A program made the translations under genes and the position numbers. Under the pieces are notes generated by a model that worked only from the letters and a program-made list of their open reading frames with translations, was not told the DNA's origin and did no database searches. 64,000 nucleotides of DNA from assembly GCA_001574975.1 (NCBI GenBank), contig KQ965801.1:167360-231359 (forward strand). The letters run 5' to 3'. The DNA comes from Gonapodya prolifera JEL478 (taxonomy: Eukaryota; Monoblepharomycota; Monoblepharidomycetes; Monoblepharidales; Gonapodyaceae). This document shows positions 1-64,000 of the stretch, one piece after another; position 1 is the first letter of the stretch, and every line of letters starts with the position of its first letter.

Positions 1-207
1 GTAGAGATGGACACGTGCTGGATCCGCGATGTGATCAAGGATGGAGAAATAAAACTGGAGTTTGTGGCCAGCACGGATAACATTGCCGACATGTTAACCA
101 AACCGCTCAAACGCCCAGCNTTCAGGAAAATCAGGAGTCTCATGAATCTCTCAAATGTTGGAGACAAGAAAAGGGACTGAAAATATGGATGTCGTCAAAT
201 GGGGGAG
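1..207 (+). mobile_element. Ty1/copia retrotransposon, 3' end of pol (RNase H)
   Basis: The frame entering from the left edge ends with motifs typical of the copia RNase H C-terminus: a CWIRD-like stretch, LEFVASTDNIADMLTKPL and a short tail stopping near 180. It is followed by a purine-rich tract at about 197-207 (aaatgggggag), the usual plus-strand primer just before a copia 3' LTR. Only the last part of the element lies in the window, so its wholeness cannot be judged. One unresolved base lies at 120. Family assignment is confident; age cannot be estimated because the 5' LTR is outside. Confidence 0.85.
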
Positions 208-760
208 TGTTGAAATTCTGCTGGACATCCAATCATATTTGACCACGTAGAAAACACTTGTTTGATAAGCTACTAGTTTATCCCTTTTTCTGTTGTCTTT
301 GTTCTCAGACATAATCATATTGACGAGTGTGGACCGGCTACAATTCAAACAGTTACTGTGCATTGTGATTTGTGAAATGTTCAGACATTATTCTTTTGGG
401 GAGATGTGGGAACACAGACAAAGTGTGCCTTCTTAAGCATCACTACTCTCCAAGCTTTGTCCTCCATTGGCATCACAATCTGCTTCTGCCAGATCATCCT
501 TTTAAGATATTGACCATGCCCATTGGGAAGTCCAGTCATTCACGAGTGCTTCAATCTGCACATTTGTATAGAATGATTATATCTCCCTGTATGATTGATT
601 CAATGGTGAAATTACAGTAAGAACTGATGTCAGTGGAGGAATCTTGATGCTTTTTGTTTTGAGGAGAACTGAGAAGGGAGAACCTGCTTGGACTTGTCCC
701 ATCAATTGTCTCCACTCTCCAATATGCAACTTTGAGTACTACTACTGACTGTGTTCAGTT
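208..760 (+). repeat. Probable 3' LTR of the copia element (right end uncertain)
   Basis: The LTR should start at 208 (TGTTGAAATT), directly after the polypurine tract. No clean CA-terminated inverted end or target duplication could be fixed by eye, so the right boundary at about 760 is a guess. No coding region is seen in it. Confidence 0.45.
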
Positions 761-2335
761 CTTGTACTGAGGTGGCACAGACATGTTGGAGGGAGACTGT
801 CAAGGATGAATGATTTGAGATTTGAGATGGGTTGTATTCCTCCAACCAAATCAAGAAAAAGGCAAAAAAGAACCAGCAGAGTATAATTTCTATTCTGAGG
901 ACGCACAACTGTGTCATAGGAGTGAGAATTGCGGACGTCAGACGTAGCGACAGCCGATCTTGTTGGAAGTCGTAACCTTGCAAGCGACAGGGAAACCACG
1001 CAGGAAAGGTTGATACCTTGTTGAATAAACATTGAAACAAGAGGTATATACACTCAATCGTGACTCTGAAAGCAAAGAAATCCCGTCTGAAAACATCTCC
1101 AATCAATTCCCCAAAGAAAAAATATCAAACGTGCACGCAACACCACAAAGGGACCGTCCAACCGCCAAATGAAAGTCGTCACAAATGTAGATTGTTACAT
1201 TCCCCATCACAGAGACTCAAAGTTCCTTGAAATGATCGTCTTAATCCAGAGCAACATCAGCACCACGACCACACCACCCCTCGACTGCTTTTAAAGTTGG
1301 CGCTTAGTGAAACAGGTCCGCGTGGTGGCTCATAACGGAGCTGTTCTGGAGCTGAGCAAGCCGAAGTGCGAGTGGTTTCCGAGAGGTAGCACACGGAATT
1401 CCGTCAGTGGACAGCTTCACGCGCCACCTCGTTCGGCGGACCTACCTTGTACGTGTCCATGACCCGCTCGCGCGTGGGACTTCCGACAACTGGAAGAACC
1501 GACTTTCCGGGCGGCGAGGGAGGGAGACCGTACATGGCCGTAGCCGTAGGGGATTTCGAAAGGCTGTTAAAAGGTGGTTGGGGGGAATAAGCGGCATGTC
1601 AGCGGCATGTCAGTGGCTGTAACTGCTGCATTGATTGATTCTCGGCCAAGCTTTTGTGGGAGACCCGAGCGCGCAGCGACGATGCAACGTCGTAATAAGC
1701 ACAAAGTAACTCCGATAGAAGCGCCCAGGGTGCTCCGAGACGATGGGCCGCCAAGTCCCTTCAACTGTCACGCGGACACCAACCCTGCCGATCTGCGGGT
1801 CCGGCTGAGCCGCAATCGAACGCACCTTCCGCCGCTCGTCTTCGCGGGGATCGTGATTCCCATTGGTTTCTGCGCCTGCGCTTCGCTGGACGCACCCTCG
1901 GCCGCCGGAGCGCCTTGGAGTTTGGCCGTGAGGTTGGAGACACGGAAGGGCTGGACGGACGGGGCTGGCGGGGACGACATTGGTGCGTTTCAGAGAGCGC
2001 GGGCGGAGATTGAGCGAGAGAGAAGGGTGCGGATGGGTTGACCGTGTATGGTGGGTTTGGGTGACTCTTTGGCGTCGGAAGGAGCCGGGTGGCGCTTCTG
2101 TGGCTGTCACGTGACGTCGTGGATTATGCGCATTCATCCCAACTAGATTATGTATATTCATCCCCAACTAGACGCGTTTGCAGTTCATGTTTTGACAGAA
2201 ATGGGTTCCTTTCCCCTCAGGACTGTTTATACAAGTTTCGGTTCAAAAATTATACCATAAAATACTCAATTGGAATAGAGAATCGTCGGGAGTGCCAAAT
2301 ACCACAGAATCTGAGTCCGCACGTCTACAGATCAT
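761..2335. other. Gene-free stretch
   Basis: AT-rich to about 1250, then GC-rich. ORFs exist in several frames between 1570 and 2170 but they overlap on both strands, have no recognisable domain and look like chance ORFs of GC-rich DNA. It is the 3' side of the membrane-protein gene that ends at 2336. Confidence 0.5.
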
Positions 2336-4068
2336 CTACTCCACGGCCCACTGATCTCCTTCCTCCTTCCTCCTCGGTTCCGCACTCCCACCTTCCCCCA
2401 CCTCCACCTCCGTAACTTCCACAACAACACCTGCCCTCTTCTCCTCGGCGGCCCGTCTCGCCTCGGCCCGTTCGTCCACGAACGTCGCATCGACGTGCTT
2501 CCGCAGCCCGCGACCAAAGTTGTGCGCGCACAGGAGCGACGTGCACATGCATCCGACGAGAAAGGCGAGGTCGAGACCGGTGAGGAAGGTGCCCATGTCG
2601 CGGATGAGGAAGTTGGGGTCGTCGATGAAGGCGGGTTTGGGCCAGAGCTTTGAGGTGAGGGCGCGTGTGTTGGTAAGCCAGACGGACGTTGCGGTGTGGA
2701 CAAACGAGAAGCTCACCTTCGACAACTGATCAATCAATACCCCCTCGAACGTCATCCCCAACACCATAAACCCCATAACTCCCCCCAACTTCTCCCTATG
2801 AATCGCCCACAGGAGGATAAACAGGCCGACCCAGTGGAGGAAGTACCCGGTTGCGGCTGCTGCGAGGAACGTGGGCGAGCGTATCTCAGCGCCGTGTGGG
2901 AGGAAGTAGAGACAGGAGAGCAGAGAGAAGAAGAGGGAGAGCTTTATTTGGAGGATGAGGAGGGTGAACGCGCTGGAGGGGTGGAGTTGGAGCGAGGGGG
3001 GGATACGGTGAGCTGGTCGAAGTGACTCCTGTGGAGAAGCTCCCATTGCCCCCAGCCCACTTCTCTTTTTTGCCGACCCCGAGCTCGCCTAGCCAACCCA
3101 TCGCCTAGCCAGCCCTGCAAAACACACATCCCACCTCCAACCACGATATGAACTCACGTGAATCGCATCTGCAACTTCCTATCCGCCCCAATCCTTTTAA
3201 ACGCCTTCCACTTGACCTCCCTCCACACCCCAGGGGCGAGCAAACACTGCGCCAAAAACTGGACGCCGCATACGACGCACGTCGCAATCTCAATCGCGCT
3301 TGTTCTATCTCCCCAGTCAACAAGGCCTGGTAAAAGTGCGTCCGAGAGGTATGAGTAGTACCAGAGGTCTGGGTTGTCTGTGGGCGGAGGAGGTTGGACG
3401 GTTTGGATGGCGTGAAGGATGTTTCCGAGGTCGGAGTCGGTGACAGCGATGATGATGGTGTATGCGAAGACACCGCCCGAGAAGAAGATCGAGCCCCAAA
3501 CCTGTGGAGGTTGCGGGGTTTCGGTGTAAAGTTTCGTTAGGGGAAAGGGAATTGCAAGGGACGTGGCTCACCTCAAAGATGTTTTCGTTTTGGATGGCGC
3601 TGACGGAGATGTAGGCGGAGAATATTTGCGCGGCGGCGATTCCGACTTGCACCACTATTTCACGAACAGTGTAGACTAAGGTTGAGGAGAACACCGTTCC
3701 AGACAGCAAGTGAAAGAGGTGAGCGAAATTGAAACATTGCCCCCGCCCTCCCCTTCACCCTTGCGAGACTCACACCCAGACGAAAGCACCCACTGCCGCG
3801 CCACGAGTCCCAGAATCACCACTCCCGTCACCATCGTCCACCCCACAAAGGCGTTCGACCACCACCCTCTCCTCGTGACCAGCTTTCGCATCCACCTCAG
3901 CCAGTCTGATGGGTCTTTCACGTCGTACGCCGTGGACGACGAGTGCGCTCCGGAGCCGAGGAGTTCAGTCGAGTGCGCCGAGAGATACTGAGGTCCGGCA
4001 TTGGATCGGAGGGATGAATGGGACTCGTGCGGGGGAGGACGAGCGGACGTCGCGGCGTGGGTGGACAT
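2336..4068 (-). CDS. Multi-pass membrane protein, paralog A (about 436 aa)
   Basis: Family not recognised. By alignment with the paralog at 7135-8846 the exons on the minus strand are 4068-3774, 3675-3572, 3501-3158, 2972-2717 and 2647-2336, which add up to a whole number of codons. The protein has a Ser/Pro-rich N-terminus of about 50 residues, then seven or eight hydrophobic segments, and an Ala/Glu-rich basic-acidic tail. Shared signatures with the paralog are FVGW in the first membrane segment, SAIQNEN after the second, and CAHNFGRGL after the last. The start at 4066-4068 (MSTHAATSARPP) gives an N-terminus like that of the paralog. All four introns sit at the same protein positions in both genes. 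It is probably a receptor- or channel-like plasma-membrane or endomembrane protein, but no function can be stated. Confidence 0.8.
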
Positions 4069-5029
4069 GGCGTTACGAGTTGTGATGGCGTGGTAACAAG
4101 TCTGTAGCCACGTAGAACTTTTGTTGCGAGAGGATATGGACTTGCTTTGGTCCGCAAAAGAGAGAGGGTCGCGTTTTTGAATGAAAGGAAAGATTGGTGG
4201 GCAGGGAAGAGATAACACGTTATTGCGTCACGGACGAAGTCGGAAATAGCAGTTGGAAGGTCCGTTAATCAAGCTCGTGGTTGTATGAGGGGCGACTGTA
4301 CTTACTGTGTGCCGATGGGGTCGCATTGCTGTCACAACGATATCTTATCAGCGTTTGTTCACGTTGATAATTCCTCACAGATTAAGGGACATTCATTTGA
4401 ATCCTCATAAAATTTCATAATAGATATAACTACGTGCCACCATGGCGCACCTTCAGTGAGCACCTCCTGTTCCAGATCGCTGGTCACAAGAGCCACAGTC
4501 ATACTGAGGTCTCGATGAGTCTCATCATACACTTGGCGTCTCAACGACTACCACGGCCCCCACTGGACTGTGAACCAAGGCGTTGGATCACCTTGCAACG
4601 CGCGCCAAGATGCCAAGTGAGTGAGCGGGGCCAAATCATGCCAAGATATACCTGCAATTCCTTCCTCATGGACGATAAAATGCAAATCAAGCGCGGTCGG
4701 GTCACTTGGTGCCGATGTCGACTCAGTGTGATGACTATTTGGGACGCCGAACTCTTACACCGAGCTCCAGGCCCCCCTCCATCGTGTACTAGAGATGAAT
4801 GCATCCAAATCGCACCGCTTCTTCAGCGCTATCGCTCGCGATGCCTTCCAATGCGGGGTCGCAGCGTCATAACGCGGGGAAGGGTTGATCACCCGGCCCG
4901 GGCTGGCCGTCTCCCGACTTTGAAGGGCTTTACTCAAAATCGCCCCAAAAAACCGCCGCAATTATTTGCCATCTCCTACTCTCTCGCACTCGATTCCTCC
5001 TTTGCTCACCCAATCGTCTCTACCACATC
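4069..5029. promoter_or_regulatory. Intergenic region between divergent genes
   Basis: This roughly 960-base stretch separates the minus-strand membrane gene from the plus-strand methyltransferase gene, so it should hold both promoters. A pyrimidine-rich stretch (about 4960-5020) lies just before the methyltransferase ATG. A long ORF across 4434-5033 has no domain and is judged a chance ORF. Confidence 0.45.
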
Positions 5030-6493
5030 ATGACTGGATCCATCTACACTTCAAGCCGTCCTGCTCCCACCACGCTTGTCAAACTCCCGCCCTTCCGGCA
5101 CGAGCACGTGGGCTCGTTCTTGCGCCCAAAGGAGGTTCTCGAAGCCCGCGCCAAGAACGCCGCGGGGACGCTGGACGCTGCTGGGTTGAGGGCCGTCGAG
5201 GATGTCGCCATTCGCGAGCACGTGGCTCAGTTGCTCAAGGCCGGTGTCAAGGACATCACTGACGGTGAATTCCGAAGGTTGGTAAGCGATTGGCAGGCGG
5301 GGATGTCGCATCAACCAAAATTGCGATGAATCGAGGGGAAACCATCACTTTTCGTTATTCATGGAAGCAACGCGCCACCCGATCAGTTTTGACACGTCTT
5401 CACCTCACTTTCCAGACAATACTTCCACTTCGACTTCCTGAAACAACTCGACGGCATCTCCATCGTCAACAACAAAATCTCGCACGATGACGCCCAAAAG
5501 GGCCTCCCGCCAATCAAACTCACCGTTCCCTCCAAGGTCAAGCACTCCAAGAACATTGAAGTCGACAACTTCCTGTTCCTCAAATCGCTTGTCCCCGCCG
5601 ATCGCGTCGCGGACATCAAGATCACCATCCCCTCGCCGACCATGATCCACTTCCGCGCCGGACGGGGCGAGATCAGCAAGGAGGCCTACCCCAACGACGA
5701 CCTGCACGCCTTCTTCGAGGACGTCGCTCAGGCTTACAGGGAGGAGATCTCGGCGCTGTACGAGGCCGGGTGCAGGTACATCCAGCTCGATGATACCAAC
5801 CTGGCCTACCTTACGGACGAGACCATGCGCGCCAACTTCCAGAAGCAGAGAGGCGAGGACCCCGAGGCCGTCGTCAAGGGTGAGAACGATTGTGGTTGAA
5901 TGAAACGGGGTGAAGCTGATAACCTGTTGTCCTTTTGACCGACAGGCTACGCCGACCTGATCAACGCTTCTATTTCCACTGCCCCCGCTGACATGGTTGT
6001 CGGAATCCACCTGTGCAAAGGTAAGCCTGCCGTTCCCGGGAGATTATCATTTAAACTGCATTCCAAGACTCACTTCCCGTTCGTGCTCTCTGTAGGCAAC
6101 TATCAATCCACCTACTTTGCCAAGGGCTCCTCTGCCGGGTACGAGCCCATCGCCGCAACCCTGTTTGGGGAAGTCAACGTCAACGCGTTCTTCCTCGAAT
6201 GGGAGGACGGTGAGCGGTCCGGCAAGGATTTCTCCGCTCTGCGCCACCTTCCCTCGACCAAGGTCGTCGTTCTGGGGCTTGTGTCCTCCAAGTACGCCGA
6301 CATGGAGAGCAAGGACGCCATTAGGGGACGATTGGAGGAGGCCGAGAAGGTCGTGCCCAAGGCGCAGCTGTCCTTGAGTCCCCAGTGCGGGTTCTCGAGC
6401 ACGGTCGAGGGGAACGCCATCACCCCCGCGGACCAGTACAAGAAGCTGCAGCTGTGCGCAGAGATTGCGGATGAGTTCTGGGGATCGGAGTAG
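5030..6493 (+). CDS. Short MetE-type (cobalamin-independent) methyltransferase family protein (394 aa)
   Basis: Exons 5030-5277, 5416-5879, 5946-6020 and 6096-6493 join in frame (1185 bases). The protein matches the C-terminal catalytic half of cobalamin-independent methionine synthase in its stand-alone form (UROD/MetE-like TIM barrel). The N-terminal signature HEHVGSFLRP is present, followed by TDGEFRR, QLDDTNLAYL and GIHLCKGN. The putative zinc ligands are His and Cys of GIHLCKG, Glu of FLEWED and Cys of SPQCGF, so the metal site looks whole. In the family this site activates a thiol for methyl transfer; the true substrates of the short fungal forms are not settled, so methionine synthesis is possible but not proven. 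It lies between two paralogous membrane-protein genes and reads toward the second. The introns are short and canonical, and the start ATG follows a CT-rich leader. Confidence 0.9.
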
Positions 6494-7134
6494 TTTGTTG
6501 GTGTGGTAGTCGGAGGAAATTGAAACTTTTTCGATATCCGGAAAAATACGAACTTTGTATGACGTGTTATGGGTGCAAATGTGGTTTATTTTACCGAACT
6601 CAGACGTGGGTCTGCTGATGGGTGATTTGGTTGAGCGGTGGTCTCGATTCAAAACGTACTCTCCTTCCTCGGTCCATTACGGCACAAGAGGCGGTCAGGT
6701 CGACTCTGGTAGACTCTGACGGACTTCTACAGTGCGAATTGAAGGAAAGAAACCGAATGTCAACGACAAGTGCGGGTGGATTCCACGCAAGGTTCGGTAG
6801 AGTGAAGCCAGGAATGGAGGAGAGCCATTCCGGTCGGCAATCACAGCAAGGACGTGGCATCATTGTAGAGTTCGACTCTCACAACGGTTGATTGGAGCTC
6901 GGAGAATGAAAATCGGCGGTTGTTTGTGTTCGGCATTCAAGTGCCGCTCACGGAAGAGCGCCAATTGTTCGTCGGATAACAATAACGAGCGCTTCGTGAG
7001 TTCGTGTGGCGGGCTTTCGTATTCCCAGCGAACTTTGACGACCGCGCGATCGGCGAAGATGCAGATGAACCTGCGAAGATGGCTTCACTGCAGGCGGCGC
7101 TCTCTCTGGCATTTCAAACTCTTGCGCAAACAAG
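6494..7134. promoter_or_regulatory. Intergenic region upstream of membrane paralog B
   Basis: About 640 bases between two plus-strand genes. It should hold the 3' end of the methyltransferase transcript and the promoter of the next gene. Small ORFs run through it in several frames without recognisable content. Confidence 0.4.
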
Positions 7135-8846
7135 ATGCCGCTCGAAGATCGCAATCCGCCCGAGTCCAACGGGCAAGCCCTCCGAGTCGACATCGTCACT
7201 TCGACCAGCACTTCACCCGGCACCGCCAACCCCCCGCTCTCCTCCTCGACCTTCCTCTCTACATCCACGACCGCCAACCTCCTCGCCTCCACAACGCTCA
7301 CTACTGCACCAAGCACATCGGCCTCCTCGGGACCAATCGACCTGAGAACCATCGAAGGATGGATCCGCCAACTGCGCAAGGTCGTTCCGAGGAGGGGCAG
7401 GTGGTCAGTGGCGTTTGTGGGGTGGGCTGTAGTGGCCGGGTCGGTGGTCGTGTGCTTGGTGGGAGAGACGTGGAGGAAGTCCCGTGATTGTGAGTGACCG
7501 TCGATGCGGGTTCTCGTGTGCCGCGCATATATGTATCCATCGTCGTTCTTTGCCGCTGGGTAGACTATACAATATACGAAACAGGTGAGGGTGACGCCTC
7601 TACACAAATGTTTTGACACCTCCGACCGACTTCCCAATCACCGATGGCAAGTGACTTCAATCGAGCTGATCGTGTCCACTGTGTTCAGCATTCATCTATG
7701 TTTCAGCGCGATTCGAAACGAGAACTTCTGTGAGGTAAGATATAACACTCCCAGCGCTGAGTGGCGCATAGGTCTACATTTCATTGTCGCAACCTTTCAG
7801 GTTCTCGGCGCGATGGGCTTCTCGCTCGGCACTCTCGTCTTCACCTGCCTAACATGCATCACTCGCGCCGACCTCGTTGAAATCCGCGACGAACTGCTTC
7901 TTCTCAACATCACTTCGTACAGCCAAATCACCAACGGAACGGACTGCTGGTACACTCCTTTCGCGAACAGAGCACTCTCGCCCTACTTGGACACTTGGAT
8001 TGACTCTGTACGCGGGGTTGATGTGGCTACTGCCGTCATGGCAGGTGTCCAGCTGGTGGTGCAGTGCGCGTTGGCACGGGGGGTGTACAGTGAGATCGGT
8101 TGGAAAGTGTTCAGAAAGATGGGCGCTGATAGGGCCATGAAGAGGCGATACAGGTGAGTCGACCCAGACCTGAGTAGTGACCATTGCCCCCCGTCTTCTG
8201 TATTTCACACACTGGAATTGGTTCCCAGGTCATTCACCCTCCTCATGCTCCTGATCCAACTCTGCCTCTACTTCCACATCTTCTGCGCCATCTACCTAAC
8301 CGTACACGGTGTCAAGGTCGCGTTCGAGGGGTACGGCTCCATCTTGTTCACCGTGTTGACAGCCATCGCCTACGTCATGCTCATTGTCGGACTGGGCGTT
8401 TTGGCGTGGTCGGTGACAAGGGAAGTTATTGAGGGCGTCATCTTTTTTGTGGTGGTGGCGATGGCATTTGTGGGTGTGTTGACGAATCAGCTTTCAGCTG
8501 TGAGTTCGTGCAGGAGTGAATGGAACCAATAACCAAACCGCGATTGTACTGAAACACTCCGATTGACACGCAGCTCTGGCGCGTCGACCCCGATTTTTCC
8601 AAGGACAAGGACTTTCTTGTGCGAACAATTGCCTCGTATTTCGCAACCATGGAGTTTTTCATGGTGATTCTCTGCACGACCACAAGTATCGTGTGCGCTC
8701 AGAACTTTGGGCATGGGCTGAAAAGGCACATTAATATTCCAGGTGATGGTAGGAAAGTTACGAGTCACAGGAACCAAGGTAGCGAACAGGCCCGCGACGA
8801 GAAAGGTAGTTCAGATCAGAAAACAAAGAGGTGGTCTTTGTTATGA
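7135..8846 (+). CDS. Multi-pass membrane protein, paralog B (444 aa)
   Basis: Exons 7135-7489, 7652-7734, 7801-8153, 8229-8499 and 8574-8846 join to 1335 bases in frame. The N-terminus is Ser/Thr/Pro-rich and low in complexity. Hydrophobic segments follow at WSVAFVGW, SIELIVSTVFSIHLC, VLGAMGFSLGTLVF, the VATAVMAGVQLVV region, FTLLMLLIQLCLYF, SILFTVLTAIAYVML, GVIFFVVVAMAF and the segment before CAQNFGHGL, giving about eight passes. SAIRNEN and AQNFGHGL match paralog A at the same places. The tail is short, charged and rich in Lys, Ser and Asp. The family is not recognised; even spacing of the segments suggests a serpentine receptor or small transporter, but no catalytic or ligand motif was seen. 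The two paralogs lie on opposite strands with one methyltransferase gene between them, which points to a local inverted duplication. Confidence 0.8.
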
Positions 8847-10586
8847 TGTAGCAGAGTTTTTCATTTTTATGGAACTCTACCTGTCTTTAATGCAACAAAG
8901 ATTAAGTTGTTTGCAATGGTTGTACGACACCGCCGCGATCCGACTTCCTGTTTGACCACCACGCAGTGCACAAGGGTGGCACGAGCCCCACGGAACGCGT
9001 GCAATTGCGCACAAGTAGTACACTATTGGAATAGTTGCGTCGTTGGAATCTATTTGTGGACAAAGGGTTCGCGAGGACTGGTTGAACCCACCAAGTACTG
9101 CGACCAAATTCCCGCTCTTCCGTTGGACGCACCCCAGACAAGTCGTTCAAAATTGCTTCATCGGATCGTGATGGCATTTTTCCCAGCGTGTGCCGAGGAT
9201 TGGGGCGGGAAATTGCGGGAGGCTTGGGGCGTCCTCACAAGGTCGTTGCTGTGGCCTGCATCTCCAGATGTCATTGACACAGGAATCAACTCCCATTAGT
9301 GGAAGCTCCTGCTTCTCCATCTCATCTCAGTCATCTCCATCTCATGTCATCTCCCTTTCTCACAAAAAAGTTGCTTATGGTGGAGTTTGAAAGCAATCAA
9401 TGTGACAGAGTCATTTTGTAATGCTCCTCAAGTCTCCTAATCAGGAAGTTAAGTAAAGTTGAATAAAAAAACTAAAAAGACTCAACAACTACATGCTATC
9501 ACCTCTCCCATTCATTATGATATAACATGATATAACACAAGAGATGATGCATGAGCAGTAACTGCTGATTGCATAAACAGATCACCCCTACAAAGTGTGC
9601 ATCATTTTCAAAAATATCAAAATGATCAAAAAAGACTTCAAAGCTAAGATTTTTAGGATCTAGGGGAGGGTCAACTGAATGCATGCCAAATTAGTTGCCA
9701 AAATCAAAACATAATCAATACTAGCATCATCCTGTTTTCTCAAAAAATTGTTTAAAAAAACAAGCTTCATTCCAGAATTATGTGGCATATACTTCTGTTG
9801 TACAAAATTGCTTAAAGGAGAGTGTGAAGGGGATGAATGTAGATTCAATGTCTTCAGCTGTTCATGGTCATTCCCACTTTACACTGCATCATCATTATCC
9901 TTCCAGGTTGCCCTAAAAAACCATAAACCAAGCTAAAAATATATTCATACATGCATCATGCAAAATGTAGAGATCTTGCAAGAAGAGTCTCACAGTTTTT
10001 GCTGATTGTTGAGTTGTGCTTTCACCTCTCAGATACTCAACAAGAAGTTTTGGTACACTGCAGTTAGTTTCTGCAAAATGGTTTAGCTGTCTCAACTATC
10101 ACAAGCTGCAAATATATCAGCTCCCATATGTTGAAACTACATAGATATGTAGCTTAAAGTCTTGAATGCATTAGTTCAATATGTTCCTGATCAAGCCCAT
10201 GGAATGTTGCCACTCAGGACACAAAATGTATACATATTTTAAGGAAATGTCAACAGCCATCACTGATGAACAAACATGTAAATTCTTCTCAGATCCCTCA
10301 ACAAGGAGTCTTTTAGATCCCACAGCTGGTTCCTGCAAATTGTTTCAGCTGTCTCAACTTCCAAAAGCTGCAAACATGACACCATTCATGTCCAACTAAG
10401 AAGATTACAGAGCTAACATTGTTTAAGGTCTCAATCCAGCAAGTTGAATCCTTGTTAAATGTTAAGCAGCAAAGTTGATCATTGTCCCTTGCAAAATGTG
10501 ATGCTGCATCAAAATGAGCCAAGAGAGATGAAAAAATAAAATCTGTGACAATTGCAAGCATCTTTGAAGCTGTTTAAAAGTCCAAG
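8847..10586. other. Gene-free, increasingly AT-rich stretch
   Basis: Composition drops to AT-rich after about 9300. Short ORFs occur on both strands without recognisable domains. It looks like worn intergenic or repeat-derived DNA leading into the LTR relic at 10587. Confidence 0.4.
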
Positions 10587-11053
10587 TGTTGGAGTATATG
10601 TACAATGGTTTTTGTGATGGAACCATGACATGAAGGATTTTGGCTCAAAAAGCTGGTTGCAACCTCAAATGACAACAAATAGTTGTCAACTGTGTCTAAA
10701 ATAAAAGTGACTTGGGAACCAGTAATGTCATCATTGTCAGTGATTTCATCATGTCCTTTTGCAATGGAGGTACATGGGAGTGTCAAATGTTGGAAAGATA
10801 TTCCAAAGGTGAGAAGTGCTACACAACCTAGGTGAGCTGCATGAGCTTGTAATCTGCAGGAACGTGTGTGATCAAACATAGATAACAAGTTGTAATGTGC
10901 ATGGAACTCACCTGCAGGAATGTGATGCCAAACTTAGGGCACGTCCTGCAGGTGTGCACATCCAAACACGTGGCCACAGTAGTGGCCCAGCAGCTAATAC
11001 CCAACAGTCATACTACTCTATATATTCCATATTAGTGGATGTCAGTGTGACAA
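10587..11053 (+). repeat. LTR relic (Ty1/copia-like)
   Basis: A segment opening with TGTTGG and holding CCAACA at 11001-11006 has the inverted ends expected of an LTR of about 420 bases. A block of roughly 100 bases at 10953-11053 recurs at 52388-52488 with about nine tenths identity, which shows it is a dispersed repeat. The shared block runs beyond CCAACA to a second possible end, GTGTGACA at about 11045-11052, so the true boundary is open. No target duplication or coding part was found; it may be a solo LTR or a fragment. Confidence 0.5.
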
Positions 11054-12234
11054 GAAGGAAATCAATATCCTTTCTGAACAATTTAAGAAATCATGATTAT
11101 CTGGAGAATGCAAGCCCAAAACAGCTTTTTCCTCAAAGTTTTCCACCATTCACAAGAGTTGATCATTTTCAGGACAAATGAGAATGGTGTTGTGGAACTC
11201 TCATCTTCCTGGCAGTCATTAGTGAAGAAGAGTTTAAATTGTATTACAGTGCAGTAATGCAGTAGTTGCATTCTCTTTCTCTTTGGCTTTGCAGAGGGTT
11301 TAAACTAGAGTAAAAGTTGTTTGCCTGTCAAGCTCAAACTCCTGACAAGGATGAGAGATGAAAACAGTGTCTGCTTCTGCCAAAGAGGGAATACCAAGTG
11401 TTCAAGAGAAAAACTTGAGCCTGTACTACTGCTTGGACAAAATTTTCCAAAGTATGCAAACAAACCACTCCGTCCATCAACCTTGCTTGCCTCAGACACC
11501 TCAACCAGTCTCATACTGACTGCATTGCACATGCCACTTGGGTAGCTCACAATTATGGTCACACCCACTCCCATCACTACCAATGGTGAAAAGTAGAAGA
11601 AGTTTGACTTCAACATTTTGAGCTGTCCAATGTCAAAGATCAAAGAAGGATGCAAAAACTAGTGTTCATCTTATGTACTCCACCTCACTTACAGACTGGT
11701 TTCTGATTGTGGAGATTGAAAGATATGAATGGCAACATAATCATAATCACAAGTCCTATCACACTGCAGCATCATTCCCTCCTTGGTCTCCCATAGATGT
11801 CATGAACACTGCCTAAAATTTTCCATAATCCCCGTTGCAATACTACGTCGCCATTCCGTTTCAAAACGCCATGGGTTGACAAAGAAAATATAAACCGGGG
11901 GCTCCTTTCTGCCGCACTGTGGCAAAGCAACAGCTGACATTCCACATCCCGCCATCATCGATCGCGTTTCGAATCCGCGTCGCAGCCTCGCGCAAGTCGA
12001 CCACGTGACACACCCGAACTTGCAGCGACGCAATGACGACGCACCACGACCAGGAGGCGCACGGAGACGGCGCTGAGGTGTGTGGGCGAGGGGACAAAGG
12101 CGCTTTGCGTTGACACGCGGACGAGAGAGAGTTCGATTCCCGCTGAGTCGATTTGCACTGGCGTGATGTTTGCTGACGCTGACGGTTCTTCTGTGCGCTG
12201 ATCCCTTCCTCGGTGTGCTGAATTTCGCCGGACT
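11054..12234. other. Gene-free stretch and upstream region of the TB2/HVA22 gene
   Basis: AT-rich to about 11800 with ORFs on both strands near 11305-11655 that show no known domain, then GC-rich from about 11900. The last few hundred bases should carry the promoter of the gene at 12235. Confidence 0.4.
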
Positions 12235-13780
12235 TTGCTTGGTCGCACTCCCTCCACGCATCCACGCAAAAAGACGCCTCTCACTACAGTTCTCCTCAAT
12301 TTTGTTGCTGCTGCGACTCCCGCCCACGTTCCTGACGAGCCACGTGACCTCGACACCCCCCGCACGTTCCGCGACGTTCCCGCCCAAGTCCACAAAACCG
12401 TGTCTCGGCAGGTGTCGCAGAACGTGATCCCGCCCACAAGAAGAACTGTGGGACGTCTGGCGCCTTACGAGAAGCTTCTCCTCCGCTCGCCCCACGTCCA
12501 ACAAGTCATCGAGAAGACGGGCCTTTCCCCGCTCGCAACATCCACCGCAGCCGTAACACTCGCGATTATCGCCACCGGTGCTCTGGCGCGTAGACTGTGG
12601 AAGCGATACCCCAAGCCAACGCTCCTGATCGTTGGTTTGGCCGGACCCCTCGTCGCCACCGCAAGGGTTGTTGGCAAGGAAGCAGAACTGGACCGGGAAG
12701 ATGCGTCGGGTACAGGGATCGACGTCGCGAAGAGGAGACAGGAGATCGAAAAGGTCAAGACTGGTCTGCTCGCTTATTGGGTATTGTTCGGAGGATTCAC
12801 CGTGAGTTCATCCGTGTCACTTTTGGAGAGGGCGAGCGACTGGGCAACGCCTCCCATCTCGAATTCAATACCAGGAAACACCCTCTCCCCGTTCCTTTCA
12901 AACTATATCGGACACTAATCGCCTCTATCCTCATCACAGTTCCTCGACCCCCTCTTCGACACCACCAAACGCCCCGCCCCCAACTGGTGGCACTTCTTCA
13001 AGCTCCTTACCCTCCTTGCCACGGGCTACAAGACAAAAGCCAGAGCAGCGCTGGCGGATTCTGTGAGTCTCCTTTACTTTCCCTACTTTCGATCCCCCAT
13101 CCCGCATGTCCGTGCTCTGACCTGATCCAACACCCACCCAACCTCCACAGGTATTCAAACCCGCCCTCACATACACATTCACGCCCCGCCCCGACGGTGA
13201 CGGCAGTGCTCAAAGCGCCTCTTCCGGCGCCTCCTCATCCTGGACGTCCGCGTTCGACTCTGTCGGGTCCACCTTGTCAGGTTTCGCCGACACGGCCCGT
13301 GCCGCGTTCGGCGGCGGTCCAAGCGCGCCGGAACATGAAGCGGGAAGTTACGCGGATCATCCGCCTGCTAAGGCTGCCGCTTTCACCGCTGGGGTTGGAA
13401 AGGATGAGGAGGATGAGTTCGAGTTCGACCTGATCCCCAGCAAGGCGACCAACAGCTCGCCCGGCGAATGGACTCCATCGCCCGGCGTATCGCGCGCGCC
13501 GTCCCCCCGTGCACATGTCGAGTCCGTCCCAGCCATACCCGCCGCACCGGCACAGTCCCAATCGTGGTTTGACGTCCTCACCCCCGAGGTGCAACTCCCG
13601 GCCCGGAACTCCCGGGAAAAGGACGCGGGTGCCGCCGCCAAGACCAAGGGGTTCACGATGGGCAAGCGCGCGGGGAAGAAAGTTGCTGCCATGGTTGTGG
13701 GTGACGCGGAGGTGCAGGAAGTTGGAGCGAAGTTCGAGGTGCAGACCCTGCAGGCGACGGAGGGCGGCGTGATGGCGTAA
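12235..13780 (+). CDS. TB2/DP1/HVA22 (REEP/Yop1-type) ER membrane-shaping protein (about 439 aa)
   Basis: Exons 12235-12801, 12940-13062 and 13151-13780 join in frame. Residues 100-240 contain the family core: a hydrophobic hairpin (TLLIVGLAGPLVATARVV), a charged linker ending in an EKVKTGLLAYWVLFGGFT stretch, then FLDPLFD, the NWWHFFKLLTLLATG segment and an amphipathic end. In the family such hairpins bend ER membrane and shape tubules. The C-terminal 200 residues are Ser/Pro/Ala-rich and look disordered, with a DEEDEFEFDLIP acidic patch; Yop1/REEP proteins are usually shorter, so this tail is an extension. The N-terminal start at 12235 is the first in-frame Met; an upstream 5' exon cannot be excluded. 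Family call is fairly firm, precise role inferred. Confidence 0.75.
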
Positions 13781-14311
13781 TCGCCCCGTCGGAGAGCCAA
13801 AAAGGGAGAGCTGGCGAGATGAAGAGTGAAGCAGTGGAATGGGGTAAACCCCCTCTCACAAGTACGGACGTTTTCTTCCCCTTGGACCTTTTGGATCTAT
13901 CTTCAGTATCAGCTGTTTCGCTTGGTCATGGAATATGGATGCAATCACGGTCCATCTCGTAATTTCCCCCACCCCACCCCACCTGAAGTTTTGATTGGCG
14001 TCAGAAATGCTAGTGGTTTAGTGCTTAGTTTTTTTCTGTCATCGGGTTGAGTACTACTCTTTGTATGGGAGAGAAAAGATGAATTTGAAGTTCTTTGATG
14101 TGCCAAATTGTTGTTGAGCGTTTCTGATGATTGAGAGCCGCTGATGACGTGTTAGATGGGCCAGCAGGTGGGCTTGGATCACACGGGATTCTCGCATGAA
14201 TGGGCTCGCACACTCTCTCACAGTTCTCAATTTGCAATCCAAACTATCTAAATATCACAATATCGCAGACTACCAAACCACCAAACACCCCTTAAAGTCC
14301 AAGTCCCTTTT
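13781..14311. other. Intergenic region between convergent genes
   Basis: About 530 bases between the 3' ends of the TB2/HVA22 gene (plus) and the LRR gene (minus). Only short unconvincing ORFs are seen; both transcripts should end here. Confidence 0.45.
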
Positions 14312-15988
14312 TCAAACGACCGCCAGGATCCACGCCCCCACCACAACCTTCCCCACCGTCCACAACTCGGCCGGGGCTCTCCTGCCCGCCGCGCCCGGCT
14401 TTCCCGACGACGAGGGGGCCGACGCTGGACCTGAAGACGGCGATCCTGTCCCTGTCACCGTTCCAATTGTGGACCCTCCCGCGCCACTGCACGTGGACAC
14501 TCCGGCTTGGGCGATCCGGCATTGCACGGGGACCAAGGAGAGTGTGGTGGCGCACGCGCCCGTGCCCGAGAGATAGCAGGTCGTGAGCGCGGCGGGGAGG
14601 AGGTTGTCGAGCGTGCCTGAGATGGAGGGGTTGGATGCGAGGTTGCTGGGAATGGCGGGCGAGTTGGTGTGAGGGAAGGTCCTTGAAGTGGGAAAGCGAA
14701 TCAACTCACATGTACCGCAAATTGGCCAACCCCGACAAATTAGGCACAGCGCCTGAAAAGCCATTCCCCGCGAGCGACAACTGCACGAGGTAAGTGTTCT
14801 TCGCGAGCGAGGCGGGGACCGGCCCGGTGAACCCGTTGTTGTCAGCCTGAAGGGCCGTCAGGTACGGCATTTTAGAGGTGTCCGGGAAGGTGCCCGTGAA
14901 TTTGTTGTCCCGGAGCACGAGGGCTTGCATGTTTGTGAATCCGGATATGAAGGACGGTGAGCCGGTGAATTGGTTGTATTGGAGGACGCTATGGGAGGGT
15001 AGGGTGAGAGCGGCATGAGGGGCGCGAGATGATGGGGAGAGAGTGGGAGGGTCAGAACGTACAGGAAGCGCAACCCGCGGAGGTTGCCGAGGGATGTGGG
15101 CAATGCACCCGAGAAGGCGTTCCTGCCGACCCAGAGCTCTTGCAGGGCAGTCATGCCGCTGACCCAGGAGAAGAGGTTGCCGGAGAAGGAGTTGGATCCA
15201 ATGTCACTTCGCGGGGTGAAGGGTGCGGGCAGAGATAGGTTATGTCAGTAAGTGCGCCCAAGTGGGCAGGTGATGAGGCGCTCACAGGATTGTTAGCGTG
15301 GAAGCCAGGGGAGACAGGTCTGGCATACCCGTCAGCTGATTGTTGGTCAAGTACAGCTGAGAAAGCTTTGAAAGGGAGGTGATCCAAGACGCTGTACGGG
15401 GTATTCGAAGCATCCTTCATATAACGAAGCCGGCAACGCGGGGAGAGTCCCAAGTACAACTCACGTGCGGTACCGGTCAGGGTATTGTTCACGAGCGAGA
15501 GGACACGGAGCTCCGTGAGCCCCGCGAGGGTCGACAGCGAGGTTCCGGCTGCCGAAAGGGCATTCGTCCTGCTGGCGGCTTCGGAAGCAGTTGGGCCCCA
15601 CGACCTACACCAAAAGACGTATCAACAACGGGAAATGGGAGGTATAGTAGTGGAGAGAGGGGCACTCACAGGCTGATAACTCTCCCCGTGGCATCGCACG
15701 TGACGTTCCTCTTTCCCTGGGCGAACCCACAGCACTCTGTCCCCGCCGTCCAGGGAACTGTCCCACGCGCACCTGTGACGAATGTTTCGATCTGTGCGAT
15801 TGCGGTTAGTGGAGTGAGCGGGTCGCACGAGGAGGGAGAGGGTGTTTGCTTAGTGGTTGCACCATGGCGAACTCAGTCTGCGCGACACCGACCAATCGAC
15901 AGTCCGCGAGGTTTGCATCAGCGGGCGATGGGAGCGAGACGATGAGGGCGACGAGAGCCAGCAACAGAATGCGGGAAATGGTGCCCAT
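14312..15988 (-). CDS. Secreted leucine-rich-repeat protein with probable GPI anchor
   Basis: The minus-strand start (MGTISRILLLALVALIVSL) is a signal peptide. Several short introns interrupt the gene, for example 15062-14989 and 14709-14646. After a Cys-containing cap (GTECCGF) come about seven plant-type LRRs with NNxLTG, NxFSG, LPTSLGNLRGL, NKFTGTFPD, NNGFTGPVP and GNGFSGAVP. A second Cys-rich cap (TTCYLSGTGACATT, VQCRIAQAGVSTC) is followed by a Ser/Gly/Pro-rich stalk and a short hydrophobic C-terminus (VGKVVVGAWILAVV) at the stop, as in GPI-anchored proteins. It probably sits on the cell surface and binds a protein or wall ligand. Exon limits in the 5' half were not all fixed, so the exact length is uncertain. 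Confidence 0.75.
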
Positions 15989-17575
15989 TAGAGTTCAGTG
16001 GGTGCACTTTACGCAAAGGAGGCTGAGGGCACCATTTTGCGGATAAAATTTATCCAACGAAATGAAATCGTACATAACAACAAGGTAATATGAACGCGAT
16101 AGCAAAGATTTCGGGTTCTAAGCAGTCCAACTATCTCCGTTGAATAACTCCCAGCGTATCCGTCCCACAAAAAGATCGGTGCGTACACGCTGGGAGTTAA
16201 TTATCTACCTTGATGAAAGCACAGAAATGGTATCCCGCGGCATGTGCGCTGAACAAGTACGAAATCCTGGAGAATGGTTGGATCAAATCCGAAGCCTTGA
16301 CAATTACGATGGGCCTCGGCAAGATCGCCGTTCCACTGTATGGATGCTGATTAATTTACGAAATTTTGAACTGTCGGATCCTGTGGCCTTGACGGACGAG
16401 TTGCGGGAAGGTACAGGGAAGGGCTGTTGCCCAAGACACCCCAACGTATCCCTCCGCCCGAGATTTCTGGACAGCAAAGAAAACGGAGACCATCAAAAAC
16501 CCAACTCGACCAAACGATACGACGCCATCGCATCATCAACGAAGAAGAACGGCTCAGCACCAAACATAAGTTGATCCACACGAACGTTTGGAACCTAATA
16601 CATGACTTTGTTGGTAAAGCATCTTTGCTGGATCCATGACTCGACGACTTGGTTCGAGTTTCACCATGCATCAACTCACCGACTCGTCCCTATGTTTTGG
16701 TATGTAAAGTATCCTTGCTGCATCCAGCATCTGTAGCGCTACGGCATGGGTCCGATTTCACACTGTGTAAACTCACCGACGTGTCGTTCGCCGGCAAGAA
16801 AGGTGAGTCGATACGTGGTGGAGATCGGAAGTACGAGATGTTGAGTCTTCCTCTCATAACAGGGGACCGCCTGGCAAAAGAGTGACCCAAGTTAGAAAAG
16901 TTCGACGAGAAAGGTCCCGTTCCCGCACCCATTTCCATCGCCTGCGCTGCGATCCCGCGAACTTCAGTACCTGTTGGTTGATTCAACATGGCGTCTCCGC
17001 GCCGGAGGTGATCCGGGGTGACGCTTCACGATAAGCCATGCATACTTTTTTGGTTGTCGTCATTATTCGCGGGTCGCGCTCCGTTTTCTCGAAAGATCCT
17101 CCCCAAGTTTCGTTTCACTCACCAGAAAATAGCAGTCTAGTCCACTGACGATCCGCGATTGAAGACGTGAGTTTCGAAGAAGGGTTTCTTGCAAGGACCT
17201 ACGAAACGCCATTGAAGTGTTAGAAAGGGCGAGGGCGATGTTCGTTTCCATCACCGATGGCAAGCCACACGACAGAACGGTAAGACTCAGGATTTTCAGT
17301 GAATTGGTACCACACCCTGACCCCCGAGGGAGCCAGTTCAGGTAATACATGCTTTATTTGAGTGCATCTTCGCCTCTCCATTTCGATTGGTTGTTCTCAG
17401 CAGTGAGGTAAGGGGGGACTCAACTCACCAGAGGAATCGAGTATGAAATCAGATCAATGCTTTCGGAAGATGGAACCAACCATCGTCATCGCGACTGAGC
17501 CGGCAGTATGAGTATGTAGACGGGACATGGAAAGGAAACGAAAAACAAGAAACTCTGTCACCAGCACACCAGAAT
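15989..17575. other. Gene-free stretch between divergent LRR and UNG genes
   Basis: About 1.6 kb with ORFs on both strands (for example 16140-16574 and 17063-17350) lacking recognisable domains or splice-supported extension. It should hold both promoters; a small unrecognised gene cannot be ruled out. Confidence 0.4.
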
Positions 17576-18945
17576 ATGCACGGCCACCCGCGGCCACACA
17601 AGGCCACCTGCAAATTCGCAATTCAAAACCAAAAGTCGGCAGCGATGGAAAAGTTCTTGATTCGGCCGCCGATGGGGAACAAGAAGAGAGCTCGCGAGGC
17701 GGATGGAACGAACGGCCCCGAATCAGGCAAGGAAGTGGACGAGACAGAGTCTGCGAAGCGGGTTCGGAAGGGGGATGGTTCCGAGGGGGGCGAGGCAGAT
17801 GCAAGTGCGGTGGAGAAGAGCACAGAGTCTCCGGAGGGGAAGCCCGAGTCGGGGTCGAGGGAGGGGAAACCTGATGAAGACCCAGAGTTTCCCGAGGACG
17901 ATGAAATCGCAGCGATTGCACGTCGGGAAGAGAAGCTCAAAGCGGAACTCGGCGACGAGCTTATGGCGCTCCTCACGCTTGAGATTAATACGATGGGCAC
18001 GGATTGGTTCGATGCGTTGGTGTCGGAAATGAAGAAGCCCTATTTCAAGCAGGTACACTCTCATGTTCAGCTTCGTATTCGCGAGATCTTGATTAATGGA
18101 ATAACTATTTCCTCAGATCAAGTCGTTCCTGGCCAAGGAATACGCCGCAAAGGCCACCATCTACCCGCCCGAACCCAGCATTTACTCCTGGTCGGCATAT
18201 CCACTGAAACAAGTCAAGGTCGTCATCTTGGGTCAAGGTAAGCTTCCAACGCCCCTTCTTCTCTCTTTGCACTCCCGAACTTTGTCCGTCCCAGACCCCT
18301 ACCATGGACCCAACCAAGCACACGGACTCTGCTTCTCTGTCCAAAAGGGCGTCACACCCCCACCCTCGCTCGTCAACATCTACAAAGAGCTCGAGAGTGA
18401 TCTTGCGACCGACACTGGAGAGGGCAAATCCGGGTTCAAGAAACCAAAGCACGGGTTCCTCGACGGATGGGCCAAACAAGGTACACGAGGCATCTGCACC
18501 CGTTCCACACCTTCAACTCAACCAAACCCTCTGAACATCCCCTAGGAGTCCTCCTCCTCAACACAACACTCACCGTGCGCGCCGCCCAACCAAACTCGCA
18601 CTCGTCGTGCGGGTGGGAGACCTTCACGGACGCGGTTATAAGGACCGTGGATAGGAAAAGCTCGGGTGTGGTGTTTATTTTGTGGGGCGGGAACGCGCAG
18701 AAGAAGGCGGGGATGATTGATAAGGTGAGGGGGGGTTCGGAAATGTTAAGAGTATGCCGTGACGATGAAGTTTTACTCCTCCTTCCCCTCGCCCCAAACA
18801 GAAAAAGCACCTCGTCCTAAAGTCGGCCCACCCAAGTCCACTCTCCGCCCACCGTGGGTTCTTTGGTTGTAAGCACTTCTCCGCGGCCAACATATTCTTG
18901 AAGCAGAGGGGCCGGGCGCCGATTGATTGGAACAACCTTCCTTAG
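17576..18945 (+). CDS. UNG1: Uracil-DNA glycosylase, family 1 (UNG)
   Basis: Exons 17576-18052, 18117-18237, 18295-18480, 18546-18724 and 18802-18945 join in frame (368 aa). The enzyme removes uracil from DNA in base excision repair, in nucleus and mitochondria. All family landmarks are present: the catalytic water-activating loop [17 protein letters not shown], the [10 protein letters not shown] stretch, [18 protein letters not shown], and the [18 protein letters not shown] leucine/minor-groove loop. The catalytic core spans roughly residues 145-368. The N-terminal 120 residues are charged and disordered. Two starts are possible: Met at 17576, or Met at 17645 (MEKFLIRPP), which could be a degenerate PCNA-binding start; alternative starts giving mitochondrial and nuclear forms are known in this family. 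No damage is seen. Confidence 0.95.
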
Positions 18946-19669
18946 AACTAATTTATAGTTTTCTTTGCTCATGTTGCTCAGGATACTGAGCATTTCCCCC
19001 AGTCAATTTGGATGAAACTTCGACCATCGGTTGTGCTTCCATGAGACATCTCAGTGCTCTAAAAACGTGGCACCTGTGTCGTGTCATCCGATATTGATGT
19101 ACTTCTGCTTTTTGATTTGGATTTCTACTTCCTCTTCATGTATTCGGCCAACATTTTCCACCAAGAATACCGCCAGCACAACCCGTCAAACGTCCCAAAG
19201 ACGAGATCAATTGACATCTCAAGGTACACGTCCACGAAGTTACAGAGGCTTTTAGCAAGTTAGGACCTCGTTCCCGAGCTTCGTTGTCTTCGCCCACACA
19301 AAATAGTGACTTTAATTTGTATCACTTGTTACATGGAAACATGTCTCTCACCTCAAAAAATCGGGAAGAACGTCTTGCTTGCAGACCCCTCGCGGAGCTC
19401 CGAGCAAAGCGAGGAGCGAAGCTATTGTGCAAGCAAGTCAACAACATAACACCAAAACACACCGCAGTAGTTATGTGTAAAACGTATGTACGGTAGCTCT
19501 CAAAAGTCAGCGAAAATCTAAGTAATTGGGGCGCAGAATGTTATGTACTTAGTCCATCACCCCCAAAATGAATAATCCTTGAAATTCAGATTCTTTTCTC
19601 CATTTCTGTATATTGAGCAACAGCCTGTTCGTTGTTCCGTGCGATTAGCACGGAGGTATGGCTCGTGTG
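18946..19669. other. Gene-free stretch after UNG
   Basis: AT-richer DNA with only short ORFs; no recognisable gene, RNA or element. It leads into the direct repeats starting at about 19670. Confidence 0.4.
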
Positions 19670-19865
19670 TGTGTTTTTTGGCACATTGCGGGAACCGGAT
19701 CACCAAACGGGGGACCTTGTACTTTTGGTGTAAAAGTTGATCGGCTGAAATGCTGCATCTTTTATATTGCCGAGCTCAGGGACGGCTGAGTGCGGAGGAT
19801 AAACTCAATTAAGCGCGAAAACGTTTTGCAATTTTGAACGCATCCAGCCATAGCGACAAAAGGGA
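19670..19865 (+). repeat. Dispersed direct repeat, copy 1
   Basis: A segment of about 195 bases (starting gtgtgttttttggcacattg) recurs at 20381-20575 with roughly 85-90 percent identity and in shortened form at 20728-20825. All copies are in the same orientation. It carries no ORF of note; its identity is unknown. Confidence 0.65.
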
Positions 19866-20380
19866 CTTAACACACTCTGACACGAGTCCATCCGCCGCGC
19901 GAAGCTAGCGGCTCGCCGAACCACGGGGACCTTCCATGAAGCGTCTAAGAGTGACGCCAGTCACACCACGGCTCAGAGTTAAGAGATGGGTCATGAACCC
20001 AAGTCGCTCTGAACCATGGTGTCGGTCGGGGAGGATGAGCAGGCGTTTGAATGTCACACAAAGTAGTCGTCAGATCATTGTCACAGCCCTGGTAGCCATA
20101 ACAGGACACAGAGAGGTTCGCAATCGGGCAATGCCCTACTGCCACCTGACACGCGTTCGGTCTGGGTGGAAGGCAAGCGCTGCGCTTCTGGTCGCGTCGC
20201 GAAGCAGGTTGTGACCTAGACAGCTAGGCTCTGAAAGAGCGCTAGCCCAGACCAGCCAACCATGCCCTCCGACGGATATATTGAAGCCGTTCACTACACC
20301 AGGCTCGCTATGCGAGCAGCCACCGGGACGTCACTCCGTCAGGCGTCGCCACGCAGTTTTTACACCGCGCAGCGTCTCTG

Positions 20381-20575
20381 GGTGTGTTTTTTTGGCACAT
20401 TGCGGGCACCGGATCACCAAACTGGTGACCTTGTACTTTTGGTGTAAAAATTGATCGGCTGAAATGTTGCATCTTTTATATTGCCGAGCTCAGGGACGGG
20501 CTGCGCACAGCGGATAAACTCAATTAAGCACGGAAATAATTTGCAGGTTTGAACGCGTCCAGACAGCGACAAGCT
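20381..20575 (+). repeat. Dispersed direct repeat, copy 2
   Basis: Second full copy of the repeat at 19670, about 710 bases downstream in the same orientation. Shared landmarks include ccttgtacttttggtgtaaa and tgttgcatcttttatattgc in nearly the same positions. Confidence 0.65.
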
Positions 20576-20727
20576 CCGTGTAAGGGGCATCTCCCCCTGT
20601 CACTTCGCGACATTTTTGCGAACTCAGGGTGCGTCTGGCGTCACCGCGCATTGTCACTGAGTGCATTTTGCCACATCGTCACTGGGTCCACCCTCACAGC
20701 CAAAAACTTTGATCGTCGTTCAACGCT

Positions 20728-20825
20728 AAGGGCGGCTGAGCGCAGTGGATAAAACCAAATAAGCGCCGGGCAACAGTTTGCAGTTTTGAACGCATCCGGT
20801 CATAGCGACAAAGGGTCACGACATC
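20728..20825 (+). repeat. Dispersed direct repeat, partial copy 3
   Basis: Only the last half of the repeat is present (ggcggctgagcgcagtgga onward, ending around catagcgacaaa), about 250 bases after copy 2 and in the same orientation. Confidence 0.55.
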
Positions 20826-20829
20826 ACAA

Positions 20830-21890
20830 AGAACCCTGTAACCGCGCGGCAAGATTTTACGGCTTTGAGACTCTCACACATTGCGCTAGGGCAGCAACTC
20901 CCACCGTGTATGTTGATCGCGTAGGAGGTGGGTCACGTTGATTCAGCTCAACTGAGTAAGCCTCACAGACAGCGCACAGGGTGAAATAAGGCCCTAACCA
21001 GTTTCATGCCCTTGAGCGCCCCACCTCACCATAAAAAAATAACGCCTTTCCGGTATCTCCTTTTCGCACATCATCATGTGTCCAAATTGCATCCGCCGTG
21101 GTCAGTGCAGTGCTTTTCTTGTGTCAGCGTAATGCTTTCGATTACCGAGCAACCGAATAATCGTTGTTTCAATGCAATGGACTCTCCCATCTGGTCAGTG
21201 TCAAAAATGCGACCATCCAAGGCACCCCGTCACCGCTCTCACTTTTACCACATTCACATCGCATCATCTTGTTTTTCACCAAACCCTATCCTCAGACAGG
21301 CTTCCTCAGGAAGGCACATTTCGTGTTTTTTTTGATCCCCCTATCATAAAAGTTTTAAACAAAGATTCGATATCTCAATGTATTGAAAATACTCGCCCTG
21401 CGAGTACCGCCTGAGTGCTAGGGCGTGAGATGCAATGAAATCGCAATGGTCAATGTGATGATGCAAAGAGCTCTACTCGGTATGTGAGTGGATTTATGTT
21501 TGTTTTTCAGTTTTTGTTGGACGTTGCAAGTCAATATGAATGGATATTTTGGACATGGTTTGGTTCTCCCGGTGCGACGCGTGCTGCTGTAGCGCACGCC
21601 ACTTGCTCGCCCATGTTTTCGTGTGAAACTGAGAATTCGGCCAAGTCCAATTTCACTGATTTTTAACGACCTCGGTGGCGTTTAAAAATATAAATTTGGG
21701 CCCCCATTTTCGCCTGGTCGGTCCACTGTTGACAGAGCGCGCGTCATGCAGGTGGTGGGACCGAGTGAATTGCAGATCCAGGTCCACTTGGTTGACCAAA
21801 GTCAACCCGGATCTGAACGGGCCAATGGTAATGACCTGCTTCGGGATAGCGCAAGCCCAAAATGTAGATTAATGGATATTATTTTCTTTA
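20830..21890. other. Gene-free repeat-like stretch
   Basis: No recognisable gene. ORFs near 21006-21414 overlap in three frames on the same strand and have no domain. The stretch is probably worn repeat DNA. Confidence 0.35.
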
Positions 21891-21894
21891 ATGG

Positions 21895-21960
21895 CTTTTC
21901 GGCAAATGGTTGGAACGCTCGGTGAATGCCGAGAGCTTGAGCACATTTTTCGCCCTACGA
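21895..21960 (+). pseudogene. Degenerate fragment resembling the MSV199 gene
   Basis: The bases around cggtgaatgccgagagcttgagcacatttttc match, with many changes, the part of the gene at 23368-23410 that encodes GECRKLEYIF. It is a short worn scrap of a related sequence. Confidence 0.4.
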
Positions 21961-22159
21961 ATGACTCTATACGCATCTTCGAGTCTGAAAATTCCGCCAT
22001 GAAGCCATCGGAACCTCTCAAAATTTTGAAAAATCCCCCATCAAGCCATCGGATCTTCGCATAATTTTCACGCAAAATATAAATGAAGATTTGTGTATAT
22101 TTTTTCTTTGTACATTTTTCTCCCGGAACGGGATAATTGAAAAATATGACTCCGTAGCC

Positions 22160-22860
22160 GAGACAATACTATTTCTACGTTCAATTTGCGACAATTTTTA
22201 AGTCCCAGTTCGCTGACTTGCATCAGATTTTGCGTGCAAATTTGGCTAATGGCTATAAAATTCATGATTTGCAGGCGCGGAATATCAAATACGTCACCGA
22301 GTGGCGACCGAGATCATACTGTTTCGACGTTCAATTTACGATAATTGTACACCCCAGTTCGCAGACTTGGGTCAACCGTCGAAGGTTGAAATTACGAATG
22401 GAACCTTGCTCAAAATGGTGAGGCTTGTATTGAACTCCGAGACCGAGTTGATGAGAGCAAGCTACGAATGACACTGAACGCATCTTCGATTCTGGAAATC
22501 GCTGTCAAGTCATTCGGGCCCTCTCAAAAATTCACGCAAAATAAATGCATATAGTATGGATATTTTTCTTTTTAATGGATATTGACCATTTGCCGAAGAG
22601 CCACACGCTTTATCTCGGTTCACCGAGATAGAGTGGGAACCGTCCAAGGTTTAGATATAACGAAGGGAACCTTTTGCACCTTAAAAGGGTCATATTGAGC
22701 TCGGAGACTGAGTCGGTTCCTTTTCATCATCCTGCGCCCGCAAATCATCGAAGACATCTCCGGGTAGAGCACGAGGAGATAGCTTTGTCGATGTCTATGT
22801 GACAAATATTTGCACCCCAGTTCGCCGACTTATATCAAAATCGACGGGCCATGGTCATTG
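22160..22860. repeat. Diverged short repeats with the core CCCAGTTCGC
   Basis: The phrase CCCAGTTCGC, followed by a GACTT-like step, occurs near 22205, 22356 and 22812, each time after a run like tttgcgacaattttt. A related phrase (ccatcaagccatcgga) appears at 21999 and 22038 region. These look like worn copies of one repeat; the unit could not be defined. Confidence 0.4.
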
Positions 22861-22880
22861 TACTCATTTTTTTTTACGGC

Positions 22881-22957
22881 TCTAAGAGGGCCTCTCCAAA
22901 TGGACAAACTCCCGGTGAATGCCGTCGAGTCGAGTACATATTTCTCACATAGCGACA
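22881..22957 (+). pseudogene. Second fragment resembling the MSV199 gene
   Basis: This stretch (atggacaaactcccggtgaa onward, through gagtacatatttctcacat) matches 23355-23418 of the MSV199 gene at about 85 percent, in the region encoding NGQTPGECRKLEYIFLTW. It lies only about 60 bases before the start of that gene, so it is a tandem remnant of a duplicate. Confidence 0.6.
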
Positions 22958-23019
22958 CCACCTAGTATTTGTGAGACGCACAATTTTTCGCTTGATTTTT
23001 TCTGTGCCATAATGTAACA

Positions 23020-23919
23020 ATGGAGGTTGTCAGGCACAATGTGGAAACGTCACCTCCAGCGTACAACTCCATTTACCCAGTGGAACCAACGCTTGAAGAG
23101 TTCACTTTGGAGCGACTTTCAGACGCAGAAAAGGAAATCTATGCAAAGTTGTATAGTGGACGCGCAGAGGCTGAAGCCTCATCTAGTAGTAACGGAGGAT
23201 CACGGCCTCCGGTGAAGTTTGAAGGTCTCTATCAAGTCGCCGGGTACACCCTGAAAGGGAACGCTAAGAGAGCTCTACTTGAACGCTCTGGTCTTCTCGA
23301 AAATGTTGACTATCAATGTTTCGTCATGAACGATGCAAACAATGACTTAGAGAGGGTCTCTGTAAATGGACAAACGCCCGGCGAATGCCGCAAGCTTGAG
23401 TACATATTTCTCACATGGCAAGCTGCACAAATATTTGTGATGCAAGCGCCCACTGCAGTTGGGGACATTGTGCGTAGGTTCTTTGTCCACATACTTGAAC
23501 TTCAAAAAGACTACGTAAGGGCACTAGGAGAGTGTCGGACAGCCCAAGCAATAGTAGATACCAAACACGAGCAACTATTGGCCAGTCACAGCAATGAGTC
23601 AGGCGTATACATAGGAGCAATTGGTTGGCACAGCGGACAGCAAGACGCGCCACAGGGGACACAGAACAAGTCCCTGTGGGGAGCACCAATGCGAGGGGCA
23701 CTACTTGCCGGATTGCAGTGGGCTCAGAACACGGTACGGGCGTGTGGGAAAAGTGGGCCGAGTGCCTTGCTGTCGACGAGGAGGCGGACACGCTCGGGAG
23801 ACCCAAGCCAAAGAGGCAAGCCGTGTAGTAGTAGCGATAGTCCCCGAAGAGACCAAACAACGAGACGTGTACGAAGACCGAAGTGCCCGAATAGAGGTTT
23901 GGGAGACAAGTTCTGTTGA
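23020..23919 (+). CDS. MSV199-domain protein, 5' part (gene interrupted by inverted repeat)
   Basis: The ORF opens with a Glu-rich N-terminus (VEPTLEEFTLERL), a Ser/Gly linker, and then a domain resembling MSV199: GYTLKGNAKRALLER, a VDYQCFV step, the Asn/Asp loop, LEYIFLTWQAAQIFVM and VRRFFVHILELQKDY. In large DNA viruses and some fungi this KilA-N-like DNA-associated domain stands before a GIY-YIG (T5orf172) nuclease domain. A GVYIGAIG phrase at about residue 205 may be the beginning of such a nuclease fold. After about 23640 the coding sense becomes unclear, and a 2.5-kb palindromic unit begins at 24062; the nuclease continues only at about 26590. The gene may be virus-derived, so it is described as a fossil: it appears broken by the insertion. 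Confidence 0.6.
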   Translation: MEVVRHNVETSPPAYNSIYPVEPTLEEFTLERLSDAEKEIYAKLYSGRAEAEASSSSNGGSRPPVKFEGLYQVAGYTLKGNAKRALLERSGLLENVDYQCFVMNDANNDLERVSVNGQTPGECRKLEYIFLTWQAAQIFVMQAPTAVGDIVRRFFVHILELQKDYVRALGECRTAQAIVDTKHEQLLASHSNESGVYIGAIGWHSGQQDAPQGTQNKSLWGAPMRGALLAGLQWAQNTVRACGKSGPSALLSTRRRTRSGDPSQRGKPCSSSDSPRRDQTTRRVRRPKCPNRGLGDKFC

Positions 23920-24061
23920 TCTCTGTTGGGCGACAGAAACTAACCGCACTGATAAAGGTCCTGAGCTCCTAAAGGACAAAACTAACCCCAAACGCCTAAA
24001 TTTCGGTCAATTTAATCCTCCAAAGCGGGAAGAGGGCTAAAGGTCGTGCATCTCGTGAGTC

Positions 24062-25191
24062 GGTGAGAGGCGGATAATCCCTTTTTGGCGTCCAAACACA
24101 GAGCCAGTGCCAGGACACACGTTGAGAAAGCCAGAGGCACGGCAACCATGCATCACTGATCGAGGTGACAAAGCAGTCATCTTTCACACACATTGGACAT
24201 CCAGTAGCCGAAAAGACGATGGTGCACTGATCCAGCGAGCTGGTTCCGACATCGCCGATCCTCCTGACCCAATCGTGGAATACAACTCGGTCTAGCAGAC
24301 TGAAAACGCATGCAAAGACATTGTTGCTGAGTTTCTCAAGCGATCCAAGCCCGGGAAGCAAAGGAATGCTGCTATCCAGCACCTCACGGACTCTACCAGA
24401 AAGAAACAGCATCAAGAACAAGCGCATACACACTCTTGAGCGACGTTCGATGTAGCGATGGCACATTTTGCCCTCGAAGTGCCCTTACGATGATGTGAAA
24501 CGATGTCGCACCACGCTGAATCAAGCCCCTCTACCAAGCAACCAGGAGCCACTAGGCCTCGCTCATGACATGCGCACATATTAACAACGCTCTGTGACGT
24601 ACCGCAGACGAAAAAGCTGTCCATATCTCCACAATTGAACAAGATGATGTTCCGGTGCACGCTACCATGATCGCAACACCAAACTAACGTTTTCTGGCCG
24701 CAACAAGGGCGCAAACTTCTCTTTCAAACAAATTTCGGTGCAAAAGCTGAGGTATCGCAGTGTCGCTCCGTTTTATCACTGAAGTTCGCATACTGAATCG
24801 GGTCATAAAAACAAGATCCAAACTCACGGACAAGAACAGTTCGGCCAGCGCCGACGCCCTCCAAGCTGCTGCTGCACTATGCCATAATGCTCGCAAAAGT
24901 TGAGCGCTGTAGGACACTGCCCCACCGAATGAGTACCCGACAACGCAAATTCATGCCATGGATGACCCCACTGGATTTCATGACACTCGCAAGCCCCGAA
25001 ACGCCATTCGCCCAGACAGATACAAGTAAGATCATGCGTGGACGATCTTTCTTTTTTTGAATTCAGTCATCGAGGTGTCCATCAACGACCCAGAATGCTG
25101 CGGTAGCTCAGAGACTGATTCAGTCAGTGGAGCTGCCAGCAGGAATGCTTTTCTATCTATAGGCTCAGAATATGTTGCTTTTTTGACAGTG
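24062..25191 (+). repeat. Left arm of a long inverted repeat (1,130 bases)
   Basis: Every position x in this arm pairs with 50641-x in the right arm (25450-26579). Protein translations of the two arms in mirrored frames are identical over more than 300 residues; the only differences noticed are three bases within 60 bases of the outer end. No transposase, target duplication or known family was recognised. Short ORFs in the arm (for example the one opening MSYSAQLLRALWH at 24917 on the minus strand) have no known domain. Confidence 0.95.
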
Positions 25192-25449
25192 TGCTGTGTT
25201 GGTGAAACGATATACACTTCGGTATTTTCAGCTTCGGCCGCGATTTTGCCATATTATTTGTATTGTCATAGAGGCGAGCTCTCTCGTTGAAACCAAGCGA
25301 AACCACGAGTTTTATGACATTACCACATCAAATTTTTTACATTACTTCCCTAGTCCCCCCGATGGTCTTCGGCGGGACGTACAAAATATTGTTGGCCAAG
25401 TCGCGACCGAAGCTCCGATTTTGGTGTATATCACGGGAACGACAGTCAT
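25192..25449. other. Spacer (loop) of the inverted repeat
   Basis: A unique stretch of 258 bases between the two arms. It would be the loop if the repeat folded as a hairpin in RNA or single-stranded DNA. No feature was recognised in it. Confidence 0.9.
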
Positions 25450-26579
25450 CACTGTCAAAAAAGCAACATATTCTGAGCCTATAGATAGAAAAGCATTCCT
25501 GCTGGCAGCTCCACTGACTGAATCAGTCTCTGAGCTACCGCAGCATTCTGGGTCGTTGATGGACACCTCGATGACTGAATTCAAAAAAAGAAAGATCGTC
25601 CACGCATGATCTTACTTGTATCTGTCTGGGCGAATGGCGTTTCGGGGCTTGCGAGTGTCATGAAATCCAGTGGGGTCATCCATGGCATGAATTTGCGTTG
25701 TCGGGTACTCATTCGGTGGGGCAGTGTCCTACAGCGCTCAACTTTTGCGAGCATTATGGCATAGTGCAGCAGCAGCTTGGAGGGCGTCGGCGCTGGCCGA
25801 ACTGTTCTTGTCCGTGAGTTTGGATCTTGTTTTTATGACCCGATTCAGTATGCGAACTTCAGTGATAAAACGGAGCGACACTGCGATACCTCAGCTTTTG
25901 CACCGAAATTTGTTTGAAAGAGAAGTTTGCGCCCTTGTTGCGGCCAGAAAACGTTAGTTTGGTGTTGCGATCATGGTAGCGTGCACCGGAACATCATCTT
26001 GTTCAATTGTGGAGATATGGACAGCTTTTTCGTCTGCGGTACGTCACAGAGCGTTGTTAATATGTGCGCATGTCATGAGCGAGGCCTAGTGGCTCCTGGT
26101 TGCTTGGTAGAGGGGCTTGATTCAGCGTGGTGCGACATCGTTTCACATCATCGTAAGGGCACTTCGAGGGCAAAATGTGCCATCGCTACATCGAACGTCG
26201 CTCAAGAGTGTGTATGCGCTTGTTCTTGATGCTGTTTCTTTCTGGTAGAGTCCGTGAGGTGCTGGATAGCAGCATTCCTTTGCTTCCCGGGCTTGGATCG
26301 CTTGAGAAACTCAGCAACAATGTCTTTGCATGCGTTTTCAGTCTGCTAGACCGAGTTGTATTCCACGATTGGGTCAGGAGGATCGGCGATGTCGGAACCA
26401 GCTCGCTGGATCAGTGCACCATCGTCTTTTCGGCTACTGGATGTCCAATGTGTGTGAAAGATGACTGCTTTGTCACCTCGATCAGTGATGCATGGTTGCC
26501 GTGCCTCTGGCTTTCTCAACGTGTGTCCTGGAAATGGCTCTATGTTTGGACGCCAAAAAGGGATTATCCGCCTCTCACC
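25450..26579 (-). repeat. Right arm of the long inverted repeat (1,130 bases)
   Basis: Reverse complement of 24062-25191, almost identical. The outer end at 26579 falls a few bases before the GIY-YIG coding part of the gene resumes. Mirrored ORFs lie at 25724-25957 and 25927-26229 on the plus strand. Confidence 0.95.
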
Positions 26580-26589
26580 AGGGAACAGG

Positions 26590-28240
26590 CATCTCCACAA
26601 CTAAGTCAGGAGACTATTACAAGTTCGGATACGCCAAACAGCTGCGCGAGCGCATTCGCGATCATCTAAGATCATTTTCTGTATTTCGTTTGGTACACTT
26701 TTAGCACTCACGGCAGTATGCAGCTGTGGAGAATGCATTCAAAACCGATCCAGTTGTTCGAAACTGCAGGACCACGTACATTGACAAGTTGGCCAACAAC
26801 CAAACGGAGATAGCTTGCTTTGATGACGAATTCACGTTCAAAGACGCAATTGTTTTGCTTGCGAAAAAAGCGAAATGTGAAGGCTCGTCTGACGAGAGTG
26901 CGGATGCATTGCAGTTCCAAGAACAGCTGACGGAACAGGAGCGATACAGGGCGGAGCAGGAAACATGGAAGGCTGAGCAGGAAACGCGGAAGACCGAGCA
27001 GGAAACGCGGAAGGTTGAGCAGGAAGTGCAGAGGACAGAGCAGCTGTGCCTTCGTCTTGAGCTTGCAAAATTGAAATTGTGCGACAGGATGACGGTTTCT
27101 GCCCCAAGAAGACAAATCCAAGCGTGGAGTGGAACTGTGGAAAGCACAGTAGATGATGTTGAAAACCCCAATCAAGGGGAAGATCGTGAAAAGGGAAAGG
27201 AGGTACGACTCGTGGCACCGAGCGAGCAACTGGCAATGGCAATTGCGCAGAAAGAGCTGAGGGACAAAGACATCGAACAGCTTGAGCGACTCAGAGAAAA
27301 CCAGCGATTATCCGACGACTCGGCTCACAGTCATAACATTGTTCCAGGAGACGGGGAAGCGCAGCGCGAGTCCACATCTCAGAGCGACAGCCATTTTGAA
27401 AACGTGCCTCCGAGTGACAGCGCGACTCAGAGTGAGCCCACGCGTCAGAGTGAAGCGGTGACCGTAACTCCCGCGAGCAACCCTATGCAGGCGACAGTAT
27501 CTCCTGCGAACCACCCCACGCAAGTGACCGTCACTCCTGCAAACAACACCACACCGGCGATCGCAACACCAGCGAACAACCCCGCGTCGGCGACCGTTAA
27601 TGCTCCAAACAACCCCACACCGGTGACAGTACCTCCTGCGAATAATCCCACATCGGCGACTGTACCGCATGCAAACCACACCACGCCAGTGATCGCAACG
27701 CCTGCAAACAATCCAACACCGGTGGCCGTTACCCCTGCAAACAACAACATGCCAGTGATCGGAACTCTTGCAAACAACCCCGGGTCGGTGACCGTTACAC
27801 CTCCAAACAACCCCACGCCCGCGAATAACACAGTGCCGGTGACCGCACAACAAGTTGCTCAAACCGCAGTTCCGACTGGGGTTAGTAACCCTAACCCTGG
27901 CGCGGTTGTGATCAGTGCCCCAGCGCGACCTAATCCCCGTCCTGCAGGGGATCCTTGGGCTTTGTTCTGGTCCGAATGTCTGGTTGCGTCTGCAAATGAG
28001 CGTGTCTCTGCGTCCTGCATTAGAAAAATGTATGTTCTCTGGCTCGAGGACAACGGGTACGCGGAAGGGTCTTACCCAGTTCACCACAAGAATTTTCACG
28101 ATAAAATGCAGAACCTAGGAGTTCGGGTCCAAAAGCTGCAGTTTCCAAACGCGTACCAAGACGGGGTAAGAGGATACGACTTCACTGACGCTGCCATCCA
28201 AATGTTTGGAGCTCTAATGAACCCACCAATCTCGCGTTAG
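26590..28240 (+). CDS. GIY-YIG (T5orf172) nuclease, coiled coil, Pro/Thr/Asn repeat and D5-like C-terminal domain
   Basis: Directly after the inverted repeat a GIY-YIG-like core appears (STTKSGDYYKFGYAKQLRER, then a VENAFKTDPVVRN helix and an EFTFKDAIVLLAKKAK end), with Tyr, Lys/Gly and Arg of the usual active-site pattern. A long ORF from 26726 carries on: a Glu/Gln/Arg coiled coil of short TEQETRK repeats (residues about 65-110), a charged linker, a block of roughly eleven 12-residue PANNPT repeats, and a compact C-terminal domain (FWSECLVAS, RKMYVLWLEDNGY, FHDKMQNLGV, GVRGYDFT). That last pattern resembles the winged-helix DNA-binding end of D5-like or phage-type primases of large DNA viruses. 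The combination suggests a mobile or viral-type DNA-processing protein. It forms the 3' part of the gene begun at 23020; as a possible viral relic it is treated as a fossil. Confidence 0.6.
27460..27850 (+). repeat. Coding minisatellite, about 36-base units
   Basis: About eleven in-frame units of 36 bases encode variants of VTPANNPTP. Units differ from one another at several positions, so the array is not freshly expanded. It forms a flexible Pro/Thr/Asn linker inside the GIY-YIG/D5-like protein. Confidence 0.85.
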
Positions 28241-28638
28241 ATGCGTAGTATAACTTAGTAGGAACTTATACATTCTCATTCGGAAAAAAAAACTTAAATC
28301 TTTTGAACACAGCAGGTCGTTGGAGACCGTTGACTGGTTCTTTTGCACTCCCCGAATACTCGGACTCTGCATACTGAGACTAGTGATACCACGCTTTTGG
28401 TGAAAGTGTCCCGAACCTCCCCCCACACAATTAAAAAACCCACTGCTCAGCGAGTACCGAGCGAGTGTTGAGTGGCGTTTCCTCGTCGGAAACCGCGACC
28501 ATTTGACATAGATTTTACCAGTTAGTCGTTTTTAGTCACAGTAATGTGGCGGAGATGGCGTGACCACAGTATGTTCGGGTACAAAAAACGTTCCATTGTT
28601 GCCGAGTTTATTATTTCCATTCATTTTTCAATCCCACG
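28241..28638. other. Intergenic region
   Basis: About 400 bases between the GIY-YIG/D5-like gene and the ankyrin-TPR gene, with no feature beyond the expected promoter of the latter; a CT- and A-rich leader precedes the ATG at 28639. Confidence 0.5.
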
Positions 28639-29826
28639 ATGGACTGCCAAGAGATTGCAAACCGCGCAATACAAACCTACGGCTCTATCAACAGAGCTTT
28701 TGCGGAAGAGTGCGGTCGAGGCGCAATAGGCGTCGCGAAATACCTCCTCAACGAAGGTGCTGATATTGAATACGAAAACGGCACCCCGCTCCGGTTCGCA
28801 GCAAAAAATGGTCACGTCGACGTGGTATCTTTCCTCCTCCAGAGCGGAGGCCTCGTCGACGCAGAGAGCAACGCAGCAGCTCTCTGTCTCGCCGCGTACA
28901 ACGGTCGCGCGGACATTGTCTCTCTCCTCTTAAGTCACGGCGCAGACGTTCACGTGCGGGAGGTGGTGCAGCATGAACTTGCAGGTGCGTACCGCGCCAA
29001 TGGCCAGGTGGGCAAAGCAGCGGAGCTGCTTGAGAAGGTGGTGCCCATCAAAGCGCGCGTTCTGGCAGAGGACCACAGAGACCGGCTGGTGTCGCACCAT
29101 GCACTGGCCATTGCGTACCTGGACAATGGCCTGGTGGGCAAGGCAACAGAGCTGCTTGAGAAGGTTGTGGCCATTCACACACGAGTTCTGGCAGATGAGC
29201 ACCCTTCCCGGCTGCTGTCTCAGAGTGTACTTGGCAGACTATATTACAAACGTGGTGAGGGTGACAGAGCCGTCAAGTTACTGGAGAATGTTGTTGCTAT
29301 TCGGATGCACACCTCAGAGGAGGATCACCCTCACCGGCTCGCGTCCCAGCGTGAACTTGCAAATGCATATCGGACCTGTGGGCAGGTGGCCAAGGCAGTG
29401 TTGATTCTGGAGCATGTGGTTGCCATCACGGAGCGCACCATGTCTCAGGAACGCCAAGACGGTTTGAAGTCACAACAATCTCTTGCCATGGCATATGAGG
29501 CCAGTGGACAGCTGGAAAAGGCCTTGCCGCTTCTGGAGAATGTGGTTTTGATTGCGGCGAGTACAATGTCAGAGGATCATTTCTTGCGCGTGCAGTGGGA
29601 ACCGCAGCTATCCGCGATGCGTGAGAGACAGCACCAGAGCAGTGGAGGACCAGCCATGCCTCAGCAGACTGAACCAGCCATTCCAGTCGCGGCAGAGCCC
29701 TTGGCGATCAGAACGGCTCATCTATCTCCCGCACAGCTTGGTACCTTGGTGGACGCGGACAGCTCACGCAGCAGCTCCAAGAAGAGCGTGGGTCGTTTTG
29801 TGAAGGGATTGTTTAAGCATCGGTAG
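28639..29826 (+). CDS. Ankyrin-TPR protein (395 aa), NLR-like repeat module
   Basis: A single intact ORF. Residues 1-30 form a helical cap, residues 30-105 hold about three ankyrin repeats (GVAKYLLNEGADIE, AAKNGHVDVVSFLLQSGG, AAYNGRADIVSLLLSHGA), and residues 110-320 hold five 42-residue TPRs of the kinesin-light-chain/NB-ARC-linked kind (ELAxAYxxxGQxxKAxELLEKVVxI...EDHxxRLxSQ). The last 20 residues are basic and amphipathic (KKSVGRFVKGLFKHR). In fungi such TPR blocks normally follow an NB-ARC ATPase in NLR-type immune or incompatibility proteins. Here there is no ATPase; ankyrin repeats take its place. The decayed gene at 33686-37209 has the same TPRs and the same tail behind kinase and NB-ARC domains. 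The function is inferred to be protein binding or regulation in that system. No introns were needed to read it. Confidence 0.85.
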   Translation: MDCQEIANRAIQTYGSINRAFAEECGRGAIGVAKYLLNEGADIEYENGTPLRFAAKNGHVDVVSFLLQSGGLVDAESNAAALCLAAYNGRADIVSLLLSHGADVHVREVVQHELAGAYRANGQVGKAAELLEKVVPIKARVLAEDHRDRLVSHHALAIAYLDNGLVGKATELLEKVVAIHTRVLADEHPSRLLSQSVLGRLYYKRGEGDRAVKLLENVVAIRMHTSEEDHPHRLASQRELANAYRTCGQVAKAVLILEHVVAITERTMSQERQDGLKSQQSLAMAYEASGQLEKALPLLENVVLIAASTMSEDHFLRVQWEPQLSAMRERQHQSSGGPAMPQQTEPAIPVAAEPLAIRTAHLSPAQLGTLVDADSSRSSSKKSVGRFVKGLFKHR

Positions 29827-32203
29827 TGGAGGGTGAAGATGACTCGAGGTGAAGTGACATTTGGCTCTACACAGTAGTGATGTAATCTTATTGTAATGTG
29901 ATTTAGAAGCGCATGCACGCGAACCGAGTTGGAAAATTCGTGAAGCAGTTTCCTTTGCGATTCCATACGTAATTGAGGTGCAGTGCGGTTGTTCACGCTA
30001 TGCGTCCATGACGACGAGCAAGCAGACCTCGTTAGAGTGGGCGTCCGTTCCACTCACTGAGCATGCAGCCCTATCAAGGGCAAAATGCGTCGCAAGGTGG
30101 AAAAGGTGTGCATTAACGCCGATAAGTGCTGGTTCTGAGCGCAGGTCAATCAACGGTCTATTGGGAGAATGAGCCAGAGCATGACGCGGCGACATTGCGC
30201 AGTCAGCAGTGGATGCACTTCTATGGAACGTGGCGTGTGGCGTGTTGCGACTCGCACGCACTCGCATCGCTCGTTTCTCTGAGAATCGCAACGAAGAGAG
30301 GACACACGATCGGTGCTGCGGACATGCGGCAGAATACATTCCCGTTCTTCCACGAACGCAAAGCGGAGACACGGAGCGGACGAAGGACCGGGCGTGCAAC
30401 GTGCGTGTGGCGGTGTGATCCGATGTGCGCGGCATGCGGTTTCCGCGTGGTGGGAGCTGCTTCGCGATCGGAGCACACTCGGCTCTCGCAGCAACGGGCA
30501 CTCGCCACAGCCATCGGCAGCGTCCTCCACCCCCACCTCCACCTTCGCCGACGCCGCGTGGCATCTGCAGGGTGTTTCCCGCTGCCGCCATACTGCGGTT
30601 CTCTCGTCGCCAAGGACATCGAAACTACGGCGGCACCTGTCCTCGGCGCTTCACCTCCCCTCGCGTCTCTTCCCCTGCACCTCATCTTTCGCACACGGCG
30701 CGTGACGTTGCGTGTCTTTTCCACAGCGGCAACACGCGTCAACAATAACAACCGCCGAACCAAACCCCATCCACCCAGCTAAACCAGCACGCTACCACAC
30801 TACCACCCCAGCAATTTGACCTCACATGCCGACGACATCCTGGCGTACGGCTTCGCGCACGTACTGTCTGTTCACCCCGCCCACCCCCAGAATGGCAGGA
30901 ACTGGCGAAAAGTATCACGTCCTTTGCTGGCGTGCACGTGGGCGGCGTCCAGGGACTGATGCAGGGACAGGCGCGGGAGTGGAGGGTGCGGTCTGCTGTG
31001 GTGGAGGAGGGCGGGGCGGGGACGGGGAGCTGGAGGACCAGAGGGGTGGAAAGTGAAAGAAGACAATGCACCCAGTGGACAACAATGAGCGGTGGATTGC
31101 AAAATTCTGCGTCTTTGAGTTCGCTCCGGGGCATGTGTGGGTATTTTCTTGCGCGTCATATGGTTGCGGAATACCTCCCTCCATGCACCCTTCCCTTTAC
31201 CTTCACCACCGCTGCCCATCCTTCATCTCACCAACCCTCCCTTTCCCCCACAGGCACCGCTGTTACCCAGCAAACACACAGGGTCCCATCCACTCCCCGC
31301 CGCCCTGCCTGCGCGCGTCGACGTTGCCCCGCGTCCGTCTCGCCACACACCCTAATTCCACGGCTGCTTGACCCGGAGGCATCTCGAAACGTGTTTGGTG
31401 AGAGCCGCGCCGTGGACGAGGACGATGTGGAGGAACACGGGACGGGACCCAGGCCGGTGAAGGCACCGCGGCAAATGACGACTCCGCTTACGTCTGACGT
31501 CACGCGTCACCCGCACGCCGGGGGGGGTTCTGGTCCGCTTTGCCGCAAGAACCACCTCGCTATGGATCCACGTGTTCGAGACGCTTCCCTCGCCCACGCG
31601 GATCCCGCCTCTGCCCGAACTCTCGCTCCTCCCGCTGGCGCGCGTGACTGGTCGCCCGCTGCTCGACCCCGTCCTGGCAGCGAACTATGTACATATGCTG
31701 GGGTACAACGTCGACCTGGGGTGCCTGTAGACGCAGGAGCATGTGTGGTTTGGCGCTGTCGAGGGGTTCGAGTGTGGTGCTGGATGGACACTAAGGGCTG
31801 GGTAGGTGGTGGGCGGGCGCCGGTCGACGGAAGAGGGGGCAGCCGAGGCAAACTAGGTGTGGCGAAAGTGAAACACCGGCAGAACAAAGGAGAAGAATGT
31901 GTGCAGGAGCGCGAATGAGAAGCAAAAGATGTGGGAAGCGTCTGAGAGGCGATGTGGCCGTGTGCCGAGACCGCTTTTGCTCTGGAAAAGTATTGTAGTG
32001 TGGGGTGTATGGTGTCGAACATGTAAAAGTGTGACCTCGATTTGCCCCGGTGAAAGGAACATCGCCCGCGGCTGAACTCCGCCGGGTAATTTCGCGTACC
32101 TGCCCCTCGGCCAACGGAATAACTGGTTTGATTCACACAAGCTTACATAACGACAATCCCATAAAAACCCAGCGAGTAGACTGTGCAGTAGTCAAACAAT
32201 ACA
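29827..32203. other. GC-rich stretch without a recognised gene
   Basis: About 2.4 kb with overlapping ORFs on both strands, some over 200 codons (30126-30782, 30932-31918). They conflict with one another, are low in complexity and show no domain. A plausible but unidentified exon reads PPLPELSLLPLARVTGRPL near 31600-31650 on the plus strand, so a decayed or multi-exon gene may be present. The last few hundred bases should hold the SDR promoter. Confidence 0.35.
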
Positions 32204-33432
32204 ATGTCACGCCCTACATTCACAGTCGACGAAATTCCGAGCCTGAGTGGGAAGGTCGCTATCGTCACAGGTGCGCACATCGCCTTGATCCCGTCTCGCT
32301 CGCTCCCGTATCACACATCACACCACTCCAGGCGCTTCCTCGGGCATCGGCCGCGAGGCCGCCCTCCAACTGGCCAAGAAAGGCGCCCATGTCATTCTCG
32401 CCGTGCGGTCAAAAGCTCGTGGCGATGAAACAGCAAAGTACATCAAGTCTGAAGAGCCAAACGCTAACGCGGAAGTGGCCCTTCTCGATCTTGCGCGGCT
32501 GGCGTCCGTCAAGGAGTTCGCGGAGGCCTTTATCGCGCGGGGACTGCCCCTTTCAGTCTTGATGAATAATGCTGGCATCGGTTTGACCAAGTTCAGTTTG
32601 ACCGAGGACGGTTACGAGAGCCAGTGGCAGTCAAACCACCTCGGGCACTTCTATCTGACACTTCTGTTGCTGCCGGTGCTGCAGCGGACGACAACTAAGC
32701 AGGCTCCCGCGACGATTCACAACGTGTCGTCGGTCTTGGCGTGGATGAGCTACGACAGTGGGATTCTGAGCGAGGAAAAGATCGTCGATGAGGAGTCATA
32801 CTCTGCCCACAAGGCGTACGGGCAAAGCAAGGTAAGACAAACGAACGAGTTCAGACAATCAGGCATGCAACATTCAATATTGTCTCAACAGCTTGCACAA
32901 ATCGGGTTCACGCGCCAGCTTGCGCAGCTTCTCGGGCCTGACTCCAACATTATTGTCACAGCATGCTACCCTGGAGGTGAGATAGTCTTTGTGGTAAAAA
33001 TTCTCACTACCATCAAAATTTTCCTTCTCTTCAGACATGATCCGCACCGAGTTCACTTCGAAAGTGAACTCAAGTGCGCTCATGAAGGCCTTTGTACAAT
33101 CTATTTCATGGCTTCAGGGGCCCTCCGTACCAAAAGGAGGTGAGTCAAAGGCTCGATTCCCAGCCCTCAAATATCATGTTCTCAGTGCGATCACTTCGCC
33201 CATGACAGCGCTTACCCAACTGTACGTCTCAACATTCCCCCTATTCCCCTCCCTGGTCGCGAAGAACGCGATCCCCAGCGGCTCCTTCTTTACCTACATT
33301 TGCAAGCACCAGCCACTCAAACCAGACTCGTGGCCCGGAAACGCGGAGCTTCCGGAGCGTGTGTGGGATTTGAGCGTGAAGCAGATCGAGAAGACGGGGT
33401 TTAGTGTGCCTGAAGTGGCGTCGAGGTTGTGA
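32204..33432 (+). CDS. Short-chain dehydrogenase/reductase, retinol-dehydrogenase/WWOX-like (326 aa)
   Basis: Exons 32204-32270, 32332-32831, 32892-32976, 33035-33139 and 33209-33432 join to 981 bases in frame. The Rossmann-fold enzyme should reduce or oxidise a carbonyl/alcohol with NAD(P)(H). Visible motifs are the cofactor loop VTGASSGIG, LDLARLASV (the Asp after beta-3), MNNAGIG, the catalytic Ser in NVSSVLAW and the Tyr-Lys pair in AYGQSK, followed by the CYPGD-to-MIRTEF stretch. The Arg after the second strand (AVRSKARG) suggests a preference for NADP(H). No membrane anchor or signal peptide is obvious. The substrate cannot be told. It lies between two NLR-like TPR genes but has no evident link to them. 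The gene looks intact. Confidence 0.9.
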
Positions 33433-33685
33433 CAGCGATGACACCACTGTGATTGTGAATAGGTTGATTGCATGCAATGTATGGGATTTTGAAAATTTAC
33501 TTGTTTCTCTGACTGCAAGTCTCTGGAGCTTCTGATCACGACAGACGGGGGTAACTTGTCGTACCGCAATTGGTACTTTGCGTTCTGAATTGTGGAATTA
33601 CATCGCTGAGTCCTTTGCCAGTCATGTATTATTTCTCTTTCGAAACAGCCCCGAATAAAACAGGGATGAGCTGTGTTGACTGAGG

Positions 33686-36600
33686 TTGCGTTCTACCTCT
33701 CAAACCTATTCCAAGCAATACACCACGGGGAACGCGCCTTTTCTTTCGCAAACTACGTGCCTCTCGTCTCTGATTCAACTCAAAAGGCCGAAATTGCAGG
33801 ACTGGGAGATCGATCCCGACCAAGTTATGTTCACCATCGGCCCCGAGTTCCGAATCGGGAGTGGAGGGTACGGGGATGTGTATCAGGGGACGTATTGCGG
33901 GATTAGAGTCGCTGTTAAGGTGTTCAGATTCACGAATGACGGCGCTATGGTGGAAGTGATTACTTCCGTATCCGTCACCTAATTTGCGGGACTCCACCGA
34001 AACCATCTCCACAAAAGACTTTCATGCGTAAAGTACGACGATGGCACCGGTTGAAATTTGAGCACGTTCTGCCTCTGTTTGGGGCCTGTACGAAGCCATT
34101 CCTCATAATGGTGTCGCCACTAATGCCAAATGGAACCATTTTGGACCATCTTCGGAAAAACAAGAACGCAAACCGCGTCCAATTGGTGCGTGCGTCCACT
34201 GAAAAGTTCAAATTTGTACCCCTGCTCTGCCTTTCTAATCAACTATTGTATACTTAGAGCTGAATACGATTGTCGAGAACTCGGCAAATGCGCCATTTGT
34301 CGATGAACATGGGAAGGGTGTTGTCGGGGACTTCGGAGTCCGACATATCGCTGAATTCGGAGAATACAGGTGGAACGCCCGAGCGGATGCTGGAACCTGA
34401 TCATCCCGATAAACCGCCGACGCACGCCAGTAAACACTACGGCGTCAGATATCTATTCGTTTGGGATCTTCGTCTACTTGGTGAGTTAAAAAACCATGAA
34501 TAGTACTTCGCGAACTGCGCCGTGCTCACCTCGGTTGTGCCTTCCATGAAATAGGTGTGGGTAAGAGATGGCAAGCCGTATGGTAACGTCTCCACAATCA
34601 GCGCACGGGACTCCCTCCTTGAGGAGATTGTCCGCAACCGCAAGCGACCTGACCTGAATAACCCACGCCTCACCGACATGCCACGGGAGCTCAACAATCT
34701 CATGCAACATTGCTGGGCGGCAGACCCTTGAGAGCGACCAAAATCGTTTCGAGACATCCTGAATGTTCTCGAAGTTCTCTTGCCAGCACACCAGCTGATT
34801 GTCAAGGGACCTGAATCGACGCCGTTGTCGTCATCAGGTGAGCTCGTCTTGCAATTCCGATCGGATAACTAAGCAACAGCTGACATGCTCCACATGATGA
34901 TCCGCCTCAGGTCCTGAGACTTTCTATGTTCTTTTTCCGAGAAACGAGCGATTTATAGGTCGCAGAGCGTTTCTTGAGAAGCTGGAGCGGGACCTTTTTG
35001 GGGACGGCAAATGGCGCAAAAGGAGCGCTCATGGGGCTTGGCGGAGTGCGCTCGAGCTCACGTACAGGATAAAGGAACGCCACCCTGACTTTTCGGTGCT
35101 TTGGTTGCCCACGATGAGCGTCGCCAGCTTCACCCAAGCTTGTGACCAAGTCGCTACCGTGTTGGGTGTCATGATTGTGGGGGAGACAAGCGGGAAGACC
35201 CTGAGGAGGTTCTGAAGAGACACCTGGAGAACAGTGGCAGACGACACTTCTTGATAGTGGACAATGCCGACGACATTGAAGTTCTGGCAGGAAGTGGGTC
35301 GGAGAAGGGGGTCAAGGAGCACGTCCCAAAAAGTGAGCGGGGTCGCATCGTGTTCACGACACGTTCAAATAAGGCTGCGACGGTTGTGGCGCAAAACAAG
35401 GTGCTGGCGTTGGATGCAATGGATGAGACGGAGGCCTTGGACTTTTTGCCGAGATGACCGCCAGAATCTCTTGGAAGATCGAACACTTGCAACAGAGCTT
35501 CTTCAGGAGCTCACGTTTTTTCCTCTTGCAATTGCGCAAGCAGTGGCGTACCTCAACAGCAACCTCAATGACTCAGCACAACGTTGTCTTGGATAGTTGA
35601 GGGACAGAGATCGGGATCGCTTTGACCTTCTGAGCGAGGATTTTGATGACGAGACCCGCTATGAAGGAGCGCAAAACGCCGTTGGAACTACGCGGCTTGT
35701 TTCCTTTGAGCAAATACAACGTGATGATCCCGCAGCTGCTGAAATCCTGTCATTGTGGCGTGCATTGACTGCAAAGCCATTCCGTACTCTATATTCCCAC
35801 ATGTTGCTCTTGGTGGAGTTGCGATGGACAAAGCCATCGGTACTCTCGTTGGCTACTCCTTTTTTACCCCACGATCTGACGGCAAGCTTTATGATATCCA
35901 CAGTCTGGTGCAGCATGCAGCTTCACGTCGGTGGCTCAAAACCCAAGGTACCATCAGTGCGAAGACCATTTCTGCCATAATACACCTCGAAACCGTGCAA
36001 TTCTGACGATTGGGAAAATCGTCCCACATGGTGCTCATACCTCACTCACGTGGAAATAGTCCTGGAAACTAATGAGTAATGGTCAGGTGGACAAGGCGGT
36101 GGCAATATTGGAGAAGGTGATGGCCATCACGTCTCTTACGCTGAAAAGAGGATGACCCATCCCGGCTGGCGACATTTCACCCACTTGCTCTTGTATACCA
36201 GGCCGATGGGCAGGTCGACAAGGCGTTTGAAATTTTAGAGAAGGTGGTGGCCGTAGAGGCGCGCATCTTTTCACAGCAGGACCCATTGCTGTTGGTGTCA
36301 CAGCATGCGCTTGCTATTGTGTACCATGACAATGGTCAGGTGGACAAAGCAGTTCGGATCTTAGAGAAACTGGTGGCCATTGAGGCGATTTCTCTGGCGG
36401 AGAATCACCTAGATAGACTTGCGTCACTGCACGCCTTGTGCATGGCGTATGTGGACATTGGCCAGGTGGGCGAGGGTATGGAGCTTTTGGAGAAGGTGGT
36501 GGCCATTTGGACAACCATCGTGCCAGAAGAGCACCCATCTCGTCTGGCTTCTCAATTCGTGCTCTCTTGCGCGTACCGTGAACACGGAGACGTGGACAAG

Positions 36601-37209
36601 GCCCTGTCACTTTTGCTCCATGTCGTTGTGATGTATTCTCGTTTCATGGCAGAGGAGCACCCATACCTGCTCGCATCGCAGCGTGAGCTTGCAAATACCT
36701 ACTGGGTAAGTGCGCACGTAGACAAGGCGATGGAGCTCCTGCACCATGTGGTCGCAATCACGACACGCACCATGGCGGAGGGGCACCAAGCGCGTTTGAA
36801 GTCACAGCAGTCATTTGCCATGATATATGAGGTCATCGGACAGCGTGAAAAGGCCTTACCCCTTCTAGAACATGTGGTATCTGTCGCGACACGAACAATG
36901 TCAGAAGAGCATTTCTTGCTGGTGCGGTGGGAGCAACAGCTAGCCGCAATGCGTGAACGATCAGGCCTGAGTGGTGCAACAGTTGACGCCCCACTGCGGA
37001 AGCTGGTATCTAAGGTTCCAGTCGCCGCAGAGCCCTCGGTTGGGACTGCATCAACCACACATGGGATTGGCCTGTCGGAATTGCAGGGTTCGCGCAATGG
37101 TCCCATAAAGAGTGTGGGTCGCTTTGTGAAGGGTTTGTTCAAACGTACGAAATATAGGGAGACCGTGTATGTTGTTTTTGGTTCGACATCCCGGCACTGC
37201 AATCAGTGA
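33686..37209 (+). pseudogene. Decayed kinase / NB-ARC / TPR (NLR-type) gene
   Basis: Parts follow in the right order on the plus strand. (1) A TKL-type kinase: GSGGYGDVYQGTYCGIRVAV (Lys of beta-3 present) near 33855, the LPLFGAC stretch near 34070, a weak DFG area near 34330, and the last helix MQHCWAADP near 34700, where a stop codon (34729-34731) interrupts ADP-ERP. (2) NB-ARC from about 34920: FIGRRAFLEKLERDLFG, a Walker A region where GLGGV is no longer followed by GKT and the frame changes near 35040, Walker B LIVDNADD (35255), IVFTTRSNKAA, FFPLAIAQAVAYLN, and GYSFFTPRSDG in another frame near 35850. (3) TPRs, about seven units from about 36070, open from 36244 to the end. The tail KSVGRFVKGLFK equals that of the ankyrin-TPR gene. 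Fungal proteins of this plan sense non-self and trigger a response; this copy has lost the ATP loop and is not functional as a whole. The 3' ORF (321 aa) could still be expressed. Confidence 0.8.
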
Positions 37210-37571
37210 ATACTATTAATATTATGAAGTAAGCGATTGCTCATGTCGTCGTCTCCTTTGTGTGTCAGGAAAATGCGTGAACCCAAATGCGAATGGAAGG
37301 CGGACCCCAAAACTAGCATACACCACCCAATTCTCGGATTCAGGAGCAGTTAGCGACAGGGGGATGTGGGATTGTGGTTGATTTCCGAACTTTTCCATGG
37401 GAGACGATGGGGGACGATGGGAGACTCCCTTCGGAGGTGTAACACCCCCCCACATTCTCCGCCCGCATCACCCTCAAATACAGGGACAAACTGTCTTGTA
37501 TATCGACAACGACTGTCTGAATCAATCCCCGAATCCCCCTTTCCACCCCCATCGTCGATATTCGAACTTTA
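37210..37571. other. Intergenic region upstream of the P450
   Basis: About 360 bases with a short run of C (37443-37450) and no recognised feature; the promoter of the P450 gene should lie here. Confidence 0.4.
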
Positions 37572-39788
37572 ATGCAGGCACTAATATCCAATCTTGTTGT
37601 GATCGGTGCACTCACGTTCCTATTGTACGAGCTCTGGCGGCGCATTTGGCTCGACTTTGGAGATAACGTTCCTGTAAGATGGGAAGAACTGCACTCTCAC
37701 GTATCAGATTCCCGATCACTAACTTTGTGCGATCGTGCAGATCGTCGTGTCGCTTGTGGGAATACGACCCCGCCTTTCAGACATCAAGCGGCTTCATCTC
37801 TTCCACCTCGAATCGTGCCGCTCTCGTGGTGCCACAACAATTCGTACCATACTCCCTTTTGGGAAGCGCTCCACGTTTGTTGTTGGAACACCGAGTCTAC
37901 TGAGGGAGTTGTACGTCTCACAGAACTGGGAGCGTTTTGATAGACCCATGCCCGGAATGGTACCTTCGTTTGATGTGGGTGCATGAACAGAAAACGCGAA
38001 TGCGGACTTCCGCAACAAGCCATACTGTCCACACTCCTTTTCGTTGCAGGACCATGTAGGAGGCTTGTTACTTCAACCAAATGGAACTAAGTGGAGGGAG
38101 GCACGTGAGGTGAGTATGTAGTTGTTTTGAGCTTCTATTATGATCAAATGATGGTTTGACTCTCCAAACTCTCCAAAACCTCTGTAACAAGCTCTTCAAC
38201 AAGTCATTCACCGGTCCTTCTGTCCGGGGCTACATGGATGTGTGAGTCGTTGGCGTTGCTGTCCAATAGCTCTTTGTGTGTGTGTATTTCCTTTTGGTCG
38301 ACTCCAGTGTAGTCAATCTCAACGAGACACTCATGGAAAACCTCGCACGGGCGCAAAAAGCCAGTCCGACTGGATTCGATATTCAGAACTTTCTCGCTTG
38401 CTACGCTTTTGACGTGATATCGGCACTTTCGTTTGGCCAAGAGCTCGGCATACAGACACCAGAAGGAGAGCACTACCTTCACGATGGAGAGAAGATGCAG
38501 GAGATTGCGAACGTATGGAACTCACTTTCGGCGCAGCTTGGCGAGAGTTTTGTTCCACAATCCATCAAGAAAAGGTAACTGACTTCTTACTTATAACCAA
38601 TCGCGTAATTGCAAAACTTTTAAACATTGGTTCTCAGCCGTCTTGACATGGCCGCCCCGTTTCAGGCAATCATTCGAAAGAACTTAGCTCGCGCACGTGC
38701 CGCCAAAGCGTCTGGTCAAGCCCCGACTGGTAGATTCTCAGTGCTCGACGACCTCATTGTGAGCAACGAAAGGCTTCCTGAGTTTATGGCGGCGGATGAC
38801 AATGAGGTTGTAAAGCACCTGATGACGCTGCTTTTCGCGGGTCATGGTGCGTTTATAAATTTGGAGTTTGGAGTGAGGAAGAAAATCAAGGGCTTACATT
38901 CATCGCCCGAAGACACAACTGCGGGGCTCCTATCATTCATGACGTACCATCTCAGTGTGAGTCACTTGAAGCTTGTTCCGTTTTCAAAGACCTTATGACT
39001 AAAGCCACGACTTGTAGTACTCACCTGAATGGCGTAAGGCCATTCGCGATGAATTTTGGAACGAGCATGATACCATCACTGGACAAGCTCGAGCAGCTAA
39101 AGGTGGGTGGTTCCATGAATGAACGTTTCACTCTATCACTGAAGGAGCTCTCACCTCTCTCCAGGCTCTCAATGCATGCATCAAGGAGACTCTCCGAATG
39201 TATCCTTCAGCTCCGTTTGGGGGCGGGCGTGTCATGGCGCAGGATCACACAGTATCGTACACGGAGGTTGACGGCTCGGTGCGCATTGTTCGCTTCAAGA
39301 AGGGTGATACTTTGTTCCCAGGTCTTGTGGGTATAAGGATCAACATAATCCTTGTGTGTATGCTTACTTTATTTGTTATTACCCCCCCATCCGTGCCCGA
39401 ACAGCACATCCCGCAGATGACCCCGGAGTTTTGGGACAAACCCGTGGAGAAATGGGATCCATCTCGCTTCTTGGAGGACTCGAAGGGAGGATCCTTACAT
39501 CAGTACGCGTACCTTCCATTTGGACAGGGCGTGCGGAAATGCATTGGAGAAAAGTAAGCGTCGCATTGGTCTCAATATACCTTTGACCAGGACTTACATT
39601 CTCGCACTATCTTCTGTTCCAGACTTGCCCTTTCTGAGGCCCGAGTGACCATGTGCAACATTTTACGTCGATGGGACATTGTTCCTGCCGACAACGCGGA
39701 AATTCGATTCCCATTTGCGCAGAGCTTTTCTGGCACGCTGAAGGCAGCTGACGGCGTGGGGGTGAAGCTCCTCGAAATCGGACTCTAG
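37572..39788 (+). CDS. Cytochrome P450
   Basis: About a dozen exons, among them 37572-37673, 37741-37974, 38050-38109, 38192-38241, 38308-38574, 38638-38846, 38913-38956 and 39018-39102. The protein begins with a membrane anchor (LISNLVVIGALTFLLYELW), then carries FVVGTPSLLRELYV, the I-helix AGH-DTTAG (split by an intron), the K-helix KETLRMYPSAP with the ExxR pair, the DPSRF (PERF-like) segment and the haem loop PFGQGVRKCIGEK with its Cys ligand. The order and spacing are those of a microsomal fatty-acid or alkane-type (CYP52/CYP4-like) P450, though the subfamily is uncertain. At the junction near 39102/39166 canonical splice sites do not keep the frame as I read it; this may be a sequence error, an unrecognised site or early decay. 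SDR genes lie on both sides, so a shared oxidative pathway is possible but unproven. Confidence 0.85.
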
Positions 39789-40193
39789 GAAGTTGTTCAT
39801 GTATATGTATAATACATATGTGTTTTGTGATACAAATGCTCCAAAAATGACCGCCGCGGATTCACGGTTGATTTAGGCTGGGGTGACCAACCGGTGCACT
39901 GCCATCCTCTAACCGATATGGTGTGGGCTGGAAGGGGTCCGAAGGTGTTGTGGCGTTAATGACGCGTCACATTAATGTGGGTTTCCGTCGACGACTGTGC
40001 TCCACATCACGTTACATTCGATGTTAATTTAATTCGATATAGATAACTGATCAAATCTTAAACCCTCAGTTCGAAATTTGGTTCGGAAGTTGCATCAAAC
40101 TATTCAATTAATCACAACAACACGAAATTGCAGATCCTGAATCAGGATGGGGACTACGATAAACAGAAATTGTTCTTCCTTTCTATTCCTGGG
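39789..40193. other. Intergenic region
   Basis: About 400 bases between the P450 and a minus-strand ORF, both of which end here; mildly AT-rich with no recognised element. Confidence 0.4.
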
Positions 40194-40769
40194 CTAGATC
40201 ACAACCGTCAAAAGTGTGCAGAGTTCCATTGGCTTGTCCGCGTCGTCTTCTCCAATGGTGTACAATTGACACACGGGGCAATCGACCTCCACCAAATTAA
40301 AGCTCCTCCTCACTTTAATGTCAGCAATGAGGTCGATAGCACCACATTCGACAAGGAGACTGTGAAGTTCTTTGATGGTCACCTCGTCATCGTCGAGAGT
40401 TTGTTCCACTTGGTTGCCTTCCACGTTCAGGCTCTTGAGAGTGTCGCCAAGTTTTTGGAGGAAGTACACCATGGTGACAATCTTGTCAATGGAGCACTCG
40501 CGAAGAGTAAGATCGACCAGATGGGGACAAGTCCGTGCAAGATGGTCAACGAACACGTGGTCTGAGCATCCAGTACTATCCAAATAGAATACTTTGAGCT
40601 TAAGCTCCCCGGAGTGACAGAAGATTGGTAGCACGCGAAAGTCAAACTGCAGGACGAAGCCATCAGCCTTGAGACGATTATGCGCAATCTGACGGAGACA
40701 ATCCAGCTTCACACGATCTGGAGTACCAGCCAAGTATGTTCGGTGTTCCACCGGGCAAGCCGGCATCAA
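40194..40769 (-). CDS. Hypothetical protein with LRR-like segment (191 aa or shorter)
   Basis: An open frame on the minus strand with leucine-rich periodicity: LKLKVFYLDSTG, LARTCPHLVDLTLRECSI, LQKLGDTLKSLNVEGN. This resembles the C-terminal LRRs of F-box proteins in fungi, though no F-box is present. The ORF start overlaps the first exon of the plus-strand SDR by about 30 bases, so the true start may lie further in, or the ORF may be a gene fragment. It could be a truncated F-box/LRR gene. Confidence 0.45.
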   Translation of the reverse strand: MMPACPVEHRTYLAGTPDRVKLDCLRQIAHNRLKADGFVLQFDFRVLPIFCHSGELKLKVFYLDSTGCSDHVFVDHLARTCPHLVDLTLRECSIDKIVTMVYFLQKLGDTLKSLNVEGNQVEQTLDDDEVTIKELHSLLVECGAIDLIADIKVRRSFNLVEVDCPVCQLYTIGEDDADKPMELCTLLTVVI

Positions 40770-42266
40770 ATTTCCTGTCTTCCACCGCCCGCACGACCCA
40801 AATATCCTCCGGCGCTGGCAAAGGCGCAGACCCCGCAGACGGCGTGCGCGAAAAGCTTGAGGCTCGGGTCGGGAAGCCGCGGTTGGAGGGGAAGGTGAGA
40901 CGTCAGTTCCGAGTTTCTGGTGCGGTGCGGTGATGGAAGAGCAGAGACTGAGAGACGGTTTTGGTGGTGGTACTAGGTGTGTATTGTGACGGGAGCGGGC
41001 TCGCTCAAGGGGATCGGAAGGGGGTCGTGTATCGCGTTTGCGCAGAATGGGGCGGCTGCTCTTGTGAGTTGTTCACTTTCCCTGACATCGGCAACCGGGA
41101 ACAGGAGAACTGACTCGTAATTCGACTGGTCTCTTCTTTTTCGGCGGAATAGTACGTCACCGACTTCGACCAAACCAACCTCTCCTCGCTCCCCGCTCTC
41201 ATCGAGAACAGCTACCCCAACACTCGCGCCATCGCCCAACAAATCGACGCCGCGAACGCAGCCGACGTCAAAGGGATCTGCCATCGCGCCCTGACGGAAT
41301 TCGGGAGGCTCGACGTTTTCTTTGCGAATGCGGGTGTCGGCGTGGGAGATGTGTTGGCCAAGACGAGCGTGGAGGCGTTTAATAGGGTCGTGAGGGTTAG
41401 TGCGGTATGTTTGTCGACTTGCGTGTTACAGGCGGAGGGGATGTGTGCTGATGGTGTTTGGGGGTGGAGGTTGGGTCCGATCCTTGCCTGCAAGCATGCG
41501 TCTCAGGCCATGCAAGTGACTTCAAAAGGAAAGACTGAAGCTGGTGACTCTTTTGTCTGCACTGCGAGTGTTGGTGAGTCGATTTTGTTGTAGTTGAGAA
41601 TCGCTTCGTGTTTCTTCGTCGAGTTGTGCTATCATCCTCATGGACTACAGCCGGCATGAGATCCGGAGCCGGAAGTATCGAGTACTCGATGTCGAAAGAA
41701 GCGTGAGTTGGAAGTGGAGTGGAATAGCGGAACGACGAGAATTCATCTTCGATAATTCACAGGGTAATCAACCTCGTTGCGTCGGCGGCCTGGCAGCTGT
41801 CGAGGACGGGAGTTCATGTCAACGCAGTGTGAGTCGTAGTATGCATCGCTTGGAGCTCAAAAAATGCTACCACGTATAATCTTCTTTGAAGTAACCCAGG
41901 ACTAACCGAAACAGGTGGGCGGCTCGTTTCTTGAATTCTTCCGACACGTCACAAATCGCCTTGCCACCACCCCGCCAGGAATGACAATCGGCACCTTCGC
42001 CGACGCCCGCGGTCGCAGCAGCATCAACAAAGTCGGGCAGCTCAACCCCACCGGCCGGTACCCGATCCCTGAAGAGATCGCCGCCGCTGTTGTCTTCCTC
42101 GCCAGTGACGACGCGAGCTATGTCAGTGGTCAGAACTTGCCGGTGTGCGGAGGGCTGAGTGGTGAGTGTTCTTGTTGATGGAGGAGGGCGTGGAGATTGT
42201 TTGATTGATTTGAATGTCGATTATGACTTAGCGTCCCACCCTGTTGTCCCGGGACGATTCTTCTGA
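40736..42266 (+). CDS. Short-chain dehydrogenase/reductase (second SDR)
   Basis: Exons start with 40736-40894, 40977-41063 and 41153-41404; later exons begin at about 41470, 41649, 41763 and 41915, and the last ends at 42266. Visible motifs: VTGAGSLKGIG (cofactor loop), FANAGVGVGD, the FNRVVRVSA helix, ACKHASQAM, the SIEYSMSKEA Tyr-Lys pair, INLVASAAWQLSRTGVHVN, the NPGLTET stretch, GRYPIPEEIAAAVVFLASD, and the C-terminus GGLSASHPVVPGRFF. These place it among classical SDRs that use NAD(P)(H). The N-terminal 45 residues look like a mitochondrial targeting leader (Arg, Ser, Thr and Ala rich), so import is possible. At the junction between 41404 and about 41470 the expected frame would need a one-base shift from the AG site; sequence error or decay cannot be told apart. 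Substrate unknown. Confidence 0.75.
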
Positions 42267-43029
42267 GCTCCTACGATGTATTAATAAAAATCGTATGAAT
42301 GTTTCAAGGATCTTGTTTACATTCATCAAAATACCTTGATTTCAAAGATGAGTGTGAAATTGACGATAATTTCAACGTCCCAAGGTTCAAAATATCTTCC
42401 CCTTATACATTTGTTGAAATACAATACTTGATTCTCATCAAAATTACTTTTCTGAAATCTGGAATCAATGGCTTCACTCAGGGAACTTATCAAAATTTGT
42501 GCTCAAAATCAAAGAGAAAACACATTGGTCTTTGGTTCAACTTTTTGAAAAGTTTACCAAGAAAAGCAAGAAGAGAGCGAGAGATATCATCAGAGATATT
42601 GTGCAAAATTGTGGAATACCTAAACTTTCACGACAGATTCACATCGCGGGATATCAAATAATTCACACTGCAACATTCAAAAACGCACACGTTGTGGTGT
42701 GCTTTGGAATGAAGAGAGGACATGTTGTGAAAGATGGTTGGAACGACTATGAAGAACTTGAGAAAGTCGCATTGGAGACAATTAAAGACATAAAAAAGGG
42801 TGGAAAAGGAAAATTCAAGGCTTCTTAGGATACGTCACAAAATGATAAAATTCCGGAAGATGATCATCAAACAGAAAATGGAAGCATGGATCAAAAAGAG
42901 CATATATTTGGTACGGGATCGATAGGCAAATTTTTGAAAGAAACGTAGACGGAGAGCAAAAACTTGTTCAACTTTTGAAAACGCTCTCGAACCGCCTACC
43001 ATAGCGGTAGACGTAGGCGGAGAGAAATA
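42267..43029. other. AT-rich stretch with a small ORF
   Basis: Composition changes abruptly to AT-rich at about 42300, marking entry into an accessory block that runs to about 49900. Apart from the small ORF at 42499-42828 nothing is recognised. Confidence 0.5.
42499..42828 (+). CDS. Hypothetical Lys-rich protein (109 aa)
   Basis: An open frame in AT-rich DNA; the product is basic and charged throughout (FTKKSKKRARDIIRDIV, GKGKFKAS). No domain is recognised. It may be the 5' part of the MSV199/GIY-YIG copy that follows, or a separate small gene. ATG at 42471 in another frame is an alternative start. Confidence 0.35.
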   Translation: MLKIKEKTHWSLVQLFEKFTKKSKKRARDIIRDIVQNCGIPKLSRQIHIAGYQIIHTATFKNAHVVVCFGMKRGHVVKDGWNDYEELEKVALETIKDIKKGGKGKFKAS

Positions 43030-44213
43030 TTACGCTATTGGAAGTGTTTTAAAGCTTCTTTTTACGCCAAATTTGACGGACGATGAAGCAAAACACAAGG
43101 TCAAATATTACAGAACCAGCGGAACAGAATTGCACCGTGCCATCCTTCACGATTTTGATGGTCGAAGGGTTTGGGTTGCTCAACCATTGGATATTCTTCA
43201 AATTATCATGGATTCTTCTGATGCAAGGCTTCTCGGATTCAATAAAGCATTTTTGACACTTATATTCGAAAGTTTGGCGGAGATTCGTCACTTGCAGTGG
43301 AAGTGATGTATCACAATCAAGCTTCTCGACACACGACAATATCTCAGATAGCACACTCAAATGCCGTGGGATCATCATCAGTTCCTGTTTAACAACGATC
43401 ACAACCAGAGCCAGAAAGCCATCCGAAGACTTCAGATAATGAGGAAAATCAAATAGTACCTCGGAATTCCACGGCTTTAGTAAAAGTTTCCGCGAATTCA
43501 AAAACATCACGTCCAACTCTTGGAACTTTCAACACCATTATTTCTACGTGGGAGCAAACGAAATCTATGCTAAAATTGGTGAAACTAGAAATCTTGAAGA
43601 GAGAGAAACAAATCTGGCACGTTCAGACAAAGTTTCTATTGCCTTTGCAATGCAACTTTGTGGACACGCTCAAGCAACTTTCATTGAGGGTAGAGTCCAG
43701 GAATATTTCAGAGAGTTTGTTGAAGAAAACAAAAAAGACTTCATCATTCTGAAAGGTCTGCAAGAAAGACTTTCAATTGAGCAAGATGACGAGGCTACTA
43801 TGAAGGCTTTACTCGACATATTTGACAAAGCCATTGCTGATGGGGATATTGCAGGACTCATGGTGAATAGCACCCTTTACTTTCGGGAAAATCATCACTT
43901 TTTGAAATGGATGATGATATCATATGCTTTCGAGTTTGAGAAAACAGTTTCACATTCTGTACGTAGCTGAGCCTTTAAATGCTCAGAATAACTTTGGATT
44001 GAAGAGGAAGTTTTCCAAAAGTGAAGATTTTGAGCTCAGAATCAAACTGGAAAAGGATTCTGAAATTGCAATGGAGAGAATCAAATCAGAAAGGGATTTG
44101 GAAATTGAAAAGGAGAGAATTAAAGCAGAAAATTTTAAAGTAGAACAGCATTTGAAGTTGGAGATGATGGGTCATCGCCTCCCTCATTCCCAACATGGTT
44201 CTAACACCTGACA
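43030..44213 (+). pseudogene. MSV199 / GIY-YIG (T5orf172) relic, copy 1
   Basis: Three parts follow in order: an MSV199-like segment (YYAIGSVLKLLFTPNLTDD to RLLGFNKAFLTLIFESLAEI), a nuclease segment with GANEIYAKIGETRNLEERET (Tyr, Gly and Arg of the GIY-YIG fold), and a C-terminal coiled coil of Lys/Glu/Arg (FELRIKLEKDSEIAMERIK). The whole is worn, with several breaks. Related copies lie at 47270-48530 and, for the coiled coil, at 58743-58931. It may derive from a large DNA virus and is treated as a fossil. It belongs to the same broad family as the gene at 23020 but is strongly diverged from it. Confidence 0.65.
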
Positions 44214-44695
44214 ATCTGCGCGAACTGTTTTGTACCATCCCTTGAAGCATTCGTTCTTTTACACAAGATTGAAGGCCAAATCCAAAGATCTCCCGGCTTG
44301 GCTTCTGTGGCGTTGATTGGGATGTAAATCCTGTTTTTGGAATCGGGTCAACAATCAAGGGATTGATAAAACTGCACTCACCAGTGCTTTTCTACGGGAG
44401 GTTTATTGCCACAGACGTCACATTTCCATTTGTCCATGGTCTCCATGATTTCGGCAAAATCGCTTCGCCTTCTCGTAAGCCGTTTTCCAATGAGGTTCTG
44501 ACATAACGGTGCTTTTGATGGTGCCATCATTATTGAAGCAGAGTTGCACAGAATATAAGGAAAAGCCGCTTGCACAAAAAACACAAACCACATGGAGCAA
44601 GGAAATCGGTCCGTTGACACCACAAAAATTCTCGATGAGCTCGTAAGTTTTCCCATAAAGCTTTTGTTCTCTGAAGCGCAAGCTGATTCGTCCAT
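44214..44695 (-). other. Minus-strand ORFs, possible zinc-binding fragment
   Basis: Two overlapping minus-strand ORFs (44378-44695 and 44418-44681) and a third at 44086-44358 lie here. One ends with KWKCDVCGNKPPVEKHW, which has a CxxC pair of a zinc ribbon, but no complete domain can be read. Likely a gene scrap or chance ORFs. Confidence 0.2.
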
Positions 44696-44700
44696 CCGTT

Positions 44701-47189
44701 ATGATTCAGCGCGTTATGGGCATGTCTTCAAAGGAACTCAAGATTGTAAAACTCTTACCTGACATTTCGAGTTTCGCGGCGGATAAACGAAAGGAAAGGC
44801 TTGATTACGTCTATAATCATGTTCAGGATATGGTTGCTTACTGCCAGGTGAAGTTCATTGCTGATGTCTTGATTGAGAAGACATTTTCAACGATGATGAA
44901 CACAGGAACACTGCGAGTTGTTGAAGGCCCCAAGGAAGCCAACCGGTGAATGGCCCCCAGACGAAATTGCCTTCACTATCAACGTTCTTTCCAAGTATCG
45001 CGACGAATTCCCCGATAAACTCCGTGAAATGGCAACCCTCTTTCAGTCACTGTATCTTTTTCACAAAAACGGGGTTTTAAATGATTTCGTAAGTCTCACT
45101 TGAGGATTTTGATGTTGCAGCTTTTTCACCAGTGTGTTTGTAGCCCGACCCCCCGAAGAAAGTCGATACGGCGGAAATGCACAAGGAAGATACTGGGAAT
45201 ACCGTGAGTTTGCTCTTGTTTCGGTACAGTGTGTAATGTAAAATGTTGACATCAGATTCATGACGTTCTAAGCCAAAAGTTGTGCCCCATCCCGGAGACA
45301 CGGGGAAGGGAAAGGATGTCGCCGTCACCAAGGGTGACGAATTGGTAACCTTTTCTTTCGTGTTGATCATTGGTTTGTTCTTAATTCATTCCCAAGCCAA
45401 AGGCCCGGGACGTGGACCAACCCCAAGCCACCGATATAAACGGGGGAATTGCCTATAGTGATGCTTCCGTGAGCTTTATCTTCAAGTTTATCGATTCTCT
45501 ATCATTGAATTGCATTCCTTCATATTTCAAAGGCTCAAGGTGCAGCCAACATTGAAACACCGACAGACACAAGGAAGGAGAAGACGATCGTTCAAACTGC
45601 CGATTTGGTGTGTTTCTGCCTAGTTTATCAATGCTTTGTGGACACTGAACTGCACCCTCATTTCAAAGACTGAAGTCGAGACACGATCTGGAATTGCGGT
45701 AGATGCAACAGAGAACCCCAACGTTCAGAGTGCTGTTACGGTGTGTTTCACACTCTCAATTAACATCAATTCACTGTTATTGAATGATATTTCTTCTCAT
45801 CTCAAAGGTCGAAGTCGTTGCCCTCGTGGAAAAGACGGTCGATGGCAAGGGAAAGGCCGTCGCAGATCATGTAAGTTCATAACTTCACTTCAATTGTGTT
45901 TTGGGATTGTGACGCTATCATTCCCATTTGAAAGGTTCAAGTTACAGAAGAAACGGAGGCGGATTCAAAAGCCCGTCGCCTTGACAGAGCTCCGGCAAAA
46001 GTAAGTGTTTCATCGTTTACGATGCACATTTGCAAAGGCTAATGTTGAATGTCAAGCGGAAAAGGCATACCTGGACCACGGACATGACAAAAACTCTTCC
46101 GGATGATGACTCGGATGATGAAGACTTTGTGAGTTGCGGGTGGACTCGTGTGAACCAAATGTGTGGCTAAAAGGAATTTGCGATATCAAACAGACTCCTA
46201 CAGACAATACCATTGCCGAAGAAAAACGCCAGGAGATTGTAAGTGGAATCTAAGTGTCGTGCGCATGATGAATTTTTTTACCACAGTACCAACAGGCAAA
46301 TGCTGCCGAGCAATCTGATATGGTAAGGAAATGTATAACAACATTTCAACGAGTGTTTCAACTTTGAAATTGTCATTAGTTCATGTCATCTCCAGAATTT
46401 GTAAGTAAACTGTCATTTTTATTGTTTAATTTGTTGTTTTTCAAAAATTTCGATTCTAGGCCCACTCACGTCCTAGTGATCGAGAATTGTTACTGCAGAT
46501 GCGTAATTTGCTTCTCAAAATGGCAGTCAAAATTGTGAGTTTGAGTTAGTTTCGATTGTTGTTCACTACGTACCTGATCATTGTAATTCAGTTACCGCAA
46601 ACGGCAGCTTCTTCGCAATCAAGCGCAAATGGACCGGATGATGATTATCGCTCCTTAATGTGGAAGGGATTGCCACACCCTCAGGCAAGTAGAACGCGGT
46701 TTGTTGAAATTTCTCGAATTTTAATACCATTTTCCATAGAATTTGCTCAAACGGAATGCCAGTAAAGACCGTGCCAAATCTCCGTCAGCCAAGAGGGGTC
46801 CTGGTAGGCCAAGGAAGGAAACGGATCCTGAGACTGACCACGTCAAGGTATGTGAATGAACCATCATATTGTTTTCAATGATATGATAATCTTTAATTAG
46901 CCGAAGATCAAGTGGACCGACCTTATCAAAGAAACATATGATCTTACGGGATTGGAATTCGTACGGGGGAAGTCACTTTACGACACCATTCAAACAATCT
47001 GGAAAGCTTTCGCTGTAGACCACTCCATGCCTCCTAAATCGAGTATGTTGCTATTTTTGCTTATTTTCCTTTGACTAACTTACTGCGCTGCTAGCTGTTA
47101 TGGACAAAAACTTGGTGGACGTTTTCCTTGGTTTCTTGGAGGGGCATCGTGATTTCCCGGAGGAATTGGTCCGGAAAGCAGATGGATAG
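44701..47189 (+). CDS. Mini-exon gene encoding an AT-hook protein (about 498 aa, 18 exons)
   Basis: No long ORF marks this gene, but GT-AG sites give about 18 exons that join in one open frame from ATG 44701 to the stop at 47187-47189. Exon 1 is 44701-44847 and exon 2 is 44906-45088; then come exons of 21-108 bases, among them micro-exons 46287-46322 (YQQANAAEQSDM) and 46380-46400 (FMSSPEF). All introns but the last are phase 0 and measure roughly 40-75 bases. The intron at 46685-46739 begins with GC. The protein has a helical N-terminal region (residues 1-110), a long charged and probably disordered middle with an acidic DDDSDDEDF patch, an AT-hook (KRGPGRPRKE, exon 16) that would bind AT-rich DNA in the minor groove, and a helical C-terminus. 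NVLSKYRDEFPDKL near the N-terminus resembles VFLGFLEGHRDFPEEL at the C-terminus. A nuclear chromatin role is inferred. The exact 5' end is uncertain. Confidence 0.7.
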
Positions 47190-47269
47190 TCATTCGAAAA
47201 ATTAAAATCGTTTTCAATAAAACATTTTTCCATAAGAGAAACTTGAAAATACTATTTTCTCCAGTTCAA

Positions 47270-48530
47270 TCTCAAAATGGCCATCAACGCAGAAAATATG
47301 GCAAAGCCTTTTGAAAGCACTGAGGACGCTCAAGGAAAGTATGCTATTTACACGATACTCTCCAAAGTTCTTGGAATTGATGCCAAGAAGATTTGTGACA
47401 AAGTCATTACGAAAAGAAAGCAGAAAGCAAATTCCGGAATTGGCAAAATACCTTGATGCAAACAACGATGTGCTCGACTCCATATCATGTTTTGGAATTC
47501 ATGGGTCTTTTGAACAAGCATTCGGTTTATTCCATTCCAATTGATGCCATTGATAAATATGATGGGTTGAATGGCATCAGCGAGAATGAAAATGAAAGGG
47601 AAAGTGTGCAGGATAGCAAAGATGGAGAAGAGGAAGAGATTGACAAGGAAGTTTCAAAGGATAAAGGAAATGGTCCTGAAAACCGGAATATTTCAGCTTT
47701 TGGGGAACGAAATGGTTCTGGATCTCATCACTCAAACATTATTGGAAGTAGTGAACAAACCAGTTTGATCACAACTGAAATGAATCTGGAAATTTTTGAG
47801 AAGAATGTTTCTTAACAATCTTTTGTGCGGAAGTTTGAGGACCCACGGCATCTTTGGAACAGGATGGTCAGAAATTGGTTGCAATTGGACATGTGGTAAA
47901 CAACTCAATAGTCTAGACTTCTCAGAAAGGCGGGCGAGAGCCAAGGTCGATTTGTATCATCTTTTTCAACAATTATATTGAAAAATCCGCGGAGATTCAT
48001 CACTTGCTGTAGAAGTCATGTATCACACTCAGGCTTTTCCGAACACCGTCATGGCTTAGATAGCACATTCGAATGCAGGTGGATCTTATCAGTCCGGTCA
48101 CAGCAACGTCAATCTTCATCTTCAAGTAGTGCTCTGATTCATCCATCTTCTTTACAAACACATTCACATCTCCCTGCAAAGATATTGGAGCATTTTGTTT
48201 ACATTGCGATGAATCGTGAGCTTGGACTCATCAAAATTGGGGAAACTACGATTCTCTCAAAGAGAAACACTACTTTGCAAGGATTGGAAGAAATCAGTGT
48301 TTCTATTCTGTTTGCAATTCGCATCAATGACAAATTTCCCACTGCAAAAGCCAAAACTATTGAAAGCATGCTACATGAGACTTTTCGGCCATTTATCTCA
48401 AAGAAAACAAAAGATTATCTTGATTTTCATCAACTAAGAAAAAAGTTGGACATAACAGGGAATGATGAACTGGCCATGCAAAAAGTTGCGTGGTATCTCT
48501 TTCAACATTTGCTTCCGAGAACAACATGAT
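47270..48530 (+). pseudogene. MSV199 / GIY-YIG (T5orf172) relic, copy 2
   Basis: An MSV199-like start (KYAIYTILSKVLGIDAKKI), an acidic linker, a shared stretch (cggagattcatcacttgctg at 47988, matching 43282) and a nuclease segment with VYIAMNRELGLIKIGETTIL, an Arg further on, and KAKTIESMLHETFRPFI. The ORF at 47978-48529 holds the nuclease end complete. The copy as a whole is broken in several places. It is a sister of copy 1 at 43030-44213, with the mini-exon gene between them. Confidence 0.65.
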
Positions 48531-48550
48531 GAAATATTGCAATCTCAATG

Positions 48551-49830
48551 AGAGATCTGACTAAGAAATATTTGGAAAAACTGAAACATGGTGGGGCTTC
48601 TGATGAGGACATGGGAAAGGAAACGTTATGGATTGTGAGTTTTGTTTAGTTTTCTTTATTTTTAGCAAGTCTGTTTATAATGTTTCTTGAAGCTTTTTGA
48701 CATTGCGCGGGGACTGAAATACCTCCATAAAAACAACATCCTCCATTTGGACGTGAAACCAGATAACGCTCTGGTTGACAAACTACATCGGACAATGGTT
48801 ACAGACTTTGGCACTTGCCTTATCCGCGAATTGGAGGGAAAAGATCATGGTGTGGGGACAAAGTGTTACATGGCTCCTGAACGTCTCAGAGGAGAGGCTC
48901 CAACTCGTAAAGTGGATGTCTTTGCTTTGGAATAAGTCTGTTTGAGGTGAGCAATAAAAACGTGCTTATCCATCTACCATGTTTGACATGAAATTCAAAT
49001 TTGGTTTCTGTGCGACCCTTACAACAACCTGGATGACTTGGTGGAAATTGAAGCGCAAAACAAACGACCTTAACTTCCAACATCCTGCAATATACTGGAT
49101 GAAATCAAAAGGTTGATGATTTGGTTGCTGGGATTCAGAACCAAACGAGCGTCCTGATTTTGATGAAATCGTGGAGATTCTCTCCAAATACGTCAAGTGA
49201 GTGCTTTATGTGTATTTCTGATAATACTGGTTTTGAAACGCGGTTTTCTCAACCAAGATCTGAAATTCATCGCCCAAAACCGCCAAATATTGAAAATATC
49301 CTTCCAACCATTCCAAATGATGCTCTGGAGCTTTTTTCGCTTGCGGAAAAATACTTTGAGGGTTCTGATAAAATTCCGCAAGATTTCACAAGTTCATTCC
49401 ACTTACTCTTGAGAGCTGCAAAGTTCCAGCATCCAAAAGCTCTTTTACAAATTGGGCAATTTTACATGCAAGGTTTGGGAGGTGTTTTAAAGAACTTAGT
49501 GGAAGCTGCATTGTGGTGGACCAAGGCTGCAGAGCAAGGGTATGCCAATGCACAGTACAATCTTGGAGTTTGCTATAACAATGGAGGAGGGATGGAAAAG
49601 GACCAGAAAATGGCGGAGTTTTGGAACACCAAGGCCGCGGAGCAAGGTTTTGCTGAAGCATAGAAAAATCTTAAATGTTTCTGCGCCAAAGGAAAAGGAG
49701 TGGAAAGGAATGATAAAGTGCATTCCATTGATGTATGCAGTATTTGCAGTAGGCACTCGGCACGTTTCAAATGAAACCGCTGATGTCCTTTTGAAGCATT
49801 TTCAGAAAATTTTCTCGCAGTGTTGAAATA
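48551..49830 (+). pseudogene. Protein kinase with Sel1 repeats (broken)
   Basis: Short exons give a kinase C-lobe: ARGLKYLHKNNILHLDVKPDN (catalytic loop with Asp, Lys, Asn), VTDFGTC (DFG), GTKCYMAPERL (APE) and VDVFAL near 48925, where the expected FGISLFE continues one base out of frame. NERPDFDEIVEILSKYV ends the kinase near 49195. After an intron come Sel1 repeats: HPKALLQIGQFYMQG, AALWWTKAAEQGYANAQYNLGV and AEFWNTKAAEQG, then a TAG where the repeat should continue (about 49660). The N-lobe with its Gly loop was not found; exon 48551-48638 carries only a helical lead-in. Kinase-Sel1 fusions are common in fungi as signalling proteins; this copy is probably a pseudogene. Confidence 0.65.
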
Positions 49831-50253
49831 GAATCTAGATTATCTCGTTAGATGTTGTGATTGGACAGAAAGGTATACGAAGGTGAATCTTTACAAATTT
49901 TTGAGGAAAATTCACTTAAATTTTGACCAGATTCCCATTTCCACTTTGTGAATTTTTTGATGTGAAAACTGTTCTTTTAGAAAAAAAATCCAGAAGTGTA
50001 AAAAACAGAGTTTGAGTTGAGTGATTTCAAAAGTGTGCAGAGACTGAAATTGCATTCATCACCTTTTTGGGGTCAATTTACATCAAAAAAAAAAAAAAAA
50101 AAAGTGCGGTATTAGGGAGTTTGCGCACCGCACTTTTTTCCTGTAAACTTTACCGTAGAGCCTCCGTGGCGCAGCCCGAGGAAAATTTGACGGTAAAATT
50201 CTCCTGTAGCCCGACCCTACAGGAAGGTCACATTCCTCGACCTTTTTTGCAAC

Positions 50254-51542
50254 AATGCGCGGTCTGAGAGGCAGATTTGTTGTTCCACGTCGCGCACCAA
50301 CCCAACAAGGTAAGAATTTCTCAGGGGCAGCGTCCTCATGCCGTCGCTCATCCTCATTGTGACCTCGTCGTCGTCGCCTAAATTTAGCCTTTGATTCTCA
50401 AAATACCACTGGCACAGAAGTCGAAAACACCCCGCCAGCCCTTTCTATAATGGAAAGGGATGCCGAGCCTGCCGGAGAAGCGGATAGCAGTGGTGTGACA
50501 CGTGCCCTTGCACCATCAAGTGAGTCCTTTTTCCGGGACTTGATTCGAGCCTGATTCTCCCCCGTTTCCACATATTACTACATATCTATCTGCATCTATA
50601 TCAGGTGTGCTTAATAGACCCATTGCTGGGGCACGTGGGCCTCAATTCCGCAAGCTCACCGGGAAGTCAGCAAACCCTCGTTGTTGTGGACCCAATTGCT
50701 GACGGAAGCAATTGTGATCCTGCCGTACTGGAAGAGCACCTTGGAAACAATTGGTGAGAAGCAAGCGCGGATGATTGCAAACTTGGAGGCGGCAGGGCCC
50801 AAGTGGATTGGTGTCAAATGGAAACCAATTGACACCGCACTCAGTCAGGCTCTTGCGTGGATTCAAGCGGAGGAGGAGAACGACCAAAGGTTGACGGGTG
50901 CGGACAAGGAATACACGGAGCTCGACCAGCTCTTGGAAGAGTGGTATGATGTGGTGAGAGTCCAAAGTTGATGTGCAATTTTTTGTGTTCCCACTGCATC
51001 ACGACCGCCATTTCAGCATTGCGACAAAGGACTCAAACGCCAGAACTAGAAACGGGCAAAGGAGAACTCGGTTGCAGACGAGGAATACGTCCAAGGTAAG
51101 TGATCAGTCGCTGAGTTACTGTGACAGATTCCCACACCCTTCTGCAACATCCAGTACTCCTCAACAAGTCATGCTCGGTGTACAAAACACCAAAACGGCC
51201 CCCAGGGACGATACCTGGTGGGGATTCGGACAAGGATGTGGAAAGCAACCAAACCCCCCTTGTGTTGAAGAAAACCCATAAGTGTTTGTGGAGAAGCAAC
51301 AAAGGAATGGAAGGAAGCACAGGGAATGGACTATTGGAACTTGGACGGGACTCTGCGCTGAAAACGGGGCGTTTCCAGGAGGAAGAGCTGAGGTGGAAGC
51401 GTGATTTCATGGATCTGGAGGCACAAAAGCTCCAGCTGGATCGCGAGAGGTTTGAGGAGGATAAGAAGGATTGGGAGGCGTTGCGGAAGAAGGACGAGGC
51501 TCTGCTGGCGGCGTTGCCATGCTTTACTAGCATAGGTAAATA
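50254..51542 (+). pseudogene. H1 accessory protein (DNA-binding partner of the transposase), degenerate
   Basis: Short exons start at 50254 (MRGLRGRFVVPRRAPTQQ) and follow with an ENTPPALSIMERD segment, a helical domain (LLTEAIVILPYWKSTLETI, VKWKPIDTALSQALAWI, LDQLLEEWYDVV) and a C-terminal coiled coil (51121-51543). The middle helical domain matches the partner ORF of H2 and H3. In PIF/Harbinger elements the second protein is a Myb/trihelix-like DNA binder that brings the transposase to the ends. The frame breaks near 50680, so this copy is probably inactive. Confidence 0.6.
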
Positions 51543-51609
51543 GCGAGATGGAATGAAATTTAAAGATTAATATATTAGATTATATTCTATTGTTCAATAA
51601 ACACTAATT

Positions 51610-52389
51610 CTAAGCATTGACCGGGCGGAGGTACGTCTCAAGTGGGGGCGGTGCAATTCCAAATAAGTCCACTACTTGACTACCATAAAGACAAGTGTGA
51701 CAGTTTGTAAGAAGAACTGCCACACTGTAGAATAATGCCACAGGCTGAAGGAGGAATTTCTGGTTCTTTTTAAAGTCCACCCATGCAAAGAGAGTCACAA
51801 TCTTACTGAAACTCCATTCCACAGAAATCCTGACAGCACTCATATCAGCATTGTGCTGCCTCTGAGCCTGGGTGAGGCGTGCTGAANGAAATGGGGAGAG
51901 GAGATGGATGTTCTTGCCATAGGCAGGGTCCCCATACAGCTGCACAGGAGTTCCATTGGCAGACCAAGCTGTAAGGCAAAAGTTAAAGAGAATACATCAA
52001 ATAGCATCATATGAACATGCACCATGATTGTGAAGGATGTCAGGGAGTGTACTCTCTCTGTAGACTCTTGCATCATGCCGTTTCCCATTAAAAGGTCCAT
52101 GCAGTCGCAGGATTCCATCTGCTATAAGCACTCCCTGGTACTTAATAGCATGAACGCACTTCCAGCCATTGTACCACAGCTCCTGGCGCCTGCTTGGTCG
52201 GGCAATGGGTCGCAATGTACCATCTACGAACCCAAAAACTGACGAAAGTGGTGCCCCGGCGGCATGGACTGCTGCACAGCAGGAATCCAAGTAGTCCGGA
52301 GTCATCAGGTCCTTGTCCTACTCCATAGCATGTCGAAAGTGGCCGTAGATGTGCTCCGCGACCTCCAAAGCAATGCGCGAAATTTGGTG
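51610..52389 (-). pseudogene. H1 DDE transposase, 5' end missing
   Basis: The minus strand reads the C-terminal two thirds of a PIF/Harbinger DDE_Tnp_4 nuclease: FVDGTLRPIARPSR (first Asp), GVLIADGILRLHGPFNGKRHD, QLYGDPAYGKN (second Asp), VEWSFSKI (Glu) and NCHTCLYGSQVVDLF. All three acidic residues are present. The N-terminal helix-turn-helix part is cut away at the junction with the LTR scrap. One unresolved base lies near 51896. Confidence 0.7.
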
Positions 52390-52488
52390 CACATCTAAAC
52401 CCGCGGCCACAGTAGTGGCACAGCAGCTAATACCCAACACTCATACTACACTATATACTCCACGTTAGTGGATGTCAGTGTGACAAGA
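52390..52488 (+). repeat. LTR fragment at a recombinant junction
   Basis: About 100 bases match 10953-11053 at about nine tenths identity. The fragment joins the truncated H1 transposase on the left to H2 sequence on the right (agaatctcacaatctg onward equals the H3 interior). It is a scrap of a copia-like LTR with no coding part. Confidence 0.7.
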
Positions 52489-52558
52489 ATCTCACAATCT
52501 GCAGCGCAATCGAAGAGATTGGATTACAGAGGTCAGTTCTACTGTCCCGTGTGAAGTT

Positions 52559-52774
52559 TTACCTCTCCCTTGTCACTGTGTTGACACTGCCATCGCGGCC
52601 AATTTTGAATCCCTTTTGTTGAAGTGCCCTCCTGATTTCACCCCAGGAGCTGGTCAAAACCCATTTGAGGAAGGACAGGGCATGTTGGCGCAGCGCGGGA
52701 TAGGGAATCCAGGCGTGTACAGAGGACCGCTTGCCCCAATGTGTTGATGCAATGATTTGTGGCCGATTCACCAT
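52559..52774 (-). CDS. Small third ORF of H2 (71 aa)
   Basis: The minus-strand ORF encodes a basic protein (MVNRPQIIASTHWGKRSSV, then EIRRALQQKGFKIGRDGSVN) with helix-turn-helix-like spacing. The same protein, with changes that mostly keep its character, is found in H3 at 57520-57734. It points away from the partner ORF across a gap of about 30 bases. No named family is recognised; a DNA-binding or regulatory role is inferred. Confidence 0.5.
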   Translation of the reverse strand: MVNRPQIIASTHWGKRSSVHAWIPYPALRQHALSFLKWVLTSSWGEIRRALQQKGFKIGRDGSVNTVTRER

Positions 52775-52806
52775 TTTTTAACGCGGAATCTGTTTGAATA
52801 CATGCT

Positions 52807-53783
52807 TTGAATACAGATGTTACGAATACACCAGCTGGTGCTGGCCGTGTCGCGCAGTTTCGGAAGCTAATAGGGAAAGTCAGGGAACCAACTGGAATGT
52901 GGCGCGATTTGCATACAGAAGCAATTGCCGTCACGCTGTACTGGAAAGGAACGCAGGAGACAATCAAGGAAAAACAGACGAGGATTGTGGCAACCTTGGA
53001 GGCTATTGGGGTGGAATGGGTGGGGGTCAAGTGGAAACCCATTGACACTGCCCTGAATTGGGCACTGACATGGGTAAAAGAGGACCGCAAGAACCACCAG
53101 AGGCTGACGGGGGTGGACAAAGACATTACGGAGGTGCAGCAATTACTGGAGGAGTGGTACACGGTGGTGAGTGTTCGGTTTTGCAGGATTCGGGAATCGT
53201 ATGCAAAGTAACTGCGTGATTAGAATACATGTAGTATCAGGACGAAGAGAATGAGAAAGCGGATCAGAAACGTGGGCGGGAGGCCTCGGAACGGGATGAG
53301 CAGTACGTTCAAGGTGAGGGAATCAATTGGCATTCTGATTTTCAATTGATTTGACTGAACGCTCTATGGAATCGTCAAATCACATCAACAGACCTCCTCT
53401 CCCAATCATTGGAGAGGTGCAGGACATAGAGGCGCTGAAGGGAAGTGACAGACGGTGCGGAATCGGATGGGGAGAGCTCAAGCGTGACAACTCCCATCCC
53501 GGCCAAGCGGCGCAAGCCAAGGATGGCGGACACTGGTGAATGTCAGGTGGTGGACGTACTGAAGGGTTTAATGGATGCGGAGAGCAAAAGAGGGGCAAAC
53601 ACGGATCGATTTTGGGAGGAGGACGTCGGGCTCAGGAAGGAGTTCCTGGAAGTTGAATGGATGAAGGCGCAACTGGAACGGGATTGTGTCGAGCGTGAAG
53701 AGAAGGACAGGGAAGCTGCATGGAGAAAGGATGAAGCAATAGTAGCTTTACTAACTAAACTAGTTGCAGATGGACATAAATGA
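52807..53783 (+). CDS. H2 accessory protein (transposase partner)
   Basis: Exon 1 (52807-53165) reads VAQFRKLIGKVREPTGMWRD, LHTEAIAVTLYWKGTQETI, VEWVGVKWKPIDTALNWAL and VQQLLEEWYTVV, a helical trihelix/Myb-like domain. Introns follow near 53165 and 53313. The 3' exon (to the stop at 53781-53783) carries an EFLEVEWMKAQLERD coiled coil and a TKLVADGHK end. Introns are short. The reading frame can be followed through the gene, so H2's partner gene may be whole. Confidence 0.6.
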
Positions 53784-53839
53784 CGTTTCTTCTTAGTTTG
53801 TATGATCAAATGCAATTAAATTTATCTAAATTGGCTTTA

Positions 53840-55082
53840 CTACTGGTTTGCTACATGTAAGTAGGTTTCAAGTGGAGGTGGATCAACTCTTAATAGGTCC
53901 ACCACCTGACTGCCATAAATACATGTGTGGCAGTTTGTAAGCAGTAGTGCCACCTTATAATAAAGTCCCAGTGGCTGCAAGAGCAGTTTCTTGTTCTTCT
54001 TAAAGTCAACCCATGCAAATAAAGCTAACACCTTCCCAAAACACCACTCAACAGCAATCCTAACTGCACTCATGTCCGCGTTGTGCATCCTTTGAGCATC
54101 TGTAATCCTTGCAGAGCAAACCGGGGCAATTATAAGGGGGTTCCTGCCGTAGGCAGGGTCCCCATACAATTGGATGCGCCAACCATCTGGGAGACGTGCT
54201 GCAGCACGTATTGGTATGCAACCACCGCGATTCATAATAAAATATCACTCACCATGGTTTATAAGTGTTTCCAACAGACCACTCTCCCAAAAAACCCGCG
54301 AATCGTGCCGTTTCCTGTTGTAAGGCCCTGAAATCTGCATGATTCCGTCCATGATTAGCACCCCTTGAAACTTGATGGCATGTGTTCGCTTCCATCCAAT
54401 GTACCAAAGCTCCTGACGGCAAATTAGACGTGCGATGGGGCACACAGTACCATCAATGAACCCAAAAATAGTCTGGAGCGGAGCGCCAGTGGCATGAACA
54501 GCTGCACAACACTGCTCCAGATAGTCGGGCGTCATTAACTGGTCATCTCATGCCATAATGTGTCCAAATTGCTCCGCTATTCCAATTGCCGTCTCGTGGA
54601 CGATCCGCGAAACTTGCGAGTGGTCCCACCCAAAGAAGATTGCGATCTCCCCAAGACGCCCAGTGTACGATAGGTGGTTGAGGAGCATGCACAACGCTGT
54701 TGTTCCGGGAAGCTTGAGCTGATTGGTGGTTGTGATGATATCGGGGATGTGGAGGGCGGCGCAAAGGCAGTCCACATCCACCCAACTAATCTGCCACAGA
54801 ACAAGTTAGATTAACAAAATAACTGTCTCAGAGCATCGATCCTTACCAGAAATGATAAAAATAATCCGCATCGCTCAATGATTCCAGGTCCAGCGGTTCC
54901 AATGTGAGACTCCGGACTGATGGCGGCGGCAAGACCACCAAGAGGCCAAGGACAGCTGCGATACGGACAGCAAGTGATGCGTCCTCCTCAGCTGTATCTG
55001 CTTCCACTGCCATGGGATGGTATCGCAGCATGTTGGTCTGGTATTGAGGGACGGCACACGGTACATTTCTTATGATGCGCAA
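53840..55082 (-). CDS. H2 PIF/Harbinger transposase
   Basis: On the minus strand four coding blocks follow: 55082-54843 (LDLESLSDADYFYHF), 54790-54548 (helix-turn-helix: TTTNQLKLPGTTALCMLL, GRLGEIAIFFGWDHSQVSRI), 54535-54245 (IFGFIDGTVCPIAR, first Asp) and 54235-53840 (YGDPAYGRN, second Asp; VEWCFGKVLALFAW, Glu). All catalytic acids are present. A stop at the end of the second block (FGHIMA) replaces AWGDQ seen in H3, so the copy may be inactive unless an intron lies there. Confidence 0.75.
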
Positions 55083-55146
55083 ACTAAAAGGTACTCAATA
55101 ATTCCTCATGTGCCTCAGTAAACTTTATGGTGAAGTTTTTTTTTTT

Positions 55147-55183
55147 TGCGCAAACTCTCTATTAGAGAGTTTCTGTTACCGTA
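55147..55183. repeat. Abutting terminal repeats of H2 and H3
   Basis: The H2 right terminal repeat (55147-55159) and the H3 left terminal sequence (GAGAGTTTCTGTTACCGTA from 55165) face each other with only TATTA between them, which includes a TTA target. Two related elements are thus inserted head to head at one site. Confidence 0.75.
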
Positions 55184-55290
55184 AAGTTTACTGTGGCACA
55201 CAAGAAATTACTAAGTATATTTAAGTTTGTGCAAGATTAAAAATATACCGTGCGCCATCCCTCATTACTGTACCAATATGATGCAAGGCA

Positions 55291-56463
55291 ATGGAAACAG
55301 ATACAGCTGAGGATGGCGCGTCACTTGCTGTCCGTATATCAGCTGTTCTCAGCCTCTTGATGGTCTCGGCGCCACCCTCATGCCGGAGTCTCACTTTGGA
55401 ACCACTGGACATGGAATTGTTGACTGATGCCGATTATTTTTATCATTTCCGGTATGGATCAATGCTCTGTGAGAGTTATTCTGTTCATCTAACTTGTTAT
55501 GTGGCAGATTCAGTCGGGTGTGATGTGGACCGCCTTTGCGCTGCCCTCCACATCTCTGATATTGTCACAACCACCAATTGCCTCAAGATTCCCGGAACAA
55601 CAGCACTGTGCATGCTCCTCATGTGCCTATTGTACCCTGGGCGTCTTGGGTACATCGCAATCTTCTTTGGAAGGGACCGCTCGCAAGTTTCGTGGATTGT
55701 CTACGAGACGGCAATTGGAATTGCGGAGCGATTTGGACACATTATGGCATGGGGTGATCAGTTATTGACGCCGGAGTATCTTGAGCGGTGTTGTGCGGCC
55801 GTTCATGCTGCCGGCGCACCACTCCAGACTATTTTCAGATTCATTGATGGCACTGTGCGCCCCATCGTGCGTCCAATTTGTTATCAGGACCTTTGGTACA
55901 ATGGATGGAAGCAAACGCACACTATGAAGTACCAAGGGGTGCTGATTGCGGACGGAATCATGCAGATTTCAGGGCTGTACAATGGGAAACGGCATGATGC
56001 GCAGATATTTTGGGAGAGTGGCCTGTTGGAAACACTTCTAAATCATGGTGAGTGATATTTTATCATGAATTGCAGTGCTTGTATTCCAATATGCACTGCA
56101 GCACATCTCCCAGAAAGTTGGCGCATCCAATTGTATGGGGACCCCGCCTACGGCCGGAACCCCTTTAAAATTGCCCCGTTTTGCTCTGCAAGGATTATGG
56201 CCATTCAGGCAATTCATAATGCAGACATGAGTGCTGTAAGGATTGCTATTGAGTGGTGTTTTGGGAAGGTTTTGGCTTTGTTTGCATGGGTTGGCTTTAA
56301 AAAGAACCAGAAGCTGCTCTTGCAGCCTCTAGGACTTTATTATAAGGTTGCAGTGCTGCTTACAAACTGCCATACATGTCTTCATGGTAGTCAGGTGGTG
56401 GACCTTTTCAGAGTTGATCCACTGCCGCTTGAAACCTACCTACGCATAGCAAATCAGCAGTAA
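55291..56463 (+). CDS. H3 PIF/Harbinger transposase
   Basis: Exon 1 (55291-56050) and exon 2 (from about 56065 to 56463) encode an almost whole transposase of about 385 aa. The N-terminal helix-turn-helix (TTTNCLKIPGTTALCMLL, RDRSQVSWIVYETAIGI) is followed by the nuclease: FIDGTVRPIVRP (Asp), GLYNGKRHDAQ, LYGDPAYGRN (Asp), IEWCFGKVLALFAW (Glu) and NCHTCLHGSQVVDL. The first 55 residues, TEDGAS to DADYFYHF, are as in H2. An ATG 5' of 55291 is possible. It is the best preserved transposase of the three. Confidence 0.85.
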
Positions 56464-56516
56464 AGTTATTTTGATGTAATTAAATAGGATTTGTTTATAC
56501 AAACTAAGACCAAATG

Positions 56517-57535
56517 TCATTTGCGTCCATCTGCAACTAGTTTAGTTAATAGTGCTACTATTGCTTCATCTTTCCTCCGCACAGTGTCCTTGTCCTTCTC
56601 TTCACGTTCGAAACGGTCCTGTTCCAGTTGCGCCTTCATCCATTCCACTTCCAGGAACTCCTTCCAAAGTCTACATCCTCCTCTGAAAATTGATCCGCAT
56701 TTGTCCCTCTTTGGCTCTCTGCATCCGTTAAACCCTTCAATATGTCCATTACCTGGCTTTCGCCTATGTCCACCATCCTTGGCACTGCTTGGCCGGGATG
56801 GGGGTTGTCGCACTTGAGCTCTCCCCGTCTGATTCCGCCCCGTCCGTAGGTATCCTTTGACGCCTCTGCGTCCTGCACCTCTCCAATGATTGAGAGAGGA
56901 GGTCTGTCCAAGTGATTTGAAGAATCCATGAAGTGTTCAGTCAAATCAATCAAAAATTGGAATGTCACCTGATTCACTCACCTTGAACATACTGCTCATC
57001 CCGTTCCAATGCCTCCCGCCCATGTTTCTAATCCACTTTCTTGTTCTCTTTGTCCTGATACTGCATGTATGCCAATCACGCAGTTAGTTTGCATACGATT
57101 CCCAAATCCCGCAAACCCGAACACTCACCACGTCAAATCACCCTCCAGTAATTGCTGCACCTCTGTAACATCTTTATCCACCCCTGCCAGCCTCTTGTGT
57201 TTCTCACAGTCCTCTTTTACCCATGTCAGTGCCCGATTCAGGGCAGTGTCAATGGGTTTCTACTTGACCCCCACCCATTCCACCCCAACAGCCTCCAAGT
57301 TTGCCACAATCCTCGTCTGCTTTTCCTTGATTGTCTCCTGCGTTCCTTTCCAGTACAGCGTGACGGCAATTGCTTCTGTATGCAAATCGCGCCACATTCC
57401 AGTTGGTTCCCTGACTTTCCCTATTAGCTTCCGAAACTGCGCGACACGGCCAGCACCAGCTGGTGTATTCGTAACATCTGTATTAAAAGCATGTATTCGA
57501 ACAGATTCCGCTTTAAAAAATGGTGAATCGGCCAC
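56517..57535 (-). pseudogene. H3 accessory protein (transposase partner), degenerate
   Basis: On the minus strand this repeats the H2 partner: VAQFRKLIGKVREPTGMWRD, YWKGTQETIKEKQTRIVAN, then a stop in place of Trp in VK-KPIDTAL (near 57260), and the exons around 56977-56636 and 56813-56517 with the EWMKAQLEQDRFEREEKD coiled coil and TKLVADGRK end. The stop and a frame change near 56680 suggest it no longer makes a full protein. Confidence 0.6.
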
Positions 57536-57734
57536 AAATCATTGCATCAACACATTGGGGCAAGCGGTCCTCTGTACACGCCTGGATTCCCTATCCCGTG
57601 CTGAGCCAGCACGCCCTGTCCTTGCTCAAATGGGTTCTGACCAGCTCCTGGTGGAAATTGGGAGGGCAGTTCGACGAAAGGGATTTGAAATCAGCCGCAA
57701 TGGCAGTGTCAACACAGCGACGAGGGAGAGGTAA
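57520..57734 (+). CDS. Small third ORF of H3
   Basis: Same small basic protein as in H2 (MVNRPQIIASTHWGKRSSV start, EIGRAVRRKGFEISRNGSVN end), with one frame change near 57655 between the two halves. Its presence in two elements that differ elsewhere supports it as a real element gene. Family unknown. Confidence 0.5.
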
Positions 57735-58039
57735 AACTTCACACGGGACGGTAGAACTGACCTCTGTAATCCATTCTCTTCGATTGCGCCGCAGATTGTG
57801 AGATTCTGCATAAAATCAACAAGAAAATTGTCGAGGATATTGAATCGCCTGTAGGGCCATCCCAGGGTATATTTTCACCGTCAAATTTACTCGGGACTGC
57901 GCCACAGAGGTTCTAGAGTAAAATTTACGGTAAATTTTGGCTTTGCGCAAACTCTCCATTGAAATTTGATTTTCCAGCACCAGAGGTTACAGGATTTTCT
58001 TTGAAATATTTTTATTTTATAGTCGGATCAAATTATAGA

Positions 58040-58447
58040 TTATGTCTGACACTTTGAGTGCTTCTGATGTTGCTTTGATAGAAACGCTCCAAAGTGAAAG
58101 TAAAATTCACAAATCTGGATGTTTTGACTTTGACCCAAGTTGTTTACTGTTGCAGTATCCCCTGAATACTCTGGGGGTGGCTCAATCTTAGGATCTTTGG
58201 CTGCACCACCCACTAATCTGGCAACAGCTGCAAGCTCTTGGCGAAGTTCTTCATTCTCCCTCTCAAGTTCCTGGACCTGAGAGCACAATGTTGGAATCAT
58301 AACCACTTGTGATTCCAATCTCCTCAAGGTGGCAAATACATTTTGAAACTCCACTCTAGACACATTGCCAGTACCAGTTAAACGCTCTAAAAATTCTCCT
58401 GAAGAAATAGGAAGGATAGGTTGGGGTGCAGGGGTATGGATGTGCAC
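58040..58447 (-). mobile_element. Gag-like N-terminal fragment of a retroelement
   Basis: The minus-strand ORF has a coiled coil (QELERENEELRQELAAV) followed by KIEPPPEYSGD, a phrase like the entry to the capsid part of fungal LTR-retroelement gag proteins. No zinc knuckle, protease or polymerase adjoins it. It is a fossil fragment; family is uncertain. Confidence 0.4.
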
Positions 58448-59151
58448 CCCATTATTGGAAGGGCAAGCTGACCAATATTACACGTTTCCAAAAAGGGCCA
58501 AAAAAGATGTGATGGAAACGTTGTAATGTTATTTTCGGAAAGTTCTAGAAACTCGGGTACATTTTATATTTGTAGAAGAAAATTTGACCAAATTTGATGA
58601 AAAATTCTTTATTCACGAGACCCCAAAACTCGAACGGAAACCTGAAATGTTACGCACAATCTTCTTTAAGTGATATTCTGCAAAAGGAAGGATGTATTTG
58701 CAATTTCAAATTTCTTTTTTGCAAGAGTCTTGCCATTGGTTTCTAGTGAGCCTTTTCTTGCAGCAGTTTCATTATCTCCAGCTTCATTTTTGCACTTAAT
58801 TTGAACTTTTCAGTTTCACTCTCAATCTTTCTCTTTTCAATCCAGGAATCATTTTGCAACTTGATTCTCGTGAGCTCAAACTCTTCATTATCTGAAAACT
58901 TTCTCCTCAATTTAAAAGTTTCTGCCTTCAAGCTTCATCAATGTATAATTGATGGCGAAATTGAACGAAAAAAACATAAACTAGATGTGAAGTTGAAAAT
59001 AAATGAAATTCTAATTGAAAAGGGGTAAATGGAACTAGTAGAATGTCTTTTGAACTAAACCTGATTTTTAGACATTGAACTATTGCTGGATTTAAATCTA
59101 TCATCTTTCTGAACTACGGTGTCCATTCATTTAAGTTTACGTCTTTCCCCT
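58448..59151. other. AT-rich stretch with coiled-coil scrap
   Basis: No gene apart from the coiled-coil scrap at 58743-58931. Composition resembles the 42-50 kb block. Confidence 0.4.
58743..58931 (-). pseudogene. Coiled-coil tail of an MSV199/GIY-YIG relic, copy 3
   Basis: The minus-strand ORF (FKLRRKFSDNEEFELTRIKL, then a KMKLEIMKLL end) is clearly related to the coiled-coil end of copy 1 at about 43990-44180 (LKRKFSKSEDFELRIKL, LKLEMM). Only this tail is recognised here. Confidence 0.5.
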
Positions 59152-59858
59152 TCAAAGTTTAAGTAATTTAACTAAAGGATGAACTAGTTTTACCACATAA
59201 CTCGATACGTTCTGACCTATTTGCCGCTGAGTGCTTCCTTTTCTTTTGTTGCCCAGCTGTGGAACCCTCCTCCAACTCTTTTTCAGCATCAGAACTATTG
59301 CTGCTGCTGTTTTCTTCATTGTTTTCCAACGTGACAGCAGAAGTGTGAGTATCCTGGCGCTTTCTTTTCTTCCAACCAGTGGCCCTTCCAACATCCACAT
59401 CATTCCCATCCTGGTCGACCAAAACCTTCGTTTTGTTTCGATTTCCCCGGGCTATAATGACTTTGTCAAGAAAAAGCACAATTTTGTGCTCGAATGACAT
59501 GGTCCCCATCTTCAAATCGACGTTCTTTGCACCAAGCACGCCACAAGTCCTGCCACGGTTCATAACCCTTGGCTGTTCCTCGTGGGCGCTCCGCAAGCTT
59601 GTGCTCAACAGCACGTCGAGCAGCAAGACGAAGATCCGCTGCGTTGACATCCGTTGCGGTGGTGTTTAAAGGTCCATCGCCACTGCAACCTCCCTCGCCC
59701 ACATCATCACGAGGTTGCAGGGGTGCCGCGACACCTCTGAGCACCTGCCTTGCTGCCGTGAGGACAAAAGAGAAGGCCGAAACGGGGGAGTTGGTTGCCA
59801 TCGCGCTGACCGGCCATCCTTGTTCCGTCAATGCCGAAAGAGACAATCCGCATGCCAA
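59152..59858 (-). mobile_element. Crypton-like tyrosine recombinase, N-terminal fragment
   Basis: The minus strand reads LAERPRGTAKGYEPWQDLWR, AWCKERRFEDGDHV and, one base out of frame, FEHKIVLFLDKVII, a pattern typical of the N-terminal DNA-binding part of fungal Crypton/GCR1-like recombinases. A charged linker with KKRKRQ and QQKKRKHS follows. The catalytic domain (Arg...His-x-x-Arg...Tyr) is absent, so this is a truncated and frameshifted copy (shift near 59510). The GC-rich 5' part contrasts with the AT-rich DNA downstream. Confidence 0.55.
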
Positions 59859-60630
59859 AGCTCACCAGTAAAGATTCTCCGGTGCTGCTCCTCTCTGTAC
59901 GACCACGATGTCGCTCTCTCCGGTCCAAAATCCTTCAAAGAACGAAAAACGTCTGATCGCGTCCCGTTTGTGATTCCTGGCGCGCAGATGGGTGATTTCG
60001 TGCCGTTAAAGGGGGGGGGAAAGCGGGCGGACGAGGGTGTCGGTGGCCCGTGACCACTCTGACGGACCTGGCACTGATTCGGGTCAGTGACAAAATTTTG
60101 TGTTAGGTTCCGAATGCAAGTGGGTATCTTGACTGTGCAGGTTGAAATACCGAAAGGTATTTTAACCGTGGGTCATGACCTGACCCAAAGACCCATCACC
60201 CACGGTCAGCAGACTGCTGAGTTTATATTCGAGTGCGTACTTTCTATCGGTGGACTTGATCATCATATCACCCACCGAGGTCCACTTGCGAACCCCCCTT
60301 ATCAATGAGTTGTCCGAGGGTCAATCGGACCTGCGAGACCTCCTTATGGCGAGTCGTGCAGGGAATCTTGTGGCTGACTCGTGGATTTGGTCACTTTGCG
60401 GACTCTTTTTCGGACAATTCGACTTCTATGGACCCAGACGATTGATGGATAGTTCTGGTGTGACTATGCGTGGCGTCACAGGCGGTTGAGGGTTGGAGTG
60501 CGGCTGGGAGACACCCGGTTGAGGAGGGAGAGGGCACTGAAGACGACGTTCTTCGGAGGCGGAAAGAGTGAGATAACCTTCTGGCTGGATTTCTTCTGAC
60601 TGGATTTCACCGTGAATCGAACACTGGAGA
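59859..60630. other. GC-richer stretch without a recognised gene
   Basis: Several short ORFs in all frames. Near 60155-60205 the phrases ccgtgggtcatgacctgac and cccatcacccacggtca form a weak inverted pair. No gene or element was recognised. Confidence 0.35.
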
Positions 60631-60631
60631 A

Positions 60632-62090
60632 GTGTTTTCGAGGAGTGATGTTGACCGATCGAGAGATTTGACGGAATCGCGGCGAGAAGTGGACGTTCAT
60701 GCACCTTCGCGCCCGTCAGTACATCGCGAGAACAGCTATGAGTCTTATGAACATGATCGCGAGCGAACTCTGCGTGATTCTGAGATGCGGCGTGCGTCCA
60801 GCGGTACAACCGGATTGGGAGTGATCGATTATGGATTTTATGCGTTTCAGTCACACTGCTTCATGCTACAACGCTATCCCTATCCGTTTTCGACGAAGCT
60901 GACCACGGACTCTGGTTTCAGGATTTCGAGATGGCATTTCGCGGTGTACCTGAGGGGCGATGTGTGCGCTCTTCATAAATTCGATCAGCGTTAATGAACC
61001 GAACATTCTGGAAAGAGTGCAAGCAATGAACGAGTACGACCAGGGCATGTGGGAGGATTTGAAGGATCGTGTGTTGTGTGAGTTTCGGAAATGGCAAAAG
61101 ACATTTCAGGAGGAGGATGAAGACTGGTGTGAGATTCTTACAAGAAGGGCAACTGCAGCAGCATTTGAGCATTGGCTGATGAGGTTGTGAAGGCGGCTAA
61201 ACAGAGGGTGGAGAGGAACCTATCAACAGAGAAGCGTGCATGATTGGAGGTTGCGAGAACACTGACAGAGCATGAACGGCATCGGTTTGGAGAACACCTG
61301 GAAAAGATGAATATTGGGGGCGTTTGTGACGTGAGTTGGGACGAGTTTAAGGATTCTGTTCGGTTTGCTTGTAGTGAGCGGCGAGGGCGAACAAAGGAAT
61401 TGGAGACAGTTCTAGCGGTTCAGGAGTACGATGAAGAGATTCTTAACGTGATACAACCGTCGCTGAGAGAGCTCAAGGAGAAGTTTCTGGCGTTATCGGC
61501 AGCACAGATGCGCACATTCAGTGAGGAGCGCGAGGGTCAGATCATCTGTGTTGGATGGCTACTATTAGCGTACCACCCAGATGCAGTGCGTTCTGTTGCT
61601 GGTGGCTTGGTCTTTTTTGCGGTGGAAAATCGAAATGGAAGGGGGAGTGACGACAGAATGGATTTTGAGCGAGCATCGGAGACTTAGATCGCCTGACGAA
61701 TCAATCCAGAGAGCACCATATCAGCATCTAAGAGGCAAGAGGATCGTTAAGATCAGGTTTCTATCATCCCAAGACGGGTTGTGGTTTGCTTTTGGTGTCA
61801 AGGGGTTGGACATGAAATACAGGTTTGCATTTCTTATGTGGACTATCGGAGGCATGGGCTTGTTCAAGAGGTGCAGATTATCAGGAAGACTCATATGTGG
61901 TACCAGGATGGAAGTCATGTTCGCAGTGCAGATTATGCGATGTGCAGCTTGCGTGAAGCGGTTGATAACTGGCTTGAGAATCACCAGCAGAGCTCGAACA
62001 TTTTTGTGTCCACCGCACCAATATGTGTGTTGTGTGACCAGAAGCTTGATGAACTTGAGCCGGTGATGATCTTCAAAGCTGACCTTTGAG
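60632..62090 (+). mobile_element. Gag-like relic with a CCHC zinc knuckle
   Basis: A series of plus-strand ORFs looks like one worn protein: an Arg/Glu/Ser-rich start, a helical middle (RVQAMNEYDQGMWEDLKDRV, CEFRKWQKTFQEEDED, LTEHERHRFGEHLEKM) and a knuckle CFWCQGVGHEIQVC at about 61784-61825, with CX2CX4HX4C spacing as in retroelement Gag. It is broken in several places. No protease or reverse transcriptase was seen after it, and no LTRs were identified. Family (Ty3-like or other) is open. Confidence 0.45.
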
Positions 62091-62640
62091 GAACCCTGGA
62101 CATTGAACGAGGAACATCGACTGTTAGCGAGTTGTCTAGTGTGGATTTTGAAGAAGAGACGAAGTTTTCGGCGATGAGATGCTGTAATCACCAGTAATGA
62201 TTGGATCACTAGTGTGGAGGAGACAGCGGAACGTCCGGCAGAAGTGGCTTGCGTTGAGAAGCTTGGAGACTCGTGGACAGGAGCTGTTGCGGAGACGAGA
62301 CGCTTGGAAGATTTGGACGTGTGCGAATCACCGACGTTTTCATTGACTTCGAGCAACCACGACTTCAAAGAGAAGCCCGCGCAGAGCAATCAATCAACAT
62401 CGCATGGCATCGTTCCTGCTGTCAGGCGAGGTGGCGTGCTTACGATTGTGATTGGAAGTGTGAGGAATGTTGGAACTTGTGAGTTGAAACACGTGAACAC
62501 TTGGGCGAGACATGGCTATTGGATTCGAGAGTGCAAGAGGATTCGAAGCTTGAGAACGATTGCATGAGACTGGATTCGACTTGGTTGGCGGATTCGGTAC
62601 ACGAAGTTTTCACTCTAGGAAGAACGTCTGGTCAGTTTCT
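62091..62640 (+). other. Stretch with an unrecognised ORF
   Basis: An ORF at 62214-62567 (117 aa) follows the gag-like relic in the same direction and shows no clear domain. It may belong to the same relic. Confidence 0.3.
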
Positions 62641-64000
62641 AAATGAGACCAAATGGTCGAGAAGGAGCTAGCAAGATGGTAAGTGTCCCAGTTACAAATT
62701 TCACCTCCCAGTCTCTCCCTCGTCGTCGTTGGGAAAATTAGTTTTGCTGGACGTAAAGCGTATTTTGATCAAACATCTCTTCGCAGAACTTCGCCATTTA
62801 TCACTTCAAACCAAAGCATCAAAGGAATTTCAAATTTTTCATTCATCATTCTTACAACTTTGATGTAGATGAATCTTGGATCCAGATTTTGGAAGAGAGG
62901 TGGGAAGTGTTTGCATTCCAGAATGGAAGAAGGATGGGCCGATTTTGTTGCGTGGTTTCTGTTTTTTGTTATTTTGGTTGTTTTTGGGTGCCCGATTCGT
63001 CTTCCGCCTTTCTCTTTCGGAGTGTGAAGAATTCACAGAGTTTGCTTTGGCGCTGGTGTAATTGGTTTGTTGCAACGACCACAAGGTTTTGCACTAGGAG
63101 AAATTTCTGGTATCTGGAGAGAAATAAAATTAGTCAACTGGACTTGGACAAAATTTTGTCCAGAAATTACTTTCGCAAACTGGTACAGAGTAGATTGGAT
63201 TGAATCAAATTTTGTGTCCCCTTACGGAATTAGAAATGACAAAAAGTACGCTTTTTGAGATTTTTATTTTGGGACTGAAATTTTTCATTTTTTTGTATCG
63301 AAAAACGAAAAATCAATTTCACTCAAACCTAGATGAAACAATTTTTTGTTTTCGGTGAACAAATATTTGAGGAAAAACGTAAATAAAAATTTTCAGTCAG
63401 CTGCTTCTCTCTTAGCTTCTTTTAGCTTCCTCTGCAAGTCCGCAATGACTAAAACTTTTGGATCCACTGTAGAAGATGTGATGAAGTTATTTCGTAAAAT
63501 TTTGACTATCAGGTACTCTTCGCATTACTTCACCATTTATCACTTTTCAAAAAAAAGCATCAAAAGCACTTCAATTTTTGTGCACATTAGTCTCACAATG
63601 CCATTGCTTCCAGGAGTAACAATTGAAGATTTCGAGATCCACATAAGAACACAAACATTGGCTGAAATAGAGGAAGTAATAGAGGAAGCAAGCTGCAGGA
63701 AGAGCTGAAGTGGAAGAGGGGTAGCGCAATGCATAAGAATTTTATCAAGTTTCTATTTACGTTTGTGACTCCCTGGATTTGTCGAGTTTAATGGTCACTT
63801 CTTTAGGGTTTCTACGTTCATTCGTTAAATTACGAGGCACCTCTTCAACAGCCCTAATGCAAATTATTGAAAAATAATGGTTCAAACCACAATGTACAGA
63901 TATTGAGCACCATCTCAAAGTTCATGTTCGTATACTATAAAGAACGCAAATTTTACCCTGGAGCGCGACGCAAATCATGTATTTGTCGACGCAACTCCAT
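62641..64000. other. AT-rich stretch with a two-copy repeat
   Basis: A segment of about 80 bases at 62785-62868 (tcgccatttatcacttcaa, agcatcaaaggaatttcaa, attcttacaactttgatg) recurs in diverged form at 63526-63600 in the same orientation. ORFs here (62876-63258, 63346-63708) are AT-rich and unrecognised. The 63708 ORF ends in an acidic helix (TLAEIEEVIEEA). Nothing else was seen to the window end. Confidence 0.35.

Follow-up and report, generated by a model that had tools for sequence, protein, structure and literature searches.

The palindrome at 24062-26579 raises the question of how two stretches of DNA, each more than a kilobase long, came to be almost perfect mirror images of one another in a single window, the window being the whole stretch of 64,000 nucleotides that was analysed. 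A repeat search of the window placed inverted arms of 1,130 nt each at 24062-25191 and 25450-26579, with a spacer of 258 nt between them. Since the repeat search rounds the complementarity of the arms to 100%, the mismatches were taken from a base-by-base comparison of position x with position 50641-x, in which only three of the 1,130 positions (24099, 24107 and 24109) were unequal and no difference at all occurred over the inner 1,082 bases. When small gaps were allowed, BLAST prolonged the arms to 25200 and 25438. Chance cannot explain arms of such length and likeness. The arm coordinates, the 258-base loop and the three mismatches at the outer edge, as given in an earlier sequence-only reading of this DNA, were all correct by the repeat search and the base-by-base check, and the palindrome is a real structure that was well described there. 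No inverted likeness between the flanks was evident in an alignment of the sequences beyond 24062 and 26579, where the best local score was 16, a figure that stands without a null distribution. The features discussed below are collected in the table.

Table. Positions of the palindrome, its parts and its neighbours in the 64-kb window
Feature	Position	Strand	Remarks
Left arm	24062..25191	+	1,130 bases; mirrors the right arm without mismatch over 24110-25191
Right arm	25450..26579	-	Reverse complement of the left arm; mismatches at 26532, 26534 and 26542
Loop	25192..25449	.	258 bases; 237 if the gapped BLAST extension is counted
Faded mirror homology, left half	25230..25262	+	Local alignment score 31
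Faded mirror homology, right half	25380..25414	-	Local alignment with the left half; arm-anchored test
7-bp direct repeat, left copy	24048..24054	+	7 bp beyond the left arm; may be a target duplication
7-bp direct repeat, right copy	26589..26595	+	9 bp outside the right arm
Left ORF ('MSV199' of the sequence-only reading)	23020..23919	+	Weak match to a phage anti-repressor family
Right frame	26489..28240	+	First 91 bases within the right arm; far end weakly Pox_D5/primase-tail-like

The loop is not a random spacer. In a test that left out everything joined to the arms by BLAST and that, like all our tests of the palindromes (the loop, the mismatch cluster and the patch in a second palindrome), was picked after the data had been seen, the two halves of the loop compared as mirror images gave a score of 31, which was reached by none of 5,000 dinucleotide shuffles and none of 5,000 random window pairs, the top score in both nulls being 28. 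A test anchored at the arm ends, with 75 bases per side, scored 61. Single-base shuffles averaged 30.3 (sd 4.6) and went no higher than 57 in 10,000 runs, and the best of 10,000 random window pairs scored 55. Furthermore, the loop alone folded at -85.6 kcal/mol, compared with -62.8 (sd 4.8, minimum -79.7) in 300 single-base shuffles; the fold of 25150-25490 gave a z of -16.5, which is no evidence on the loop because that segment includes arm sequence. The mirror homology and the fold of the loop taken together indicate that the palindrome runs on into the loop in a faded form. Because this faded homology continues the arms, the symmetry thus falls abruptly, from 1,082 identical bases to a diverged margin.

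The identical 1,082-base tract is therefore bounded on the inside by a margin that is homologous and clearly more diverged, and on the outside by the mismatch cluster, in which the three unequal positions are confined to an 11-base span near the outer edge (a placement as tight arose in 0.017% of random draws). The diverged mirror margin argues for an older repeat that was later re-copied and is not expected from a fresh fold-back. We propose that the palindrome is a genuine and old interrupted inverted duplication, the arms of which were made identical again by arm-to-arm copying, and which most probably lacks a function of its own; on balance we hold this history to be, if only just, probable. 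The older inverted repeat may first have arisen by an accident of replication or repair rather than by transposition. One arm would then have been copied onto the other, either by arm-to-arm gene conversion or by template switching during replication, the latter acting between the arms of the imperfect palindrome. Such copying, rather than a recent re-duplication, presumably restored the identity of the arms, though arms just as alike would follow if an inverted repeat that had already faded was recently duplicated again. Among the three origins offered by the sequence-only reading, namely a fold-back transposon, a source of hairpin RNA and the footprint of a palindromic duplication, the last agrees best with the data, to which we add that the duplication appears to be old and the arms to have been homogenised again. 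The preserved border of the identical tract is the main point of interest of the locus, and that interest is moderate.

Correction of quasipalindromes by template switching is known from tracts of tens of bases, whereas the identical tract found here extends over a kilobase. The excerpts available of three sources (PMC8981503, PMC7202029, PMC3820800) describe both processes, gene conversion acting between the arms of palindromes and template switching acting at imperfect inverted repeats. The palindrome most likely belongs to a known kind, inverted duplications kept nearly identical by copying between the arms, and most likely reflects ordinary palindrome biology. Mammalian sex-chromosome palindromes, in the part of the source concerned with them, resemble it in that their arms are kept above 99% identical by inter-arm copying (PMC8981503). 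However, palindromes of that kind are large, those of mice exceeding 10 kb and carrying gene families according to an excerpt of another account (PMC5997626), whereas the arms here are 1.1 kb long and look non-coding.

The same window holds a second palindrome of 5.3 kb at 52486-57807, the arms of which are 85.7% identical over 2,648 aligned columns. Within it, the patch at 52696-52945 showed three differences in 250 columns, as few as in none of 5,000 permutations that take sites as independent (minimum 12), though selection on some feature may underlie the patch. Together, this patch and the arms at 24062-26579 thus point to locally erased divergence in two palindromes within 64 kb, and the abrupt border between identical and faded sequence in the one and the patched arms of the other make this stretch a small natural test bed for inter-arm copying. 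The right arm of the second palindrome includes a DDE_Tnp_4 piece above Pfam's cut-off (55291-56052), and further DDE_Tnp_4 pieces, one per arm, missed it narrowly or by a clear margin (53843-54235 and 56065-56460). A third and more diverged copy of the transposase adjoins the palindrome at 51613-52305. Over 666 columns its identity was 66.1% to one arm and 64.7% to the other, that between the arms being 84.4%, a comparison that covers another stretch than 52696-52945 and leaves the patch itself without an outgroup. The second palindrome has one copy of a 103-base direct repeat (10954-11056 and 52387-52489, 91% identical) at its left edge.

The near-identity of the arms at 24062-26579 would also follow from a recent inverted duplication made in one step, by template switching or closed-fork replication, with no later copying between the arms, and a model of interstitial inverted amplification, which begins at short interrupted inverted repeats, has been tested in yeast according to an excerpt of one study (PMC4689423). 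Such an event is quite unlikely here, because a faded mirror in the loop is unexpected if single-copy DNA was freshly duplicated. The near-complete identity of the arms would suit an assembly or library artefact as well, in which one arm would be no more than the other falsely folded back. However, an artefact would not predict the diverged mirror margin in the 258-base loop, the clustering of the mismatches or the differing left and right flanks, and the second palindrome in the same window is clearly diverged. The faded loop argues against an assembly fold-back in particular, and we judge this explanation very unlikely; structures of this kind should not be thrown out as assembly errors. A DNA transposon of the fold-back type, inserted here with inverted ends of great length and a target duplication of 7 bp, would account for the short loop between long inverted arms and for the 7-bp direct repeat, which lies beyond both arm ends at distances of 7 bp and 9 bp. 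Because 570 of 50,000 random pairs of 20-base window stretches shared at least seven bases, this repeat, noticed after the fact, is only suggestive, at about the 1% level. Transposon ends normally extend up to the target duplication, but the arms end seven and nine bases before the repeat, those bases are not inverted copies of one another, and terminal inverted repeats do not reach the ends of the element if the 7-bp repeat marks them. Foldback and Mutator-like elements form families with dispersed copies and with target duplications abutting their ends, whereas the present palindrome is known once and its direct repeat does not abut the arms. They resemble it in the short middle between long inverted arms, as the excerpts of two sources describe them (PMC4079207, PMC3169594). 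BLAST up to E 1e-5 found no copies of the inverted arms elsewhere in the 64-kb window, phage records gave no match, exact arm-end patterns were absent from viral contigs and prokaryote genomes, and the arm pieces scanned gave no Pfam match. Since none of the collections searched for relatives is based on eukaryote genomes, those misses carry little weight. For the proposal of a fold-back transposon, the 7-bp direct repeat near both edges is thus suggestive, the inverted arms end before that repeat, and the searches described turned up a single copy; we consider it unlikely, though to be taken seriously.

Two further readings place the palindrome in a transcript. The left 7-bp copy is immediately followed by GTGAGT at 24055, and the right one is immediately preceded by a CAG that ends at 26588, positions that would make the palindrome, nearly end to end, a candidate intron. 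It would then be a mobile, introner-like element of 2.5 kb with its own splice signals and a 7-bp target duplication, putting a double-stranded stem of 1.1 kb in each transcript of the host gene, which we regard as highly unlikely. The donor at 24055 would, on our own reading, require an extra upstream intron and a 12-base exon, and GTRAGT occurs 46 times on the given strand of the window. An in-frame GT-AG pair was dropped as an argument for an intron, as 36 combinations pass: the frame between the flanking ORFs is kept by 36 GT-AG pairs from 14 donors, and the frame thus lends the intron reading no support. In the excerpts of two sources, introners and symmetrical fungal stwintrons are intron-like insertions, some of which have inverted ends and target duplications of 3-9 bp (PMC9860276, PMC8469720). 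Introner families have median lengths of 30-654 nt in the part of the first source that treats them (PMC9860276), and the inverted ends in fungi are given there and in the second source as 45-55 nt, fungal introners being said, within those excerpts, to be without target duplications (PMC9860276, PMC8469720). In contrast, the palindrome is 2.5 kb long, is known once and is a candidate intron by sequence alone. We give the lowest probability to the reading in which the palindrome supplies RNA interference with long hairpin RNA, perhaps within the transcript of the flanking gene. The whole unit folded as RNA at -2,478.6 kcal/mol with 96% of its bases paired, so that a transcript across it would fold almost fully and on this prediction could physically feed RNA interference as a hairpin, but such folding is common to any long palindrome, and the 64-kb window has no other match to the arm. 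Moreover, hairpins at supported fungal loci are mostly short, and the natural action of long hairpin RNAs needs exploration, according to an excerpt of one account (PMC9757828), which would bear on the palindrome if its host is a fungus. Splicing or dicing of its RNA would give the palindrome greater importance than it has as the old, re-copied duplication that we propose.

The palindrome had been read as splitting an MSV199/GIY-YIG gene. ORFs do lie on both of its sides, but no MSV199 or GIY-YIG model was among the Pfam matches up to E 5 for 23020-23634, 26489-26701 and 26705-28237, pieces that were scanned apart and whose shortness weakens this test. Pfam contains an MSV199 model. By eye, a stretch to the right of the palindrome looked like a GIY-YIG core. 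The right frame consists of 26489-26704 and 26705-28240, with a single stop at 26702-26704 between them. Matches of the left ORF were weak (DUF3234, E 0.053; an anti-repressor PHROG, E 0.041), as were those of the right frame (DUF874, E 0.0089, under the cut-off; Pox_D5, E 0.12; a primase PHROG, E 0.016), the Pox_D5 and primase PHROG matches lying at its far right end. A fragment similar to the left ORF stands just upstream of it at 22884-22982 (E 5e-08 within the window). Part of the left ORF had no match up to E 5 among PDB sequences, and alignment-free structure prediction gave mean pLDDT values of 45.5 and 40.1, too poor for use. A minisatellite with a 66-base period, 4.8 copies and 72% matches lies at 27501-27816 in the long ORF to the right of the palindrome.

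The arms themselves appear non-coding. No Pfam family was found up to E 5 in the scanned pieces of the arms and loop, which were a subset of the arm frames, and no PHROG up to E 1 for 25187-25606. The codon-usage scores of six arm frames all lay within the intergenic range under a model trained on seven ORF pieces of the window. A head-to-head gene pair, prompted by similar peptides in the mirror margins, was rejected, being unsupported by the frame comparison and by codon usage: the favoured frame pairing of the margins scored 26, which was reached in 325 of 10,000 shuffles, and an alternative pairing scored 43, a figure obtained without shuffles. No viral-contig relatives were confirmed for the left ORF, the right ORF, a loop ORF or the ankyrin-TPR ORF in a search from single proteins, which detects close relatives only.

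The window as a whole has a G+C content of 49.5%, and scans of it for tRNAs and, at gathering thresholds, against Rfam were both empty. Pfam matches above the cut-offs, among the subset of window ORFs that was scanned, comprised ankyrin, TPR and Sel1 repeats, a short-chain dehydrogenase and DDE_Tnp_4 transposases. Its frames, short and broken, point to a eukaryotic source that has introns and genes in decay. Two TPR genes about 6.4 kb apart, one of which also has ankyrin repeats (28639-29826) and the other of which lies at 36244-37209, have a 307-base stretch in common at 76% identity. At 47978-49660, a T5orf172-like piece (47978-48526; E 0.0033, 18.3 bits against a cut-off of 20) is followed by a putative protein kinase, read as such by eye, and by Sel1 repeats at 49121-49660.
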